DNA of 64,000 bases from Desulfovibrio sp. A2 (lineage in GTDB: Bacteria > Desulfobacterota > Desulfovibrionia > Desulfovibrionales > Desulfovibrionaceae): the NCBI RefSeq assembly GCF_000226255.1, contig NZ_AGFG01000058.1, forward strand, positions 1 to 64,000, read 5' to 3'. Of the stretch, positions 1 through 64,000 are shown piece by piece. The position numbers and the translations under genes are program-made. Below the pieces are notes generated by a model. The model made no database searches. It had not been told where the DNA came from and was given only the letters and a program-made list of their open reading frames with translations. Every line of letters begins with the position of its first letter. The first letter of the stretch is position 1.

Positions 1-125
1 CCCCATCCTCCCTTCAAAACGTTCCATTTGGGGTGGGTGCTGGGCGGAGCAATTCGGACAGGCCCCCGTTGGCCTCCATGTCCTACCAATCGAAAAGTTT
101 GGGGGGATGGGGGTCCGGGGGAAGG

Positions 126-145
126 GGACCCTTTTCAAAGGGTCC
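126..145. repeat. intergenic hairpin before first gene
   Basis: Perfect 9-bp inverted repeat (GGACCCTTT / AAAGGGTCC) with a 2-nt loop, inside a G-rich stretch. It has no clear T-run on either strand. It could be a terminator remnant of a gene left of the window or a dispersed hairpin of this genome. Confidence 0.45.
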
Positions 146-193
146 CTTGCCCCGGTCGCCTTTACCTGAAACATCAGTGGGATCCACGTTGCC

Positions 194-1321
194 ATGACCA
201 CCGACACCGCCATGCACATCATCCTGCTGGACCTGGGGCGCGAAATGCGCGGGGGCCAGTTGCAGGTGTTCTACCTGGCGCGCGCGCTGCACCGCAGCGA
301 CGAGTTTTCGGTGGTGGTGGCCTGCCCGGCGGGCGCGCCGCTGGCCCGCGAGGCGGCGGCGGCGGGCATTGCCGTGCTGCCGCTGCCGGGCCGTCGCTCG
401 TGGAGCCCTCGCGCTCTGCTGGCTCTGCGGCGCGAGGCGCGCGGCCATGCCGCCGTGGTGCTGCACACCCACGACGCGCGCGCGGCGTCCTTGGGCGCGC
501 TGTGCAAGGGCACGTGGGGCGGCAGCGTGCCGCTGGTGCACACCCGGCGGGTTTCCTATCCCCTGGGCCGGGCGCTCAGCCGTCGCAAATACCTGGCGGC
601 CGACGCGGTGGCGGCGGTCAGCGCGGAAACGGGCGGTGTGCTGGCGGCGGCCGGGCTGGACCCGGCGCGCATCACGGTCATCCATTCCGGCATCGACCCT
701 TCCCGCTACTACCCCCGGCGCGAGCGCGGCGACGGCCGCTTCGTGTTCGGCATGGTGGGCGCGCTCACCCCGCAGAAGGGGCACGCGGTGCTCATAGAGG
801 CGCTGGCGGTCCTGCAGGCGCGCGAGGCGGGCGACGCGGCCGGTGAAGCCACTGGCGGCGCGTGGAACGGCGCGCCCCTTCCCCCGTGGGAAGTGCGCGT
901 GGTGGGCGAAGGACCGCTGTTCGGCATTTTGCTCGACCGCGCCGACGAGTTGGGCGTCTCGCCGCGCCTGGCCTTTCTGGGGCGGCAGGACAGCCGCCGC
1001 ATCCTGCCCGATTGCGACGCCCTGCTGGTGCCGTCCGTGCATGGCGAAGGCAGCAGCGGGGTGATCAAGGAAGCCTGGGTCACCGGGCTGCCGGTGATCT
1101 GCTCCGGCCTTGCCTCCAACCTCGAACTGGTGCGCGACGGCGAGAACGGGCTGGTGGCCCCACCCGGGGACGCCACGGCCCTGGCCGACGCCATGCGCCG
1201 CGTCGCCACCGACACCGCCCTGCGCGCCCGCCTGGTGCGGGGCGGCGCGGTCAGCGTGACCCACTACACCGACACCCGCATGGCCGAGGCCTACATGGCC
1301 CTGTACCGCCGCCTGCGGTAG
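194..1321 (+). CDS. family 4 glycosyltransferase (GT-B fold)
   Basis: Predicted GT4-type glycosyltransferase of 375 residues, expected to move a sugar from a nucleotide donor to a glycan or lipid acceptor on the cytoplasmic side of the membrane. The N-terminal half has the glycine-rich acceptor loop REMRGGQLQV near residue 16. The C-terminal half has the donor-binding series in the family order: VVGEGP, FLGRQDS, then HGEGSSGVIKEAW (the E-x7-E-like region), GLPVICSG and NGLVAPPGD. No membrane segment is seen. The ATG at 194 has no clear ribosome-binding site, and an in-frame ATG at 212 (MHIILLDLG) is a plausible alternative. It stands alone, so the acceptor is unknown; lipopolysaccharide or another envelope glycan is a guess. 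Confidence 0.85.
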   Translation: MTTDTAMHIILLDLGREMRGGQLQVFYLARALHRSDEFSVVVACPAGAPLAREAAAAGIAVLPLPGRRSWSPRALLALRREARGHAAVVLHTHDARAASLGALCKGTWGGSVPLVHTRRVSYPLGRALSRRKYLAADAVAAVSAETGGVLAAAGLDPARITVIHSGIDPSRYYPRRERGDGRFVFGMVGALTPQKGHAVLIEALAVLQAREAGDAAGEATGGAWNGAPLPPWEVRVVGEGPLFGILLDRADELGVSPRLAFLGRQDSRRILPDCDALLVPSVHGEGSSGVIKEAWVTGLPVICSGLASNLELVRDGENGLVAPPGDATALADAMRRVATDTALRARLVRGGAVSVTHYTDTRMAEAYMALYRRLR

Positions 1322-1698
1322 GCGCCCCCCGGTTCGCCGGTTCTCTGGCCTCCCCGTACCCCGCCTTCCCTGTCCTTCCCCGCCTGTGTCCGCGTGGTCA
1401 GCGTATGGTTTTTCATCTCGCGCCGCCCACCGTCCCGCCTTGTGCCCCCCCCGGATGATACTCTCCCGTGCCTGGGTTGACGTGCCCACGCAAACTGTCG
1501 CGGGTGATGGGCGTGCGTTGCATGGCCGCTATGAACATGCAACGAGTGCTCGCGCCAATGTCGTGCCGCGTTCGGAACGGGTGTCGCGCTGCCGCACCGT
1601 GAGGCGCGGTGCGCTTCATGTTGCATCTTTGCCCCGGTCGGCGCGGCTCTGGCTTTACATACCTTGACGGCATGCGCCAAAGGTAGGGTTTTCCCGCA
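1322..1698. other. non-coding stretch upstream of small peptide gene
   Basis: No supported gene. It contains a 9-bp inverted repeat at 1516-1524 and 1536-1544 (CGTTGCATG / CATGCAACG, 11-nt loop), and the same TTGCAT word recurs near 1620. Function is unknown. It runs into the promoter of the small gene at 1760. Confidence 0.4.
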
Positions 1699-1726
1699 GT
1701 GACAGGAACACTCCGCGCGGTATAGA
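1699..1726 (+). promoter_or_regulatory. sigma-70-like promoter of the 21-aa peptide gene
   Basis: GTGACA (1699-1704), 16-bp spacer, TATAGA (1721-1726). The predicted start of transcription is near 1733, giving a leader of about 27 nt before the ATG at 1760. Confidence 0.6.
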
Positions 1727-1759
1727 AAATTCGCAAGTGAGCCGCGAGGGGGATTCTCC

Positions 1760-1825
1760 ATGACCTGGGTGTTCATGATCGTGGCGCTGGCGGTGCTGGT
1801 CATTCTCATCGCCCGCGACCGGTGA
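1760..1825 (+). CDS. 21-residue single-span membrane peptide
   Basis: Tiny reading frame of 21 codons plus stop: a Met-Thr-Trp start, then a run of about 15 hydrophobic residues (FMIVALAVLVILI) and a charged ARDR end. This is the layout of a single transmembrane helix with a positive C-terminus, expected in the cytoplasmic membrane. Support beyond length: a promoter at 1699-1726, a purine-rich ribosome site GAGGGGG about 8 nt before the ATG, and a strong hairpin at 1887-1918 downstream. No homologue is recognised. Small proteins of this form often modulate a larger membrane complex; the partner is not visible here. The nearest gene is nrfA, which converges on it. Confidence 0.55.
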   Translation: MTWVFMIVALAVLVILIARDR

Positions 1826-1881
1826 TGCCCCTGCGGCAGCCGTGCGCCAGCGGCGGAACGGAAGCAAAGGGGCTCAGCCCG

Positions 1882-1918
1882 AGAAAAAGGGGCCGGACGA
1901 TACGTCGTCCGGCCCCTT
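1882..1918 (-). terminator. rho-independent terminator of nrfHA
   Basis: 14-bp perfect stem (1887-1900 with 1905-1918) and TACG loop. On the minus strand it is followed by a T5 run, so it ends nrfHA. On the plus strand it is followed by GGTTTTGGG and may also stop the small peptide transcript. Confidence 0.85.
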
Positions 1919-1965
1919 GGTTTTGGGCGTTCGGGTTGTTTTGGGTCTGATGTCCCGGCGTCAGG

Positions 1966-3540
1966 CTAGCTGGCCGGAGCCGCGGCGGGGGCGGGCGGCG
2001 GCACCAGGCGGGTCTGGCCGTCCCACACGCGCGGGGCCTTGGGGGTGACCGGCAGGTACTTGAACCACTTGTGGGTGGCCATGTGGGCCGGGTCCATTTG
2101 CAGTTCGCGGCTGTGCTTCAGAATGGGCGGCACGAGCTTCTTGATGTCGCCGTCCAGGTCCTTGGCGGTGGTGAAGGCCGCCGCGCGGATGGCCACGTCC
2201 ACGGCCTTCTGGCTGTACTGCTGCGACTGGGCCAGGGTGTTCAGGGCCTTGGTGGGGTTGTGGAAGCCCACGCTGTTCTCGGCGGAGATGAGATCCCAGA
2301 AGAACTGACCCTTGCGGCACATCTGGCGCGCCTCGATCATCAGGTCGTCGTAGTCGGCGGGCTTGGGCCCGGTGTATTCGGCGGCCATGCGGATGGCCTC
2401 GTGCGCCTTCACCGAGATGTCCTGGGCCACCATCAGCTGTTCCCAGACCTTGTTCTGGGTGAACAGCACCCGCTGGCGCAGGTAGTCGGGGGTCTTGTCG
2501 GTATGGCACTGGCGGCAGGCGCGCAGGTCCGGATCCTTCAGCGGCGACGTCCAGTGGTGGGTGGACATCTTCTTCTTGCCGTCAAGCCGGGTGTAGGACA
2601 TGTGGCAATCGGCGCAGGTGACCCCGGCCGACCCGTGCACACCGTTGATCCACGTTTCGTATTCCGGGTGCTGGGCCTTCAGCATGGGGGTCTTGGACAC
2701 CGGGTGTACCCAGTCCACGAAGTTGCCCTCGAAGCCCTTGGTGGTCGTGTTGCCGTGGGTCTTGTAGTACTCGAACATGTCTTCGGGGTCGAAGCCGTTG
2801 GCCCAGGGGAACACCGGCTTCTTGGCCGCGCCGAATTCCTTGTCCTGGAAGTAGTATTCCACGTGGCACTGCCCGCAGACCAGCGCGCGCTTTTCATTGC
2901 GGGGCAGATTCTTGAATTCCTTGTTCTGGGTCTTCAGGTAGTCTTGCAGGGGCACGCTGTACAGGCGCAGTTCCATGGTCTGCGGCTCGTGGCAGTTGGC
3001 GCAGCCGATGGTGTGATCGTCCACGTCCAGCTTCTGGCGGAATTCGTGGAAGTCCTTGGCCCAGAAAGCATCGCCGTTTTCCTTCACCCATTCCATCATC
3101 TTGGGCGTCTTGCAGTTCCAACAGGTGGAGGGCAGGCCCGCCTTTTCGCTGTAGTTGTTCAGCCGGTCGATGTGCAGGATGTCCTTCACCGCGTAGGTGT
3201 GGCCGCGCGCGGCGCGGTATTCGTAGCTGAAGGGGTACCCCAGCCACAGGTTCTTCAGGTACGGCTGGGCGTGCTTGTACCCTTCGGGCAGGGGGTTCAC
3301 GTTGTCGTTCTTGTTGTACGCAACGGACCCGCCGTACTCGGTCATGATCTGCGATTCATTGTTGCGCAGGTAGGTTTCGTAGTGCAGCGGGAATTCCGCC
3401 TTGAAGGCGGAGTTCTTCATTTCCTCTGCGGAAAGCTTGGTCTTGTACGTGGGCGTCATGGGTTCCGAAACGTCGGAACAGCCCGCCAGCACGGCGAGCG
3501 CCATGGCCATCAGCGCGACGAGAAGGCGACGGCTAGACAT
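1966..3540 (-). CDS. nrfA: cytochrome c nitrite reductase, catalytic subunit NrfA
   Basis: Pentaheme ammonia-forming nitrite reductase, 524 residues, which reduces nitrite to ammonium with six electrons on the periplasmic face. Five heme motifs are visible: the catalytic CWNCK (lysine-ligated heme, near residue 140), then CANCH, CGQCH, CADCH and CRQCH. The N-terminus is a lipoprotein signal ending ALAVLAGC, so the mature protein is probably lipid-anchored, as in Desulfovibrio NrfA. The start is placed at ATG 3540, because AAGGAG lies 8 nt upstream; a GTG at 3549 would add three residues with poorer spacing. The ATG overlaps the end of nrfH by 8 bases, implying translational coupling. In sulfate reducers this complex is used mainly to detoxify nitrite and as an alternative respiration. 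Confidence 0.97.
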   Translation of the reverse strand: MSSRRLLVALMAMALAVLAGCSDVSEPMTPTYKTKLSAEEMKNSAFKAEFPLHYETYLRNNESQIMTEYGGSVAYNKNDNVNPLPEGYKHAQPYLKNLWLGYPFSYEYRAARGHTYAVKDILHIDRLNNYSEKAGLPSTCWNCKTPKMMEWVKENGDAFWAKDFHEFRQKLDVDDHTIGCANCHEPQTMELRLYSVPLQDYLKTQNKEFKNLPRNEKRALVCGQCHVEYYFQDKEFGAAKKPVFPWANGFDPEDMFEYYKTHGNTTTKGFEGNFVDWVHPVSKTPMLKAQHPEYETWINGVHGSAGVTCADCHMSYTRLDGKKKMSTHHWTSPLKDPDLRACRQCHTDKTPDYLRQRVLFTQNKVWEQLMVAQDISVKAHEAIRMAAEYTGPKPADYDDLMIEARQMCRKGQFFWDLISAENSVGFHNPTKALNTLAQSQQYSQKAVDVAIRAAAFTTAKDLDGDIKKLVPPILKHSRELQMDPAHMATHKWFKYLPVTPKAPRVWDGQTRLVPPPAPAAAPAS

Positions 3541-4009
3541 CGGCGGCACTCCTTCTGGCGATGGGAAGCTTGGGGGTGTGGGGCACGTGACGGTGGCAGT
3601 CGGTGCAGTACTTCTTGGTTTCCATGGACACGGTCATGGTGGTGGCCACGTGGCAGCGCCGACAGTTGGCCTGCACCACGTCCTTGGTTTCCCCGCCGGG
3701 GTGGATCAGGCCGGGGATGGTGCCAAGCGTGGTGGAATAGATGTCGCGCGCACCTTCCTTGGCCTTGAACGGCAGCTTGGCGGCCAGGTTGTGCGGCGCA
3801 TGGCATTCGTTGCACGCGAACTTCGCGTGCGGCGAGCGCTTGTGGGTCAGCGCGGCCTCGGACATGGAGTGGCAACTGCCGCAGAACAGGGCCTGGTCCG
3901 TGGCCGTCATGGCCAGGGCCGCGCCCACGGTTACGGCAACGCCCGCCAGCGCGGCCATGAGCATGATGCGCCATGGTCGCCCCGGGGAGTTGCTCCGCAG
4001 TGCATGCAT
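3533..4009 (-). CDS. nrfH: tetraheme cytochrome c quinol dehydrogenase NrfH
   Basis: Membrane-anchored NapC/NirT-family cytochrome, 158 residues, that oxidises menaquinol and hands electrons to NrfA. One N-terminal transmembrane helix (about residues 14-36) is followed by four heme-binding motifs: CGSCH, CNECH, CRRCH and CTDCH. The length is typical for NrfH. The start at 4009 has a very strong GGAGGAGG-type ribosome site about 6 nt upstream. It is the first gene of the nrfHA operon, and its last codons overlap the nrfA start. The NrfH2A4 complex is well known in Desulfovibrio vulgaris; membership here is inferred from the motifs and gene pair. Confidence 0.96.
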   Translation of the reverse strand: MHALRSNSPGRPWRIMLMAALAGVAVTVGAALAMTATDQALFCGSCHSMSEAALTHKRSPHAKFACNECHAPHNLAAKLPFKAKEGARDIYSTTLGTIPGLIHPGGETKDVVQANCRRCHVATTMTVSMETKKYCTDCHRHVPHTPKLPIARRSAADV

Positions 4010-4694
4010 GGTTCCTCCTCCTGTTGGTGTGTCATGCGTCTGCCCGGCGCGAATGTCCGCGCGGCATGCCCGGTGGCCCGGACATGCCGTTTGGCCTTTC
4101 TGGCCGGACGCGGCAAGGATTCCCGGCCCATTATATGGGAAAACAACATCCCGTGATACAATGATTTTTTGGTTGAGCGAAGAAGTCGGAACTTTTACAA
4201 TTTTCTGATTAACAGCGTAGCAGGCTGTTTTGGCAGGATAAAAAATGCGACTTTGGTGCGCCGCACAAGGCGTGGCGCATCGTGCGCGCCGTTGCCCGCG
4301 CCTGGCGGAAGTGGCGGCAGGCGTGGTTCAAGAGGGGATTTAAGGCGTTGTGTGACGCATCCATCCGGAATGGAAAGGAAAAGCTGTGTGAGTGAACAGC
4401 TTGCGGCATTCGGCGCAACACGGCGCACGGCGTACCCCCGCGAAGTGGGGAAATGCCTTGTCTTTGTTGGGTTTCTATCCAAATTATCATTTTATAATAA
4501 AGTGTTGCAGCTGATATAACGCCAAAATTGTTATTTTTTGCATGACGAATATGTAATAAAAAATCCAATGTGGCTGCCGTCAAACTCGCCATCTTGCCGT
4601 TTTTGGAATTTTCCGCTATCGCACGTGAACCCGCTGCGGATTGCGCATTCGTGTCATTCCGGGGCGGAGTCCACGCCATCCGGAGAACGCGTCC
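4010..4694. other. divergent regulatory region nrfH / gltB1
   Basis: About 685 bp between two divergent operons, no supported gene. Two parts (about 4140-4250 and 4480-4620) are clearly more AT-rich than the surroundings, as expected for promoters. No convincing FNR/HcpR-type palindrome was found by eye. Confidence 0.5.
4130..4135 (-). promoter_or_regulatory. candidate -10 box of nrfH promoter
   Basis: Perfect TATAAT on the minus strand (4135 down to 4130), about 120 nt upstream of nrfH. There is no good -35 at standard spacing; ATTGTATCAC a little further upstream could be half of a CRP/FNR-family site, suggesting an activated promoter. Weak inference. Confidence 0.35.
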
Positions 4695-5822
4695 ATGTGT
4701 CGATTGTTCGCCTTGACTTCGACAGAGCCCGTCTCCCCCATGGTGGCCATCAATGCCCTGAATGTAATGAAGGAAGGGCATGACGGCTCCGGGGTCGGGC
4801 TCTATCTATCCGGTCTGTCGGGACCCTTCGCGGAGCATCCCGAATATCCCATCCTTTCCGGCATCTTCACCGAGAAGGGCCTGAAGCGGCTCGACGGGAT
4901 CATGGACGACCTGGGGTTCCGGCCGTTCCATTCGGTGTCGATCATCAAGTCCAGTCCGCCCGTGGGCACGCCCAAACGCGGCGTGTACCTCGCACGCGCC
5001 TACGAGCCGCCCAAAGCCTGGGCCGACCTGCCCGAGGCCGAGCGCACCGCGCAGCTGGTGCAGGCCCGCGTGGCCATACGCCAGCAGGGCGAGGCCGAGC
5101 GCGACATGATGGCCTTCTCGTTCTGGCCGGGCGTGGTGATGATCAAGGAAGTGGGCGACCCGCTCACCGTGGGCGAGTACCTGGGCCTTGATCGGCCCGA
5201 CCTGCACGCCCGCCGCATCCTGTGCCAGGGCCGCCAGAACACCAACTACGCCATCAACCTGTACGCATGCCACCCGTTCTTCATCGAGGGCGTGTGCACC
5301 ATGACCAACGGGGAAAACACGGCGTTCATCCCCATCCGCGAATACCTCTCGTCGCGCAACGTGCCCGGCTACATGGGCTACCAGTCCGACTCCGAGGTGT
5401 TCACGCACATCATGCACTTCACGCACTACAAGCTGGGCCTGCCGGTGGAGGCGTACAAGCACGTCATCACCCCGCTGTCCGACGCCGAAATGGCCGGTCA
5501 CCCCGACCGCGACATGCTGGCCCGCCTGAAGGTGCTCTGCCGCAAGATGATCATCGACGGTCCCAACTGCGTTATCGGCTGCCTGCCGGACGGCACCATG
5601 TTCATGGCGCAGGACCGCAAGAAGCTGCGCCCCGGCGTCGTCGGCGGCAAGCCCGGCATGTACGCCTTTTCGTCCGAGCTGTGCGGCCTCGACGCCGCCA
5701 TCCCCGACCGGGACAAGACCCTCGACTTCCAGCCCATGCATCTGGACACGGCTTACGTCCGTCCCGAATGCCAAGAGGTGACCATATGCAGCCAACTGCA
5801 GGCATTACCCCGTCAACGCTGA
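4695..5822 (+). CDS. glutamate synthase, class-II glutaminase subunit (GltB1-type)
   Basis: 375-residue subunit corresponding to the amidotransferase domain of glutamate synthase; it releases ammonia from glutamine for the synthase subunit. The start ATG at 4695 gives MCRLFAL, exposing Cys2 as the N-terminal nucleophile of class-II amidotransferases. An earlier in-frame ATG at 4641 would bury that cysteine and is rejected. A GGAG ribosome site lies about 9 nt upstream. Visible family elements include EGHDGSGVGLY near residue 28 and TNGENTAF (asparagine-glycine oxyanion region). It is the first gene of a split, archaeal-type glutamate synthase. Its 3' end overlaps the next gene by 37 bases, so the two are probably translated together. 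Confidence 0.9.
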   Translation: MCRLFALTSTEPVSPMVAINALNVMKEGHDGSGVGLYLSGLSGPFAEHPEYPILSGIFTEKGLKRLDGIMDDLGFRPFHSVSIIKSSPPVGTPKRGVYLARAYEPPKAWADLPEAERTAQLVQARVAIRQQGEAERDMMAFSFWPGVVMIKEVGDPLTVGEYLGLDRPDLHARRILCQGRQNTNYAINLYACHPFFIEGVCTMTNGENTAFIPIREYLSSRNVPGYMGYQSDSEVFTHIMHFTHYKLGLPVEAYKHVITPLSDAEMAGHPDRDMLARLKVLCRKMIIDGPNCVIGCLPDGTMFMAQDRKKLRPGVVGGKPGMYAFSSELCGLDAAIPDRDKTLDFQPMHLDTAYVRPECQEVTICSQLQALPRQR

Positions 5823-7420
5823 GCGTGAAGGACCTGCCCTGGCAGGTCGAGTGGAACAAGGACACCTGCACCCTGTGCGGGCGGTGTACCTCCGTGTGCC
5901 CGGTGAGCGCCATCGAGCTTGCCGTGCACAGGAAGCGCGTGGTCGAAACCACCACCGGTCTTCTGCAGAAGCCCAAGAACGCCTATTCGGTGTTCCACGG
6001 CATCCGCCAGCGTACCGACGCGGCCTACGCCTGCATCGGCTGCGCCATGTGCACCATGGTCTGTCCCAACAACGCCATCCGCCCCATGCGGCTGGACGAA
6101 GGCACCACGCTGCGCTTCCACAACAACCGGGGGGGCCATGCCCGTACGCGCGGCGGCCGCCGCAACGCCCCGGACAGCCTGCTGGACCAGATCAAGTTCA
6201 TCCGCATCTCCATGCTCACCGACCCCGCGCTGGACGCCGGGCGGCACGAGTTCGAACTGCGCACCCTGCTGGGCCGCGTGCTGCCGCCCGAACAGGGCCT
6301 GAAGGCCTTCCAGGAAAACGGCTGGGTGCCCGCGGTGCGCGAAATCTACCCGCTGGTCATCGGCTCCATGTCCTTCGGCGCGCTTTCGCCCAACATGTGG
6401 GAAGGCCTGCAGATGGGCGTTGCCTACCTGAACGAGGAACTGGGCATGCCCGTGCGCATGTGCACCGGCGAGGGCGGCTGCCCGCCGCGCCTGCTGCGCT
6501 CGCGCTTCCTCAAGTACGTCATCTTGCAGATTGCCTCCGGCTACTTCGGGTGGGATGAAATCCTGCACGCCATCCCGCAGATGAAGGAAGACCCCTGCGC
6601 CATCGAGATCAAGTACGGCCAGGGCGCCAAGCCCGGCGACGGCGGTCTGCTGATGTGGCACAAGGTCAACAAGCTCATCGCCTCCATTCGCGGGGTGCCG
6701 CCGGGCGTGTCGCTGCCCAGCCCCCCCACCCACCAGACCCAGTATTCCATCGAGGAATCCGTGGCCAAGATGATCCAGTCCATGAGCATGGCCTGGGGAT
6801 TCCGCGTGCCCGTCTACCCCAAGATATCCGCCACCACCACCTCGCGCGCGGTGCTGAACAACCTGGTGCGCAACCCCTACGCGGCGGGCCTTGCCATCGA
6901 CGGCGAGGACGGCGGCACCGGGGCGGCCTACAACGTGTCCATGAACCACATGGGCCACCCCATCGCCTCGAACATCCGCGACTGCTACCACGACCTGGTG
7001 CAGCAGGGCTGCCAGAACGAGATACCGCTCATCGCGGGCGGGGGCATCGGCAAGAACGGCAACCTCGCGCACAACGCCGCCGCCCTGATCATGCTGGGCG
7101 CCAGCATGGTGCAGGTGGGCAAGTACGTGATGCAGGCCGGGGCCGGGTGCGTGGGGTCTGAAATCGACCGCTGCAACATCTGCAACCTGGGCCGCTGCCC
7201 CAAGGGCATCACCTCGCAGGACCCCCGCGTGTACCGCAGGCTGGACCCGGAAAAGGTGGCCGAACGGGTGGTGGACTTCTACCTGGCCTTCGACACCGAG
7301 CTGCGTAAGATCTTCGCGCCGCTCGGCCGGTCCACCTCGCTGCCCGTGGGCATGTCCGACGCGCTGGGCATTGCGAACAGGGATGCGGCAGACCGGCTGG
7401 GCATCCAGTACGTCGTCTAG
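5786..7420 (+). CDS. glutamate synthase FMN/Fe-S synthase subunit with N-terminal ferredoxin domain
   Basis: Central synthase subunit, 544 residues. It uses FMN to reductively transfer ammonia to 2-oxoglutarate. The N-terminus carries two 4Fe-4S motifs, CTLCGRCTSVCP (about residue 27) and CIGCAMCTMVCP (about residue 83), typical of archaeal-type alpha subunits and absent from the short bacterial domain. The FMN barrel follows: IGSMSFGALS, GEGGCPP, EIKYGQGAKPG, DGEDGGTGAA, AGGGIGKNG and the 3Fe-4S loop CNICNLGRCP near residue 470. The start is ATG 5786, preceded by AGAGGTGA; it lies inside the end of the glutaminase gene. The ferredoxin domain suggests that reduced ferredoxin, or the Fe-S oxidoreductase encoded downstream, feeds electrons in. 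Confidence 0.93.
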   Translation: MQPTAGITPSTLSVKDLPWQVEWNKDTCTLCGRCTSVCPVSAIELAVHRKRVVETTTGLLQKPKNAYSVFHGIRQRTDAAYACIGCAMCTMVCPNNAIRPMRLDEGTTLRFHNNRGGHARTRGGRRNAPDSLLDQIKFIRISMLTDPALDAGRHEFELRTLLGRVLPPEQGLKAFQENGWVPAVREIYPLVIGSMSFGALSPNMWEGLQMGVAYLNEELGMPVRMCTGEGGCPPRLLRSRFLKYVILQIASGYFGWDEILHAIPQMKEDPCAIEIKYGQGAKPGDGGLLMWHKVNKLIASIRGVPPGVSLPSPPTHQTQYSIEESVAKMIQSMSMAWGFRVPVYPKISATTTSRAVLNNLVRNPYAAGLAIDGEDGGTGAAYNVSMNHMGHPIASNIRDCYHDLVQQGCQNEIPLIAGGGIGKNGNLAHNAAALIMLGASMVQVGKYVMQAGAGCVGSEIDRCNICNLGRCPKGITSQDPRVYRRLDPEKVAERVVDFYLAFDTELRKIFAPLGRSTSLPVGMSDALGIANRDAADRLGIQYVV

Positions 7421-7454
7421 CGCGGGCATTCGGGGCCTTTTGCCCTCCGGCTTC

Positions 7455-7527
7455 GTCAGGCGGTCTTTTCCTTCGGGTCACGTACCGAAGAGTACGCTCC
7501 CCTCGGAAAAGGCCCGCCTTCCTCGCC
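7455..7527. repeat. nested palindrome, copy A (GTAC core family)
   Basis: 73-bp element: outer arms GGCGG.. / CCGCC, inner arms CTTTTCC / GGAAAAG, and a core GTAC-CGAAGA-GTACGCTCCC. It has the same architecture as copies at 24212-24298 and 33671-33744, with different but self-complementary inner arms. It lies between two genes of the glt operon. Confidence 0.7.
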
Positions 7528-7758
7528 GGAGAACAAAAATCCTCTGAATGCCGGAGAGGCGCAGCGCGTCCGGAGCGGCGACGCCTCCGAATGCCGGAGA
7601 CCGGCAGCGCGTGCGGAGAAGGGGGCCGAAAGGCAACATCCCTTAGGATGCATGGCCAGGTGAAGTGAATATCCGCGTGACGGGACTGAAATCGGGTCCC
7701 CGGCGCGGCAAATGAAGATAACGCCGGAAAGGCAACCATACAGCAGCGGAGTGACGCC
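7528..7758. other. rest of glt intergenic spacer
   Basis: Follows repeat copy A. It contains two imperfect copies of a word CCTC(T/C)GAATGCCGGAGA at about 7552 and 7588, each followed by GGC(G)CAGCGCGT. No gene. The spacer of 338 bp is unusually long for an operon of functionally linked subunits. Confidence 0.45.
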
Positions 7759-10092
7759 ATGTCCCCCAGCGAAGTGGTCCGCGTAAGCGGCATGGAAGAC
7801 GGAAAGCGCATCGAATCGCGCATTCTCGAAGAGCGCCTGCAAGGCGTCGTGCGCGACGGCGCGCGCAACGTGGAAGTGGATGCCTGCGGTCAGCACGGCA
7901 TCGGCGGGCGCTTGTGGATATCGGAGCAGGAACCCGTGCACGTCACCGTGCGCGGGTCGTCGGGCCAGCGGCTGGGTTCGCTGGGCAGCACCGGCACCAC
8001 GGTGGAAGTGTTCGGCCCCGCGTCGGACGACGTGGGCTGGCTGAACGCGGGCGCCAACATCGTCGTGCATGGCAACGCCGGCAACGGCGCGTGCAACGGC
8101 ATGGCCCAGGGGCGCGTGTACGTCGGCGGCAACATCGGCTCGCGCGGCATGACCATGACCAAGCACAACCCGCGCTTTTCCGCGCCGGAACTGTGGGTGC
8201 TGGGCGGCGTTGGCGACTACTTCGCCGAGTTCATGGCGGGCGGCACCGCAGTGGTCTGCGGCGTGGGCGCGCAGAACCCCGCCAACGTGCTGGGCTACCG
8301 CCCCTGCGTGGGCATGGTGGGCGGGCGCATCTACGTGCATGGCCCGCACGAGGGCTTTTCGCAGGCCGACGCCAAGCAGGTGGCCATCGACGATGCCGCC
8401 TGGGCGTGGCTGACCGAAAATCTGGCCGGGTTCCTGGCCGCCATCGGCAAGTCGGACCTGCTGGCCGGGCTTTCGGTGCGCGAGGACTGGCAGTGCATCG
8501 CCGCGCGCGGCCCGTTCGAGAAGACGGGCAAGAAGCGCCGCGCCATCGCCGATTTTCGCCGCAACGTGTGGGAGAAGGAGCTGGGCATGGGCGGCCTTGT
8601 GGGCGACCTGACCTCGGTGGACCGCAGCCCCATTCCGCTCATCACCACCGGCGAGCTGCGCCGCTTCGTGCCGGTGTGGGAAAACGGGCAGCACATGGCC
8701 CCCTGCCAGTCCAGCTGTCCCACCGGCATGCCGGTGCAGGAGCGCTGGCGGCTGGTGCGCGAAGGCCTCATCGACGAGGCGGTGGACGTGGCCCTGGCCT
8801 ACACCCCCTTCCCGGCCACCGTGTGCGGCTACCTGTGCCCCAACCTGTGCATGCAGGGCTGTTCGCGCAGCCTGCAACGCATGAAGCCCGTGGACATCAC
8901 CCAGATCGGCAAGGCGGGCGCTGCATCGCGCGCGCCCAAGCTGCCGCCCCTCACCGGCACCAAGGTGGCCGTCATCGGCGGCGGCGCGGCGGGCATCTCG
9001 GTGGCGTGGCAACTGCGCATGCGCGGCATCGCCGCCACCGTGTACGACATGGAGAAGGAACTGGGCGGCAAGATCAGCTCGGCCATTCCCGGCAGCCGCA
9101 TCCCGCAGGACGTGCTGGACGCGGAACTGGCGCGCGCCCGCGAGGTGCTGCCCCACGTGCACCTGCAACAGCGCCTGGGCAAGGAAGAGTTCGCCCAGCT
9201 GAAGTCCGACAACGACTTCGTGGTGCTGGCCACCGGGGCCAACACTCCGCGCATGCTGCCCGTGCCCGGCAAGGAACTGGCGCGCACCGCGCTGGAATTC
9301 CTGAAGTCGGCCAAGTCCGGCTCCGGCACCGTGGGCAAGCGGGTGGTCATCGTGGGTGCGGGCAACGTGGGTTGCGACGTGGCCACCGAGGCCGCGCGGC
9401 TGGGGGCGGAATCCATCACCCTCATCGACATCCAGACCCCGGCGGCCTTCGGCAAGGAAAAGGAAGAGGCGGAACACGTGGGGGCCACCTTCCGCTGGCC
9501 CTGCTTCACCAAAGAGATCACCGCCGAAGGGCTGGTGCTGACCACCGGCGAGCTGCTGCCCGCCGAAACGGTCATCTTCTCCATCGGCGATGCGCCCGGC
9601 CTCGACTACCTGTCCGACGACATCGCCGTGGAGCGCGGGCACGTGGTGGTCAACGACATCCAGCAGACCACCGACGCGCGCGTCTTCGCCATCGGCGACG
9701 CGGTGCGCCCCGGTCTGCTCACCCAGGCCATCGGCATGGGCCGCAAGGCCGCCGAAGCCATCGTGGAGATGGCCGAAGGCAAGCGCCCCGTGTCCGACAC
9801 CCGCAAGATGATCGATTATTCCCGCGTGAAGCTGGAATACTTCGACCCGCGTATCGACAACTTCCAGGATCTCGGCCAGTGCGGCGACGCCTGCGCCAGT
9901 TGCGGCGCGTGCCGCGACTGCGGCATCTGCGAGACCATCTGCCCGCAGGCGGCCATCAGCCGCCGCGAAGTGCAGGGCGGTTGCGGCTTCGAGATGGCCG
10001 TGGACGCCGAAAAGTGCATCGGCTGCGGCTTCTGCGCCGGGGCCTGCCCGTGCGGCATCTGGAACCTGGTCGAAAATACTCCCATGGAATAA
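7759..10092 (+). CDS. fused glutamate synthase subunit: GXGXG domain + GltD-like FAD oxidoreductase + ferredoxin
   Basis: 777-residue fusion. Residues 1-250 form the GXGXG beta-helix domain (the C-terminal domain of GltB, a separate GltB3 subunit in archaea). Residues about 300-690 form a GltD-like oxidoreductase: N-terminal Fe-S cysteines C316QSSC320PTGMP and C356GYLCPNLCMQGC, a first dinucleotide fold VAVIGGGAAGIS near 404, a second VVIVGAGNVGCD near 529, and AIGDAVRP. The C-terminus adds a ferredoxin with CASCGACRDCGICETICP and CIGCGFCAGACPCGIW. The role is to carry electrons from NAD(P)H, or to ferredoxin, to the FMN subunit and to complete the synthase barrel. A GGAG site precedes ATG 7759. 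It is the third gene of the unit, separated by a 338-bp spacer that holds a repeat. Confidence 0.88.
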   Translation: MSPSEVVRVSGMEDGKRIESRILEERLQGVVRDGARNVEVDACGQHGIGGRLWISEQEPVHVTVRGSSGQRLGSLGSTGTTVEVFGPASDDVGWLNAGANIVVHGNAGNGACNGMAQGRVYVGGNIGSRGMTMTKHNPRFSAPELWVLGGVGDYFAEFMAGGTAVVCGVGAQNPANVLGYRPCVGMVGGRIYVHGPHEGFSQADAKQVAIDDAAWAWLTENLAGFLAAIGKSDLLAGLSVREDWQCIAARGPFEKTGKKRRAIADFRRNVWEKELGMGGLVGDLTSVDRSPIPLITTGELRRFVPVWENGQHMAPCQSSCPTGMPVQERWRLVREGLIDEAVDVALAYTPFPATVCGYLCPNLCMQGCSRSLQRMKPVDITQIGKAGAASRAPKLPPLTGTKVAVIGGGAAGISVAWQLRMRGIAATVYDMEKELGGKISSAIPGSRIPQDVLDAELARAREVLPHVHLQQRLGKEEFAQLKSDNDFVVLATGANTPRMLPVPGKELARTALEFLKSAKSGSGTVGKRVVIVGAGNVGCDVATEAARLGAESITLIDIQTPAAFGKEKEEAEHVGATFRWPCFTKEITAEGLVLTTGELLPAETVIFSIGDAPGLDYLSDDIAVERGHVVVNDIQQTTDARVFAIGDAVRPGLLTQAIGMGRKAAEAIVEMAEGKRPVSDTRKMIDYSRVKLEYFDPRIDNFQDLGQCGDACASCGACRDCGICETICPQAAISRREVQGGCGFEMAVDAEKCIGCGFCAGACPCGIWNLVENTPME

Positions 10093-10125
10093 CCGGGGCA
10101 CGCCCCGGGCGATTACTGGAATAAG

Positions 10126-10168
10126 GAAAAACGGGCGGTCCTTCCCACGGAAGGACCGCCCGTTCGCG
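10126..10168. terminator. bidirectional terminator between glt and ars operons
   Basis: 13-bp perfect stem (10131-10143 with 10151-10163), 7-nt loop. The minus-strand side ends in a T5 run (end of arsA). The plus-strand side (end of the glt operon) has only TTCGCGTTGTT. The two operons converge here. Confidence 0.85.
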
Positions 10169-10218
10169 TTGTTGCCAAGGTGGTCGGCCAGGTCTGGCCC
10201 CTGCTTCGGGGGCTGCCG

Positions 10219-11961
10219 CTACAGGCTGTCCAGGAGCCTGTTGACGGGCTCGTCATGCACCCATGGGATCGTGGCGGTGTGGCCCGCGCTCAGCGCGTTG
10301 ACCTTGTTGATCCAGCCTGCTTCGGCGGTAGCCCTGTGGCGCAGTATGGAACTGTCCGTTTCAAGGCGCGAGAAGCACTGGTTGGCGACCCACCACTGGG
10401 TGTGAATGCCCGCGCGGCGCAAATCGGCTTGCAGCCTCTCTGCCTCGAAGACGGGGGTGGCCTCCGGAAGCGTGACGATGACGACTTCCGTTTGCCGCGG
10501 GTCGCGCAGCCTGGGAAGAAGGTTCCTAACGGAAGGCGGGATGATGCCCTTGGTCCGCTGCACTTCCTTGTGGTGGCTTTGGGTCGCGTCCAGCAGAAGC
10601 AGCGTATGGCCGGTGGGGGCGGTGTCGATGATGACGACTTCTTCATCGGCCTTGTCCACGATTTCGGCGAAAGCCCGGAATACGGCAATTTCCTGGGTGC
10701 AGGGCGAGCGCAGGTCTTCCTCGATATATGCGATGTCATCCTTGCTCATGACCTGCATTGCCGTGTCCAGCACCTCCTTGCGGTACCTGTGCAGTTCCTC
10801 CTGTTCGTCGATACGGCTCAGGGTGATGTTTGGCGAGCTTTTCATGATGGTTTGCAGATCGCTTGCCGGGTCGGTGGACGTAAGGTGCACCTTGGCTCCC
10901 TTTCTTGCCAGCCCCAGGGCGATGACCGCCGCGATGGTCGTCTTGCCCACGCCCCCCTTGCCCATGGTGAAGATGACCTTCTTTCCGGTGGCATGCAGAT
11001 CCGCGACAAGGTCGCCCAGCGTCCGGGTTTGTTCCGGATGCTCCACCGTGGCGGGCTGTGCCGGGTGCTTGCCGGTAAGGAAGGCACGGACGCCGTCCAG
11101 CCCGAGAATGTTGTAGGGCACGAGCGGAATCGCGTAGGTGCGGATTCCCGCCAGTTGCTGCGGAATGTTGCGCAGCGCAGCCTGCTGCTTCGCATGGAGT
11201 TTGCCTGAAACGGCGTCGGTGGGGTTTTCCAGGACGGCGTTGATGATGAGTATCTGGTTTTTTATTCCCAGGTCGCGCAGTTCCGCGCTGGAGCGGCCTG
11301 CCTCCTCCAAGGGCGCGGCATCCGGCCGGGACACCAGGACGAGTGTCGTTGCGGCGGCATCGCCCAGGGCGTCCACGGCGTGGCGGTACATGGCCTGCTT
11401 GCCTTCCAGCCCGGCAAGCTGCCCCAGGCACGAAGCGCCGTGCGTGCTTTCGCTGATGAAGGAACTCCACGCCGAGGGCAGTTGCAGCATGCGCAGGGTG
11501 TGGCCTGTCGGCGCGGTATCGAAAATGATGTGGTCGTATTCGCGGTTGATGGCGTCGTCCGTGAGAAACGTCGTGAACTGGTCGAACGCCGCTATCTCCA
11601 GGGTGCAGGATCCGGAGAGCTGTTCTTCCATGCTGGCGATGGCGCTGTCGGGCAATTTGCCCCTGTATGGCGCGACAACGGATTCCCGGTATTCCCGCGC
11701 GGCTTCTTCCGGGTCCAGGTTGGCGACCACCAGCCCGTCGACGCCGTGTATCGGAACACCACGGCCATCGAGTTCGGTGTTGAACACGTCTTGCAGGTTG
11801 GAAGCCGGGTCGGTGCTGATCAGCAGGATTCTTTTCCCCTGGTCGGCCAGCGTTACGGCAACGGCGCAGGCGACCGAGGTTTTTCCCACGCCGCCCTTGC
11901 CGGTGAAGAACAGGTATTTGGTCAGCGGCATCGAGCCAAGGTCGAACGGCGCGAACGTCAT
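10219..11961 (-). CDS. arsA: arsenite-stimulated ATPase ArsA
   Basis: Two-lobed pump ATPase, 580 residues (plasmid R773 ArsA has 583), normally energising ArsB-type arsenite export. Each half has a P-loop GKGGVGKT (residues 21-28 and again in the second half), a switch STDPAS and the signature DTAPTGHT. The three metalloid-binding cysteines of ArsA all have equivalents: GSCTLEIAAFD, HGASCLGQLAG and SPCTQEIAVF. The start is taken at ATG 11961, which follows GGAAGGA; an ATG at 11997, only 4 nt after the arsD stop, would add 12 residues. It is the last gene of arsR-arsD-arsA. No arsB or acr3 efflux gene follows, so the ATPase must act with a pump encoded elsewhere. Confidence 0.95.
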   Translation of the reverse strand: MTFAPFDLGSMPLTKYLFFTGKGGVGKTSVACAVAVTLADQGKRILLISTDPASNLQDVFNTELDGRGVPIHGVDGLVVANLDPEEAAREYRESVVAPYRGKLPDSAIASMEEQLSGSCTLEIAAFDQFTTFLTDDAINREYDHIIFDTAPTGHTLRMLQLPSAWSSFISESTHGASCLGQLAGLEGKQAMYRHAVDALGDAAATTLVLVSRPDAAPLEEAGRSSAELRDLGIKNQILIINAVLENPTDAVSGKLHAKQQAALRNIPQQLAGIRTYAIPLVPYNILGLDGVRAFLTGKHPAQPATVEHPEQTRTLGDLVADLHATGKKVIFTMGKGGVGKTTIAAVIALGLARKGAKVHLTSTDPASDLQTIMKSSPNITLSRIDEQEELHRYRKEVLDTAMQVMSKDDIAYIEEDLRSPCTQEIAVFRAFAEIVDKADEEVVIIDTAPTGHTLLLLDATQSHHKEVQRTKGIIPPSVRNLLPRLRDPRQTEVVIVTLPEATPVFEAERLQADLRRAGIHTQWWVANQCFSRLETDSSILRHRATAEAGWINKVNALSAGHTATIPWVHDEPVNRLLDSL

Positions 11962-12001
11962 GATTCCTTCCGTGTCTGTGTTTGCGATAAATTTCATGAT
12001 G

Positions 12002-12325
12002 CTACAGCGGCATGAGCACGTTGCGGGCTCCGGTCCATCTGATGAATTCCTCGTTGGTCGGGTAGGCCCGTGATTTGACCACCTCGCCGTCAACGAGGGT
12101 GAGGGGCAGTATTTCCACCCCTTCCCGCTCAAGCGCCGCGCTTACCGTGGGGTTCGCGATGAACTGCTGCGGCTGTTGCGCGAGGTTGAACCGTTCGCAG
12201 TCCACCCCCTGCGCCTGCAACTGGCCGATCATGGTGGCAACCCGCAGAAGTTCCGGGTCTACCCCCGGTCCGCATACGCCGGTGGCGCAGCAAAGGGCGG
12301 GATCATAAATGGAGAGTTTCGGCAT
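12002..12325 (-). CDS. arsD: arsenite metallochaperone ArsD
   Basis: 107-residue ArsD, a cytosolic thioredoxin-fold chaperone that binds As(III) or Sb(III) and hands it to ArsA. The key cysteines are at the expected places: C12, C13 and C18 in PALCCATGVCG. The distal cysteine pairs of some longer ArsD proteins are absent, which is common. FIRWTGA and the C-terminal end are also family-like. It lies between arsR and arsA in the same direction, the usual order. A ribosome site (AAGGAG-like) precedes the ATG at 12325. The 108-bp spacer to arsR is longer than needed but shows no terminator. Confidence 0.93.
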   Translation of the reverse strand: MPKLSIYDPALCCATGVCGPGVDPELLRVATMIGQLQAQGVDCERFNLAQQPQQFIANPTVSAALEREGVEILPLTLVDGEVVKSRAYPTNEEFIRWTGARNVLMPL

Positions 12326-12433
12326 CGCGGTTTCTCCTTGGCATGTGGCGCGCCGTCGCGGGCGGCATGCCGAGTGATATTCGTTGAAGTGTTGAAGTGT
12401 TCGGGCGCAAGGCGCCCCGGTTTCGCGCCGTTC

Positions 12434-12787
12434 TTATCCGTGGTCCGGCAGCACTGCGGGCTCCACCCGGCTTGCTTCGCGGTAGTTGCTGCACTGCGCG
12501 GGGTTTCCGGAACAACATTCGGAGGTGAGGTAGGCGATAAGGTCCAGCATGAGCGGGATTTCGGCGCGGTAACGCAGGAACTTGCCTTCCTTCTCCATGG
12601 TGATGAGCCCGGCGTGCGCGAGGGCCTTGAGGTGGAAGGAAAGATTGCTTGCGGAAACGTTGAGCAGCCTTGCGATATCTCCTGCGACGAGACCGGCGGG
12701 TGCGTGCCTGATCAGCAGTCTGAACAGGTCCAATCGGGTGCCTGAAGATAGCGCTTCAAAAAGCGTCACCGCATGTTTTGTTTTCAT
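12434..12787 (-). CDS. arsR: ArsR-family metalloid-responsive repressor
   Basis: 117-residue winged-helix repressor of the ars operon. The DNA-recognition region is visible as VAGDIARLLNVSASNLSFHLKAL, split here as VAGDIARLLN and SASNLSFHL, followed by the wing EKEGKFLRYRAEI. The inducer cysteines are not the R773 CxC pair in the recognition helix: instead a C-terminal SECCSGNPAQC gives a vicinal pair plus one more cysteine, as in the Acidithiobacillus type. The start is the ATG at 12787, matching the known N-terminal MKTKHAVTLFEALSS pattern; upstream in-frame codons extend into non-coding DNA. There is no ribosome-binding site: the promoter at 12794-12822 predicts that the message begins at or next to the ATG (leaderless). 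Confidence 0.93.
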   Translation of the reverse strand: MKTKHAVTLFEALSSGTRLDLFRLLIRHAPAGLVAGDIARLLNVSASNLSFHLKALAHAGLITMEKEGKFLRYRAEIPLMLDLIAYLTSECCSGNPAQCSNYREASRVEPAVLPDHG

Positions 12788-12793
12788 AAATAA

Positions 12794-12822
12794 ACAATAC
12801 AACAACAGTTGAAATGTGTCAA
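12794..12822 (-). promoter_or_regulatory. ars promoter with probable ArsR operator
   Basis: On the minus strand TTGACA (12822-12817), 17-bp spacer, TATTGT (12799-12794). The +1 base expected 7 nt downstream is the A of the arsR ATG. The spacer holds a small palindrome CAAC-T-GTTG followed by another GTTG, a plausible operator. Confidence 0.7.
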
Positions 12823-13058
12823 GGGCGCTTGCCTTGGCGGGGCCGCGTCGACATGCCCGTGACGACGGAACTGCCCAGAAGCGCAAGGGGCGTGACGGAG
12901 GGACGCGCATTCCGGCTTGAGCCGCCGGGACGGTACACGGGTTCGCGGCGGGGCGCAGGGGCAGCCTGTGCGCGCACGCCGAATCCGGGCGGTTTCTTCG
13001 GGCGTATCCCCTCGGCCCGGCGTGCCGCCGAGGGGCGAAAGAACCACCAAGTCGACGT

Positions 13059-13862
13059 TTATCGCAGGATGAACCCCATGGTCTTCAGGTCCTTGGCCCA
13101 GCACCCCCACGGCCCGGTCAGGAAGGTGGCCTGCATGGTCTTGGGGTTGAAGCGCACCTTGGCGTCCTGGTCCAGGTGGCACTGGCGGTCGTAGTTGGTG
13201 TGGGTGATGCGCAGGGTCCACGTGCCGTCCTTGTTGGGGCAGGTTTCCTCCACGTACACCGGGTGGCCGGTGGGCATGCCCCGGCCTTTGTTGGCGTCCA
13301 GCACCATGACCGAGCCGGGCGTAGGCGTGCGAGTGGTGGCCCCGCTGCGCTGGGCGCAGGCGAACCACTGCACCGGGCTGGTGTCGCCCAGGCGGCAGGT
13401 GTCGATGCCGGTGCGGCAGCGGGCGTAGATCAGGCTCTGCGGCTGGCAGCGCCCGGCGACCTTCACCGTCTTGCCCTTCTTGTCCTTTTTGGTGGTGGTC
13501 GCGCCGGGGCGCAGCGAATAGCACTGGCCGCGCACCTTTTCCTGGTTCATGGACACGCACTGGCCTTGCAGCACGCCGGTCAGCGGATCGCACGCGGCGT
13601 CGTCCGGCGTGTTGGGCGAGTGGGGCTTGCGGGCGGCATCGCGCATCCTGGCGGCTTCGGCGTCCTGATCGGCGCCGGGCGCGGGTTGCGTCTGGGCCGT
13701 GGATGCGGGGGGCGTGGCGTCGGCTACGGGCGTGGGCTTGGCGCACCCGGAGAGCATGAGCGCCGCCAGCAGCAGGGCGGGGATCAGACCGGACAGAGGG
13801 CCGGATACGACGGCGGACACGGGGGCAGGCAGGGAATGGCGAAGAGCGCGGGTGCCGGGCAC
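13059..13862 (-). CDS. cysteine-rich lipoprotein of unknown function
   Basis: 267 residues with a lipoprotein signal (ALLLAALMLSGC at about 29-40), then a Pro/Ala/Thr linker and a C-terminal domain of about 180 residues carrying about ten cysteines, probably disulfide-bonded outside the cytoplasm. Within it QWFACAQRSG, PGSVMVLDA, GHPVYVEE and HTNYD appear in an order reminiscent of CHAP/NlpC-type cysteine peptidase folds (Cys, then an SVMV strand, then His). The match is weak and only suggestive. It is divergent from another cysteine-rich exported protein at 14170. The start at 13862 has no strong ribosome site, but the signal peptide supports it. Confidence 0.7.
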   Translation of the reverse strand: MPGTRALRHSLPAPVSAVVSGPLSGLIPALLLAALMLSGCAKPTPVADATPPASTAQTQPAPGADQDAEAARMRDAARKPHSPNTPDDAACDPLTGVLQGQCVSMNQEKVRGQCYSLRPGATTTKKDKKGKTVKVAGRCQPQSLIYARCRTGIDTCRLGDTSPVQWFACAQRSGATTRTPTPGSVMVLDANKGRGMPTGHPVYVEETCPNKDGTWTLRITHTNYDRQCHLDQDAKVRFNPKTMQATFLTGPWGCWAKDLKTMGFILR

Positions 13863-14169
13863 GGTTCCTCCGGGTTGGCGTGGTAAGGTGCGGGCCGCCT
13901 GGGCCCGTGCGCGTCGCGTCGCGCGCCGTCCGTTGTCGTCGTCTATCCGGGCGGGTGGGGCGCGTCAATGTGATGATGGGTGATGATGGGCGATGATGGG
14001 CGACGCGGACAATGGAGGCGGGGAGGGGGATGGGGACAGGGCGCGGCGGGCCTCGACCCGATTCCGCTGGTTTCTGGGACTCCGTGGTGCGGCGGGGGGT
14101 TGCGGCTGGCTGCCACTGCGGTATGGTGGAGACAAGTACCGCAAGGCAACCGACTGCATGGGGTGAACG
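13863..14169. other. divergent spacer with 10-bp tandem repeat
   Basis: Between two divergent exported-protein genes. At about 13970-14000 a GATGATGGGY unit repeats three times in a row. No gene seen. Confidence 0.5.
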
Positions 14170-14637
14170 ATGCACGGAACGGAGCAGGTAGGCCGGATGG
14201 ACGGGGGAGGCGGCGCGGAACAGCGTCTGACGGGGCAGGAGCGGGGAACGGTACGCGCCGCGCGCGGCCTGTTCCGGCTGTCGATGGCTCTGCTCGTGCC
14301 GGTCGTGGTGGCGGGGCTGGTGGCGTTGGCCGTGCCTGCCCGCGCGCTGGACGACATCGCCAATCTCAAGGGCATGGGCGTGGTGGCGGCCGGACAGGTC
14401 AAGAGGCTGGACTGCCCGGCCTCGGGCCGCTTCAACTGCAACTCGTGGCCCAGCAATTTCTTGAAGTTCGAGTACGAGAACATCTGCTTCGCCACCGACC
14501 CCGGCGTGTGCGGCGCGTACTGCAAGGGCATCCTGGCCACGGACAAAAGCAAGTCCGTGTATTTCTTCGAGTCCTTGCCGGGTGGCGACCTGGCCCAGCG
14601 CCGGGCGCGCGGCTACGAGTGCCCGCCCGGCTTCTAG
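14170..14637 (+). CDS. small exported cysteine-rich protein
   Basis: 155 residues, not recognised. After a charged N-terminus of about 35 residues comes a hydrophobic signal (MALLVPVVVAGLVALAVPARA, in two parts: MALLVPVVVAG and LVALAVPARA) with a predicted cleavage after ARA near residue 59. The mature part of about 95 residues has six cysteines (LDCPASG, FNCNSW, ENICFA, GVCGAYC, YECPPGF), so disulfide bonding in the periplasm is likely. A shorter start at ATG 14284 would give a more normal signal peptide length; ATG 14170 is kept because GGGGTGA lies just upstream. It is divergent from the cysteine-rich lipoprotein at 13059. Confidence 0.6.
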   Translation: MHGTEQVGRMDGGGGAEQRLTGQERGTVRAARGLFRLSMALLVPVVVAGLVALAVPARALDDIANLKGMGVVAAGQVKRLDCPASGRFNCNSWPSNFLKFEYENICFATDPGVCGAYCKGILATDKSKSVYFFESLPGGDLAQRRARGYECPPGF

Positions 14638-14893
14638 GGCGGGCGTTGCACCTCCCGTCGTCCGCCTTGTTTCGCGGGTGCTCGAAGTGATGGCGTGAGC
14701 GGCCCGGCGTGCTTCCGGGCGAACTCCCGTCGTTCGGTTCCCCGCGTTCAAGCTGCCCGATCCTCCTCCGGCTCCCCCCATCCCCGCAACCCGGCCCGGC
14801 GCGTGCCGCCGGTGGGGGCCGCTTTGCCCGGCGCGGCGGATGTGCTACGGAACCCGCACATCCTGCCCGTTTCGCACACCCACCGGAGGTTCC

Positions 14894-16582
14894 ATGCCCG
14901 CCACCGACGCCCCCCTCGCCAAATGGATGTTCCTGCACCTGCTGCACGGCTTCAGCCAGTCGGGCTACGCCATGGCCGGGGCCAACGAACTGCTGGGCGA
15001 ACTGGACAAGCTGCACCCCCAGCAGCGCAAGGCGCGGGTGCTGTTCGGCACGGGGCTGCTGCGCCAGGCGCTGCTGCTGAACCCGCTGGATGCGGGCCTG
15101 CGCGGGCTGGTGGGGCAGTTGGGCGGCATGTCGCCGCCGTCGTCCGCCTACGCCGCGTGGCTGAAGGCGTCCGCCGCCGTGCTGGACGGCCAGCCGCAGG
15201 TGCCCGCCAACGAGGCCTTCGGCCGGGCCTGGGACCTGCCCGCCGACCCGGACGCGGTGCTGGCCGCGTGCCGCGAATCCACCGCCCCCGGCGACGTGTT
15301 CGCCTGCCTGATGCGTCTGTGGGAAATGGGCGTGTGGGAACAGACGGCGGCGGGCATCGCGCATTTTCTCGCATCCCCGGCGGCCCCGGCGGGCGCGGGC
15401 GTGCTGGCCCACGCCGCCCATGCGGCGGGCGACGCCGCCCTGCGCGACGAACTGCTGGCCAAAGCCCTGCCGTGCCCGCTGGTTACCCTGCTGCACGCCC
15501 GCATGGCCGAGGCCGCCGCCGATCTTTCCACGGCCCGCGTCCTGTACATCGAGGCGCTGGACGCAGAGCCCGCCCTGCTGTTTCTGGTGCGCCACCTGGC
15601 CCAGATGGGCAGGCCCGAGGCCCCGGCCTCGGTGCTGGAGGGGCGGCGCATCGGCGTCGGCTTCTATACCTGGAACAAGTTGCAGGTGACCCTGGACACC
15701 CTGGCCAGCCTGCTGGCGTCGGACATCGGGGGGGCGCACGTGGCGCTCATCAACAACGGGTCCACGGCCTTTTCCCGCGACGAGTTCGAGGCGGGCGTGC
15801 GCGCGGTGGCCGCCGGGCGGCAGGTGGAACTGATCCAGTTGCCCATCAACATCGGCGCGCCCGCCGCCCGCAACTGGCTGTGGCACCTCGACTCCATGCG
15901 CGACAAGGACCTGTTCGCCTTCCTGGACGACGACGTGCTGCTGCCGCGTACGTGGCTGCGCAACTACGTGCAGGACATGGACGAAATGCCCGGCACCGTT
16001 GTCGCCGGCCCGCAGGGGGTGAACCCCGGCACGCTGCCCACGGTGCAGTACGTGGCCCGCTTTTTCGAGAAGACCGGCAAGCACCTCATCCGGTTCACCA
16101 ACAATGCGCCGCTGGTCATGGATTTCGGCCAGTACGGGCAGCGCCGCCCGTGCCTTTCGGTGATGGGCTGCTGCCATCTGCTGGACAAGGCGGCCTGCGC
16201 CCGGCTGGGCGTGCCCGATTTCGATCTGCGCTTCTCGCCCTCGCAGGTGGATGACCTGGAGCACGACATCCAGGTGTGGAAGGCGGGCGGCCGGGTGGTC
16301 TACGACGGCCGGGTGCGCGTGGTGCACCGCCAGGACGCCGGGCGCGCCGCGCCGCTGTCCGAGGCCTCGTGGGGGCACGTGTGGGGCAACCATTACAAGA
16401 TGGAGCGCAAGTTCACCGAACAAGAACTGGCCAGCGTGGACAGGGCCACCCGCGCCGCCGACGTGGCCGACCTGGTGGACGCCTACGAGGCAGTGGCCGC
16501 GCAACTGCCCCCGGCCGCCCGGTCGTACGTGGGCCTGTGCGTGCGTACCCTGCAGGCGGCGGCCGCCGAGAGCGCATTGTAG
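14894..16582 (+). CDS. GT-A (family 2-like) glycosyltransferase with long N-terminal helical domain
   Basis: 562 residues. The first about 235 residues are Ala/Leu-rich, helical and repeat-like, without a recognised catalytic motif. The C-terminal part is a GT2-type glycosyltransferase: VGFYTWNKLQVTLDTL, the nucleotide-binding ALINNGS, LPINIGAPAARNW, and the metal-binding FAFLDDDVLLP (DxD) near residue 344. PSQVDDLEHDIQVW may be the catalytic-base region. The start ATG at 14894 follows GGAGG by 5 nt; an ATG at 14840 is rejected because it lacks such a site. The acceptor is unknown; helical N-terminal regions like this may bind a protein or glycan partner. The next gene, which converges on it, is also glycosyltransferase-like. 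Confidence 0.8.
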   Translation: MPATDAPLAKWMFLHLLHGFSQSGYAMAGANELLGELDKLHPQQRKARVLFGTGLLRQALLLNPLDAGLRGLVGQLGGMSPPSSAYAAWLKASAAVLDGQPQVPANEAFGRAWDLPADPDAVLAACRESTAPGDVFACLMRLWEMGVWEQTAAGIAHFLASPAAPAGAGVLAHAAHAAGDAALRDELLAKALPCPLVTLLHARMAEAAADLSTARVLYIEALDAEPALLFLVRHLAQMGRPEAPASVLEGRRIGVGFYTWNKLQVTLDTLASLLASDIGGAHVALINNGSTAFSRDEFEAGVRAVAAGRQVELIQLPINIGAPAARNWLWHLDSMRDKDLFAFLDDDVLLPRTWLRNYVQDMDEMPGTVVAGPQGVNPGTLPTVQYVARFFEKTGKHLIRFTNNAPLVMDFGQYGQRRPCLSVMGCCHLLDKAACARLGVPDFDLRFSPSQVDDLEHDIQVWKAGGRVVYDGRVRVVHRQDAGRAAPLSEASWGHVWGNHYKMERKFTEQELASVDRATRAADVADLVDAYEAVAAQLPPAARSYVGLCVRTLQAAAAESAL

Positions 16583-16688
16583 GCAGGCCCCGCGTCACGT
16601 CGCGGAACGTGGAAAATGACGGCGGCGCGTTCCGGAAGGGGCGCGCCGTTCCTGCGTCGTGCGAGGTGAGGGGGCGGGAACCCTAACC

Positions 16689-17663
16689 CTACGCGTAGCG
16701 GGCGCGCACGGCCCGAAACAGTTCGGGCATGCGGTCGTACTGGTGCACCATGACGGCGGGCAGGCCCGCGTCGTTCAGGATGTCGCCGTGGGCATCGGCG
16801 GCGGGCTGGGTGGCCTTGTAGCCCAGGGTCAGGATGGGCCCGGCGTTGTCGTGCAGGGTGACCTTGGGCAGGTGGCCGCCGTGCAGCAGGTGGTTGTGCA
16901 CGCCCTGGTCGTACCCGGCCATGCCGGTGGGCGGCGGGGGCGTGCCGTCCGGTACTGGCGGGGGCGGCGCGGGGGAGAACGGCAGCAGCAGCCCGGTCAG
17001 CCGCTCCAGATAGTCCAGCATGGCCGCGTGACCGCCCACCGTGGTGCCGGAGCACGAGATGCGCTGCCCGGCCAGCGCCCGCCACGCCGCCTCGCCCAGG
17101 TGGCCGGTGGTCCAGCGGGTCATGTACGGGCAGGTGCCGATGGTCATGCGGGCGTCTTCCAGAGTGACGTTGAGCCCTTCTGCCCACGGAAAGGAGAACG
17201 GGTCGCGCTGGAAGATCACGTCGCGCACGTCGCTGATCAGGATGCGCGCATACGGGCGCGGTGCCTGCCGCAGCAGATCCAGGTACAGGAAATAGCGCAG
17301 CGCGTTGTAAGGCAGGTGGGCCAACGCGGGCGGCCGCTCGAAGGGCAGGATGTCCGCGCCCATGTCGGCCATGCGGCCGGTGTCGCGGGTGGTGGGCGAG
17401 GCGAACAGCACGCACCGCCCCGCGAAGCCGGTGCCCCGCAGGGACGCGAGAAACGGGCGCACGTCGCCCGCGTGGTATCCGGCGGCAAGGCCCATGACCA
17501 ACGTGGATTCGGGCGTGGATTCGGGCGTTGATTCGGGCGCGCCATCGGGCAGGGGACCGGGCGCGTTGCGGGAGGATGCGTTGCGCGCGGGCGCGTCTTC
17601 CGGCCCGGCGGAGGGGGCGTCCGGCAAGGCGTGGGGGATTTCGGGGGCGAGGGGCGTGGTCAC
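16689..17663 (-). CDS. putative nucleotide-sugar transferase-like protein (DxRDV motif)
   Basis: About 324 residues. The body contains YARILISDVRDVIFQRDPF, resembling the metal-binding D-x-R-D signature of GT-A enzymes that act on capsule or cell-surface glycans, followed by CSGTTVGG, YDQGVHNHLL and LTLGYKA. The N-terminal about 55 residues are low complexity with an ESTP repeat coded by a 12-bp unit (17509-17545). The start is uncertain: GTG 17663 is used because earlier codons run into the next gene, while an ATG at 17495 (MGLAAGYHAGD) would begin right at the folded domain. Function is inferred from one motif and from the neighbouring glycosyltransferase; the substrate is unknown. Confidence 0.65.
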   Translation of the reverse strand: MTTPLAPEIPHALPDAPSAGPEDAPARNASSRNAPGPLPDGAPESTPESTPESTLVMGLAAGYHAGDVRPFLASLRGTGFAGRCVLFASPTTRDTGRMADMGADILPFERPPALAHLPYNALRYFLYLDLLRQAPRPYARILISDVRDVIFQRDPFSFPWAEGLNVTLEDARMTIGTCPYMTRWTTGHLGEAAWRALAGQRISCSGTTVGGHAAMLDYLERLTGLLLPFSPAPPPPVPDGTPPPPTGMAGYDQGVHNHLLHGGHLPKVTLHDNAGPILTLGYKATQPAADAHGDILNDAGLPAVMVHQYDRMPELFRAVRARYA

Positions 17664-17752
17664 GCCACAGGCTTGCCCCGCGCAGCGCCAAATTGCAAGC
17701 GCGGCGCGGGGAGGGCGACGGCGTGCGGGGGGGGGGATCCGTCCGCGCCCGC

Positions 17753-19975
17753 CTACACAGGCACGGCCACGATGCCGGTGATGTCGTTCTCGTAGTCGCC
17801 GGAATTCTTGTATTCGCGGTACCCGCACGAGGGGGCCGCACCCAGTGCATGGCGCCGTCCCAGCATGTCGTGGATGCAACTGACCCCGGTGGGATCATCC
17901 GTGAGGGCCTGCGGCGGCAGGGGCAGCATGTGGCCGGGCAGAATGTCCGGGCTGGTGGAGGACACCACCGTGCCGCCCGCGTCCACGTACAGGCCAAAGG
18001 CCCCGCGCATGGGGGCCTGTGCCGCGTCGCGGGGCAGGGCGTCCGCCAGCATGGCCTCGAACTGCGGCCCGGAATCGAACACGATGCCGATGCCACCCAC
18101 CGTGGTGCGCTCGTCCGCCGGGTGCATCACAGCCGCGTTGTAGATGTAGGTGGGCCGCCCGCCGTACAGGTCGGACGGGGCAAAGGGCGACACCCGGTAT
18201 TCCTGCTGGTTGCGGATGGATTGCACGGTCTGGCGCACGAAGTCGCACCCCGAAAGGTCGCGGACAACGCAGCCCTCGTTTTCCGGGTTGGAGACGGCCA
18301 CCACCACCCCTGCGGCGTTGTACACGCACAGGTCGTGGTACACCGTGTACAGGCCGTGGATGTAGCGCAGTATTTCCGTCATGCCGCGCCGGGCCGCCTC
18401 GGGCGGCATGGCCCGGCCGTGGCCCGCGGCAGCCAGCACCTGGCGGAAGGCGGGCGTCAGCGCCCACCAGCGGCAGTCGTTGGCCCGCTCGTACAGGTTG
18501 CGGTCCATGATGTCGCAGGCCAGCGCGGCCTTGAAGCGCAAGTCGCTGAGCAGGGCCGAGGAAACCGTGGCGTACAAGTCGTCGATGGACTTGACGAACA
18601 TGTCCTTGGTCTTGTGGCCGATCTTGCGGATCTCGTCGAGCACCGGCAGGAATTCCTGGGCATTGCGTTTAACCGCGATGATCTGGCCGTTGATGACCAC
18701 AAGGCCGAGATCCTGGTTCACGTCCTCGGACGTGGCGGCGATGTCCAGCAGGTCGTCCGAGAAGATGCACGAAGGCTCGGCGTTGTCGTTTCCTTTCGGT
18801 CCGATCCCGTTACCACCTGACTCCTGCCTGTCGCCCTCCCTGTCGGGGGCCGGGTGCAGCCCTTGGGCCATCCGGGCAAGATTCGCGCCGTCGCCGGTGC
18901 AACCGTTCTCTCCGTCACAGGCAAAGGCGGCGTGCGGCGGAGTGGCCGCGCAGCCGCGCCAGCCCAGCCCCAGATACCCCTGGTAGCCGTTGGTGGGGGC
19001 GCTGAAGGCCAGGTATTCCTCGCTGCCGCTGCCCAGGGATGTCAGCGCGCCGGGAGCCCGGTTGCCCAGGCACGAGCCCACCCGGAAATCGCCGGGCGCG
19101 CTTGACGCGATGACCGTGCCCGCCTCGTCGGTGAGACAGAGCACCACGTCTTGCCGGCCGTTGACCAGCTTGCGGAAGATGCCCTCCATTTCGTCCTCGA
19201 AGCGGAAGCACAGGCACAGCACCCCCAGCGGGCGGCCCGTTTCCGGGTGCAGGATGCGGTGCGAGAAGATGTGGGCCACGGGCCTGCCGGGGCGCAGGTC
19301 GGACGGGCGGAAGGTTTCCAGGTAGCCGTTGGCGGCCAGGGTTGCGGCCACCAGCGGGTCTGCCGAGGCGCGCACCGGGGTGGCCTCGTCAAGCTGGGCG
19401 CGCACCCGGCCGTGCGTGTCGAGCACGAGGATTTCGTCGTAGACGGTGTACTTGGCGCGGTAGTCGCGCAGTCGGCGGCGCACGGCGGCGCAGGCGTCGT
19501 CCCCGGTGGCGGAGGTCATGAGGGGCATGTCGGGCGGGGGGACTGCGGGGGAGGGAGGGGGCGCGTGCTCGTCATTCCCCATGCCCGTCGCGCAGGTGTC
19601 GGCATCGCCGTCGCTGGCGGCCAGAAAATCCACCAGCACCCCGTCGGTGGCCAGAAACCCCACGTCCGCCGTGCGCTCGAACAGGTTGCGCACCACGATG
19701 TCCACGGCAACCTGGGCCATGGCCCCCAGTTCCAGCGCCACCTTGCGGGTATTTTCGCGGGCCAGGCTGTCGATGAGCCGTTCCTGCAATTCCTGGAATT
19801 TGCGCTGGGCCTGATCCATGGAATCCAGCAGGGTGGCGGCCACGGAAAGGCTGTTGATCTTGCCGGTCAGGGAGACGCGGGTCCACCATTTGGACAGTGA
19901 ACTCAGCGAACTGCGGTATTCGCCTATGCCGGGCATGTGGTGCAGGTACCTTCGCAACTCCACGTCTATGCTCAT
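17753..19975 (-). CDS. soluble sensor with two tandem Cache/PAS-like modules, no output domain
   Basis: 740 residues without signal peptide or membrane segment. Two halves resemble each other: RNLFERTADVGF pairs with DRNLYERANDCRW, KYTVYDEILVLDTHGRV with LYTVYHDLCVYNAAGVV, and ETFRPSDLRPGRP with SPFAPSDLYGGRP, each ending in a strand plus acidic helix (FRFEDEMEGIF, VFDSGPQFEAML). This is the pattern of Cache-type ligand-binding modules, here in a cytoplasmic protein. There is no HAMP, kinase, GGDEF or chemoreceptor signalling region. An N-terminal helical stretch (residues 20-75) and a central QEFLPVLDEIRKIGHKTKDM helix could be dimerisation or partner surfaces. No ribosome site is obvious at 19975. 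Ligand and partner are unknown. Confidence 0.6.
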   Translation of the reverse strand: MSIDVELRRYLHHMPGIGEYRSSLSSLSKWWTRVSLTGKINSLSVAATLLDSMDQAQRKFQELQERLIDSLARENTRKVALELGAMAQVAVDIVVRNLFERTADVGFLATDGVLVDFLAASDGDADTCATGMGNDEHAPPPSPAVPPPDMPLMTSATGDDACAAVRRRLRDYRAKYTVYDEILVLDTHGRVRAQLDEATPVRASADPLVAATLAANGYLETFRPSDLRPGRPVAHIFSHRILHPETGRPLGVLCLCFRFEDEMEGIFRKLVNGRQDVVLCLTDEAGTVIASSAPGDFRVGSCLGNRAPGALTSLGSGSEEYLAFSAPTNGYQGYLGLGWRGCAATPPHAAFACDGENGCTGDGANLARMAQGLHPAPDREGDRQESGGNGIGPKGNDNAEPSCIFSDDLLDIAATSEDVNQDLGLVVINGQIIAVKRNAQEFLPVLDEIRKIGHKTKDMFVKSIDDLYATVSSALLSDLRFKAALACDIMDRNLYERANDCRWWALTPAFRQVLAAAGHGRAMPPEAARRGMTEILRYIHGLYTVYHDLCVYNAAGVVVAVSNPENEGCVVRDLSGCDFVRQTVQSIRNQQEYRVSPFAPSDLYGGRPTYIYNAAVMHPADERTTVGGIGIVFDSGPQFEAMLADALPRDAAQAPMRGAFGLYVDAGGTVVSSTSPDILPGHMLPLPPQALTDDPTGVSCIHDMLGRRHALGAAPSCGYREYKNSGDYENDITGIVAVPV

Positions 19976-20155
19976 GTTTTTGTCCCGCTGGTGTTGTTTT
20001 TACGAGAACGCAAAAAAAACGGGCGATAATTCTAGCGTCATATCTCTTGTATTGCCATGATTGTAAATATCATTATTCCCTTGGCCGCTGCCAGATTGCA
20101 GTGTGCACTCGAACAATGCGGTGGAATCACATGACTTTCCTGAAACCGGAAAATG
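19976..20155. other. AT-rich upstream region of the tandem sensor gene
   Basis: More AT-rich than its surroundings and probably holds the minus-strand promoter of the sensor gene. No clear hexamer pair could be assigned. Confidence 0.4.
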
Positions 20156-20184
20156 TAAAAAAACCCCCAGCCGGGCCTGGGGGT
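20156..20184 (-). terminator. rho-independent terminator of nikABCDE
   Basis: 8-bp stem ACCCCCAG / CTGGGGGT (20163-20170 with 20177-20184), 6-nt loop and a T7 run on the minus strand. It lies 134 bp after the nikE stop. Confidence 0.9.
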
Positions 20185-20317
20185 GGGATGAAGACGGGTA
20201 GGGCTGCCGGTTCGTGGGGTGGGGAGGCCCGTGGGCGCGCACGGGGAATCGTCGCAAGGAGGCGCGCGTCGCCCGGCCGCCCGGCCGCGTGGTAGCGGCG
20301 GGCGGCGAAAGGCCCCG

Positions 20318-21220
20318 TTACAGCGGCGCGTCAGCCGGCATGGCGGGCATGGCGGGCAGGATGGCCGCGCGCAAGGCATCGAAGGCGGCCTGGTGGGGGG
20401 CCTGCCGCGCGCAGGCATGACCCTGGGCGTGCATGTCCACCGGGGCCACGCGGCCCTCCGTGAGCACGGCGGCCTCGTCGCAAAACAGCGGGATGAGGCG
20501 CACGTCGTGCGTCACGAACAGGTAGGCGGTACCGGTGGCGCGGCGCAGTTCGGTCAGCAGGTCCAGGATGCGGGCCTGCACCAGCATGTCCAGGCTGCTC
20601 AGGGCTTCGTCCAGCAGGATCAGCCGGGGCCGGGGGGCCAGCGCGCGGGCTATGCACACCCGTTGCAGTTGCCCGCCGCTCAGGCGGTGGGGCAGCCGGT
20701 CCAGCAGGGCCGGGGAAAGGCGCACCTGCTCCAGCAGTTCACCTGCGCGGGCGCGGCGCTGGCGGCGGTCGAGCGTGGTGAAGTTTTCCAGCGGCTCGCC
20801 GATGATGCGCTCCACGGTCAGGCGCGGGTTCACCGCGTTCACCGAATTCTGGAAGACCACCTGCACGTGGCGGCGGTCCTTGCCGAGTCCGTGGCGGGTA
20901 TCGCGCCCCCAGGCACGCCCCATGAAGCGCACCTCGCCGCCGTCGGGCCGTTCCAGACCCAGGGCGATGCGGCACAGGGTGCTCTTGCCCGCGCCGCTGG
21001 GGCCCACAACGCCGGTGCACCCGCCTTCGCGCACGGTCAGGTCCACGCCGCGCAGTACCTCGCGCACCTGGCGCGGGGCAAACCACCCGCCGGTGCGATA
21101 GCTGCGGGTTACGCCCCGCAGTTCCAGCAGGGACGGGGCGTCGTTGCCGCCGGTTACGCCGGGGCGGTTGGGGAGCACGGGATGGGCGGTGTCGGCGGGA
21201 TGCATGGCGGTGTCCTTCAT
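20318..21220 (-). CDS. nikE: nickel ABC transporter ATPase NikE-type
   Basis: 300-residue ATPase of the DppF/NikE group, paired with NikD to drive nickel import. Walker A is GPSGAGKST (about residue 94), the Q-loop VVFQNS, the signature LSGGQLQR near 183, Walker B LILLDEALSSLD and the switch histidine FVTHD. The C-terminus is an unusual Ala/Met/Pro-rich tail (LPAMPAMPADAPL) coded by short repeats. The start at 21220 overlaps the nikD stop by 4 bases; an ATG at 21205 has the better ribosome site (AAGGA). It is the last gene of the nik operon, followed by a strong terminator. Confidence 0.9.
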   Translation of the reverse strand: MKDTAMHPADTAHPVLPNRPGVTGGNDAPSLLELRGVTRSYRTGGWFAPRQVREVLRGVDLTVREGGCTGVVGPSGAGKSTLCRIALGLERPDGGEVRFMGRAWGRDTRHGLGKDRRHVQVVFQNSVNAVNPRLTVERIIGEPLENFTTLDRRQRRARAGELLEQVRLSPALLDRLPHRLSGGQLQRVCIARALAPRPRLILLDEALSSLDMLVQARILDLLTELRRATGTAYLFVTHDVRLIPLFCDEAAVLTEGRVAPVDMHAQGHACARQAPHQAAFDALRAAILPAMPAMPADAPL

Positions 21221-22158
21221 GGGCGGCCTGCGGCGGCGGAAGCGAGGGCAGGATGCTGCTGCACGCTGCCGCCCTCTTGCAGCGGGTACTGGCCGTACAG
21301 CCGGTGATGCGCGGCCAGCAGGGCCTGGGTGTATGGGTGGCGGGGCGCGGCGAACAGGGCGCGCGCGTCGCCCTGCTCCACCACGCGGCCATGGCGCATG
21401 ACGGCCATGTGATCGGCCATGCGGGCCGCCACGCTGAGGTCATGGGTCACCAGCAGGATGGCCGTGTTCCGGGTGCGCCGCACCTGGTCCAGCAGGTCCA
21501 GCACGCGGGCCTGCGAGGGCAGGTCGAGGTCGGTGGTGGGCTCGTCGGCAATGAGCAGTTCCACGTCCAGCATCAGCGCCAGGGCGATCATCACCCGCTG
21601 GAGCATGCCGCCGCTCATCTGGAACGGGTAGTGACGCAGGATGGCGTCCGCATCGGCAAAGCCCACCTCGCGCAGGGCAGACAGCGCGGCCTTGCGCCAG
21701 CCGGTCCGGCTGCCGTTGGTGGCTGCGTCGGGTAGATGCGCGGTCAGGGTTTCCTGGAAATGCGCGGCGATGGTGAACACCGGGTCGAAGCAGCTGGCCG
21801 GGTTCTGCAGCACGTAGGCCGCGTTGCGCCCGCGCAACAGGCGCAGCCGTTCCGGCGGCGCGCCGTCCACGGCTTGCCCGACCACGCGGATGGAGCCCGC
21901 CGCCCGGACCACCCCTTCCGGCAGCATGCCCAGCAGGGCCATGCAGGTCAGCGACTTGCCGCAACCGCTGGGCCCCACCAGGCACACCACCTGGCCGCGC
22001 TCCACCGTCAGGTCCACGGGGCCGACCAGCGGGGGTGCCGCATCCGTGACGCCCGATCGTGGGACGGCGCGGCGCAATTCCAGCCCGCGCACGGCCAGCG
22101 CGGGGACGGTGACGGGAATCTCTGCGGTGGCGGGAACCTCTGGTGTCGTGCCGCTCAT
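21217..22158 (-). CDS. nikD: nickel ABC transporter ATPase NikD-type
   Basis: 313-residue ATPase of the DppD/NikD group. Motifs: Walker A GPSGCGKSLT (about residue 62), Q-loop VLQNPASCFDP, signature MSGGMLQRV, Walker B LLIADEPTTDLD and switch VTHDLSV. The C-terminal HPYTQALLAA segment is characteristic of oligopeptide/nickel importers. GAGGAGG lies 4-5 nt before ATG 22158, which overlaps the end of nikC by 4 bases (ATGA). Nickel specificity is inferred from the operon's NikA-like binding protein, since the ATPase alone cannot separate nickel from peptide transport. Confidence 0.92.
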   Translation of the reverse strand: MSGTTPEVPATAEIPVTVPALAVRGLELRRAVPRSGVTDAAPPLVGPVDLTVERGQVVCLVGPSGCGKSLTCMALLGMLPEGVVRAAGSIRVVGQAVDGAPPERLRLLRGRNAAYVLQNPASCFDPVFTIAAHFQETLTAHLPDAATNGSRTGWRKAALSALREVGFADADAILRHYPFQMSGGMLQRVMIALALMLDVELLIADEPTTDLDLPSQARVLDLLDQVRRTRNTAILLVTHDLSVAARMADHMAVMRHGRVVEQGDARALFAAPRHPYTQALLAAHHRLYGQYPLQEGGSVQQHPALASAAAGRP

Positions 22159-23201
22159 GCCGCCTCCTCGCGTGCGCCCGCGCCGATGCCGCCGAAGTCC
22201 GGCGCACCGGGCTCCGCATCCTCATGCTCTTCCATGCCGTCCATGCCGTCCATGCCGTCCAGACCATCTGGCCCGGCGGGGCCATGCGGCGCGCAGTCCG
22301 TCTCGCGCGCGGCGGCGGGGTCCAGCGCGTCGCGCAGGGCGTCGCCCAGCAGGTTGAAGGCCATCACCGTCACGAAGATCATCAGGCCGGGGTACAGCAA
22401 CAGTTCCGGGTGGGTGCCGATGTATTCGCGCGCGTCGCCGATCATCACCCCCCATTCCGGCGTCGGGGGGCGCACCCCAAGGCCCAGGAAGGACAGCCCG
22501 GAGACGTGCAGCAGCATGTGGCCCACGTCCAGCCCGGCCATGACCAGCATCTGGGCCAGCACCGGCGGCAGGATGTGCCGCAGCACCAGCCGCGCCGGGC
22601 GGGTGCCCGCCGCGCGCGCGGCCAGCACGTATTCGCGCTGCTTCAGCCCCAGAACCAGCCCGCGCGCGAACCGCGCGTACCAAGCCCAGTGGGTGCAGGC
22701 CACGGCGATGACCACGTTGGTCAGGCCCGAGCCCAGCAGCCCCACCAGGAACAGCGCAAGGATGAAGGTGGGAAAGGTCATGAACACGTCGCAGGCGCGC
22801 ATGAGCAGGCCGTCCACCCGGCCGCCCGCGTAGCCCGCCACGCAGCCCGCCGTCAGCCCCACGGCCACGATGCAGGTCAAGATGGCGGCCACGGCGAACA
22901 GCGAGACCCGCGTGCCATGGCACAGCCGGGCCAGCACGCTGCGGCCCAGGTGGTCGGTGCCCAGGGGTTCCTCCAGGCTGGGGGCCTCGAACTTGCGGGT
23001 GATGTCCACATCGTCGGGGGGGCGGGGAGAGAAGGCGGGCGCGAACACGGCCATGGTCAGGATGATGCACAGCAGGGCCAGCGCGGCCAGGGCCGTGGGC
23101 CGCGACAGCAACTGGCGCAGCAGGGCGCTGCCGGGGGGTGTGTCGAAAACGGCCGGGGGGGCCATGGAGGGCGTGTCGGCGGCGAGGGTTTCCGTACTCA
23201 T
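22155..23201 (-). CDS. nikC: nickel ABC transporter permease NikC-type
   Basis: 348-residue inner-membrane permease. It has an N-terminal helix (ALAALALLCIILTMAVFA), an extracytoplasmic LGTDHLGRSVLARL block typical of DppC/NikC, and four or five further helices. The EAA loop AARAAGTRPARLVLRHILPP contacts the ATPase. The C-terminal about 45 residues are an acidic, Gly/Met/Asp tail with GMDGMDGM coded by a 9-bp triplet repeat near 22232-22262, not a normal part of the family. ATG 23201 overlaps the nikB stop by 4 bases. Upstream in-frame sequence belongs to nikB in another frame and is not used. Confidence 0.92.
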   Translation of the reverse strand: MSTETLAADTPSMAPPAVFDTPPGSALLRQLLSRPTALAALALLCIILTMAVFAPAFSPRPPDDVDITRKFEAPSLEEPLGTDHLGRSVLARLCHGTRVSLFAVAAILTCIVAVGLTAGCVAGYAGGRVDGLLMRACDVFMTFPTFILALFLVGLLGSGLTNVVIAVACTHWAWYARFARGLVLGLKQREYVLAARAAGTRPARLVLRHILPPVLAQMLVMAGLDVGHMLLHVSGLSFLGLGVRPPTPEWGVMIGDAREYIGTHPELLLYPGLMIFVTVMAFNLLGDALRDALDPAAARETDCAPHGPAGPDGLDGMDGMDGMEEHEDAEPGAPDFGGIGAGAREEAA

Positions 23202-24139
23202 GCGCGGTCCTCCCCCAGGCGGATGCGCGGGTCTGCCCATGCGTACAGGATGTCCACGGCCAGGTTGCACAGCACGAAGATGGCCGTCATCAGCAGCATG
23301 AAGCACTGCAATATGGGGTAGTCGCGGTTGTACACGGCGGACACGGCATAGCGGCCCACGCCCGGCCAGGCGAAAACCGTTTCCACGATCACCGCGCCGC
23401 CCAGCAGTTCGCCCACGTGCATGCCGAGGGATGTCAGCACCGGGATCAGCGAGTTCTTGAACATGTGCCGCCACACCACGCCGCGTTCGGAAATGCCGCG
23501 TGCCCGTGCATACATGATGTGCCGGGCGTGCATGTTTTCCAGCAGGCTGGTGCGGATGAGTCGGGTGTTGATGCCCATGGACATCAGCGACAGGGTGACC
23601 GCGGGCAGCACCAGATGCTCGAAGCCGCCGCGCCCCAGCGCGGGCAGCCAGCCCAGCCTGACAGCGAACAGCCATACCAGCAGGAAGCCCAGCCAGAAGT
23701 TGGGCAAGGATACGCTGGTGTAGGACAGGGCGCGGGCCGCGTTGTCCAGCGGGCGGTCGCGGTGCAGGGCCGCGCCGACCCCCAGGGGCACGCTGACGGC
23801 CAGGGTGAGCAGCAGGGCCGCCCCGGCCAGTTGCAGGGTGGCGGGCAGGTAGTGCAGCACATCGCCCAGCACCGGGCGGCCGGTGACGTAGGAGTTGCCG
23901 AAGTCGCCGGTGACGGCGCGGGCCAGCCAGCGGGCGTACTGTTGCCACAGGGGCAGGTCCAGTTCCAGCATGCGGCGGGCGGTGGCCAGGGCCTCGTCGG
24001 TGGGGGGGATGCGCGACAGGCGCAGGTAGGCCATGGCCGGGTCGCCCTGGGCGTCGCGCAGCAGCAGGAAGACCACCACCGAGACCAGTAGCAGCAGGGG
24101 GATGAGCGCGGCGAGGCGTTTCAGGATGTAGGCGGGCAT
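23198..24139 (-). CDS. nikB: nickel ABC transporter permease NikB-type
   Basis: 313-residue permease of the DppB/NikB group: first helix LAALIPLLLLVSVVVFLLL, then the conserved GDFGNSYVTGRPV, PATLQLAGAALLL and the EAA loop YARARGISERGVVWRHMFKN. About six membrane spans are visible, as usual. It forms the channel with NikC. The gene begins 355 bp after nikA; that gap holds a nested palindrome (copy B), so processing or attenuation between the binding protein and the membrane genes is possible. Coupled by a 4-base overlap to nikC. Confidence 0.93.
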   Translation of the reverse strand: MPAYILKRLAALIPLLLLVSVVVFLLLRDAQGDPAMAYLRLSRIPPTDEALATARRMLELDLPLWQQYARWLARAVTGDFGNSYVTGRPVLGDVLHYLPATLQLAGAALLLTLAVSVPLGVGAALHRDRPLDNAARALSYTSVSLPNFWLGFLLVWLFAVRLGWLPALGRGGFEHLVLPAVTLSLMSMGINTRLIRTSLLENMHARHIMYARARGISERGVVWRHMFKNSLIPVLTSLGMHVGELLGGAVIVETVFAWPGVGRYAVSAVYNRDYPILQCFMLLMTAIFVLCNLAVDILYAWADPRIRLGEDRA

Positions 24140-24211
24140 GCGTGGTTTCCGGGGCTGGGGGGGGGGATGCCTCCGTCACGCGATCACGCAGCTTGCGGAA
24201 TCCGCCTTTTG

Positions 24212-24298
24212 GGGCCGGGCGGCGTTGGCGCTTGATTTTCACTGCTCACGTACGTCAGTACGCTCCGCGTGAAAATCGCGCGCCGCCTTGCCCGGCCT
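24212..24298. repeat. nested palindrome, copy B (GTAC core family)
   Basis: 87-bp element between nikA and nikB. Outer arms GGCCGGGCGGCG and CGCCGCC-TTG-CCCGGCC, inner arms GATTTTCAC / GTGAAAATC (perfect 9 bp), core GTAC-GTCA-GTACGCTCC. See copies at 7455 and 33671. Confidence 0.72.
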
Positions 24299-24494
24299 CA
24301 AAAATCGTAATTCCTTGCTTCGCGACCGCACCAGCCATCCGCGCCGGAAAGACCGGCGCGGAGTATAAGGAAGAAAGGCAGTTTTCCTCGGAAATATCAG
24401 GAAGACAAATATGGTGAAGGTTAAAGGCGCCGATGTATCCAAGCGGATGGAGCAAGGAGAAGGCGGCGCGTGGCCGCCCTCCCGCTTCTCGCTT

Positions 24495-26153
24495 CTATTT
24501 CAGGCGCATGTCCTCGAAGGGGATTTCCGTGTCCATGGCGCCGAAGTGCACCCCGTCCACACGGGCGGTGTGCACCACCATGCTGGTCTGGTAGGTCAGC
24601 GGCAGGTACACGGCCTGCTCGTGCAGGGTGGTCAGGATGTCGCGGTACAGGTTCTGGCGCGTGGTTTCGTCGGTGGTCAGCAGCACCTTGCCGATCCTGG
24701 CGTCGATGTCGGCCTTCATGGGCAGGCCGAGCTGTGCCTGGTAGTCGGCGTGGGTGGGCACGCGCATGCCGCTGACGAAGGAATGCGGGTCGTAGGGTGC
24801 GCCCCAGGTGTCGCCAAACACCATGCCGAACGCGCCGCTTTTCTGGCGTTCGCCGATGGCGTCTTCTTCCTCGCCGATCAGGTTGGCCTGCACGCCCACG
24901 CGGGCCAGTTCCGATTGCAGGAATTCGGCGATGGCCTTTTGCAGGGCGTCGTTGCCCACGAAGCACAGGTCGACGGACAGCGGCTTGCCGTCCTTCATGC
25001 GCGGACCCTTGGTATCCTTGGGGTTGGCGCGCTTCCAGCCTGCCTCGTCCAGCAAGGCTTCCGCCCTGGCGGTGTCGTGGGCGTAGGGGGGCAGCTTCAG
25101 GTCGCAGTAGGGGGACGTGGGCGGGAACAGGGCGTCGGCGCGCGCCTCCGCGTTCAGGAAGATGCCCTTGACCATGGCGTCCTTGTTGATGGCGTGCAGG
25201 ATGGCCTTGCGCACGGCGATGTCGGCGGTGGGGCCGCTCTTGCTGTTCAGCGCGATGACCCGGCTGGCCTGCGGCGGCGAAAGGTAGGTGGCGTAGGTGT
25301 CGCCTTTCTTCAGGGCGTCGAAGGCTTCCAGGCTGATCTGGCCGCCGCCGTGGCCGCCGCCGCCGAAGACCAGGTCAAGCTCGCCCGCCTGCAGGGCCAC
25401 CAGGCGGGTGTTGGGGTCCGGGATGACCCGGACCACGATGCGCTTGATGGCGGGCTTTTTGCCCCAGTAGGCGTCGTTGCGCTCGAATACGTCGTATTCG
25501 CCCTTGCGGGTTTCCACCAGCTTCCACGGGCCGGTGCCCACGGCCGCCTTGATGCCGTCATTGGTGTTGCCGGACGCGGGAAACGCCGAGGGCGACAGGA
25601 AGCGCACGGGCCGGATCAGCGCCAGTTCCTGCAACGTGGGGTAGTAGGCGTTTTTCAGCACCAGGCGCACGGTGCGCGCGTCGGGCGTTTCCACCTTGTC
25701 GATCTGGGCCACCAGTTCCAGCCAGTCGTGCCGGGCGCGGTTGGCCAGCACCGTCTCGAAATTCATGCGCACGGCCTTGGAATCGAAGGGCGTGCCGTCG
25801 GAAAAGGTCACGCCCTTGCGCAGCGTGAAGGTGTACACCTTGCCGTCGGGCGAGGTGGTCCAGCTTTCGGCCAGCCAGGGTTCGATGGCCCCGCCCTTGG
25901 CGTACTTGACCAGCGGCTCGTACACCATGCCCTGCGCGAACATCTGGTTGGGCGAATACTTGTGCGGATTCAGCTCGCCCACGTTGGAAGGCCAGGAATA
26001 GCGCAGGGTGTCCGCCGGGGTGTCGGCGGCGTGCGCGGCAAGGGGGGCGGCCAGGCCGCCCGCCACCATCAGGACGGCGAGCAGCGGCAGCAGAAGCGCC
26101 CGCAGCCAGTGGCGCGGGAACGGGGCGACAGCGAATGGCGACCGGGTCGGCAT
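24495..26153 (-). CDS. nikA: nickel-binding periplasmic protein NikA
   Basis: 552-residue substrate-binding protein of the SBP5 family that captures nickel (in E. coli as a Ni-histidine complex) for NikBCDE. Similarity to E. coli NikA is evident throughout: SWPSNVGELNPHKYSPNQMF (20 residues), SMVYEPLVKY-like GMVYEPLVKYA, RHDWLELVAQI, GTGPWKL, IPDPNTRLVAL, SFIGTDAL-like CFVGNDAL, LIGEEEDAI and TWGAPYDPH, whose histidine matches the nickel-liganding His416. A signal peptide (LRALLLPLLAVLMVAGG to AAHA) ends near residue 42. The start is ATG 26153, preceded by CGGAG at good spacing; ATG 26180 lacks any ribosome site. First gene of the operon. No nikR is nearby. Confidence 0.94.
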   Translation of the reverse strand: MPTRSPFAVAPFPRHWLRALLLPLLAVLMVAGGLAAPLAAHAADTPADTLRYSWPSNVGELNPHKYSPNQMFAQGMVYEPLVKYAKGGAIEPWLAESWTTSPDGKVYTFTLRKGVTFSDGTPFDSKAVRMNFETVLANRARHDWLELVAQIDKVETPDARTVRLVLKNAYYPTLQELALIRPVRFLSPSAFPASGNTNDGIKAAVGTGPWKLVETRKGEYDVFERNDAYWGKKPAIKRIVVRVIPDPNTRLVALQAGELDLVFGGGGHGGGQISLEAFDALKKGDTYATYLSPPQASRVIALNSKSGPTADIAVRKAILHAINKDAMVKGIFLNAEARADALFPPTSPYCDLKLPPYAHDTARAEALLDEAGWKRANPKDTKGPRMKDGKPLSVDLCFVGNDALQKAIAEFLQSELARVGVQANLIGEEEDAIGERQKSGAFGMVFGDTWGAPYDPHSFVSGMRVPTHADYQAQLGLPMKADIDARIGKVLLTTDETTRQNLYRDILTTLHEQAVYLPLTYQTSMVVHTARVDGVHFGAMDTEIPFEDMRLK

Positions 26154-26711
26154 GTCGTTCTCCGGAATTTGAATGTGCATTTCAGATAAAAAAAAATAAA
26201 GTGTGCCACTCCGAATGCCAGAATGGAAAATTCATGTCAACGATACAGCGGGCAGATTGCTGTTTCATTTTGTAATCCTGATGAATTTACTTGGGTTATT
26301 GCGTGGGTGGTCGCGTTGAGGCCAGCGAGGGAGATTGCACGACTGGGGGCCGGGCGTGCCTGGGGGGCGGACGGTATGCGGATGTCTTGCCGGGCTAGGG
26401 CCATCCGCAGAGCCGGTGCGGTGGGGTGTGCCCTGCGGGCACGGCTGCGCCGAGCCCGCAGGGCGGGGAAGGGGGACATGATATTTCCGCCAGAGGATGC
26501 GGTAACGCGTTCATACGGTGTGCGGCAGATGTGCAATGGGACACAGTAAAACGCAGAAACGGTCACGAATTTTCAGGACGTACGGAAGTCACGATAGTTT
26601 TATTATGCATGACTCTTCATAGGTGGTATCTTGTATGCATGAATTCCCCTGCGACGAACCGTTCGCGCAGGAAATTGCATATCCACGCACAGTCATGACA
26701 GGAGAACCATC
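26154..26711. other. divergent regulatory region nikA / mop
   Basis: About 560 bp with no supported gene. Minus-strand TTGACA (26237-26242 on the plus strand as TGTCAA) lies upstream of nikA but lacks a good -10. A direct repeat TATGCATGA occurs at 26604-26612 and 26634-26642 (30-bp period), about 70-100 bp before mop. No canonical NikR or ModE site was recognised. Confidence 0.45.
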
Positions 26712-26921
26712 ATGAAAGTCAGCGCTCGCAACCTGATTCCCGGCAAGGTCAAGGAAATCACCGTCGGTGCCGTGAACTCGGAAGTGATCATCGAAGTGGC
26801 CCCCGGCATCGAGATGGTGTCCATCATCACCAAGCGCTCTGTGGAAGGCATGGACCTCAAGAAGGGCTCGGACGTGAAGGCCATGGTCAAGGCCTCCAAC
26901 GTCATGATTGTCACCGACTAG
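26712..26921 (+). CDS. mop: molbindin (Mop/TOBE-domain molybdate/tungstate-binding protein)
   Basis: 69-residue single Mop domain, an oxyanion-binding protein thought to store or buffer molybdate or tungstate in the cytoplasm as an oligomer. The sequence follows the family closely: MKVSARNLIPGKVKEI, VNSEVIIEV, ITKRSVEGMDLKKGSDV and KASNVMIVTD. Sulfate reducers need Mo/W for formate dehydrogenases, which fits. GGAGA lies about 8 nt before the ATG. It is a single-gene transcript: a strong terminator follows at 27051. The neighbouring nickel importer may reflect shared metal-enzyme needs but not an operon. Confidence 0.93.
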   Translation: MKVSARNLIPGKVKEITVGAVNSEVIIEVAPGIEMVSIITKRSVEGMDLKKGSDVKAMVKASNVMIVTD

Positions 26922-27050
26922 CACGTTCGGCGGGGAGAGCGCGGCATTTCGCCGCCAGGCCCCGCCAGCATCAAGCGGCGCTCTGCGGAACGCCAAGTTG
27001 ACCCGAGGCGTGCCCGCTGACGCCTGATATCCTCTGATGCAAAGACGGCG

Positions 27051-27083
27051 AAGCCCCCGCTCCGAATGGAGCGGGGGCTTTTG
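27051..27083 (+). terminator. terminator after mop
   Basis: 13-bp perfect stem (27051-27063 with 27068-27080), GAAT loop, then TTTT overlapping the stem end. The strand-symmetric stem could also stop minus-strand transcription. Confidence 0.85.
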
Positions 27084-27170
27084 CGCGTGCCGGGTAGGGT
27101 GCGCTGCCGTGTCAAACGTCGCGCGCGCGTACACCACGGGCGGCCGATGCGCCCGGTGTCGCGATAACGC

Positions 27171-27203
27171 AAAAAAGGGTTGGAACGTCTGTTCCAACCC
27201 TTT
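27171..27203 (-). terminator. terminator of tRNA-Phe
   Basis: 12-bp perfect stem (27175-27186 with 27191-27202), 4-nt loop, and T6 on the minus strand, 11 bp after the tRNA 3' end. Confidence 0.88.
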
Positions 27204-27213
27204 GCTGTCTGCG

Positions 27214-27289
27214 TGGTGCCGAGGGAGAGAATTGAACTCCCGACACGGGGATTTTCAGTCCCCTGCTCTACCAACTGAGCTACCTCGGC
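27214..27289 (-). tRNA. tRNA-Phe (GAA)
   Basis: 76-nt tRNA on the minus strand with encoded CCA. The acceptor stem is GCCGAGG / CCTCGGC, the D-arm TAGCTCAGTTGGTAGAGC, the anticodon loop CTGAAAA (anticodon GAA) on a GGGGA/TCCCC stem, and the T-loop TTCAATT. Promoter at 27303-27331 and terminator at 27171-27203. Confidence 0.97.
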
Positions 27290-27302
27290 GTCGCGGAGAA
27301 CC

Positions 27303-27331
27303 TGAATAGGCAAAATGGATGGGCTTGGCAA
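27303..27331 (-). promoter_or_regulatory. promoter of tRNA-Phe
   Basis: Minus strand TTGCCA (27331-27326), 17-bp spacer, TATTCA (27308-27303), about 13 nt before the mature 5' end. Confidence 0.6.
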
Positions 27332-27375
27332 GCACTTTTTGCCACGAGCATGATTTTTGTGACCGACCGGGAGCG

Positions 27376-27392
27376 GGGGACTGAAAATCCCC
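27376..27392 (+). repeat. inverted copy of tRNA-Phe anticodon arm
   Basis: 17 nt identical to the anticodon stem-loop of the tRNA-Phe gene 90 bp away (27247-27263), in the opposite orientation, followed by CTTGGGTCCGGGT, which does not match the tRNA. Possibly a relic of an integrated element or a tRNA fragment. Confidence 0.6.
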
Positions 27393-27535
27393 TTGGGTCC
27401 GGGTGGCTGGCTTGTGCAATTGGGACCGGGCTGCGGTGGCAACGCAGCGGATCGTGCCCGCGCAGGTTTGGGCTGCCCTGAGCAGAACCGGCGTCTCGGG
27501 GCGTCGCCGTCGCCGCCGGTGTTTTCCGTCCCACG

Positions 27536-28111
27536 CTACAGCAGCATGCGCTTGGCTTGGCGCATGGCGTTGCGGCAGTCGCACACGAAGCGGAAGGCCG
27601 CCCGGTGCCGGGGCGTTGCATCGCGCGGCAGCGCGCCCGTTTCGGCCCATTTGAACAGGTCGTCCATGGGCGCGGCCACACTGAACCAGAAGCCCTGCTC
27701 CATGGGCACCGGGCTGTGCGCGTAGTGGCCGAACAGGATGCGGTCGTCCACGATGACGCACGGCGCGCAGGGCAGGGCGTGGGTTTCGTACACCTCCACC
27801 AGCCCTTCGTGGCGGGCGGCCAGCCGCACGATGAAATCGCGGGAGGCGGCGAACTCGTGCTCCATCTGCACCGCCGTCAGGTCCGGCCGCAGGGCGTGCA
27901 GGAATTCGTCCACCCAGTTCCGGCGAGAGGTCAGCGGCACGGTGATCACCTGCAACCGCCGGAAGGCGGGCTGGGTGAGGGCGGTGTGCAGCGCCTCGGC
28001 CAGCGCGGGCATGCGGCCGAATTCGGCGTACAGGGCCATGTGCAGCACGATGCGCTGGCGGGCCTCCGCCAGTACCTGCGGCAGGCTTGCGGTATGCAGG
28101 CCGACGTACAT
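27536..28111 (-). CDS. protein of unknown function (possible degenerate PLD-like fold)
   Basis: 191 residues, soluble, not recognised. Visible points: ALYAEFGRMPAL, PLTSRRNWVDEFL, and a segment LPCAPCVIVDDRILFGHYAH that recalls the VDD..xxGS strand of phospholipase D-like domains but lacks an HKD motif. The C-terminus has a CDCRNAMRQAKRM helix with two cysteines. It begins 6 bp after the stop of the SDR gene upstream (28118) and in the same direction, so they form an operon; a role linked to that oxidoreductase is possible but not shown. The start at ATG 28111 has a weak GAGTAACG upstream. Confidence 0.65.
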   Translation of the reverse strand: MYVGLHTASLPQVLAEARQRIVLHMALYAEFGRMPALAEALHTALTQPAFRRLQVITVPLTSRRNWVDEFLHALRPDLTAVQMEHEFAASRDFIVRLAARHEGLVEVYETHALPCAPCVIVDDRILFGHYAHSPVPMEQGFWFSVAAPMDDLFKWAETGALPRDATPRHRAAFRFVCDCRNAMRQAKRMLL

Positions 28112-28117
28112 CCGTCG

Positions 28118-29002
28118 TTACTCCTCGTAGATCATCCGGCGGGTCATGCCGCCGTCCACCAGCCAGTTCTGCCCGGTGACGAACCCGGCGTCGTCCCCGG
28201 CCAGAAAGGCCACCAGCGCGGCCACGTCGCGCGCCTCGCCCACGCGGCCCACGGGGTGCTGGGCGCGGTCTGCGTCCGCATGCACCGGCGTTTCGCGCAG
28301 CGCAGCCTTGCGCAGGTGGCGCACCTCTATCCAGCCCGGCGAGATGCAGTTTACCCGCACCTCGGGGCCAAGGCTCACGGCCAGGGCGTGTGTCAGGGCC
28401 ACAAGCCCCCCTTTGGACGCGGCGTAGGCTTCGGTGTGCGGCTCGGACTGCACGGCGCGGGTGGAGGCGATGTTCACCACCGCCCCGCGCGCGGCCCGCA
28501 AGTGGGGCGCGGCGGCGCGCACCATGCGCATCGGGCCGGTCAGGTTCACGGCCAGCACGCGTTGCCAGCGGTCCATGTCCATGGTGTCCACGGTCCCGGA
28601 ATGGGGATTGGCGATGCCCGCGTTGTTTACCAGCAGGTGCAGCCCGCCGAAGCGGGTCACCGTAACGGCCACGCAGCGGTCGGCATCGGCCTGATCGGCC
28701 ACGCTGCCGTGCAGGGTCAGCAGGGGATGGGCTGGGGGACGGGGCGTTGCCGGGGCATCTGGACGTGCGGGAAAAGGTGCGCCGTTGTCAGCGAGCAACT
28801 CGGGGGCCAATGCGTCAGCCAGTTCGGCCAACGCCTCGGCGTCGGCGTCCATGGCGGCCACGCGCATGCCGCAGGCCAGCAGGTGTTCCACGATGCCCCT
28901 TCCGATGCCCTGCGCGCCGCCGGTGACCAGCGCCACGCGGCCCGCCAGCGGATGGGCGCGGGTGAAGGCGTTGGGTTCCGGAGAATGGGCGGGATGGTCC
29001 AT
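28118..29002 (-). CDS. short-chain dehydrogenase/reductase (SDR)
   Basis: 294-residue classical SDR, an NAD(P)-dependent oxidoreductase of the cytoplasm. Motifs: cofactor loop TGGAQGIGRG near residue 28, NNAGIANPH, catalytic Ser in NIASTRAV and YAASKGG (Tyr/Lys pair), then SPGWIEV and the C-terminal GQNWLVDGGMT. An insertion of about 25 residues rich in Pro/Ala (APFPARPDAPATPRPPAHP) sits between beta strands. The aspartate in AAMDADAEAL suggests NAD preference. ATG 29002 follows AGGAG by 5-6 nt; an upstream ATG would extend into a non-conserved region. The substrate is unknown. First gene of a pair with the unknown protein at 27536. Confidence 0.88.
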   Translation of the reverse strand: MDHPAHSPEPNAFTRAHPLAGRVALVTGGAQGIGRGIVEHLLACGMRVAAMDADAEALAELADALAPELLADNGAPFPARPDAPATPRPPAHPLLTLHGSVADQADADRCVAVTVTRFGGLHLLVNNAGIANPHSGTVDTMDMDRWQRVLAVNLTGPMRMVRAAAPHLRAARGAVVNIASTRAVQSEPHTEAYAASKGGLVALTHALAVSLGPEVRVNCISPGWIEVRHLRKAALRETPVHADADRAQHPVGRVGEARDVAALVAFLAGDDAGFVTGQNWLVDGGMTRRMIYEE

Positions 29003-29135
29003 GGGGCTCCTGCGGCGGCGGGCAGGCGCGGTCCATGCGGTGTATTCTGTCTGGACGACCGCGACGCGCCACCGGCGCTCGGGCATTCTAGCCCGCCCGC
29101 GCGGACGTGGCAACCGCGTGGCCCGTCACCCCCAG

Positions 29136-29729
29136 TCACCACCAGTGCCGGGGGTAGCGCCGCCCGCGCGGAATGTTGTTCACCAGCAGGGCCACCACCA
29201 GCAGGGCGGCGGCCCCGGCGGCCACCGGAACCACGGCGTACTTGTAGCCCAGCGCCTGTATCTGCGGGCTGCCGGTGACGGCGATGAGCGCCGTGGCCCC
29301 GCCCGGCGGGTGCAGGGTGTCGGTAAGGTGCATCAGCGCGATAGCGGCGGCCACGGCCACGGCCGGGGCCAGCCAGGCGGTGGCGGCGACCTCCCCCCCT
29401 GACGCTGCGGGTACGCCAAGGTTGCGCGCCACGAACACCCCCACCAGCGCGGACAGCACGTGCCCGCCCAGCAGGTTGCGCGGCTGGGAAAAGGGCGCGC
29501 CTGGTGCGCCGTAGGCCAGCACCGCCGATGCCCCGAACGAGCCGATGAGCACGAAGCCGTCGCCCGGCGCGGCCACCCGGTCGCACAGCCAGGCCACCAC
29601 CCCGATGCCGCACAGCGCGCCGATGAACGACCACAGGGTTTCGGAAACATCGGGCTTGGGCAGCAGGCCCAGCAGGCCGGGGCGGCAGCCGTCGCGGCCG
29701 CAGCCGCACATCTTGCGGAAGTAGTCCAT
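29136..29729 (-). CDS. HPP-family integral membrane protein
   Basis: 197-residue membrane protein with about five helices. It carries the naming motif HPPGGATALIA near residue 150, as well as SFGASAVLAYG and QPRNLLGGHVLSA, all typical of the HPP family. Some members of this family have been linked to nitrite transport in chloroplasts and cyanobacteria; whether that holds here is unknown, though an nrfHA operon is present in this window. The N-terminus has an extra cysteine cluster KMCGCGRDGC before the first helix. ATG 29729 is chosen as the first methionine close to the conserved part; an earlier GTG or ATG to 29828 is possible. Confidence 0.85.
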   Translation of the reverse strand: MDYFRKMCGCGRDGCRPGLLGLLPKPDVSETLWSFIGALCGIGVVAWLCDRVAAPGDGFVLIGSFGASAVLAYGAPGAPFSQPRNLLGGHVLSALVGVFVARNLGVPAASGGEVAATAWLAPAVAVAAAIALMHLTDTLHPPGGATALIAVTGSPQIQALGYKYAVVPVAAGAAALLVVALLVNNIPRGRRYPRHWW

Positions 29730-30195
29730 GGTGTCGCCGGGTGGGAGGATGGGGGATGGAGTGGAACAGGCCGGGGTGGCGCAGCCGCCGGGGCCGCCGC
29801 AAAGGGCATGGCCGCAGACTACCCGCAACCCGCCACGGCCGCCGTGACCGGCGTCACATCAACGGGGAGGGGGGCGGATTGTGCTGTATCACCATGAAAA
29901 GGAACAAGTTGTCGTGACAATGTGCAGACAGCCCCCGGCAACCCGTCGGGCACCCGTCGATAACCTGCGGGGATGGCCAGCTTTTTTGCCCTCGGCCACG
30001 ACGGCGTTGTTTTCCACAGTTTTCATCAACATGTGAATTTCTGTGCATCATGCCGACATGAAACAACTTTAAAAAATATTCTTGCCAACCCGAATCGCGC
30101 GGGCTATGGCCGAATCCTGCAAATCCATCGGGCGTCGCGCTCCTTCTCCGGGGGGCCGCGCACACCGCACGCCACGATACCAAGGAGCCCACCAC
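29730..30195. other. divergent spacer HPP gene / PaaK-like ligase
   Basis: No supported gene. Contains an AT-rich stretch at 30000-30090 likely to hold the promoter of the ligase gene, and one TTTTCCACA word (30010-30018). Confidence 0.45.
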
Positions 30196-31461
30196 ATGAC
30201 CCGCAAGGACCGTACCGAAGGCATCTACAGCCGCCGCGAGGTGCTCGACGAGAGCGAACGCAGGCAATACTACCTCATTCAGCTGAAAGACCTGCTTTCC
30301 TACGCCTACCGCTATTCCGAGGACGTGAAGAAGCGCTTCGACCGCGCCCAGTTCAACGTGGAGAAGTTCAAGACCCTCACGGACCTCAAGCACATCCCCA
30401 TCCTCAAGAAGAAGGAACTCATCTTCCTCCAGTCCATGGGGCCGCGCCTTGGCGGGCTGTTGACCAAGGACCTTGGCGAGCTGAAGCGCGTGTTCCTGTC
30501 GCCCGGCCCCATCTTCGACCCCGAAGACCGCGCCGACGACTACTGGGGCTACACCGAGGCCTTCTATTCCGTGGGCTTCCGCCCCGGCGACGTGGCCCAG
30601 ATCACCTTCAACTACCACCTCGCCCCGGCGGGCCTGATGTTCGAGGAACCCCTGCGCAACCTTGGCTGCGCCGTGGTGCCCGCTGGCCCCGGCAACGCGG
30701 CCACGCAGCTCGAGATCATGTCCAAGCTGCGCGTGTCGGGCTACGTGGGCACGCCCAGCTACCTCTTGCACCTTGCCCAGAAGGCCGAGGAAAAGGGCAT
30801 GAACCTGCGCAAGGACCTGTTCCTTGAAGTGGGCTTCGTCACCGGCGAAAAATTCTCCGAAAAGCTGCGCGCGCAGCTCGAGAAGAAGTTCGACCTGATC
30901 ATGCGCCAGGGCTACGGCACTGCGGACGTGGGCTGCATCGGCTACGAATGCTTCCACAAGACCGGCCTGCACATCGCCAACCGCTGCTACGTGGAAATCT
31001 GTCATCCGGACACCGGCATTCCGCTGAAGGACGGCGAAGTGGGCGAAATCGTGGTCACGGCCTTCAACAAGACCTATCCGCTGATCCGCCTGGCCACCGG
31101 CGACCTGTCGTACATCGACCGTTCTCCCTGCCCCTGCGGCCGCACCAGCCCCCGCCTTGGCTCCATCGTGGGCCGCGTGGACACCACCGCGCGCATCAAG
31201 GGCATGTTCGTGTACCCGCACCAGGTGGAGCAGGTCATGTCGCGCTTCGAGGAAATCAAGCGCTGGCAGATTGAGGTCACCAACCCCGGCGGCATCGACG
31301 AAATGACCCTGTTCATCGAGGCCAGCAACTTCAAGCGCGAGGACGAACTGCTCCATCAGTTCCGCGAGAAGATCAAGCTGCGCCCGGAACTGAAGATCCT
31401 CGCGCCCGGCACCCTGCCCCCGCAGATCCGTCCCATCGAGGACAAGCGGGTATGGGACTAG
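30196..31461 (+). CDS. phenylacetate-CoA ligase (PaaK) family AMP-forming ligase
   Basis: 421-residue member of the PaaK group of adenylate-forming enzymes, which activate an aryl or other carboxylic acid with ATP and CoA. Visible elements: RAQFNVEKFKTLTDL, a short TEAFYSVGF region in place of a strong P-loop, MRQGYGTADVGCIGYEC (adenine-binding), and the hinge/C-terminal ATGDLSYIDRSPCPCGRTSP with GRVDTTARIKGMFVYP. The CPCGR pair is typical of PaaK. ATG 30196 follows AAGGAG by 8 nt; earlier ATGs lack one. In sulfate-reducing bacteria many copies exist and the acid substrate cannot be read from the sequence. The next gene starts inside its last codons. Confidence 0.88.
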   Translation: MTRKDRTEGIYSRREVLDESERRQYYLIQLKDLLSYAYRYSEDVKKRFDRAQFNVEKFKTLTDLKHIPILKKKELIFLQSMGPRLGGLLTKDLGELKRVFLSPGPIFDPEDRADDYWGYTEAFYSVGFRPGDVAQITFNYHLAPAGLMFEEPLRNLGCAVVPAGPGNAATQLEIMSKLRVSGYVGTPSYLLHLAQKAEEKGMNLRKDLFLEVGFVTGEKFSEKLRAQLEKKFDLIMRQGYGTADVGCIGYECFHKTGLHIANRCYVEICHPDTGIPLKDGEVGEIVVTAFNKTYPLIRLATGDLSYIDRSPCPCGRTSPRLGSIVGRVDTTARIKGMFVYPHQVEQVMSRFEEIKRWQIEVTNPGGIDEMTLFIEASNFKREDELLHQFREKIKLRPELKILAPGTLPPQIRPIEDKRVWD

Positions 31462-33014
31462 CCGGAACCCGGAATGTCGCCCGGCATATGGGCGGACGCG
31501 GGGCGGGAAGCTTCCTGCCCTGCGTGCCGCTGCTTCTGCTCGTGCTGCTGGCGGGCGGCTGCGCCGTGGCGCGGCCGTCCGACAGCGGCATCACGGCGCG
31601 TGCGCCCGTTGCCGCTCCGGTAACCGCAACGACGGCCGCGACAGCAACCACACCGGAGGCCGCGCGCATGGGCATGACCACTCCCCGCCTGCCCGACGGC
31701 GCGCTGGTAACGGTGACCGCGTCCGGCGAAATCCGTCCTGTCGACCCAACTGACGCCGCCCGCCAGGCCTTGCGCCACGACTACATCCTGCTTGGCGAAT
31801 CGCACACCAGCGCGTGCGACCACCGGGCGCAGGCCGCGTTCATCGCCGCCCTGCTGGCGGAAGGCGCGCGCCCGGCCATCGGCCTTGAAATGGTGCCCCG
31901 GGACGGGCAGCCCGCGCTGGACGAATTTTCGCGGGGGGCCACCCCGCTGGCAAAGCTTCCCGACGCCCTCGACTGGGGCAAGACGTGGGGCTACGACTTT
32001 GAACTGTACAGGCCCGTGTTTGCCGTGGCCGACTGGGCGCGCCTGCCCGTGCACGGCCTGAACGTGCCGCAGCGCGTTGTGCGCCAGGTGAGCCGGGGCG
32101 GGCTGGAATCCGTGGCCGAGGCCGACCGCGCCTGGCTGCCGCCGTCCATCATCGCGCCCGCGCCGGAGCAGCGCGCCACGTTGACCGCCATCTTCCGCGA
32201 GCACGCGGCCATGCGGGCAGGGCGGGCCGAGGGTGCGAAGGGCGTGACCAAGGATACCGCGCCGCAGGGCGGAACCCCCGCCATGCCGCAGGGTGGGCCA
32301 GCCGCCACTCCGGCACAGGCCGTGCCCGCCGCGCCGTCTGCCCCTGCCGTGGCTGGCCCCGTTCCGGCAACGGACAACGACGCCGCAGCCCTCGAACGGT
32401 TCCTGCTGGTGCAGTCGTTGTGGGATTCGGCCATGGCCCACGAGGCCGTGCGGGTGCGCGTGGCCCACGGCGGCCCCGTGGTCATCCTGGCCGGTGGCGG
32501 GCACGTGGAATTCGGTTGGGGCATCGCCCGGCGCATCCGGTTGCTGGATCCCGACGCCCGCGTGCTGCTGGTGATGCCGTGGCGCATCGCCCCGGACGCG
32601 GAGGGTGCCTCTCCGGCCGCCGGGAACAGGCCCGCAGCAGCGGCGGACGCCCCGCCCGATGCGGCGCAGGCCGATCTTTTCTGGGTGTGCCGGGCCGAGC
32701 CGGAACCGCCGCGCCCCATGCCCGGCATGCGCGGCGAGGACGGCCCCGCGCGTCCCCGTCTGGGCCTGCTGTTGCAGCAGGAAGCGGAAGGCGCGCGCGT
32801 GCAGCAGGTGGAGCCCGGCTCCGTGGCCGAGCGCGCCGGGTTTCGCCCGGGCGATCTCATCCTGCGCGTGGGTGACCGCGTGGTGGATTCCATGCGCGTG
32901 CTGCACGAGGCGGGCGCGGCGGCCGTGGCGGGCGGGCAGGACGTGAGCTTCACGGTGCGCGGCCCCGGTGATGCCGACGGCGAACGGGTGCTGACCGTGC
33001 CCGGCCTGAAGTAG
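31452..33014 (+). CDS. ChaN-like (Tiki/haem-binding) lipoprotein with C-terminal PDZ domain
   Basis: 520 residues with a lipoprotein signal (LLLLVLLAGGC, lipidated Cys near residue 37). The central domain is ChaN/Tiki-like: YILLGESHTSACDH near residue 110, GLEMVPRDGQ, and after a long Ala/Pro insertion VVILAGGGHVEFGWG with the second histidine. Members are described as haem-binding, iron-related lipoproteins, and the fold is related to metallo-peptidases of the Tiki/TraB group. The C-terminus (about 430-515) is a PDZ domain: RLGLLLQQEAEG, VEPGSVAERAGFRPGDLIL, DRVV. The gene overlaps the ligase by 10 bases and is likely co-transcribed. The fused PDZ suggests binding of peptide termini. The true function is uncertain. 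Confidence 0.8.
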   Translation: MGLAGTRNVARHMGGRGAGSFLPCVPLLLLVLLAGGCAVARPSDSGITARAPVAAPVTATTAATATTPEAARMGMTTPRLPDGALVTVTASGEIRPVDPTDAARQALRHDYILLGESHTSACDHRAQAAFIAALLAEGARPAIGLEMVPRDGQPALDEFSRGATPLAKLPDALDWGKTWGYDFELYRPVFAVADWARLPVHGLNVPQRVVRQVSRGGLESVAEADRAWLPPSIIAPAPEQRATLTAIFREHAAMRAGRAEGAKGVTKDTAPQGGTPAMPQGGPAATPAQAVPAAPSAPAVAGPVPATDNDAAALERFLLVQSLWDSAMAHEAVRVRVAHGGPVVILAGGGHVEFGWGIARRIRLLDPDARVLLVMPWRIAPDAEGASPAAGNRPAAAADAPPDAAQADLFWVCRAEPEPPRPMPGMRGEDGPARPRLGLLLQQEAEGARVQQVEPGSVAERAGFRPGDLILRVGDRVVDSMRVLHEAGAAAVAGGQDVSFTVRGPGDADGERVLTVPGLK

Positions 33015-33232
33015 GAATTTTCCGCGTCCGCCCGCGTTGTCGCGGTGCCTGGCCAGTCCGGGCGCGCGTCCGCGCATGGGGAGGGCCGCGTCGCGGAATC
33101 GGACGGATTGGAGTTTGATCGCCCAGCCCCGAATACCGGTGCGCTGGTGCGAGATTGTCTGGCGCACGGACGCCATGATGAGCAAGAGCAAGACATGCGA
33201 GCATGCGCCGGAAACCCCGGCCGGAGGATAGA

Positions 33233-33640
33233 ATGCTGTATTGCGCCGTGCTGACCCCCCTCGGCGACGATGGATTCGCCGTGACCTTCCCCGACTTTCC
33301 CGATGCCGCCCCCGACGACGTGGGGGCCGACACCCTGTGCGAAGCCTACGGCATGGCCGAGGAAGCGCTGGCCGAACACGTGCGCGGCCTGCTGGCCCGT
33401 GGCGAAACCCTGCCCGAGCCCACCCCGCCGGACCGGTTGCCCACGGCCCCGCCCGCCGGAGCCGCGTTGTTCATGGTGCCCGTGCGCCTGGAGCCGCGCC
33501 GGGTGGTCAAGGTAACCCTGACCATGACAGAGCAGGAAAAGGACAAGCTGGATGCCGTGGCCGCCGACTGGAACATGAGCCGGTCGCAGGTGGTGGTGGC
33601 GGCGCTTCGAGATCTCTGTGACCGTATGGGCTGCCCCTGA
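33233..33640 (+). CDS. HicB-family antitoxin-like protein (no HicA nearby)
   Basis: 135 residues. The N-terminal half is a HicB-type RNase H-like fold: YCAVLTPLGDDGFAVTFPDFP, then the helix EAYGMAEEALAEHVRGLL. The C-terminal half is a ribbon-helix-helix-like DNA-binding region, VKVTLTMTEQEKDKLDAVA and NMSRSQVVVAALRDL. In two-gene systems HicB neutralises the small mRNA-cleaving HicA toxin and represses the operon. Here the 220 bp upstream and 430 bp downstream hold no frame with a HicA-like sequence, so this is an orphan that may act as a stand-alone regulator. ATG 33233 has GGAGG 6 nt upstream. An ATG at 33203 is less well placed. Confidence 0.85.
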   Translation: MLYCAVLTPLGDDGFAVTFPDFPDAAPDDVGADTLCEAYGMAEEALAEHVRGLLARGETLPEPTPPDRLPTAPPAGAALFMVPVRLEPRRVVKVTLTMTEQEKDKLDAVAADWNMSRSQVVVAALRDLCDRMGCP

Positions 33641-33670
33641 CGCAGGCGGCGCTTTGCGGCCGATGACTGC

Positions 33671-33744
33671 GTCAGGCGGCCCTTTCGCTCCGGTCGGGTA
33701 CGAGAAGAGTACGCTCCCGTCGCGAAAGGGCCGCCTTCCTTGCC
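33671..33744. repeat. nested palindrome, copy C (GTAC core family)
   Basis: 74-bp element after hicB. Outer arms GGCGGCCC / GGGCCGCC, inner arms CCCTTTCGC / GCGAAAGGG (perfect), core GTAC-GAGAAGA-GTACGCTCC. It begins with the same GTCAGGCGG as copy A. Confidence 0.75.
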
Positions 33745-33967
33745 CTCGACACACAATTCGCCGCCTGCGCCGGTTGTGCCGTGGGCCGGTAAATGCAATG
33801 TTCTGGGGACAAACGCCCTCACGTCAGGGCCGCCTTCCTTGCTCTCGGCACGAAATCCACGGCAAACGCCGGGTTGTGCCGGAGGCCGGAAAGACGATGG
33901 CAGTGGGGCAAATGCCCTCGCGCGCGATGTCATGCGAGGGAGTGTCACCTTCCTTGTTTCTCCCGCC
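33728..33967. repeat. degenerate tandem repeat, about 99-bp unit
   Basis: The word GGGCCGCCTTCCTTG at 33728 recurs at 33827, and a third, partial copy (ACCTTCCTTG) is at about 33947. Between them CGCCGGTTGTGCC and CGCCGGGTTGTGCC, GGGCCGG and GAGGCCGG, and ACAAACGCCCTC and GCAAATGCCCTC also line up. The first unit overlaps the end of palindrome copy C. No gene is supported. Confidence 0.65.
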
Positions 33968-34075
33968 AATCCCGCCCCGTCATGCACGGGCCTGCTGACA
34001 GGCCGCGTCGGCGTGCCTATGGTGTGCCGATGCGGCGTTTTTTGTGCATCGCACGTCAGTCACGCGGAGTTGCCC

Positions 34076-35065
34076 ATGCCTGAGTTGCCAGAGGTGGAGA
34101 CCATTGCCTGCGGTTTGCGGCCCCAGTTGACGGGGCGGCGCATCGTGTCCGTTTCGGTGCGCAACGAAGGGACCGTACAGGGTGATGCGGCAGCGTTTGC
34201 TCGGTGCGTGCCGGGGCGCGTCATTTCTGGGGTGGGTCGGCGCGGCAAGTTGTTGCTGATGGAACTGGCCCCGCCGGGCGGCCCGGACGGCCCGGATGCC
34301 GCAGACGGTGGGGCGCGTGGGGCCGCCGGGGCAGGGGCCGATGTTTCGTCCGAAGCGCCGCCCGACGCTGCCGATCTGATGGCTTGCCGCGATGCGGCGG
34401 GGAAGGCAGCCGGAACTGGCGGCACGGGCGGCAACCGCGTGCCGCATCTGCTGGGCGTGCACCTGAAGATGACCGGGCGGCTTTTCGTCTACGGGCCGGA
34501 GGTCGCGCCCAACGCGCACACCCGCGTGGTGTTTGGGCTGGACGACGGCAACCGGCTGTTCTTCGACGATGCGCGCAAGTTCGGCTATGTGCGCGCCCTG
34601 TCAGACGCGGACTTGGCCACGTGGGACTTCTGGCGTTCGCTGGGGCCGGAGCCGCTGGAAATCGACGCGCCGGACTTCGCGGAGTTGTTCCGGGGGCGGC
34701 GGGGGCGCATCAAGGCGCTGCTGCTGGACCAGACGGTCATTGCGGGCATCGGCAACATCTACGCCGACGAATCGCTGTTCCGTGCGTCCATCCGGCCGGA
34801 TGCGCAGGCGGGCGATCTCTCGCCCGCCCGTCTGCGCGTGTTGCACGGCCATCTGGTGGACGTGCTGCGCGAATCCATCGCCGAATGCGGCAGTTCCATC
34901 CGTGATTATCGCGACGCCCACGGCGACGCCGGGGCCTTCCAGAACCGCTTTCGGGTGTACGGCAGGTCCGGGCAGCCGTGCGTGGCCTGCGGGCGCACGC
35001 TGACCACGGGCAAGGTGGCCGGGCGCACCACGGTGTACTGCGAACGTTGCCAGAAGTTGAAATAG
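34076..35065 (+). CDS. mutM: formamidopyrimidine-DNA glycosylase (Fpg/MutM)
   Basis: 329-residue DNA repair glycosylase/AP lyase that removes 8-oxoguanine and formamidopyrimidines. The N-terminus MPELPEVETIACGL gives the catalytic Pro after Met removal and the next Glu. GRRGKLLL carries the conserved beta-hairpin lysine, HLKMTGRLFV and DDARKFGYVRAL follow, and QTVIAGIGNIYADE is the helix-two-turn-helix. The zinc finger is CVACGRTL...YCERCQ. At 329 residues it is longer than the usual about 270, because of a Gly/Ala/Asp-rich insertion of about 55 residues (about 72-126) between MELAPPG and NRVPHLLG. ATG 34076 is fixed by MPELPE and a GGAG site. It converges on comEC with 16 bp between stops. 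Confidence 0.95.
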   Translation: MPELPEVETIACGLRPQLTGRRIVSVSVRNEGTVQGDAAAFARCVPGRVISGVGRRGKLLLMELAPPGGPDGPDAADGGARGAAGAGADVSSEAPPDAADLMACRDAAGKAAGTGGTGGNRVPHLLGVHLKMTGRLFVYGPEVAPNAHTRVVFGLDDGNRLFFDDARKFGYVRALSDADLATWDFWRSLGPEPLEIDAPDFAELFRGRRGRIKALLLDQTVIAGIGNIYADESLFRASIRPDAQAGDLSPARLRVLHGHLVDVLRESIAECGSSIRDYRDAHGDAGAFQNRFRVYGRSGQPCVACGRTLTTGKVAGRTTVYCERCQKLK

Positions 35066-35081
35066 CCGGGAGTACGGAGTG

Positions 35082-37868
35082 CTACTGCCCGCCGTCCGCG
35101 TCGTCGCCATCCGCGTCGCGGGCCGTGGTGACCGTGGCGGGGCCGGGCCATGCGCCCGTTCCGCTCACGCCATGCGCCCCCGCCGCATCCCAGCGGGCCA
35201 GCACCTGGCCTGATTCCGCCGTCACCAGCAGGGGAATGGACCGCTCCGCCAGCGCGGCGCGGGTGTCCGCCACGGGAAAGCCCCAGCGGTTGCGGTAGCC
35301 CGCGCTGGCGATGGCCACGCGGGGGCGCGCCGCGTCCAGCAGTTGCGGCAGCAGCTTCCGTTTGCCGCCGTGGTGGGGCACCACCAGCACCTCCGCCGAA
35401 AGGTCCCCGCCGGACGCCAGCAGCACGCGCAAGGCCGGGTCGCCCGCGTCGCCGGGGATCAGCGCCAGGCCGCGCCGGGTGCCGTCGTCCTCCCGCGTCA
35501 CCAGCCGCAACACCAGCGAGGCGTCGTTGCCGTCGAAGGCCGGGCCAGCCGCCTCCGGCAGCGGCGGGTGCAGCACTTCCAGTTCCAGCTCGTCCGCGAG
35601 GGGAATGCGTTGCCCGGCATGCCAGCGTTCCTCGCGCAGGCCGGTACGGCTCAGGATGGTGGCCAGCCGCGTGCCGTCCTCGCCGTGCGGCGGGTCTCCG
35701 TTGCCCGCCACCCGGCGTACGGCGAAGGTGTCGATGACGTACAAGAGGCCCCGCAGGTGGTCGCGGTCCGGGTGTGACCAGGCCACCGTGTCCAGCCGGG
35801 GCGGGCGGTTGTCGGTCAGCGCCGGGGCCACCACGCGGCGGCCCGTGTCCCACGAGCGCGAAGCCGTGCCACCGCCGTCCACCAGCATGCGCCCCCGCCC
35901 CCAATCCAGCGCCACCGATTGCCCTTGCCCCACGTCCAGCACGGCCAGCCGTACGGCCGGGTCGGCGGCGGCGACGTGGCGCGGCCACACCGGACCCAGC
36001 ACCAGCAGCGCCCCGGCGACCAGCAGCAGGGCGGCGCGGCGGCGCGCCTCGCCCGTCTGGTGCAGAACCGCCGCTCCCAGCAGCACCCACAGCCCCAGCA
36101 TGGCGGCGGGGTGCGGACGCAGCAACTGGGGGTTGCCCAGCAGCCCCGCGCCGTCCAGCCAACGCAGCACGACCAGCAGCAGGTCGAACGGCCAGCGCGC
36201 GACGAGCAGCAGCCATCCGGCCGCGTCCGGAAGGGCCGGGGCCAGCGCCATGCCCGCGAGCCCCAGCGGCAGCGCCACGCCGTCGATGAGCGGCAGGAAC
36301 AGCAGGTTCAGCGCGAACCACGGACTGGACGTGCCGAACACGCGCGCGGACAGGGGCAGCAGTATCAGCTGGATGCACAGGGTCACCCACAGGGTGCGCG
36401 CGGCGTACATGACGAGGCGGGTGCGCCACGTGCGGGCGGCCGCGCGGGGGGCGGCCCCGGCCCCGTGCTGGGCCGTTTGTCCGGCCGGGTTCCCGTCCCC
36501 ACGCCCATCCTGGGGCCACAGTTCCCCGATTTCGCGCAGCCGCCGGGGCAGCAGGGCGGCCAGCGGCCTGGCCAGGGCGATGCCCGCCACCGCGCAGGCG
36601 GAAAGCTGCAACGACAGGTCGTCCGCCGCGCCGGAGTCGAACAGCACGATGACGCACACCGCCCACAACAGGCCGTCCAGCAGCACCTGCGGCCTGCCGC
36701 GCCAGTACAGCCACCCCCAGAACACCAGCATCAGCGCCGCGCGCACCAGCGATGGGGGCGCGCCGCCCAGCCACACGTAGGCCAGCGCGGGCGGCAGGGA
36801 ACAGGCCAGGGCCAGCTTGCGGCGGGGAACGCGCAGGTACACGCCGGGGGCCACGCGCCCGGCCAGCAGCGCGGCCCCGGCCCCCAGCGCCGCCGCCGCG
36901 CACAGGTGCATGCCCGACAGGGCGATGGCGTGGATCAGCGAGGCGCGGGCCACCAGGTCCAGGTCACGGCTGTCCAGGTGAAAGCGGTCGCCCAGCACCA
37001 GCGCGGGCAGGAAGGCACCGGCCGGGGTGGGCGGTTCGGGCGCGGCGGCGGGAGCAGGACCGGCGGCGCTGATTTCCGTCCGTGGCCCTGAACCCGTAGC
37101 GTCGGCATCAGTGTTCGGCCCGCCATGCAGGGCGATGGCCCGCAACATGGCGGTGCGCAGGTTCTCGCGCAAAGTCCATCCCGTGGACGGCTCGCCTTCC
37201 ACGCGGGGCGCGCCCTTGGCGTGGGTGGTCCAGGCCCGGAAGCGCACGTCGCGTGAGGCCCAGAACGCCGCGCTGTCGTCCCCGCCGGGGTTGGCCAGCC
37301 CGCGCATGGGGGCCACGGCGGCGGTGACGGCCAGGCGGCTGCCCGGCGCGGGGCGCAGGGGCGGGTTCTGCCACGAAAGGGCCAGCAGGCCGGGCAGGGG
37401 AGGATTGTCGGGAAGAGAATCGGAGAACGGCGGAGATGCGGCGGAGTCCGTCGTCCCGGCGGAATTGCCCCGGCCTTCGGCGTGTCCGCCATCCGGCCGC
37501 ACGTTCGCCAGCAGCAGGCGAATGCGCCCGTCGGTGGTGGGGATGCATTCCGCCACCGTGCCGGTGAAGCGCACCGGGCGGCTGGTGTCCGCCCAGGCGG
37601 GCGTTGGCGGCGGCGGGCCGGGCTGGCGCAGCCATGCCGCCCCAAGCCCCGCGCCGAAGCACAGCGCGAATACGGCCACGCGGGCAAGGCCGCGCGCCCG
37701 CGCGCCCATGCCCAGCCACAGCAGCGCGGCCGCCGTGGCGGCCCACACGGGTTCGCCCCGTGGCGGCAGCGCGGCCAGCCCGGCCAGCGCCGCCAGCAGA
37801 CAGGCCTGCCGGAACAGCAGCGGGGGCAGCGGGGAGGAGGGCAGGGGCTGCGGAGATGGCTGGTGCAT
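35082..37868 (-). CDS. comEC: DNA uptake channel protein ComEC/Rec2
   Basis: 928-residue inner-membrane competence protein that forms the channel for single-stranded DNA entry. The N-terminal region has a soluble OB-like part (RPVRFTGTVAECIPTTDGR) between helices. The Competence domain follows (LVLGDRFHLDSRDLDLVARA, SLIHAIALSGMHLCAAAALG) with about ten hydrophobic helices. The C-terminal metallo-beta-lactamase domain shows LDVGQGQSVALD, AWSHPDRDHLRGL, and VLVVPHHGGKRK, close to the active-site histidine set of the nuclease-like domain. Length and order are normal. It lies 90 bp downstream of murA in the same direction. No other competence gene is visible in the window. The start at 37868 is the first ATG of the frame. 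Confidence 0.92.
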   Translation of the reverse strand: MHQPSPQPLPSSPLPPLLFRQACLLAALAGLAALPPRGEPVWAATAAALLWLGMGARARGLARVAVFALCFGAGLGAAWLRQPGPPPPTPAWADTSRPVRFTGTVAECIPTTDGRIRLLLANVRPDGGHAEGRGNSAGTTDSAASPPFSDSLPDNPPLPGLLALSWQNPPLRPAPGSRLAVTAAVAPMRGLANPGGDDSAAFWASRDVRFRAWTTHAKGAPRVEGEPSTGWTLRENLRTAMLRAIALHGGPNTDADATGSGPRTEISAAGPAPAAAPEPPTPAGAFLPALVLGDRFHLDSRDLDLVARASLIHAIALSGMHLCAAAALGAGAALLAGRVAPGVYLRVPRRKLALACSLPPALAYVWLGGAPPSLVRAALMLVFWGWLYWRGRPQVLLDGLLWAVCVIVLFDSGAADDLSLQLSACAVAGIALARPLAALLPRRLREIGELWPQDGRGDGNPAGQTAQHGAGAAPRAAARTWRTRLVMYAARTLWVTLCIQLILLPLSARVFGTSSPWFALNLLFLPLIDGVALPLGLAGMALAPALPDAAGWLLLVARWPFDLLLVVLRWLDGAGLLGNPQLLRPHPAAMLGLWVLLGAAVLHQTGEARRRAALLLVAGALLVLGPVWPRHVAAADPAVRLAVLDVGQGQSVALDWGRGRMLVDGGGTASRSWDTGRRVVAPALTDNRPPRLDTVAWSHPDRDHLRGLLYVIDTFAVRRVAGNGDPPHGEDGTRLATILSRTGLREERWHAGQRIPLADELELEVLHPPLPEAAGPAFDGNDASLVLRLVTREDDGTRRGLALIPGDAGDPALRVLLASGGDLSAEVLVVPHHGGKRKLLPQLLDAARPRVAIASAGYRNRWGFPVADTRAALAERSIPLLVTAESGQVLARWDAAGAHGVSGTGAWPGPATVTTARDADGDDADGGQ

Positions 37869-37912
37869 GCGGCCCGCCGGGCCTGCGGCGCAGGCGTGCG
37901 TGGGGTGAAGCG

Positions 37913-37947
37913 AAACGGGCGGGCCCGCCGCGTGGCGAACCCGCCCG
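37913..37947 (-). terminator. possible weak terminator after murA
   Basis: 8-bp stem CGGGCGGG / CCCGCCCG (37916-37923 with 37940-37947) with a 16-nt loop that can pair further; the minus strand continues TTTCGCTTC. It could reduce read-through from murA into comEC. Confidence 0.4.
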
Positions 37948-37958
37948 GAGGCGCGCGT

Positions 37959-39212
<1,254 letters not shown>

Positions 39213-39374
39213 GTGGTGGGGTGTGTCCTTTTACAGGTGTTCGCTGTGCGTATGTTCGCGGCGGAACGTGGTCCGCGCTGGTGATTGCTGTGTGTCGCCG
39301 TGCTGACGGTGCCGGGCGGCAAGGGCGGCAGGTCCGGAAATCGGGTGGCGGCGGGGAAATGGCCCGATTGCCTC

Positions 39375-39403
39375 TTGACCGGTCCGGACGCCGGGTGTAT
39401 ATG
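39375..39403 (+). promoter_or_regulatory. promoter of tRNA-His
   Basis: TTGACC (39375-39380), 17-bp spacer, TATATG (39398-39403); transcription would begin about 7 nt before the tRNA. Confidence 0.75.
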
Positions 39404-39416
39404 CGCTCTCTCTTAC

Positions 39417-39493
39417 GGCGGATGTAGCTCAGTTGGCAGAGCACCTGGTTGTGGCCCAGGTGGCCGTGGGTTCAAGTCCCATCATTCGCCCCA
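39417..39493 (+). tRNA. tRNA-His (GTG)
   Basis: 77 nt including the G-1 nucleotide at 39417 that pairs with C73. Acceptor GCGGATG / CATTCGC (one G-U), D-arm TAGCTCAGTTGGCAGAGC, anticodon loop TTGTGGC region with GTG, T-arm GTGGGTTCAAGTCCCAT, and encoded CCA. G-1 and C73 are hallmarks of tRNA-His. Confidence 0.96.
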
Positions 39494-39503
39494 TTGATTC
39501 CGT

Positions 39504-39527
39504 GCCCCGCGAAAGCGGGGCTTTTTC
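39504..39527 (+). terminator. terminator of tRNA-His
   Basis: 7-bp GC stem GCCCCGC / GCGGGGC with a GAAA tetraloop, followed by T5, 10 bp after the tRNA. Confidence 0.92.
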
Positions 39528-39767
39528 GTTTCCGGGGCCCGGCGCGGGGTGGAATGGCCAGTCATTCCGAAGCGTGCCGGAACATGGGCGGGCGGGCGCG
39601 TTTTCTTTGCGCGCGTCGCGTTCATGCAGGCCGGACCATACCCTTCCCGGCCCGGAAACGGAACCCCCGCCGTGGGTGGCGTCGGTCGGCGCTGCCGCCA
39701 GACCGTCGCCCGGCATCCATGAAACCGGCATGAAACGTGGTGGTTATGCCGAGGCGGCCTGCCGCCG

Positions 39768-42700
39768 TCATTGGCCGTGGGCGTCGAGCAAGGTGCGGAT
39801 GCTGCCGCAGGCGGTGCGCACCGCCGCGTCGAAGCGTTCCACCAGCCCCGCGACCGCTTGCGGCCCGCCCTGGTGTTCCGAGCCGCCCGTGGGCATGCCG
39901 CCGGGCGCGTCGCCATGCCCGTCGTCGGGCAGTTCCCCGGCCAGGATGAGGGCCGTGCGCTCCAGTTCGCGGGCGGCCACATGCACCTCGGTGGCGGAAA
40001 TGCTGCCCGCCGCGCCAGCCACGGCGTGCGCCCGTTCGGACAGGGCCCGCCATGCCGCCACCGGGCTGGCCGCGCCGCCGGGCGACTCCCGCAGCGCGGC
40101 CGAGGCAAGCCCGCGCAATTCCTCTCCCGCCGCCGCATAGGTGGCCACGAAGCTGCCCAGCACCCGCAGATACAGCCAGGCCTTGCCGTTCATGCGGCGC
40201 ACGCCGCCCGCCACGTCCAGTCCGGGCAGGGACGCGGGCAGGTCTTCGGGGGCGGGGCGGTGGGGCCGCGCGCCGCGAACGGCCTGCGAGTTGGGGGCGG
40301 AGCCGGGCAAGGGGCGCAGCGCGTCGGCGACGGGGGCGACGGGGGCGACAGTGGAATCCGGGGCGTTCCGGGCGTCATGAACGTCCGGTGCGGTGCGGGG
40401 CGGCATGAACCGGCGCAGGGTGGACAGCAGTTCCCCGCGTTCCACCGGCTTTGGCAGCCGCGTGGCGATGCCTGCCCTGCGCAGGGCATCCTCGTCCTCG
40501 CCCTCCACCCGCGCGGTGAAGGCGATGACCGGCGCACCCGGCCGCAGGCGCAGGCCGTTCGCCGCGCCGTGCTCGCGAATGGCCGTGGCCACCTGATAGC
40601 CGTCCATGCCCGGCATCTGGATGTCCAGCAGCACGGCGTCGAAGGGAGCGTCCGCCAGTGTCTCGGGCAGTGCGTGTGGCGGCCCGCCGGGCCCTTGCGG
40701 AGTTCCGTTCCCGTGGGCCAGCGCAGCCAGGGCCTCCTCGCCCGAAGGGGCCGTTTCCACGGCCACCCCCGCCGATGTCAGCATTTCCATGGCCACGGCG
40801 CGGTTGATGGGGTTGTCGTCCACCAGCAGCACCCGCGTCCCCCGCAGGGCCGGGTCGATCGGCTCGGGGAACGGGGCGCGCGCGGCGGGGTTACCCGCCG
40901 GGTCCGCGAACGAGCCGGGAATGGAGGCGGCTGCCGCCGCGCCGATGGGGGGGCGGTGGGGCCGTGGCGTGACAGCGAAAGCTGGGGAAGCTGGAGAAGC
41001 GGGGGACGTTGCCGCGTCGCATGCCGCCGTGGCTTCCTCGGGCTTGGTGACGGCGCGAAGGGCCGCCTCGCGCAGGGCGTGCAGCTTCACCGGCTTGATG
41101 AGCACCGCCAGCACCCCGAGGCGGGCGGCGGTGCCCGCGTCCGGTTCGCGGCCCATGGCGGCCGCCACCAGCAGCGGCGGCACGGTCACGCCCTCTTCGC
41201 GCAGCCGCATGAGAATGGTGGATGCCGCGCAGGCGCTGGGTATGTCGTCCTGTCCGGGCGTGCAGTCCGGGGGCGAGTCGGCCGGCGTGGCCAGCCCCTC
41301 GTTGGTGGCCCCGATCACCGGCAGGTACAGGCCGCAGAGCACGAAATCCCAGGAAGCGGCCCGTGCCGCTCCGCCCGCGTTCGGCGGGTCCGTCGGGTCA
41401 TGAACGCCCTGCGGGCCGTGCTGCACCGTGGGGCCGTCATACAGCGCGGCCCGCAGCGCGGCCACGTCCGGGGCCACCTGGCAACGCACGCCCAACTGGG
41501 CCAGCAGCCGGGCCAGCACGCGGGCGCAGGTGGGATTGGCCTCGGCCACCAGCGCCAGCCGCCCGGCCAATGCCGGGTGCGGGGTTTCGGCCGCTTCCCG
41601 CTCCGGCGGCAGGCCGAAGCGGGCGGTGAACCGGAAGGTGCTGCCCCGCCCAGGTTCGCTGTCCACGTCCACGTCGCCGCCCATGAGCTGCACGAGCGCC
41701 CGGACGATGGACAGCCCAAGGCCGGTGCCGCCGAAACGGCGCGACACGGACGCGTCGGCCTGGCTGTAGGATTCGAACAACCGCGCGCGCGCCTCGGGCG
41801 CGATGCCGATGCCGGTGTCGCGCACCGAGAAGGCCAGCGTCACGTCGGACATGCCCGAGGGACGGCCCGGCGTCGCGCCTGCCCGCGCGTCCGCCAGCGT
41901 ATCCGGCCCCTCGCCCGGCCCGACTTCCGTTGCGGGCAGGGCCACGCGGATGACCACCTCGCCCCGTTCGGTGAACTTGAAGGCGTTGGCCGCCAGGTTC
42001 ACCAGCACCTGGCGCAGGCGCAGCGGGTCGCCCACCAGCACCGGGGGCACGTCGGTGTCGATGTCCACCACCAGTTCGATGTCCTTGACGGCCAGCCGGT
42101 CGTGGAAGAGGTCGGTGACCTCCTCCAGCAGGTCGCGGGTGCGGAAGGGAATGGATTCCAGGGTCAGCCGCCCGGCTTCCAGCTTGGAAAAGTCCAGCAC
42201 CCCGTTCACCACCCCCAGCAGCGAACGGGCCGAAGAGCGCACCAGATTCAGGTATTCCCGTTGCTTGGGCGAAAGGTCCGTGCCAAGGGTGATGTCCACC
42301 ATGCCGATGACGGCGTTCATGGGGGTGCGCAGTTCGTGGGTGACCCCGGCCAGGAATTCGCTCTTGGCGTGGCTGGCCCGCTCCACGCGCGCCCGCGCCG
42401 TGTCCAGCGCGGCCGTGCGTTCGCGCACCGCGCGCTCCAGTTCGCCCTGCTGGACGGTAAGCTGGCGTTCGTGGCGTTCCACCTGTTCGAGCATGGAGTT
42501 GAAGGCGTCCACCAGTCGGCCGATCTCGTCGCGGCCATGGCGGGCGGCACGCAGGGAATAGTTGCGCTCTTCCGAGACCTTGCGGGCAATGAGGGCAAGC
42601 CCCGCCACCGGCGTCACCACGGTGCGCCGCAGAATGAGGATGATCAGCACCACCAGCGTCATGCCGATGATCGTGACGCGCACGGCGTTCTCGCGCACCA

Positions 42701-43166
42701 TGGCCGACAGGGCGTCGCTGATGCCGCGCGGCGATACCATCACCAGCACGGTGCCGATTTCCTCTCCCTGGTGGGCCAGCACCTCGCGCTCGATGATGAA
42801 ATCGCCGTCCGTGGTCCCGCTCCACGGCACGGGCCGCCAGTCCTCGTCACGCTGCATGCCGCCGAGCAGGGTTGCGCCGTCGCGCTCGAACAGGGCCACG
42901 GCGTACACCCGCTGGTCGTCCATTTCCGCCTCGATGACGGCGGCCATGGAGGCGGCGTCCAGGTTCCACGCGGGCGTCTGAAGCTGGCGCGCCGCACGTA
43001 CGGCCAGGCGGCGCGCGAAATCCTCGATGTCGCGGTGCATCTTGCGGCTGGCGGCGCTGTAGTCCGTGACCATGAACACCAGCAGCATCACCGTGGTGAC
43101 CAGCGCGATCAGCAGGCCGAGGCGGGTCTGGATGCCGGTGAGGGGGCGGGGAGCCTTGTCGGGCAT
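39768..43166 (-). CDS. hybrid sensor histidine kinase (HAMP-HisKA-HATPase-pseudoREC-REC-HPt)
   Basis: 1132-residue membrane kinase of the BarA/ArcB layout. Order: TM1 (about 15-35), periplasmic sensor of about 130 residues, TM2 (about 165-185), HAMP, a coiled coil, HisKA with phosphorylated His in [10 protein letters not shown] (about 277), HATPase with [20 protein letters not shown] and [10 protein letters not shown] first receiver domain lacks acidic residues ([18 protein letters not shown]) and is probably inactive, yet keeps the lysine in LIKPVK. A normal receiver follows ([28 protein letters not shown]), and then an HPt domain with AHAVAG near 1040. So a phosphorelay His-Asp-His is intact. 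ATG 43166 follows AAGGAC. No response regulator gene is adjacent. Confidence 0.92.
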
Positions 43167-43285
43167 GCGGCGTCCTTTGTGGGGGCTCCGGACGGGGGTG
43201 TGGCGGCGGTTTTCCGTGCGCTTGGCGCGGTGCGCCCGTGCCCGGCGCACGGGGGCGAAGACGCGGGGCGCGTCCTCCGGCCAGC

Positions 43286-44986
43286 CTACCCGGTTTTGCC
43301 GCCCCGCACAACGCGCAGCAGGGCGATGGCGTCACGGCTGCGGCAACACAGGGAAAGAACCAGATACAGCCCGGCGGCCAGGGGCACGCCCAGGGCCAGG
43401 CGCGCGGCCGGGGGCAGCGCGGGGGCGGCCCACGCCGTTTCGGCGAACGCGCCCGCAAGCCACCACGCGGGCATGCAGGCCGCGCAGGCCAGCGCCGCGT
43501 GCAGCAGGGCGGAACGGCCGTGCAGATCCACGGCGACGCCCGCGCGCCGCAGGGCCAGGACAAGGCAGAGGGTGTTGGCCCATGCCCCGCAACTGGCCGC
43601 CAGCGCGGGCCCGGCAACACCCATGGGCCGCAGCAGCAGCGCGCCGAGCCCCAGCGTGACCAGCACGGACGCAAGGCCCGCCGCCACCGGCACGCCCGTG
43701 GCCTGCCGGGCGTTGCAGGCGGCCAGCAGGGGGCGGGTGACGGCAAAGGCGGGGATGCCCGGCGCGTAGGCCAGCAGCGCGGCCACCGTGGCGTCCACGG
43801 CCTGGCGGTCAAAGGCCCCGTGTCCGAACAGCAGGGCCACCAGCGGCGCGGCCACGGCGGCCAGCCCCAGCGCCGAAGGCAGGCTGATGAACAGCGAAAG
43901 GCGCAATGCGTCGCCAAGCACCCGGCGGAATTCGTCGTGGGGGTGGCGGGGGGCGCCAGCGCCCGGAGTGACGGCGGGAGCGCTTGGCGGCGGCGTTGCG
44001 CCAACTTCCGGGGCGGCCGCGCTGGCGGAAAGCGCGGGCAGGGCGGCCACGCCCACGGCCACGCCGAACACCCCGAGGGGGAATTCCATCAGCCGTTCCG
44101 CGTAGTAGAGGGCGGTGACGCTGCCCTCGGACAGGAACGAGGCCAGCAGGGTGCAGGCCAGCACGTTGAGTTGCTGGGCGGATGCGCCGAACACCCCTGC
44201 GGGCAGGGCGCGCGCGGCCTCTCCCGCCTGCGGGTCGCGCACGGGCAGGGGGGCGCGCCAGCGCAGGCCAAGACGCGCCAGCGCGGGCAGTTGCAGGGCG
44301 AGTTGCGCCACGCCCCCGACCAGCACGCCGCAGGCCAGCAGGGTGGCGGCGTCGCCGAATCCGGCCAGGGCCAGCCCCCCGGTGGCCATGACGGCCAGGT
44401 TGAGCACCGCCGGGGCCAGGGCGGGCGGCAGGAAGCGCCCGTGCGCGTGCAGCATGCCCGCGCACAACGCGGCGCATGTGGCGGCCACCCCGTAGGGCAG
44501 GCAGATGCGCAACAGGCTCGCGGCGCGCTGCGCCACGCCGGGTGGCGCGCCCGCCGCGCCGAAGCCGGGGGCCAGCAGCAGGGCCAGCGGATGTGCCAGG
44601 GCCATGCCCAGCAGGCATAGCAGGGCCAGCGGCAGCAGCGCGCGCAGCAGCACCCCGCGCCCGAAGGCGAAGGCCCGCGCGTCGCCTTCCCGTTCGCGCA
44701 GGCGGACGAAGGCGGGGGTGAACGCCAGCGACACCGCGCCTTCTCCGAGCAGGCGGCGCATCAGGTTGGGCAGGCGGAAGGCCACGAAGAAGGCGTCCGC
44801 GCCCGCTCCCGCGCCCAGAATATGGGCGGTCAGCGCGTCGCGGGCATAGCCGAGCACGCGCGAGGCCAGCGTGGCGCCAGCCACCGTGGCGGCGTTGCGG
44901 GCAAGGCCATCGCGCGGCGCGTCGCCGCGCCCGGTCCCGGCGGGCGGAGGCGGCGTGGCGGAGTGGCTGGCGGGGAGGGGCGTCAT
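43286..44986 (-). CDS. murJ: lipid II flippase MurJ (MviN)
   Basis: 566-residue polytopic membrane protein (about 14 helices) of the MurJ/MviN family that moves lipid II across the inner membrane for peptidoglycan synthesis. The N-terminal signature is clear: [20 protein letters not shown], then [21 protein letters not shown] and AFTPAFVRL. Further family points are [17 protein letters not shown] and the arginines lining the cavity. A loop of about 30 residues ([19 protein letters not shown]) is a local insertion. The ATG at 44986 is chosen because the conserved region starts soon after; upstream in-frame sequence is Arg/Pro-rich and not family-like. It follows no obvious operon. Confidence 0.94.
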
Positions 44987-45471
44987 GCCGGGGCCTCGTG
45001 CGGTGTAAAATGAGGGGCGCGGCCGCCCCGCGCGCAGTGTAGCGCAGCGCACCCGGCCTGGGAACCCGGAGCGGCGGGCTGATTCCGGACCCGTCGCCCC
45101 TGGCCGTCCCTTGCGGACACTGCCGTCCCCCGGCCTGCGGGCCGGTTCCGGCGGCGTGGATGCCGGGCGAGGGCGGTGCCGGAATCGGGGTGAAAGATAC
45201 CGGAAAACCGTCCGGAAATTCCGGATGGCGATGCCCGGCAGCCGGGCGGGGCATGGGAATGCTTCACGAAATCCAAGCAATATGGCATGTTATGCGTGTG
45301 GTGCGAAGCCCGCCGGTCCCGAGGCGGGAGTTGTTATTTCCGGCGGCTTGTATTACGCCCACGTGACGGGTCGCTGCGGCCCGGAGAACACTCATCCTTC
45401 GGCCGCCCGCGTGGTGGGCCGCACGCGCGAGGCACGCGCGGCAAGCTGGCATGGCATAGGGGGTATGCCGC
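44987..45471. other. divergent spacer murJ / PAS-GGDEF-EAL gene
   Basis: 485 bp with no supported gene. It contains GC-rich short palindromes (for example GGAAATTCCGG-like at about 45214) and a TATTACGCCCACGTGACGGG stretch, but no convincing promoter pair. Confidence 0.4.
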
Positions 45472-47577
45472 GTGAGCGACCAGAAGGGACAAGACGCCGC
45501 AGAGAACATGCGGCGAGGCGCACGCACGGGCCAGGGCCAGGGGCCGGACCCGAAGGATGCGCACGCCCCCCGGTCCGGGGCCGCGTCACCGGGCCAGGCC
45601 GCTGCGGCGAACGGGCCGGAGCATCCCGCCAGTCCGTCCAGTCCGTCCCATCTGGCAGACCAGGGGCCAGCCTCCCTGCCAGACATTCCCCCGCCCGCCG
45701 CGCCGCTGGGGCTTGCCGCCAGCGAGCGCTCCGCCCACGCCAGCCCATGGATTTCCCCGGTGTCCACCACCCCTGGCGACCCCGGCGACCCCGGCGACCC
45801 TGTCGACCCTGACGCCCCGGACGCGGCGCCCACCCGCGCCCGCCACGCCGTGCCCTTTCCGCATTCTCCGGCCCCGCTGCCGGATGGCGACGCCGCGCAA
45901 AGCTTCCGCGTGCTGGCCGAACACCTGGCCGATTGGGAAAGCTGGGAGGACGCCAGCGGCAAGGTGGTGTTCGTCACCCCCGCCTGCCAGCGCATCACCG
46001 GGTATTCCCTGGAATCCTTCCGCGCCAACGCCCGGTTCATCGAGGGCATCATGCACCCCGAGGACCTGCCCCTGTGGCGCAAGCACCGCGAGATGGTGGC
46101 CTCCGGGGCCGAGATGGTCGAGGTGGAGGTGCGCGTGCGCACCCAGGACGGCCGCGAACGCTGGCTGGCCTGCACCAGCCGCCGCCTGCACGAGGAGGAC
46201 GGCGCGCCCGGCGGCATTCGCTTCAGCGGGCGCGACGTCACCGACCGCAAGATCATGCTCACCCAGATGAAGCACCAGGCCTGGCACGACCCGCTCACCG
46301 GCCTGCCCAACCGCGCCCTGTGCCTGGACCGCATCGACCGTTCGCTGCACCGCGCGCGGCGAGGTTCGGACAACGTGTGCGCCGTGGCCTTCCTGGATCT
46401 GGACCGCTTCAAGGTGGTCAACGATTCCATGGGCAACCCCGCAGGCGACCAGGTGCTGCGCGAGGTGGCCCGGCGTCTGGCCGAGAACATCCGCACCATC
46501 GACACCGTGTCGCGCCTTGGCAGCGACGAGTTTATCCTGCTGCTGGACGAGGTGCGCTCGGAAGAAGAGGCCCTGGTCACGGTGCGGCGCATCTGCACCT
46601 CGCTGGAACCGCCGCTGGAGGTCGCCGGGCGGCAGATCCGCATTTCCGCCAGCGTGGGCGTGGTGGTGAACCGGGGCGGCGGCTGCGCCGACGAGATGCT
46701 GCGCAACGCCAACATCGCCATGCACCACGTGAAGGAGCACGGCGGCGACGGCATCGCGGTGTTCCAGCCTTCCATGCTCGAACAGGCCATGAACCTGATG
46801 CAGCTGGAAATCGACCTGCACCGGGCGCTGGACAACAACGAATTCTTCCTGGTCTACCAGCCCATCATGTCGCTGCACGACCGCAAGCTGACCGGGTTCG
46901 AGGCGCTGGTGCGCTGGAACCACCCGGAGCGCGGCATCGTGGGGCCGTCGGAGTTCATTCCCGTCTCCGAGTCCACCGGGCAGATCCACCAGGTGGGCCG
47001 CTGGGTGCTGGCCGAGGCGTGCCGCGCGCTGGCCGCCTGGCGCAAGCAGCAGGCCTCCATGCGAGGCGTGGTCATGCACGTCAACCTTTCGGCGCGGCAG
47101 CTTTCGCAGCCGGGCCTTGTGGAGCAGGTGGCCGCCGTGCTGCGCGAAACGGGCCTGCCCGCACGCTGCCTGAAGCTGGAAGTGACCGAGACCATGCTGA
47201 TGGAGAACCCGGACTACGCCAACCTGGTCTTGCGCAGGCTGAAGGAGATCGGTGTGCGGCTGTGCATCGACGATTTCGGCACCGGGTATTCCTCGCTCAG
47301 CTACCTGCAGCAGTTCCCCATCGACACCCTGAAGGTGGACCAGAGCTTCGTGGCGCGCATGTGCCGCGAGCCGGGGCATTTCAAGATCGTGCAGGCCGTG
47401 GTGGCGCTGGCGCACAGCCTTGGCCTGGACGTGGTGGCCGAAGGCGTGGAGGAAGAGGAGCAGCGCATCATGCTCTCCGAACTTTCGTGCGAAGGCGGCC
47501 AGGGCTACCTGTTCTCGCGCCCCATGCCGGGCGAGGACGTGCCCGCCATGTTCGCGGACCGGCCCAAGGGCCACTAG
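45472..47577 (+). CDS. PAS-GGDEF-EAL cyclic-di-GMP turnover protein
   Basis: 701-residue cytoplasmic signalling protein. An unstructured Pro/Ala/Asp-rich N-terminus (1-140, with GDPGDPGDP from a 9-bp repeat) precedes a PAS domain (about 150-265, ending GRDVTDRK), a GGDEF domain and an EAL domain. The GGDEF active loop reads GSDEF (RLGSDEF, 350-354); the first Gly is changed, so synthase activity may be kept or lost. The EAL domain has the whole catalytic set: FEALVRW, HVNLSARQLS, LEVTETML, IDDFGTGYSS, TLKVDQSF and EGVEEEEQ, so it is probably an active phosphodiesterase. The start is a GTG with AGGGGG about 10 nt upstream. Input to the PAS domain is unknown. Confidence 0.92.
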   Translation: MSDQKGQDAAENMRRGARTGQGQGPDPKDAHAPRSGAASPGQAAAANGPEHPASPSSPSHLADQGPASLPDIPPPAAPLGLAASERSAHASPWISPVSTTPGDPGDPGDPVDPDAPDAAPTRARHAVPFPHSPAPLPDGDAAQSFRVLAEHLADWESWEDASGKVVFVTPACQRITGYSLESFRANARFIEGIMHPEDLPLWRKHREMVASGAEMVEVEVRVRTQDGRERWLACTSRRLHEEDGAPGGIRFSGRDVTDRKIMLTQMKHQAWHDPLTGLPNRALCLDRIDRSLHRARRGSDNVCAVAFLDLDRFKVVNDSMGNPAGDQVLREVARRLAENIRTIDTVSRLGSDEFILLLDEVRSEEEALVTVRRICTSLEPPLEVAGRQIRISASVGVVVNRGGGCADEMLRNANIAMHHVKEHGGDGIAVFQPSMLEQAMNLMQLEIDLHRALDNNEFFLVYQPIMSLHDRKLTGFEALVRWNHPERGIVGPSEFIPVSESTGQIHQVGRWVLAEACRALAAWRKQQASMRGVVMHVNLSARQLSQPGLVEQVAAVLRETGLPARCLKLEVTETMLMENPDYANLVLRRLKEIGVRLCIDDFGTGYSSLSYLQQFPIDTLKVDQSFVARMCREPGHFKIVQAVVALAHSLGLDVVAEGVEEEEQRIMLSELSCEGGQGYLFSRPMPGEDVPAMFADRPKGH

Positions 47578-47632
47578 CCTCGGTGCCAACGCCGCCCGGC
47601 TCATGAAGATTTCCGGCCTCCGGAGGGGCGTC

Positions 47633-47665
47633 TGCCCCCATGCGGCCCCCATGCGGCCCCCATGC
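47633..47665. repeat. three copies of an 11-bp unit
   Basis: CATGCGGCCCC repeats in tandem in the spacer before the bacteriohemerythrin gene. A simple-sequence tract with no assigned role. Confidence 0.6.
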
Positions 47666-47771
47666 ATCGGGAAGGCGGCTAACCCCCTTTCGCTGCGGCT
47701 CCCCCAAGGTGTATGTTCGCCAGACGCGGGAAGGCCCATGCGCCCCGCGCCACGCATCCCAAGGAGCCCTC

Positions 47772-48215
47772 ATGCGTCACGTGGAGTGGTCGAACCGGTT
47801 CAGCGTGGGCGTGCCGGAACTGGACGCCCAGCATGTCCGCATCATCGAACTGCTGAACGACATGGCCGAGGCCGCCGCCTGCCCCGATGACGGCAGCCGC
47901 CTGCGCGCCGTGCTTTCCGGGCTGAAGGCCCACGCCGCCGCCCATTTTTCGGCCGAAGAGTCCGTGGTGCGCCAAGTTGCCCCGGAACTGCTGGCCTTTC
48001 ACCAGGGCGAACACCTGAAATTTCTTGCGCAGGTGCGCGAATTCACCCTGGCCCTCGACGCGGACGACCACCCCCCCATGCTGCCGCTGGAGATGTTCCA
48101 TTTCCTGAAGTCGTGGTTCGAGGACCACATTGGCGGGGTGGACATGCAGTACGCGGCGCGGCTGCGCCACGGTGGCGTCACCACTCCGGAAGGGCAGCCC
48201 GGCGGGCCGGAATAG
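47772..48215 (+). CDS. bacteriohemerythrin
   Basis: 147-residue single-domain hemerythrin, a non-haem diiron protein that binds oxygen. All iron ligands can be aligned: His in LDAQHVRII, His and Glu in HFSAEESVV, His residues in FHQGEHLKFL, His in WFEDHIGG and Asp in GVDMQY. The N-terminal VEWSNRFSVGVPELDAQH matches the family closely. In anaerobes such proteins are thought to scavenge or sense oxygen. ATG 47772 follows AAGGAG by 7 nt. The EAL protein upstream ends 194 bp earlier, in the same direction; a functional link of oxygen and c-di-GMP is possible but unproven. Confidence 0.93.
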   Translation: MRHVEWSNRFSVGVPELDAQHVRIIELLNDMAEAAACPDDGSRLRAVLSGLKAHAAAHFSAEESVVRQVAPELLAFHQGEHLKFLAQVREFTLALDADDHPPMLPLEMFHFLKSWFEDHIGGVDMQYAARLRHGGVTTPEGQPGGPE

Positions 48216-48388
48216 CCTTTCCCGGCGGGGCGCACCCTGTTGCCGGGGGGGGGGCATCGCCCGCGCCGCCCGCCGTCACGCGCATTTCCCGCACCATCGC
48301 GCACGGCCCCGCCCGACGCGCCTGACGCGCCTGGCGCGGCTGACATGGCTGTCGTCATGCCCGTCCATCCGCACACTCCGGAGGATTC

Positions 48389-49168
48389 GTGCTGCTCAAA
48401 CTGTATTCGTGGAACGTCAACGGCATCCGCGCCCTGAGCGGCAAGCCGGAATGGAACTGGTTCGCCGGGTGCGACGGCCACATCGTGGGCCTTCAGGAAA
48501 CCAAGGCCGAGCCGGAACAGGTGGCCGCCGCCCTGCGAGAGCCCGAGGGCTGGCAATCGTGGTGGCTGGCATCGCGGGTGAAGAAGGGCTACTCCGGGGT
48601 CGCCACGTTCAGCAGGGTGCGCCCGCTGGCCGCGCACCTGGACATGCCGGACCCCGCCTGGCAGGGCGAAGGCCGGTGCATCCACCTGGAATTTCCGGCC
48701 TTCCACTACTTCAACATCTACTTTCCCAACGGCGGGCAGGGCGAGGAACGCCTGAACTACAAGCTGGGCTTCTACGACGCCTTCCTGAACCACGCCGAAG
48801 ACCTGCGCCGCCACAAGCCCATCGTGGTCTGCGGCGATTTCAACACCGCCCACAGGCCCATCGACCTCGCCCGGCCCAAGGACAACGAGGACGTCTCCGG
48901 CTTTCTGCCCATCGAACGCGCGTGGATGGACCGCTTCACGGCGGCGGGCTACGTGGACACCTTCCGGCTGGTGCAGGGCGACACGCCCCACGCCTATTCG
49001 TGGTGGTCGTACAAGACCCGCGCCCGCGAACGCAACGTGGGCTGGCGCATCGACTACTTCTTCGTTTCGGAGGAACTGCGCGGCGCGGTGCGCGACGCGT
49101 GGATAGACATGCACGTCATGGGGTCGGACCATTGCCCGGTGGGGCTGGCGCTGGACGTGGACATGTAG
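48389..49168 (+). CDS. xth: exodeoxyribonuclease III (AP endonuclease)
   Basis: 259-residue ExoIII-type nuclease for base-excision repair of abasic sites. Motifs: SWNVNGIRA (metal/DNA loop), GLQETKAEP (catalytic Glu), YFPNGGQGEERLNYKL, CGDFNTAHRPIDL (catalytic Asp-Asn), NVGWRIDYFF and the terminal GSDHCPVGL (catalytic Asp-His). Length is normal. The start is GTG 48389 with GGAGG 6 nt upstream; it gives MLLKLYSWN directly at the conserved N-terminus. It ends 180 bp before a strong hairpin (49348), which probably terminates it. With mutM it forms the base-excision repair content of the window. Confidence 0.96.
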   Translation: MLLKLYSWNVNGIRALSGKPEWNWFAGCDGHIVGLQETKAEPEQVAAALREPEGWQSWWLASRVKKGYSGVATFSRVRPLAAHLDMPDPAWQGEGRCIHLEFPAFHYFNIYFPNGGQGEERLNYKLGFYDAFLNHAEDLRRHKPIVVCGDFNTAHRPIDLARPKDNEDVSGFLPIERAWMDRFTAAGYVDTFRLVQGDTPHAYSWWSYKTRARERNVGWRIDYFFVSEELRGAVRDAWIDMHVMGSDHCPVGLALDVDM

Positions 49169-49347
49169 CGGCCGCGAGGGCGCGCGGGATTCGCGCGCGG
49201 CCGGGGCCGGGGCGCTGCCCGCGAGAAAGGCCCGCGTCAGGAGCCAGCGCCGGAAGGGGCGCGGCACGCCCGGTTGTACCGGTCGCACCCGTTCGCCCCA
49301 GCGAACGTCGGTTCGGTTCGGGGGGCGGCGCGTACGGAAAATCAAGA

Positions 49348-49386
49348 GGCATGCCCGCCATGATGGTGGCGGGCATGCCCCTTTTC
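49348..49386. terminator. terminator between xth and small hypothetical gene
   Basis: 13-bp perfect stem GGCATGCCCGCCA (49348-49360) with 49367-49379, 6-nt loop, then CCTTTT on the plus strand. It serves xth and perhaps the converging minus-strand gene. Confidence 0.8.
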
Positions 49387-49393
49387 GCGTGCG

Positions 49394-49588
49394 CTATTTC
49401 GTGCAGGCGGCCGGAACGGCAACCCCGCCGAGCCCGGCGAGGATGTGGTTCAGCGCTTCGCACAGGTCGGGCGAGAGGTGCGTGTCGCTGCCAAGCAGCC
49501 GCACCACCTCGGTGACCGAGGCGTCGGGCGGAACCGGAATGCCCGATTCGCGGGCCAGCCGGATGAGTTCTTCGCGTATCTCGCGCAT
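49394..49588 (-). CDS. small hypothetical protein (64 aa)
   Basis: 64 residues, not recognised: an acidic/basic helix MREIREELIRLARESG, then PPDASVTEVVRLLGSD and a hydrophobic C-terminus AGLGGVAVPAACTK. It may be soluble with two or three helices. The ATG at 49588 has GAGGGGGG a few nt upstream; extension further upstream is unsupported (Pro/Arg-rich). A stem-loop at 49348-49386 just follows its stop. No neighbour suggests a role. Confidence is limited by the short length. Confidence 0.5.
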   Translation of the reverse strand: MREIREELIRLARESGIPVPPDASVTEVVRLLGSDTHLSPDLCEALNHILAGLGGVAVPAACTK

Positions 49589-50048
49589 GAGGACCCCCCT
49601 CAAGGAAGATATGTCCGCCGGAGCGCCAGCCGGTGCAGGGCCGACGGTTGGAAGGGACGGCGTGTGGCTGGCGTTGGCTGAACGCCCGCTGGCCATGCCG
49701 TGCCGCCCGGCGGTGTCGGGAAGTTTCCCCCCTATCCGCACCGGCCGCGAATTGCAAGCGCGGGCGCATTCCGCCCGTGGCGGGGTGTGGGGGGGGCACG
49801 CCGGGCCGGGGTGCGCCCTCGTGCCCGGTTGTTTGAAACCCGCCCGCGTTTCCGCCCACCCGCGCGGCGTAGCCAGACAGGCCGCGCCCATGCCCGTTCC
49901 GCGCCCGTTCCGCGCCCGTTTCGTGCCCGTTCCAGCCTGCTTGCGCCTGTTCCGTCCCTGCTTCTCGCCCCTGCCGTTCCCGGCCCCGGCTGCCTCGCCC
50001 TCCTAATTTTTCCGCCAGACCGCGCAAACCCCTTGCCCCGCCAGCATG
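49589..50048. other. long GC-rich stretch without supported gene
   Basis: About 460 bp upstream of the frd promoter; the frd leader adds a further 290 bp. At about 49885-49940 a unit of the type GCCCGTTCCGC repeats four times imperfectly. Frames in this region are Arg/Pro/Ala-rich and not protein-like. Confidence 0.5.
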
Positions 50049-50078
50049 TTTGACATGCGGGTGCGTGTCGGCCATAGT
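50049..50078 (+). promoter_or_regulatory. candidate promoter of frdCAB-fum operon
   Basis: TTGACA (50049-50054), 18-bp spacer, CATAGT (50073-50078). The leader would be about 285 nt to the frdC start at 50369, long enough for regulation in the leader. Confidence 0.5.
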
Positions 50079-50368
50079 CCCCGCACAGGAAAAGGTATGG
50101 AATTTGAGTGGTTGGACGTTCAACCCGTCGTCTTGCGGCGGGGGATGCCAACCCGGACCGTGGCGCGCCCGCTTCGCCGCATGCCTTCCGCCGCCCGGCC
50201 TTCCCGCACGCCGGCCCCTTTGGCTGTCCGCCCGCACGGTCTGCTCCGTGCGGCGCTGGTCATCGTCGTGCCGTGCGTCCGCTTCCATGCCCCGCCGCCC
50301 GTCATCCCCGGCCCGGCTTTGCCCGGCTCTGCCTGGCTCTGACCGTCTCGCGTTCGCAAGGAGGCTCA

Positions 50369-51022
50369 ATGGAAACGGACTGCATCGCCCCGGCCCGGCC
50401 ACGCTCTCGTGCCGACGGCCTGCTTGACTGGGTGCAGATGGGCACGGGGGCGGCGCTGGCGCTGTTCGCCTGCATGCACATGATCTTCCTGTCCAGCGTG
50501 CTGTTTGGCGCGGGGGCCCTGAACGGGCTGTCCGCCGTCATGGACGCGCTGCACATCGAAACCCTGGGCGGCATCGGCATTGCCGTGGTGTTCTGCATCC
50601 ACGCCACCGTGGCCGCCCGCAAGATTCCCTTCAAGGCCGCGCAGGCCGTCACCGCCTGGCGGCACGCCCGCCTGCTGCACCACCCCGAGACCTGGGCGTG
50701 GGTCGCGCAGGTGCTCACCGCGTTCATCCTTGCGGTGTTCATCACCATCCACATCTGGACGGGCCTTACCGACCTGCCGGTGCAGGCGCTGAAAAGCGCT
50801 GTGCGCGTGCAGCTTGGCGGCTGGTTCTGGGTGTTTCTGCTGGTGCTGCCCGCGCTGGCGCTGCATCTGGTCATCGGGGCGTGGCGCGCCGGGGTGAAGT
50901 GGGGCCTCATCACCCGCGAAAACCGTGCGGACATCACCCGCAAGGGCCTGTACCTGCTTGGCGGGTTCCTGTGCCTGTCGCTGCTCACCCTGCTGCGCTT
51001 CCGGCTGCTGCCGCTGGAATAG
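50369..51022 (+). CDS. frdC: fumarate reductase/succinate dehydrogenase cytochrome b anchor
   Basis: 217-residue membrane anchor with five helices that carries heme b and exchanges electrons with menaquinone. It resembles the single-subunit, diheme type B anchor of Wolinella. Histidines suitable as heme ligands lie in helices: ACMHMIFLSS, VFCIHATVAARK, ITIHIWTGL and ALHLVIGAWRAG. GPEDLPV-like loop residues TDLPVQALKS are conserved. ATG 50369 follows AAGGAGG by 6 nt; an in-frame extension to 50108 is Arg/Pro-rich and rejected. First gene of frdC-frdA-frdB-fumarase, probably driven from 50049. In Desulfovibrio the complex mainly reduces fumarate. Confidence 0.92.
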   Translation: METDCIAPARPRSRADGLLDWVQMGTGAALALFACMHMIFLSSVLFGAGALNGLSAVMDALHIETLGGIGIAVVFCIHATVAARKIPFKAAQAVTAWRHARLLHHPETWAWVAQVLTAFILAVFITIHIWTGLTDLPVQALKSAVRVQLGGWFWVFLLVLPALALHLVIGAWRAGVKWGLITRENRADITRKGLYLLGGFLCLSLLTLLRFRLLPLE

Positions 51023-51035
51023 GAGACGCACGCCA

Positions 51036-52859
51036 ATGCAGATCATCCACACCGATCTTCTGACCATAGGCGCGGGCCTTGCCGGAGAGCGCTGCGCCAT
51101 AGAGGTGGCGGGCGCGGGATTTTCCGTGGTCTGCCTCTCCCTGGTGCCCGCGCGGCGCTCGCATTCCGTGGCCGCGCAGGGCGGCATGCAGGCGGCCCTT
51201 GGCAACGCCATCATGGGCGACGGCGACAGCCCCGACGTGCACTTTCTGGACACCGTGAAAGGCTCCGACTGGGGCGCGGACCAGGAAGTGGCCCGCATGT
51301 TCGTGGAGGCGGCCCCCATCGAAATGCGCCGCCTGGCCCACTGGGGGGTGCCGTGGAACCGCGTCGTCGCGGGCACGCACACCTACTGGAAGGGCGGCAA
51401 GCCCTTCGAGGCCACCGAAAAGGCCGAAAACCACGGCCTCATCCACTCGCGCGCCTTCGGCGGCACGGCCAAGTGGCGCACCTGCTACGCGTCAGACGGT
51501 GCGGGCCACGCGGTGCTGTACACCATGGACAACCGCGCCGCGCAGCTTGGCGTGACCGTGCATGACCGGTCCGAGGCCGTTTCTTTGATCCACGACGGCG
51601 AAACCTGCCACGGGGCCATCGTGCGCTGCCTGCGCACGGGCGAGCTGCGGGCGTATCTGGCGCGGGCCACGCTTGTGGCATCCGGCGGGTACGGGCGCAT
51701 CTACCGCGCCTCCACCAACGCCATCATCTGCGAGGGGACGGGCCTGTCGCTGGCGCTGGACACCGGCGTGGCGAAACTCGGCAACATGGAGGCCGTGCAG
51801 TTTCACCCCACCGGCACCGTGCCCACCGACATCCTGGTTACCGAAGGGTGCCGGGGCGACGGCGGCACCCTGCTGGACCGCGACGAATACCGCTTCATGC
51901 CCGACTACGAGCCGGACAAGGCGGAACTGGCCTCGCGCGACGTGGTCTCGCGCCGCATGATCGAGCACATGCGCACCGGCAAGGGCGTGCAGAGCCCTTA
52001 CGGCGAGCATCTGTGGCTGGACATCCGGCACCTGGGCGAGCAGCACATCCGCACCAAGCTGCGCGAGGTGGACGAAATCTGCCAGAACTTCCTGGGCATA
52101 GACCCGCTGCACCAGCTCATCCCCGTGCGGCCCACCCAGCACTATTCCATGGGCGGCGTGCGCACCGACAAGACCGGCGCGGCCTACGGCCTGAAGGGGT
52201 TGTTCAGCGCGGGCGAATCGGCCTGCTGGGACCTGCACGGCTTCAACCGGCTGGGTGGCAACTCTCTGGCCGAAACCGTGGTGGCGGGCGGCATCGTGGG
52301 CCGCAACATCGCGGAATTTTTGCAGGGGTACGACACGGCGTTCTCCACCGCGCACGTGCGCGAGGCGGCGGCGCGGGACGATGCGCGCATCCGGCGCATC
52401 GTCTCCGGGGCCGATGGCAAGGAAAGCGTCTACGCCGTGCGCGAGGCCATGTACGACATCCTCGAACGGGCGGCCTACGTGTTCCGCAACGGCACGGACC
52501 TGACCTGGGGCGTGCAGGCCCTGCAAGAGGTGCACGAGCGGGCGCAACACATCGGCCTTGCCTCCGACGGGGTGGGGGCCAACGCGGAACTGGCGCTGGC
52601 CATCCGCATGCCGGGCATGGTGCGGTTGGCGCTGTGCGTGTGCTTCGGCGCGCTGATGCGCACCGAAAGCCGGGGCTCGCATACCCGCGAGGACTTCCCG
52701 GAGCGCAACGACCGCGACTGGCTGAACCGCACGCTGGCCTCGTGGCGACCGGGGGCGGATTTGCCGCACCTGGAGTACGAACCGGCCACCAGCTATGTCG
52801 AGTTGCCCCCCGGTGACCGGGGTTATGGCGGCGGCAAGATCATTCCGGCAGCTTCCTGA
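51036..52859 (+). CDS. frdA: fumarate reductase flavoprotein subunit
   Basis: 607-residue catalytic subunit with covalent FAD that interconverts fumarate and succinate. The dinucleotide fold is TIGAGLAGERCA; HSVAAQGGMQAALGN carries the FAD-linking His; active-site elements are QFHPTG, LLDRDEYRFMP, RPTQHYSMGGVRTD and HGFNRLGGNSLAET. ATG 51036 has AGGAG 9 nt upstream, directly after the frdC stop (13 bp gap). Together with FrdB and FrdC it forms the type B quinol:fumarate reductase on the cytoplasmic side. It acts in fumarate respiration or disproportionation, or in the reverse TCA direction with the fumarase encoded next. Confidence 0.97.
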   Translation: MQIIHTDLLTIGAGLAGERCAIEVAGAGFSVVCLSLVPARRSHSVAAQGGMQAALGNAIMGDGDSPDVHFLDTVKGSDWGADQEVARMFVEAAPIEMRRLAHWGVPWNRVVAGTHTYWKGGKPFEATEKAENHGLIHSRAFGGTAKWRTCYASDGAGHAVLYTMDNRAAQLGVTVHDRSEAVSLIHDGETCHGAIVRCLRTGELRAYLARATLVASGGYGRIYRASTNAIICEGTGLSLALDTGVAKLGNMEAVQFHPTGTVPTDILVTEGCRGDGGTLLDRDEYRFMPDYEPDKAELASRDVVSRRMIEHMRTGKGVQSPYGEHLWLDIRHLGEQHIRTKLREVDEICQNFLGIDPLHQLIPVRPTQHYSMGGVRTDKTGAAYGLKGLFSAGESACWDLHGFNRLGGNSLAETVVAGGIVGRNIAEFLQGYDTAFSTAHVREAAARDDARIRRIVSGADGKESVYAVREAMYDILERAAYVFRNGTDLTWGVQALQEVHERAQHIGLASDGVGANAELALAIRMPGMVRLALCVCFGALMRTESRGSHTREDFPERNDRDWLNRTLASWRPGADLPHLEYEPATSYVELPPGDRGYGGGKIIPAAS

Positions 52860-52873
52860 GGGGGACCACGCAC

Positions 52874-53617
52874 ATGCAACGCTCGCTGACCTTCAACATC
52901 TTCCGCCACAACCCGCAGGACCCGGCGTCCGTGCCGCACATGGACACCTACAAGCTGGACGAGACGGACAGCATGACGCTGTTCATCGCCCTGCACCGCC
53001 TGCGCGAGGAACAGGACCCCTCGCTGAAGTTCGATTTCTGCTGCCGCGCCGGGGTGTGCGGCTCGTGCGCCATGGTCATCAACGGGCGGCCCGGCCTTGC
53101 CTGCCACACCAAGACGCGCGACCTGCCGGACACCATAACCCTGCTGCCCCTGCCGGTGTTCAAGCTGGTGGGCGACCTTGCGGTGGATACGGGCACGTGG
53201 TTCCGCGCCATGTACCAGCGCACCGAATCGTGGATTCACACCCGCGCGGAATTCGACCCCGCCGCGCAGGAAGCGCGCATGGAAAACGAGGTGGCCAACG
53301 CCATCTACGAACTGGACCGGTGCATCGAATGCGGCTGCTGCGTGGCCGCCTGCGGCACGGCCAACCTGCGGTCCGACTTCCTGGCCCCGGCCGGGTTCAT
53401 CCGCGTGGCGCGCTTTGCCGCAGACCCGCGCGACCAGCGCACCGACGCGGATTTCTACGAGATCATCGGCTCGGACGAGGGCATCTTTGGCTGCATGGGC
53501 CTTTTGGCCTGCGAGGATGTCTGTCCCAAGCATCTGCCGTTGCAGACCCAGCTGGGCTACCTGCGGCGCAAGATGGGCCTGACGGTGCTGAAAAGGCTGC
53601 TGCCGTTCGGGGGGTAG
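52874..53617 (+). CDS. frdB: fumarate reductase iron-sulfur subunit
   Basis: 247-residue electron-transfer subunit with the three cluster motifs in order: 2Fe-2[13 protein letters not shown] plus a later Cys (GLACHTK), 4Fe-4[12 protein letters not shown] and 3Fe-4S-type [12 protein letters not shown] (residues about 207-218). Electrons pass between heme b in FrdC and FAD in FrdA. It starts 14 bp after frdA with a GAGGGGG site; the order C-A-B is that of epsilon- and deltaproteobacterial enzymes. The 338 bp to the fumarase gene contain a GC-rich hairpin at about 53676-53705 without a T-run. Confidence 0.96.
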
Positions 53618-53955
53618 CAGGGCAGGGCGCGGGCGGGGATTGGCGCATCCTTTTCGCCGGACCGCACCCCTTTCGCCGGGCCGTTCCGCTTGCGGGGCGG
53701 CCCGGTCCCCCTTTGTGGGCCGGGGCTTGCGCTGTTGTGCGGTTGCGGTGTTGCGTTGCGGGGGTTCCGGTCCTTGGTCACGCGGGCATCCGCACCGGCA
53801 TCCCGCTGTTGCCGCAGGGCCGCGCCGCTTGCTAGGGTGGCGAGGCGGCGGCAGACCGGCCCGCCGGTCGCCGCATCCGCAACCGAAGAGAAAGTCAGGA
53901 GGAACAGGGCATCCCCCGGTTTCTCCCCCGTTCATACCGGACAAAGGAGCCAGAC
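53618..53955. other. spacer frdB / fumarase alpha
   Basis: 338 bp without a supported gene; the inverted repeat CCGGGCCG / CGGCCCGG (53676-53683, 53698-53705) may be a pause or processing site. AAGGAG at 53944 is the ribosome site of the next gene. Confidence 0.45.
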
Positions 53956-54795
53956 ATGCGCCGCATACCGGCGACACGAGTGGTGGAGGAAGTGGCGCGG
54001 CTGTGCGTGGAGTGCAACCGCTACCTGCCCAAGGACGTGCGGTGGGCCTTCAGCCGCGCGCAGGCGGAAGAGGACAGCGACGTCGCCAAGGAAGTGTTCC
54101 GGCAACTGCTGGAAAACGCCGACCTTGCGGCCACCACCGGCCTGCCGCTGTGTCAGGACACGGGGCTGGCCGTCTTTTTCGTGGAGCTTGGCGAGGACTG
54201 CCGCGTGGACGGCATGACCCTGCGCGAGGCCATTACCGAGGGCGTGCGCATCGGCTATGCCGAAGGCTACCTGCGCAAGTCCGCCTGCGACCCCATGACC
54301 CGCAAGAACACCGGCGACAACACCCCGGCGGTCATCCACATGGACCTTGTGCCCGGCGACCGGCTGCGCATCGCCTTCATGGCCAAGGGCGGCGGCAGCG
54401 AGAACATGTCGCGCGTGACCATGCTGGCCCCCGCGCAGGGGTGGCAGGGCATCAAGGACTTTGTGGTGCAGCGCGTGCGCGAGGCGGGGCCGAACCCCTG
54501 CCCGCCCACCATCATCGGCGTGGGCGTGGGCGGTACCTTCGACTACGCGCCCATCCTGGCCAAGAAGGCGCTGCTGCGCCCGCTGACGGACATCCACCCC
54601 GACCCGGACATGGCCGCCAGGGAAGCGGAACTGCTGGCCGCCATCAACGAACTGGGCATCGGCCCCATGGGCCTTGGCGGCAAGACCACCTGCCTTGGCG
54701 TGAAGATGGCCTTTGCCCCGTGCCATCTGGCCAGCCTGCCGCTGGCCGTGAACGTGCAGTGCCATTCGGCCCGGCACGGCGAGATAGAACTGTAG
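53956..54795 (+). CDS. class I fumarate hydratase, alpha subunit
   Basis: 279-residue alpha subunit of the two-subunit, oxygen-sensitive iron-sulfur fumarase, converting malate and fumarate. It has the three cluster cysteines in family context: [12 protein letters not shown] (about 62), [14 protein letters not shown] (about 178) and [12 protein letters not shown] (about 235). [14 protein letters not shown] [13 protein letters not shown] and [10 protein letters not shown] are also conserved. The ATG follows AAGGAG. It supplies fumarate to the FrdCAB complex. The beta subunit gene downstream is frameshifted, so function of the pair in this strain is in doubt unless the frameshift is an error. 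Confidence 0.95.
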
Positions 54796-54929
54796 CAAGG
54801 GCTGCGGAGCGGGCCGGGAGCCGGGCGGAAGCGCCGCAACCCGGCGGACGCTTTCCGGCAAGTGGTCGGCAAGCTGTGCAACCGTTGCGGACCTGCTCCG
54901 GGCATGTACGGAAATACAAGGAATCAGAT

Positions 54930-55456
54930 ATGGCTACCCACCACCTTACCACCCCCCTGACCGACGAGGCCGTGGCGCAACTGCGCAGCGGCGACGTGGT
55001 CTTTCTGTCCGGCACCATCTACACCGCGCGCGATGCGGCCCACCGCCGCCTTGCCGAATCGCTGGACCGGGGCGAAGGCCTGCCCTTCGACCTGCGCGGC
55101 GCGGTGATCTACTACGTTGGCCCCAGCCCGGCCCCGCCGGACGGCCCATCGGTTCCGCCGGTCCCACCACCAGCTACCGCATGGACAGCTACGCCCCGCG
55201 TCTGCACGCGCTGGGACTGAAGGCCACCATCGGCAAAGGGCGCCGCAATACCGAAGTGCGCGACGCCCTGAAAGAACATACCGCCGTCTACCTGGGGGCG
55301 ACAGGCGGCGCGGGCGCGTTGCTTTCGCAATGCATCACCGCTGCCACCGTCATCGCCTACGACGACCTTGGCCCGGAAGCCATACGGGAACTTACTGTGA
55401 AGGATTTTCCGTTGTTGGTGATTAATGACTGTGTGGGCGGGGAGTTATATGTGTAG
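54930..55456 (+). pseudogene. class I fumarate hydratase, beta subunit (frameshifted)
   Basis: The gene begins at ATG 54930 ([13 protein letters not shown]) and reads normally through [17 protein letters not shown]. It then leaves frame at 55139-55140, where CCGCCGGACGG appears; with GGG in place of GG the frame would read [18 protein letters not shown], the exact family signature. The rest, KATIGKGRRNTEV to INDCVGGELYV, lies in the other frame and ends at 55456. With the missing G restored the product would be 175 residues, a normal beta subunit. As written the first frame ends at 55220. A true mutation or a sequencing error in a G-run are both possible. The last about 20 codons are AT-rich, unlike the rest of the gene. 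Confidence 0.9.
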
Positions 55457-55469
55457 TGAGGTTGGTGAA

Positions 55470-55970
55470 TCACGCCTGTGGAGTGTCGAGGAGTAATTCA
55501 AACCAGGTATTCATGGTACGCTTTACGCAGTAGAGGATGTATAGAACGAGCATGATGTTTGTGGCGGCTGCAGAAATGCAAAGTGCTGCGGCAATATTGC
55601 TTTCGTTGAGTCCAATACTGAACTGTAGTACGCTTGTGATGATGCACGCAAGAACTGAAAATAGGAATAAATTTCCTATGTTCACAAGTGGAGTGTATAT
55701 GTTCTTTTTTGTATCGAATATTTCATTTTGAATTTTGCATTTTTCAATGTATTTTTCGTTTTCGAATAAATTCTTGTGCATTGTGAAGACAATCATTGTC
55801 ATCAAAGAAAGAATGAAGCTTCCTATCGTGAGAAACGATGTAAATAGATAGTGGCGCATGTTTTTTGAATATATGGAATATATATCAATACATAGACAAT
55901 CTGTTGTTTTGAATGCGACAGCCGTGAGTAGTGCTAGGGTGATAGCGTAGCTAGCGTATACTTTTTTCAT
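55470..55970 (-). CDS. AT-rich island: small membrane protein of unknown function
   Basis: 166 residues, not recognised. Four hydrophobic segments are visible: YAITLALLTAVAFKTT, YLFTSFLTIGSFILSLMTMI, NLFLFSVLACIITSVLQF and AAALCISAAATNIMLVLYIL. A charged cytosolic-looking loop with NLFENEKYIEKCKIQNE lies between spans 2 and 3. Codon use is strongly AT-rich, unlike neighbours, so horizontal transfer is likely. Its start overlaps the end of the 306-aa gene upstream by 20 bases, so the two are one operon. A small four-helix membrane protein paired with a soluble protein is the common form of effector/sensor pairs in phage defence; that role is inference only. Confidence 0.75.
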   Translation of the reverse strand: MKKVYASYAITLALLTAVAFKTTDCLCIDIYSIYSKNMRHYLFTSFLTIGSFILSLMTMIVFTMHKNLFENEKYIEKCKIQNEIFDTKKNIYTPLVNIGNLFLFSVLACIITSVLQFSIGLNESNIAAALCISAAATNIMLVLYILYCVKRTMNTWFELLLDTPQA

Positions 55971-56871
55971 TTTTTTTGAGTACTTGTTTGATCTTGTTTA
56001 GTGTTAACTTGAGTTCTGCGATAATTCGATTTTCAGAAATAGACCGATGCACGTCGTTGTGATTTAATCGCAGCGATGGCACGAAATCCTCGTATTCAAA
56101 AGTTGCAAAGCGATCGAAATCATTCATGAGTCTGTAGGTTATGTCGTTGCCATTTTCATCTATACCGGTGACGGTGGCTTTTTTGAGAGGGTTTTGTGTG
56201 AGAAGTGTTGTTAGGGCTCTGATTTTGTTTTTTTTACGTGCGCCTTTAAGGAATGACAAAAGATGCTTATGCCCCCTTAGGAAAGGGTTGAGGGGCGCAA
56301 AAGTGTCTTGTTCTGGTGCTATTGCTTGAAATTCAAATTCAATACGCGCGACATCATTCATAGCCTTTACGCGCTCTATGAAAGTCCCTTCTCTCTCAAT
56401 AATTCTGTATTCTAATTTTCCGGTGTAGCTTTTTGCGATTTTCTTTTTTTGAGCATCATTGTCAATGTCTTTTAATCTTTGACGTAGCAATTCGCGACGT
56501 TGCGCATCGTACCTCTTGGAGTTTATAAAATTAAAAGTATTGAGCGAGCAGGAATGATGGTAGTGTTGGTACATTCCGTATCCAGACTGTGAATCAATAG
56601 TGAAAAAATTAAAGTCGGCAACTTGCTCGTTGCGCTGTAGCTGATGGATTTCAAGGTTTACTTCTTGCTTGTTTCTGACAAGTTTGCAGAATTTTCGCAT
56701 GTCTTTTATAGTTAGAATGACACCAGATACATGCTGTCCTTCGTTGATGATATACGTCGATCTGCTATTCGACAAAATGCCATTTTGGGTGATGTTTGCC
56801 TTTAAAAAGGCATCCATCGTCAATTTGGAGCAGGTTGGTTCCCAAGCAAACGCTTGAAATGTTATAATCAT
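55951..56871 (-). CDS. AT-rich island: soluble protein of unknown function
   Basis: 306 residues, not recognised. No membrane segment and no convincing signal peptide. N-terminal mixed strands (QHVSGVILTIKDMRKF, VNLEIHQLQRNEQVADFNFF) are followed by a GYGMYQHYHHSCSLNTF stretch with a His/Tyr cluster, a long basic helix (RYDAQRRELLRQRLKDID) and a Lys-rich C-terminus (KLTLNKIKQVLKKNEK). A strand-rich N-terminal half and basic C-terminal half would fit a nucleic-acid-binding or sensor protein. First gene of the two-gene AT-rich unit; a promoter-like pair lies at 56910-56939. It has no close tie to fumarase or the gene at 56951. Confidence 0.75.
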   Translation of the reverse strand: MIITFQAFAWEPTCSKLTMDAFLKANITQNGILSNSRSTYIINEGQHVSGVILTIKDMRKFCKLVRNKQEVNLEIHQLQRNEQVADFNFFTIDSQSGYGMYQHYHHSCSLNTFNFINSKRYDAQRRELLRQRLKDIDNDAQKKKIAKSYTGKLEYRIIEREGTFIERVKAMNDVARIEFEFQAIAPEQDTFAPLNPFLRGHKHLLSFLKGARKKNKIRALTTLLTQNPLKKATVTGIDENGNDITYRLMNDFDRFATFEYEDFVPSLRLNHNDVHRSISENRIIAELKLTLNKIKQVLKKNEKSIR

Positions 56872-56909
56872 GACATGCTAACCTGTTTGTTTTAGGTTTA
56901 TATTTATCC

Positions 56910-56939
56910 ATAATAGCATTTGTGTGTGGCAAAGAGCAA
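56910..56939 (-). promoter_or_regulatory. candidate promoter of the island operon
   Basis: Minus strand TTGCTC (56939-56934), 18-bp spacer, TATTAT (56915-56910), about 40 nt before the ATG at 56871. Confidence 0.4.
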
Positions 56940-56950
56940 GAAGGAAATGT

Positions 56951-58228
56951 ATGCCCTTTGAAACGCAAATTTTATTTGATCCTACTCCCGCCGACGGCGT
57001 AGCCCCCGACAACTACCACGCCACGTCCATCTATCCGGAGTTCGTGCAGGTAGAGCCGGGGCGCTGGGTGTTGCTTGCGGAATCGCGCATGGATTGCGTC
57101 ATCCGCAAGAACCCGGACGGCACGCTGGAGGTGGTGGAGTTCCGGCGGCTGAAAAAGGGCAATCTGGTGGCGGTGGGCCGGGGCGAAAACGGCGAGGACG
57201 GCATTTACGTGCATGCCGGGCCGCTGGACCAGTTACCGGATTTTCTGGCCGGGTGGACTCCGGCCAACGTGCCTGCCCCTGTGGTTGGCAGCATGGTTGG
57301 CCCCGTGTCTGGTCCCATGGCTGGCCCCGTGGCGGCCTCCACGTCTGCGGATATGCAACCGTCAACTTTACAGGCAGACAGCCCAGAGGCGGAAAGCCCC
57401 GCCGCCCCGTCCGCCCATTCCGCTCATTCCGCATCCTCCGCCCTGCCTTCCCCTGCCGCCCCTGCCGACAAGTTCGCCTTCCGTACCGGCGTCAGCCGCG
57501 AAACGTCCTTCTCGCTCGACTACGACACACTGTACGAAGTGCTGCGCCACGACAGGGGCAATGGCCACATCGTGTGGGTGGCCGGGCCTGCCGTGGTGTT
57601 CGATGCCGACGCCCGCCGCGCCTTTGCCGGGCTGATCGACGCGGGCTACGTGCACGCCCTGCTGGCGGGCAACGCCCTTGCCACGCACGACGTGGAGGCC
57701 GCCCTGTACGGCACCGCGCTGGGGCAGGGCCTGTACGACAAGCGGCAGGCCCCGCGCGGGCACTACCACCATCTGGACGCCATCAACACCATCCGGGGCT
57801 GCGGGTCCATCCGCGCCGCCGTGCAGTCGGGCCGCGTGCGCGACGGGGTGATGCACGCGCTGGAAACGCGCGGGGTGCCCTACGTGCTGGCCGGGTCCAT
57901 CCGCGACGACGGCCCCCTGCCGGAAGTCATCGCCGACGTGTACGCCGCGCAAGACGCCATGCGCGCCCACGTGCGCCGCGCCACCACGGTGGTGGCCCTT
58001 GCCACCGCGCTGCACACCATCGCCACCGGCAACATGACCCCCTCGTATCAGGCCGGGCCGGGGGGCAGTCTGCGGCCGGTGCATTTCTTCATCGCGGACA
58101 TTTCGGAATTCGCGGCGGGCAAGCTGGCCGACCGTGGCTCGCTGACCTCGCGCTCCATCCTCACCAACGTGCAGGACTTCGTGGTCAACGTGCACCGGGC
58201 GCTTACCGGTGCGTGCCGCACGGAGTAG
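56951..58228 (+). CDS. TIGR00300 / LOR-SDH-family protein (ornithine cyclodeaminase-like, possible nickel-pincer enzyme)
   Basis: 425 residues. The N-terminal about 90 residues match the MDCVI and KKGNLVAVG region of the archaeal LOR/SDH-like family. A Pro/Ala/Ser-rich linker of about 80 residues follows (about 95-175). The C-terminal domain is close to the archaeal proteins: VAGPAVVFDADA, LLAGNALATHDVEAALYGTALG, RGHYHHLDAINTIRGCGSI, YVLAGSIRDDGPLPEVI and TALHTIATGNMTPSY. Archaeal members are described as ornithine cyclodeaminases that depend on the nickel-pincer nucleotide. That assignment is family-based. The separate LOR/SDH N-terminal domain of longer members is missing. ATG 56951 follows AAGGAAATGT. 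The first about ten codons are AT-rich, then the composition changes. Confidence 0.8.
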   Translation: MPFETQILFDPTPADGVAPDNYHATSIYPEFVQVEPGRWVLLAESRMDCVIRKNPDGTLEVVEFRRLKKGNLVAVGRGENGEDGIYVHAGPLDQLPDFLAGWTPANVPAPVVGSMVGPVSGPMAGPVAASTSADMQPSTLQADSPEAESPAAPSAHSAHSASSALPSPAAPADKFAFRTGVSRETSFSLDYDTLYEVLRHDRGNGHIVWVAGPAVVFDADARRAFAGLIDAGYVHALLAGNALATHDVEAALYGTALGQGLYDKRQAPRGHYHHLDAINTIRGCGSIRAAVQSGRVRDGVMHALETRGVPYVLAGSIRDDGPLPEVIADVYAAQDAMRAHVRRATTVVALATALHTIATGNMTPSYQAGPGGSLRPVHFFIADISEFAAGKLADRGSLTSRSILTNVQDFVVNVHRALTGACRTE

Positions 58229-58522
58229 CCTGCCGTTCCGGGCCTGTTCTGGGCGTGTCGGGGCGTGTTGGCGGGCCGTGCCGTCCGGCCCGTTGCGGCG
58301 GGTGAATGCCCGTTGCCGTTCCGCCGCGTGCGCCGTGCCGCCCGCTCGTCTCCTCCTCCTTCCCTTCCTTCCTGGCCTCTTTCCCCCCTGTCCTGCACTT
58401 CGCGCATGCCGCGTGTTTCCGGCGTGTTTCCGGTTCGTCAAGCCGCTTGCAAAGGTGTGGCCCCGCTTTGCGTGGGGCTACGCTTCTTGATACGCATTTC
58501 ACTATCATTACACATAGTTATT
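58229..58522. other. spacer after the TIGR00300 gene
   Basis: No supported gene. A hairpin GGCCCC...GGGGCT at about 58459-58482 followed by ACGCTTCTT may be a weak terminator. From about 58490 the sequence becomes AT-rich and leads into a sigma-28 promoter. Confidence 0.45.
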
Positions 58523-58549
58523 TAAGTATCTCGCACGCCGCGCCGATAG
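58523..58549 (+). promoter_or_regulatory. sigma-28 (FliA) promoter 1
   Basis: TAAG (58523-58526), 15-bp spacer, GCCGATAG (58542-58549). Agrees with the flagellar consensus TAAA-N15-GCCGATAA at 10 of 12 positions. Leader of about 35 nt to the gene at 58592. Confidence 0.8.
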
Positions 58550-58591
58550 GAAGGGTGCAACACAACGCATGCCGCGTTGGAAGGAGGCACC

Positions 58592-59116
58592 ATGATGGAA
58601 GGCATCGGCACCGCGCAGGGGCTGTTGGGCCTTGGCGGCTTCACCCAGGCAACGGGAACGGCAGCGACCGGTTCCACCACGTCCGGCGCAACCACGTCAG
58701 GCACCGAAACAACCACAACCAGCAGCGGCGACACCGTGTCCATCTCGGACGAGGCGCGCCGCAAGGCGGCCCAATCGTCGGAATCCTCCGGCAGTTCGGA
58801 CGCGTCGCAGGCCCTGCAAGACGACGTCTCGCAGGCGGACATCTCGGCGGCGGAATCCGAGGTGTCGTCACTGCGCCAGAGCCTTAGCGATGCTGAGGAC
58901 GAACTGGCCGAATTGCAGGATGACACCGACATGGACGAGGAGACCAAACAGGAACAGGTCCAGCTGATGCAGGCCAAGATTACCATGCTGGAAAGCCAAG
59001 TATCGCAGGCCGTGACCGAAAAGTCCGAGCTGGAGAAGCAGCAGCAGGAGGCCGAGCAGGGCGGCGGCAACGCATCCGCCACCAACACGGCCGAGGCGGA
59101 AACCGGCGAGGAATAG
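58592..59116 (+). CDS. coiled-coil protein under sigma-28 control (paralogue 1)
   Basis: 174 residues, not recognised. A Gly/Ala/Thr/Ser-rich N-terminus (about 1-45) leads to a conserved GDTVSISDEARRKAAQ (about 45-60), then a predicted long coiled coil from about 75 to 155 with heptads such as LRQSLSDAEDELAELQDD and QVQLMQAKITMLESQVSQ (18 and 18 residues), and a Gly/Ala/Glu tail. Very acidic, no cysteine, no signal peptide. The start is ATG 58592 with GGAAGGAGG 5 nt upstream; an ATG at 58577 overlaps this site. It shares the DTVSIS motif, coiled coil and promoter type with the gene at 59471. A late flagellar or chemotaxis-linked role is inferred from the promoter only. Confidence 0.75.
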   Translation: MMEGIGTAQGLLGLGGFTQATGTAATGSTTSGATTSGTETTTTSSGDTVSISDEARRKAAQSSESSGSSDASQALQDDVSQADISAAESEVSSLRQSLSDAEDELAELQDDTDMDEETKQEQVQLMQAKITMLESQVSQAVTEKSELEKQQQEAEQGGGNASATNTAEAETGEE

Positions 59117-59404
59117 CGGGCCAGCGGCCACGCCGCATGCCGCGCGGCGGGCCGACGAGAGACGGGACACGCATTTTCCGTGGCGGGGCCACGGATGCAG
59201 CGCGGCAACCGGACCAGACACACGCCATGTGCACGCTCAAGGACGCGGCCCATGCTTCGGCAGGGGCCGTGTTCGCGTTTACGGGTGCTCGCGTGTGGTT
59301 GATATATGGCTGGCGTGCAGAGGGTGAGGCAGAAGGGGGAGGAGAGCAATATTCAGAAATCGCGAGCAGTGTTGTGGTGTGCAACGAAATGTGAGTGTGT
59401 GCCA
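59117..59404. other. spacer between the two coiled-coil paralogues
   Basis: No supported gene. GC-rich first half, then AT-rich from about 59330 before the second sigma-28 promoter. Confidence 0.45.
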
Positions 59405-59431
59405 TAAACTCTTCATGTGCTGCGCCGATAG
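59405..59431 (+). promoter_or_regulatory. sigma-28 (FliA) promoter 2
   Basis: TAAA (59405-59408), 15-bp spacer, GCCGATAG (59424-59431); only the last base differs from the enteric consensus. It shares the box GCGCCGATAGG with promoter 1. Leader of about 30 nt to the gene at 59471. Confidence 0.88.
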
Positions 59432-59470
59432 GTTGACTGAAGGTCGCGCACCCGCGCGAAAGGAGGTCCT

Positions 59471-59953
59471 ATGGTCGAAGCACTGGACGGAACCCAGGTC
59501 GGCACCGCCTACAGCACCTTGCAGGTGCAGGCGGGCACGGAACGCACGGGCACGTTGCGCACCGCGTCCACGGATGCTGCGGAAAGCGGCGGCGACACCG
59601 TGTCCATTTCCGAGGAAGGGCGGCAGAAGGCGGCGGGCATGGCCAGCAGCGGCGCTGGCGGTTCGCAATCCACCGGGGAAACGGACGACAGCGACGAATT
59701 GGCATCGTTGAAGGAACAGATTCAGAACCTGCGCGAACAGATCAAGGAGAAGCAGCAGGAAATGGAAGAAATCCAGCAAGATGCCAGCCTTGATGACGAG
59801 CAGCGGCAACAGCAGGTGGCCATGAAGATGTCCGAAATCTCCATGCTCCAGAGCCAGCTGACGGAACTGCTGGACCAGAAGGCCAAGCTGGAGTCGGCCA
59901 GCGGAGATTCCGGCTCGTCCGGCGGCGCTGCCGGGGTGAGCATCAACGTGTAG
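59471..59953 (+). CDS. coiled-coil protein under sigma-28 control (paralogue 2)
   Basis: 160 residues. It shows the same plan as the gene at 58592: a polar N-terminus, the motif GDTVSISEEGRQKAAG (about 41-56), a coiled coil from about 75 to 140 (LKEQIQNLREQIKEKQQEME, then QVAMKMSEISMLQSQLTELL) and a Gly/Ser tail. Acidic, no cysteine, no signal peptide. ATG 59471 follows AAAGGAGG by 4-5 nt. The common motif DTVSIS followed by a short basic helix also occurs in other small flagellum-associated proteins, but no named family is recognised. The near-perfect FliA promoter makes it a member of the late flagellar regulon. Export through the flagellar apparatus or a role as a regulator or chaperone are open options. 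Confidence 0.78.
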   Translation: MVEALDGTQVGTAYSTLQVQAGTERTGTLRTASTDAAESGGDTVSISEEGRQKAAGMASSGAGGSQSTGETDDSDELASLKEQIQNLREQIKEKQQEMEEIQQDASLDDEQRQQQVAMKMSEISMLQSQLTELLDQKAKLESASGDSGSSGGAAGVSINV

Positions 59954-60334
59954 CGCGGGCCTGCCCGGCGCGTGGTGAAGGGGCGCGAGCACGGCGCGCC
60001 CCGGATGTAGCGGCGGATGTCGCCCCAGAGTCGCGGCGGATGTCGCGACGGGCAGTGCGGTTGCGGCTGCCGTTGCGCGCCCGGAAGGCGCGGAGCGGGG
60101 CGGGGATGGCGCGGGCCAGTCCGGTCAGTCCGGCCAGCCCGAAAAGCCCCACGGACGAGGGATGCACGGCGGCAGGCCGGGCATGGGAAGGAATGTACGG
60201 ATGCGGCCCCGGCCGCACGGCATGGACGCGGTTTCCGCCACGGCGGGGACCGCGTTCGTCGTTTGCGCGCGGGGCGGGGCGGGAAACGGCGGGCGAAGGG
60301 GTGGGGACGGAGAAGGCGCGAGGGTGCCGCGTGC
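59954..60334. other. spacer before LysR gene
   Basis: 381 bp, GC-rich, no supported gene and no clear terminator. A GGATGTCGC(C/G) word repeats twice near 60015-60045 (CGGCGGATGTCGC). Confidence 0.4.
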
Positions 60335-61537
60335 TTACTTCCACACGGCGCGGGCGGCCTCCACCAGGGCGCGCAGGGCCGGGTCGTCGCTGCGGTCGGT
60401 GCGGTGGGCGATGCACAGCGGCACCACCAGCGGTTCCGGCCACACGTACACCCCGTGGTCGCGCACCATCTGGGCCGTTTCGTCGGCGCGCAGCACGGCC
60501 ACGCCCTTGCCGGTGGCCACCAGCTGCTTGACGATGGGCTCGTCGATGGCCACGGCCGCCGTGCGCGGGCGCAACCCGTAGGGGGCCATGCGCGCGGCCA
60601 CGGTGCGGTGGAAGGGGCAGTCGCAGGTGGGCCAGATCCACGGCAGTTGCGACAGGGCGTGCCAGGCGCTGGCGTCGTGCACGGGCAGACGGGGCAGATC
60701 GGCCGGGGCGTAGTCCGGCCGGGGTGCGGGCATGCCGCCGCAGCGGGCCAGCAGGGCGGAAAGCAGGCCGGGGGCGGCGGCGTCTGTCGGGGGTGAATCG
60801 GGCGAGGCGGCATCGCCGTTGCCGCCGGAAAGGGCCGCGGCAGGGGGGACGGCAAGGGCGTCCGCCGCGCTGGCGGAGCGGGGCGCGCCGTGGCGGCGCA
60901 CCGCGTCGGTCCATTCCGGGCGTTCCGGCGGCGGGTGGGCGGCGGCGCGGGCACGTCCCTTGCGCCGGGCGGGTGCGGAAACCGGGGCGGCAGCCGCTTG
61001 GCCGGGCGGCGCGGGCACCATGCCCGCCGGAATCACGATACGTATTTCCACCTCGCGCAGGGGGTGCTCCACGATGTCGGGGGCGAAGTCCTGCCCGTAG
61101 CGGTAACCCGCGTCGATGACCGATTCGCGCAGCAGTTCGGCGGTGGTCATGGTCTGGGTCATGGTGAATTCCAGCGCCACGTCGGGGCAGGCCTCGCCAA
61201 GGGCCTCGTGCAGGGCCACCATGCGCAGGAACGCAGGGTCGGTGTTCAGGCCCAGCACCAGCCGCCCGGTGGGCTGGGCGCGCAGCCGTTCGGCCTTGCG
61301 GCGCAGGGCCGTGGCGGCGTCCAGCGCCTTTCTTGCCAGGGGCAGCAGGTCCGCGCCCGCGTCGGTCAGGTCCATGCCGCGCGCGCGGCGGCGGAACAGG
61401 GTCACGCCCAGGGCGTCTTCCAGCGCGCGAATCTGCCCGCTGAGGGCCGACTGGCTGAGATGCAGCTCGGCGGCGGCGCGGGTGAGCGTGCCGGATTCGG
61501 CCACGGTGGCGAAGGCGCGGAGCAGGTGCAGTTCCAT
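60335..61537 (-). CDS. LysR-family transcriptional regulator with interdomain insertion
   Basis: 400 residues; a usual LysR has about 300. The N-terminal winged helix is classical: LLRAFATVAESGTLTRAAAE, LHLSQSALSGQIRALEDALG and FRRRARGMDLTDAG. The effector domain begins GRLVLGLNTDPAFLRM and has an insertion of about 100 residues rich in Ala/Pro (about 178-275, from APPGQAAAAP to ARCGGMP), then resumes with WIWPTCDCPFHR and ends in AHRTDRSDDPALRALV. A CDCPFH segment with two cysteines is unusual and could bind a metal. It is divergent from the permease gene at 61765 (228 bp between starts), the usual arrangement of a LysR and its target. Confidence 0.88.
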   Translation of the reverse strand: MELHLLRAFATVAESGTLTRAAAELHLSQSALSGQIRALEDALGVTLFRRRARGMDLTDAGADLLPLARKALDAATALRRKAERLRAQPTGRLVLGLNTDPAFLRMVALHEALGEACPDVALEFTMTQTMTTAELLRESVIDAGYRYGQDFAPDIVEHPLREVEIRIVIPAGMVPAPPGQAAAAPVSAPARRKGRARAAAHPPPERPEWTDAVRRHGAPRSASAADALAVPPAAALSGGNGDAASPDSPPTDAAAPGLLSALLARCGGMPAPRPDYAPADLPRLPVHDASAWHALSQLPWIWPTCDCPFHRTVAARMAPYGLRPRTAAVAIDEPIVKQLVATGKGVAVLRADETAQMVRDHGVYVWPEPLVVPLCIAHRTDRSDDPALRALVEAARAVWK

Positions 61538-61764
61538 GGCGGTGCGCGGGGTTGCGGAAGGGGAAGGGTGCCGGTGTCACCGGTGCGCGTGGTGGGGCAT
61601 CGGGCCGGTGCCGGAATGGCGGCCAAGCGGATGCGCGGGCTGGTCGCGACGGGTGCGCCGCGCGGACCGTTCGGCCCGGCAGAACGCTGCCTTCGGGAAA
61701 TACCGTTGGATTTCCGGGCGCTATGGGGCCAAGGATGGCACGGAAACAACAGGAGGGCAACCCC

Positions 61765-63180
61765 ATGCGCAACGCGCAACTTGGACCGTGGCTTCTGGCG
61801 GGGCTTATCGTGGGGCCGGTGCTGGGATCGGGCATCATCATCCTGCCGCCCGTGGTGTTGGGCGTGGCCGGGGCGTGGGCGCTGCCCGCGTGGCTGGCCA
61901 TGATCGCCGTTGGGGTGGTGTTCGCCCTGGTGTTCGGCGAGCTTTCCGTGCTGTTCCCCGGCGACGGGGGCGTTTCGGTGGCGGTGGGGCATGCCTTTGG
62001 CCCGGAAGGGCGGCGGCTGGCCTCGCTGTATCTGGTGGTGGCGGTGCTGTTCGGCCCCGTGGCCGTGCTGTTGACCGGGGTGCGCTACCTGCCGTTGGGC
62101 GGCCTGCCCCCGGTGGGGGTGGCCTACGGGTTGCTGATGGTGTGCGCCGGGCTGCTGCTGCGGCAGGTGGCAGCGTTGGGCCGGGTGGCGCTGGTGCTGT
62201 CGTCGGTGTCGGCGGGGCTGCTGTTCGCCGGGGGCGTGGCCACGCTGGGCGATGCGGCGGGGGCGTTGTGGCGCGGTGCGGGCGGTGGCGCATTGTCCGC
62301 ACCCGGACTGCCCGCCTTCGGTCTGCCCGCTCCCGACTGGGCCATGCTGGGCCATGCGCTGCTGTTGCTGTTCTGGATCGTGGTGGGCTGGGAGGTGGTG
62401 GGCAACTACAGCGCAGAGGTGCGCGACCCGCGCCGCACCATCCGCAAGGCCGTCGTCCGGGCGGTGGCGGCGGTGACGGCGGTGGACCTGGCCGTGGCGG
62501 GCGGCATGCAGTGGGTGGCGGTGCGCGACGCGGCCCAGGTGGGGGATGGCGCGGGCGGCATCCCCGTCGCGCTCTCCGCGCCGCCGGACGGCGTGGCCGC
62601 GCTGCTGACGCCGCTGTTCGGCGCGTGGGGCGGCCCGGTGCTGGGGGCGCTGGCGCTGGCCCTGTGCGCCACCACCTACCTGATGTTCGTGGGCGGGGTG
62701 GCGCGGCTGGCGGCATCGCTGGCGGCGGACGGCATCCTGCCGCGCGTGGTGGGCCTGCGCGCCCGCAGTGGCGCGCCCGCCGGGGGCATCGGGCTGCTGT
62801 GGGGCGCGCACGCGGTGGTGCTGGCCGCCGTGGGGCGGGGCGTCATTGACGTGACCGGGCTGGTGGCCCTGGCCGACGGCTTTCTGCTGGCCAACGCCCT
62901 GTGCGGCGTGCTGACCGCCGTGCGCCTGCTGCGCGGGCCGCTGCGCTGGGGGGCCGCCGGGCTTGCGCTGGTGCTGGGCGCGGTGCTGGCCCACGCCGCG
63001 TGGTGGGTGCTGGGCGTGGTTGCCGGGCTTGCCGCGTGGCTGTACCGGGTACGCTTGGCGGGCTGGCTGCGCGCGGCGTGCTCCGTGCGGGGGCTGCGCT
63101 GCGTGTGTGATTGGCTGCTGCCCGACCCGCGCCACACGCCCGTGCCGGATGCACGATCGGTCGAGCGTTCGCTGAAATGA
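61765..63180 (+). CDS. APC-superfamily amino acid permease
   Basis: 471-residue inner-membrane transporter of the amino acid/polyamine/organocation type, with about 12 helices. The first helix carries the substrate-binding GSGIIILPP (about residue 21-29), typical of APC; GELSVLFPGDGGV and WEVVGNYSAEVRDPRRTIRKAV (in two parts: WEVVGNYSAE and VRDPRRTIRKAV) match the family. ATG 61765 follows AGGAGGG by 8 nt; extensions upstream are Arg/Pro-rich. The C-terminal about 45 residues are soluble. It is divergent from the LysR gene, which probably regulates it. Substrate cannot be read from the sequence. Confidence 0.88.
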   Translation: MRNAQLGPWLLAGLIVGPVLGSGIIILPPVVLGVAGAWALPAWLAMIAVGVVFALVFGELSVLFPGDGGVSVAVGHAFGPEGRRLASLYLVVAVLFGPVAVLLTGVRYLPLGGLPPVGVAYGLLMVCAGLLLRQVAALGRVALVLSSVSAGLLFAGGVATLGDAAGALWRGAGGGALSAPGLPAFGLPAPDWAMLGHALLLLFWIVVGWEVVGNYSAEVRDPRRTIRKAVVRAVAAVTAVDLAVAGGMQWVAVRDAAQVGDGAGGIPVALSAPPDGVAALLTPLFGAWGGPVLGALALALCATTYLMFVGGVARLAASLAADGILPRVVGLRARSGAPAGGIGLLWGAHAVVLAAVGRGVIDVTGLVALADGFLLANALCGVLTAVRLLRGPLRWGAAGLALVLGAVLAHAAWWVLGVVAGLAAWLYRVRLAGWLRAACSVRGLRCVCDWLLPDPRHTPVPDARSVERSLK

Positions 63181-63252
63181 AAACGGCCCCGCTCAACGCG
63201 GGACCGTGATTTCGATGCGTTCCCCGAACACCTGTTCGGGCGGTGCGCCGCC

Positions 63253-63687
63253 TCAGGAAACGGGGCCTTCGCGCATGCCGCGCACTTCGATGACGTAGAC
63301 CCCCGGCTGGCGGGGCACCACGCGCACGGTGCGGCCATCCACGGAGATGTCGGCGGGCTCCGTTGCCCCCTTGGCCCTGGGGCCGGCGGCCAGTTCGGCC
63401 TGCACCGCGTAGTCGCCTTCGGCCTCGGCGCCCCTGGCCACGGGAATGGCCAGTTCCTTGCCCACCGCGCCGCGCAGGGGGCCGGGCGGGATGTGCCGGA
63501 AGGCCGTGGCGGCGGGCGCGCCGGTTTGAGCGGTCTGGGCCGGGGCGGCTGCCCCTGCCGCTCCTGTTGCCCCTGTCGCCCCCGCCGTCATGGTGGAGAG
63601 CGGAAGGGGCATCATCAGCACAAGGGTCAGCGCGATGGCCAGCGCTGTTGCCCGCACGGCTTTCGGGCACGGGCCGCGCATGTTCAT
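63253..63687 (-). CDS. small exported protein of unknown function
   Basis: 144 residues. A signal peptide (residues 13-36: ALAIALTLVLMMPLPLS, cleavage likely near TAGA) precedes an Ala/Gly/Thr-rich linker and a domain of about 80 residues with LRGAVGKELAIPVA, DYAVQAELA and the C-terminal strands DGRTVRVVPRQPGVYVIEVR. This looks like a small beta-sandwich, as in Ig-like or FlgD/PpiC accessory domains, but no family is recognised. The start at 63687 is the first ATG before the signal. It lies 58 bp downstream of the membrane-protein gene, in the same direction, so the two may be co-transcribed. Confidence 0.6.
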   Translation of the reverse strand: MNMRGPCPKAVRATALAIALTLVLMMPLPLSTMTAGATGATGAAGAAAPAQTAQTGAPAATAFRHIPPGPLRGAVGKELAIPVARGAEAEGDYAVQAELAAGPRAKGATEPADISVDGRTVRVVPRQPGVYVIEVRGMREGPVS

Positions 63688-63745
63688 GGCCGCATCCTCG
63701 CATCCCCGCCCCGCGCGCCAACGGGCACGCGGGGCGGGGCGTTTG

Positions 63746-64000
63746 TCAGAACGGGTTGCCGATGTTCACCGAGGCGTGCACGGGCAGCATGAAGAACAGC
63801 GCCCGGCCCAGCAGTTCCTGCACGACCAGCAGCGGCAGCATCCACGCGGGCATGCGTCCGCCGCGCGCCAGCGCGTACGACCCGGCCAGCAGGGCCATGC
63901 GCAGCCAGTACAGCGGCGCGGCCAGGAAGGCCTCGCCGGTCAGGCGCATCACCGTGCCGCCGGAAAGCCACACGCACGGCACCACCAGGTTGATCACCAG
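63746..64000 (-). CDS. C-terminal part of an integral membrane protein (runs off the window)
   Basis: The reading frame is open to the right edge; only the last about 84 residues are seen. They contain two to three hydrophobic segments (INLVVPCVWLSG, LYWLRMALLAGSYAL, MLPLLVVQELLGRALFFML) and end HASVNIGNPF. The QELLGRALFF segment recalls the C-terminal helix of DmsC-type anchors of DMSO-reductase-family enzymes, where ExxGRxLFY is seen, but this is a weak resemblance. The start lies outside the window. It precedes the small exported protein at 63687 on the same strand. Confidence 0.5.
   Translation of the reverse strand: MVINLVVPCVWLSGGTVMRLTGEAFLAAPLYWLRMALLAGSYALARGGRMPAWMLPLLVVQELLGRALFFMLPVHASVNIGNPF

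Follow-up and report, generated by a model that had tools for sequence, protein, structure and literature searches.

A probable RexAB-type phage-exclusion gene pair in a variable chromosomal slot of Desulfovibrio sp. A2

What is a strongly AT-rich pair of genes doing between metabolic genes of a GC-rich chromosome? The pair lies in 64,000 nucleotides of Desulfovibrio sp. A2 (contig NZ_AGFG01000058.1, positions 1 to 64,000), hereafter “the window”. An earlier note, made from the letters alone, had suggested an undescribed defence module inserted between metabolic genes. Conservation of the pair, a RexA-like predicted fold in the soluble protein, a four-helix prediction for its partner and a variable chromosomal slot, all computed here, bear this suggestion out, and we conclude that the pair is probably a two-component abortive-infection (phage exclusion) module of the RexAB type. 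Both genes are on the minus strand, as the note had read them: P0001 (55951..56871, 306 aa), designated the rexA-like putative sensor gene, and P0002 (55470..55970, 166 aa), designated the rexB-like putative effector gene. Their 20-nt overlap (55951..55970) suggests translational coupling; in several homologous pairs, that of locus L004 for one, the genes share 4 nt. GC content is 38.7% for the gene pair versus a window mean of 68.3%, confirming the reported AT-richness, and the lowest value among 1,193 other 1.4-kb window positions is 58.49%. The longest open frame in the stretch (308 codons, stop to stop) is longer than any found in 1,000 of 1,000 single-base shuffles (maximum 170). P0001 has 30 homologues besides itself and P0002 has four others (one further listed entry is a piece of the query itself), and the two frames are therefore taken to be genes.

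The note had also credited the unit with its own promoter-like pair, which did not hold up. Promoter-like sites occur at chance level (four found versus a shuffle mean of 3.8), with none on the minus strand upstream of P0001 and both minus-strand sites inside that gene. A promoter is presumed to lie in the upstream region (56872..56986, minus strand, 33.9% GC). As the note had stated, no recognised family was found: neither protein has a Pfam or NCBIfam match above cut-off or a PADLOC match at E≤10, neither matches a housekeeping family, and PDB sequences searched by profile likewise yielded nothing significant (in one of these searches the weak matches considered cover 25 of 43 families). Confident family assignments come solely from PHROGs, namely phrog_2802 (P0001, E 1.6e-25) and the shorter phrog_29079 (E 8.4e-11), both of unknown function. 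Family phrog_2802 is absent from 14 of 14 named control genomes.

Predicted structures were more informative for the soluble protein. The AF2 model of P0001 (pLDDT 87.5) consists of a seven-stranded N-terminal domain, an alpha/beta second domain and a C-terminal helix, and this predicted two-domain arrangement is that of RexA; lambda RexA is the closest match to the predicted fold and outscores E. coli RdgC in both structure comparisons. Of the searches that the note had proposed, structure prediction points to RexA, and profile-profile alignment by hhalign against RexA and RexB was non-significant. Alignments were made with one, five or 21 RexA sequences (the last set being lambda RexA plus 20 of the 41 RexA found), and the 21-sequence set gave E 0.044; the first 100 residues align in the expected register, which is suggestive only. 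BLASTP comparison with RexA/RexB was also non-significant. Scanning 31 members of the window family gave 24 families at E≤1, and the Pfam RexA model (PF15969), which detects lambda RexA itself at E 1.4e-96, is not one of them. The most conserved part of the sensor is codons 86-109 (56545..56616, minus strand), where the invariant and nearly invariant columns of alignments A1, A4 and A10 spell DFNFF...G.G.YQ.Y..SCS. RexA dimerises and binds DNA non-specifically. Isoelectric points range from 4.9 to 9.6 among sensors of the window family (n=49; 9.6 for P0001) and from 5.8 to 8.8 in the RexA family (n=21), and because the sensor values are spread so widely, charge argues neither for nor against DNA binding.

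The AF2 model of P0002 (pLDDT 86.7) has four long helices (residues 2-26, 30-67, 93-121 and 125-160), a short helix (72-85) and a predicted charged central loop. Together with the predicted fold of P0001, this agrees with the note's description of a soluble sensor beside a small membrane effector. The conserved core of the putative effector (codons 34-74; 55749..55871, minus strand) runs into the central loop, and Y34, R39, F43, F52 and Y74 are invariant in alignments A3, A5 and A8. With helix limits set by hand, K+R counts favour an N-in/C-in topology in which the central loop, too, faces inwards (mean 10.6 inside versus 2.4 outside); note that acidic residues in the central loop and C-terminus are nearly as numerous as K+R. 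Comparisons with RexB gave no support by sequence: P0002 has no match above cut-off to Pfam RexB (PF15968), its only reported family being Ost5 at E 0.29, and hhalign of the membrane families was non-significant with one or four RexB sequences (E 0.33 with four). Fold searches with the membrane protein were uninformative, and none of the 50 matches listed in each was named RexB.

To follow the family beyond the window, 84,980 species' genomes were scanned with two short peptide patterns, yielding 19 loci as a non-exhaustive sample. They are titled, among others, Desulfocurvus, Desulforapulum, Geobacter, Alteromonas, Nitrosomonas, Planctomycetota and a Flavobacteriaceae MAG. The next same-strand gene encodes the same small membrane family at 18 of these 19 loci, counting L018, where the membrane gene is cut short. 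Locus L020 stops at a contig edge, and the L021 sensor is cut or broken at a contig start. A partner gene is present at 15/15 loci on viral contigs and in 2/2 phage records; the genomic and viral sets are not independent, since L008 and L015 seem to recur among the viral loci as L059 and L061. A second viral scan returned 11 loci, all previously found, and a plasmid collection gave zero matches. Matches were found in 5 of the 348 genomes of the class to which the window belongs, its own included; the weakest of these (L029, genome G194) is partial and lacks the partner family. Pairing is otherwise kept at all loci whose contig permitted checking. With this distribution, the pair looks accessory and horizontally spread rather than part of the core genome. 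Of the loci checked, the window copy is the only one with fumarase beside it, so what the pair is associated with is the slot, not fumarase itself. The note had named homologues that are always single, core-genome genes near fumarase as the outcome that would tell against a defence role, and the results do not agree with it.

Several loci carry features of separate interest. The shortened membrane gene of L018 (L018:10942-11743) and the end of sensor P0028 run into similar unrelated residues, resembling transposase insertions, and the frames that follow in L018 look like transposase to us; it is as if the module were sometimes inactivated. L029 (L029:1072-2464) is a weak match (E 1.4e-4) to sensor positions 161-249, lying in a protein of 278 aa. 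The protein encoded next (192 aa) has hydrophobic stretches and is unrelated to the partner family; the two are possibly another Rex-like pair. At L013:3028-3771, the Flavobacteriaceae MAG pair is directly followed by what appears by eye to be a type I restriction subunit. The note had asked whether the same pair recurs in defence islands of unrelated genomes; the pair does recur, and the island signal among its neighbours is mixed. We scanned 112 of the 144 neighbour ORFs of genome loci, with no background set, leaving out 12 that were short or doubtful and the 20 of L008 and L015, elements that the viral contigs also contain. The matches given here come from the first 25 of 100 PADLOC families and 25 of 104 Pfam families. 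Type IIG and type I restriction-methyltransferase models each have a single matching member (possibly one and the same protein), as do a type I specificity model, type II/DruM methylase models and a dCTPase model. Phage_integrase is matched by three members and PIN by two, alongside many metabolic families.

In two lambdoid phage records the pair sits between antiterminator Q and methyltransferase/lysis genes, oriented against most genes around it, and the same position was seen in the one E. coli genome examined. The E. coli form is present in 218 of 5,426 complete genomes (about 4%), at 222 places that are all chromosomal, and is annotated as hypothetical proteins among the rows listed. At least 99% identity was found in 217 records. 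The remaining variant of the prophage pair (NZ_CP134805.1, 2814015-2815458) is 76% identical and offers a natural comparison.

The window copy occupies a variable slot (55457..56986) between a gene that we take, by eye, to be that of the fumarase beta subunit (54882..55456, plus strand, start approximate) and an ArgZ-like gene (56987..58228, plus strand; PF21570, E 1.9e-66). Conservation of the left flank extends up to its last codons, and on the right homology begins within the 5' end of the ArgZ-like gene. Eight genomes of the genus were considered, the window's own included. Both flanking genes are on one contig in seven (G000, G001 and G003-G007), and no such junction was seen in G002, which is 75% complete. 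The cargo segment of the window is different or absent in 6 of 6 comparable genomes. One junction is empty (G003, 77 bp between flanks), and the six filled ones, the window's included, span 981 to 2,278 bp at 36.8-42.4% GC and are mutually dissimilar (blastn E 1e-3, blastp E 1e-2). Two of the other cargoes are PADLOC systems: PARIS in G005 (AriA 3.1e-33, AriB 1.6e-31), and in G006 two proteins that PADLOC lists under DRT, a UG17 reverse transcriptase (3.8e-118) and its RT-associated SLATT partner (1.1e-27). In G001 the cargo protein matches an effector model weakly (TIR, 5.7e-7), with Nuc_deoxyrib_tr, at 0.0041, falling below its cut-off. The single genes of G004 (L052:1756-2781, 342 aa) and G007 (L055:1953-2867, 305 aa) have no Pfam or NCBIfam match and no convincing PADLOC match (the best for G004 is a Cas12f model at 0.004); by location they are candidate new single-gene defence proteins. 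The G007 cargo ends in an RNDFAH stretch that strikes us as reminiscent of HEPN motifs.

In every comparison, homology picks up again at the same two points to within 8 bases. The shared flanks compared, some 11 to 18 kb in each genome, served as a control for similar gaps; one other junction has a window gap of at least 0.9 kb (about 58227-59383, in three of six relatives), and elsewhere unmatched stretches in relatives do not exceed 0.53 kb. No integrase was recognised among the scanned cargo genes, and the window cassette has no terminal repeats and no tRNA nearby; repeats were searched for in the window cassette, the ends of the others being inspected by eye. In 11 genomes of other genera with an ArgZ-like homologue, no fumarase beta match lies within a 1.5 kb flank, and the slot is thus known so far from the window's genus only. 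It resembles, in miniature, P. aeruginosa cDHS1/2, which are slots between conserved genes that hold strain-specific immune systems at lower GC (PMC10250203). Conserved flanks, differing cargo and lower GC are common to both, but the window slot holds a single small cassette (1.0-2.3 kb), has no recognised integrase and was compared in seven genomes.

How close is the pair to described Rex systems? With lambda RexA/RexB it shares two adjacent genes, a soluble protein predicted to have the RexA fold, a small four-helix membrane protein, and relatives that ride temperate phages. It differs in that neither protein has a significant sequence-profile match, in its own invariant motif (DFNFF...YQ.Y..SC), and in position: the window copy, the two phage records and the one E. 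coli genome examined do not place the pair beside a CI-type repressor. In a RexAB exclusion system both genes would be needed for phage exclusion, and surplus sensor would cause the membrane protein to impair growth. P. putida RexABpp (PP_5643/PP_5644) is described in PMC12894663 as a two-gene phage-defence system that lies in a prophage, downstream of a CI-like repressor. Its RexA-fold protein binds DNA, and its membrane effector, with four helices, holds back growth upon sensor overexpression. According to the same paper, no binding between the two proteins was demonstrated, the sensor supplied in trans did not restore defence, and BLAST missed the system, as did HHpred for the membrane protein, although HHpred found its RexA at 98% probability. 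The window sensor, unlike that of RexABpp as described, has no significant RexA profile match. Seven published RexABpp residues were checked in 12 partner proteins, with at most three agreements. Sbash gp30/gp31 and CarolAnn gp44/gp43 (Rex-like, DUF4747) likewise pair a sensor with a four-helix membrane protein, and the central cytoplasmic loop of Sbash gp31 is described as important (PMC6426596). They differ in that the scan of the 31 members did not report DUF4747, and in that Sbash (a mycobacteriophage) and CarolAnn (a Gordonia phage) infect Actinobacteria.

A mechanism can be proposed by analogy with the Rex systems of lambda, Sbash and P. putida. The RexA-fold sensor, with a split globular domain and a second domain whose RexA counterpart forms the dimer, would dimerise, bind DNA and recognise a phage-made signal, for example DNA-protein complexes of replication or recombination. 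The engaged sensor would then act on the four-helix inner-membrane protein, probably via its central loop. Opening or oligomerisation of this protein would compromise the membrane and stop growth, and the infection would be aborted. The module itself would be a horizontally acquired AT-rich cassette in the fumarase/ArgZ-like slot, which other species of the genus fill with other cargo, partly known defence systems.

The roles might instead be reversed relative to lambda, in a Butters-type or toxin-antitoxin-like arrangement in which the soluble protein is the effector, antiviral or toxic, and is held in check by its membrane partner. Pairing data are silent on which partner is the effector, and reversed roles are reported for the mycobacteriophage Butters system in PMC12894663; we nevertheless think this unlikely, given that the same paper describes the membrane protein as effector in lambda, Sbash, CarolAnn and P. 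putida, that RexABpp is the closest experimental parallel by fold, and that no catalytic motif was recognised in the sensor. Still less probable is a membrane-anchored recombination or DNA-metabolism pair related to RdgC and not to Rex, with defence not its primary role. RdgC, a core recombination protein, is the second-best PDB fold match of the sensor (E 1.3e-4), but it scores below RexA and is not known to have a membrane partner, and patchiness in the class, prophage carriage and a slot common to PARIS and the UG17 reverse transcriptase better fit defence. A lysis-lysogeny regulator, or stray prophage cargo with no present host role, is very improbable even with relatives in lambdoid phages and 15 viral contigs and a lambda RexA that also acts on the CI/Cro switch (PMC11077077), as no phage genes were seen directly beside the window copy, both its frames are intact, two of the other five filled junctions hold PADLOC-listed systems and not phage remnants, and the E. 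coli copies examined are not beside a repressor.

For a RexAB-type module, then, the kind of system is known, and the sequence family, its chromosomal setting and its breadth are new to the extent searched. Open-licence literature, mostly seen as listings, held no description of this family or this hotspot and no paper mentioning the E. coli pair (WP_000868396.1, WP_001531322.1) or phrog_2802. The Sbash paper foresaw a larger rexAB-like family (PMC6426596), and one paper counts five described RexAB-like systems only (PMC12894663). More tentatively, and with somewhat less than even confidence, we suggest that the pairs form an unnamed large RexAB-type branch spanning several phyla and about 4% of complete E. 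coli genomes, both in prophages and free in chromosomes; that in the window's genus interchangeable defence cassettes, this pair among them, are swapped in one slot to within a few bases without an integrase, probably by flank recombination; and that the invariant motif is a trigger or partner site absent from lambda RexA. Some thirty divergent pairs open the way to covariation and mutational analysis, for which lambda offers a single sequence, and the relative in E. coli is reachable by standard phage panels. To our knowledge, the phage trigger of RexAB has remained unexplained since Benzer's T4 rII work. The slot is also a simple place to seek further defence cassettes in the genus, including the two cargoes with no known family.

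Two further observations concern the flanks of the slot. The fumarase beta frame (54882-55456) appears interrupted, with overlapping frames of which one ends at 55220 and the other starts by 55181, reflecting either a sequencing error or a real break. Beyond the ArgZ-like gene, neighbouring genes at 58577-59116 and 59471-59953 encode small coiled proteins that are similar by eye, and the segment holding the first of them (about 58227-59383) is largely missing in three of six relatives.
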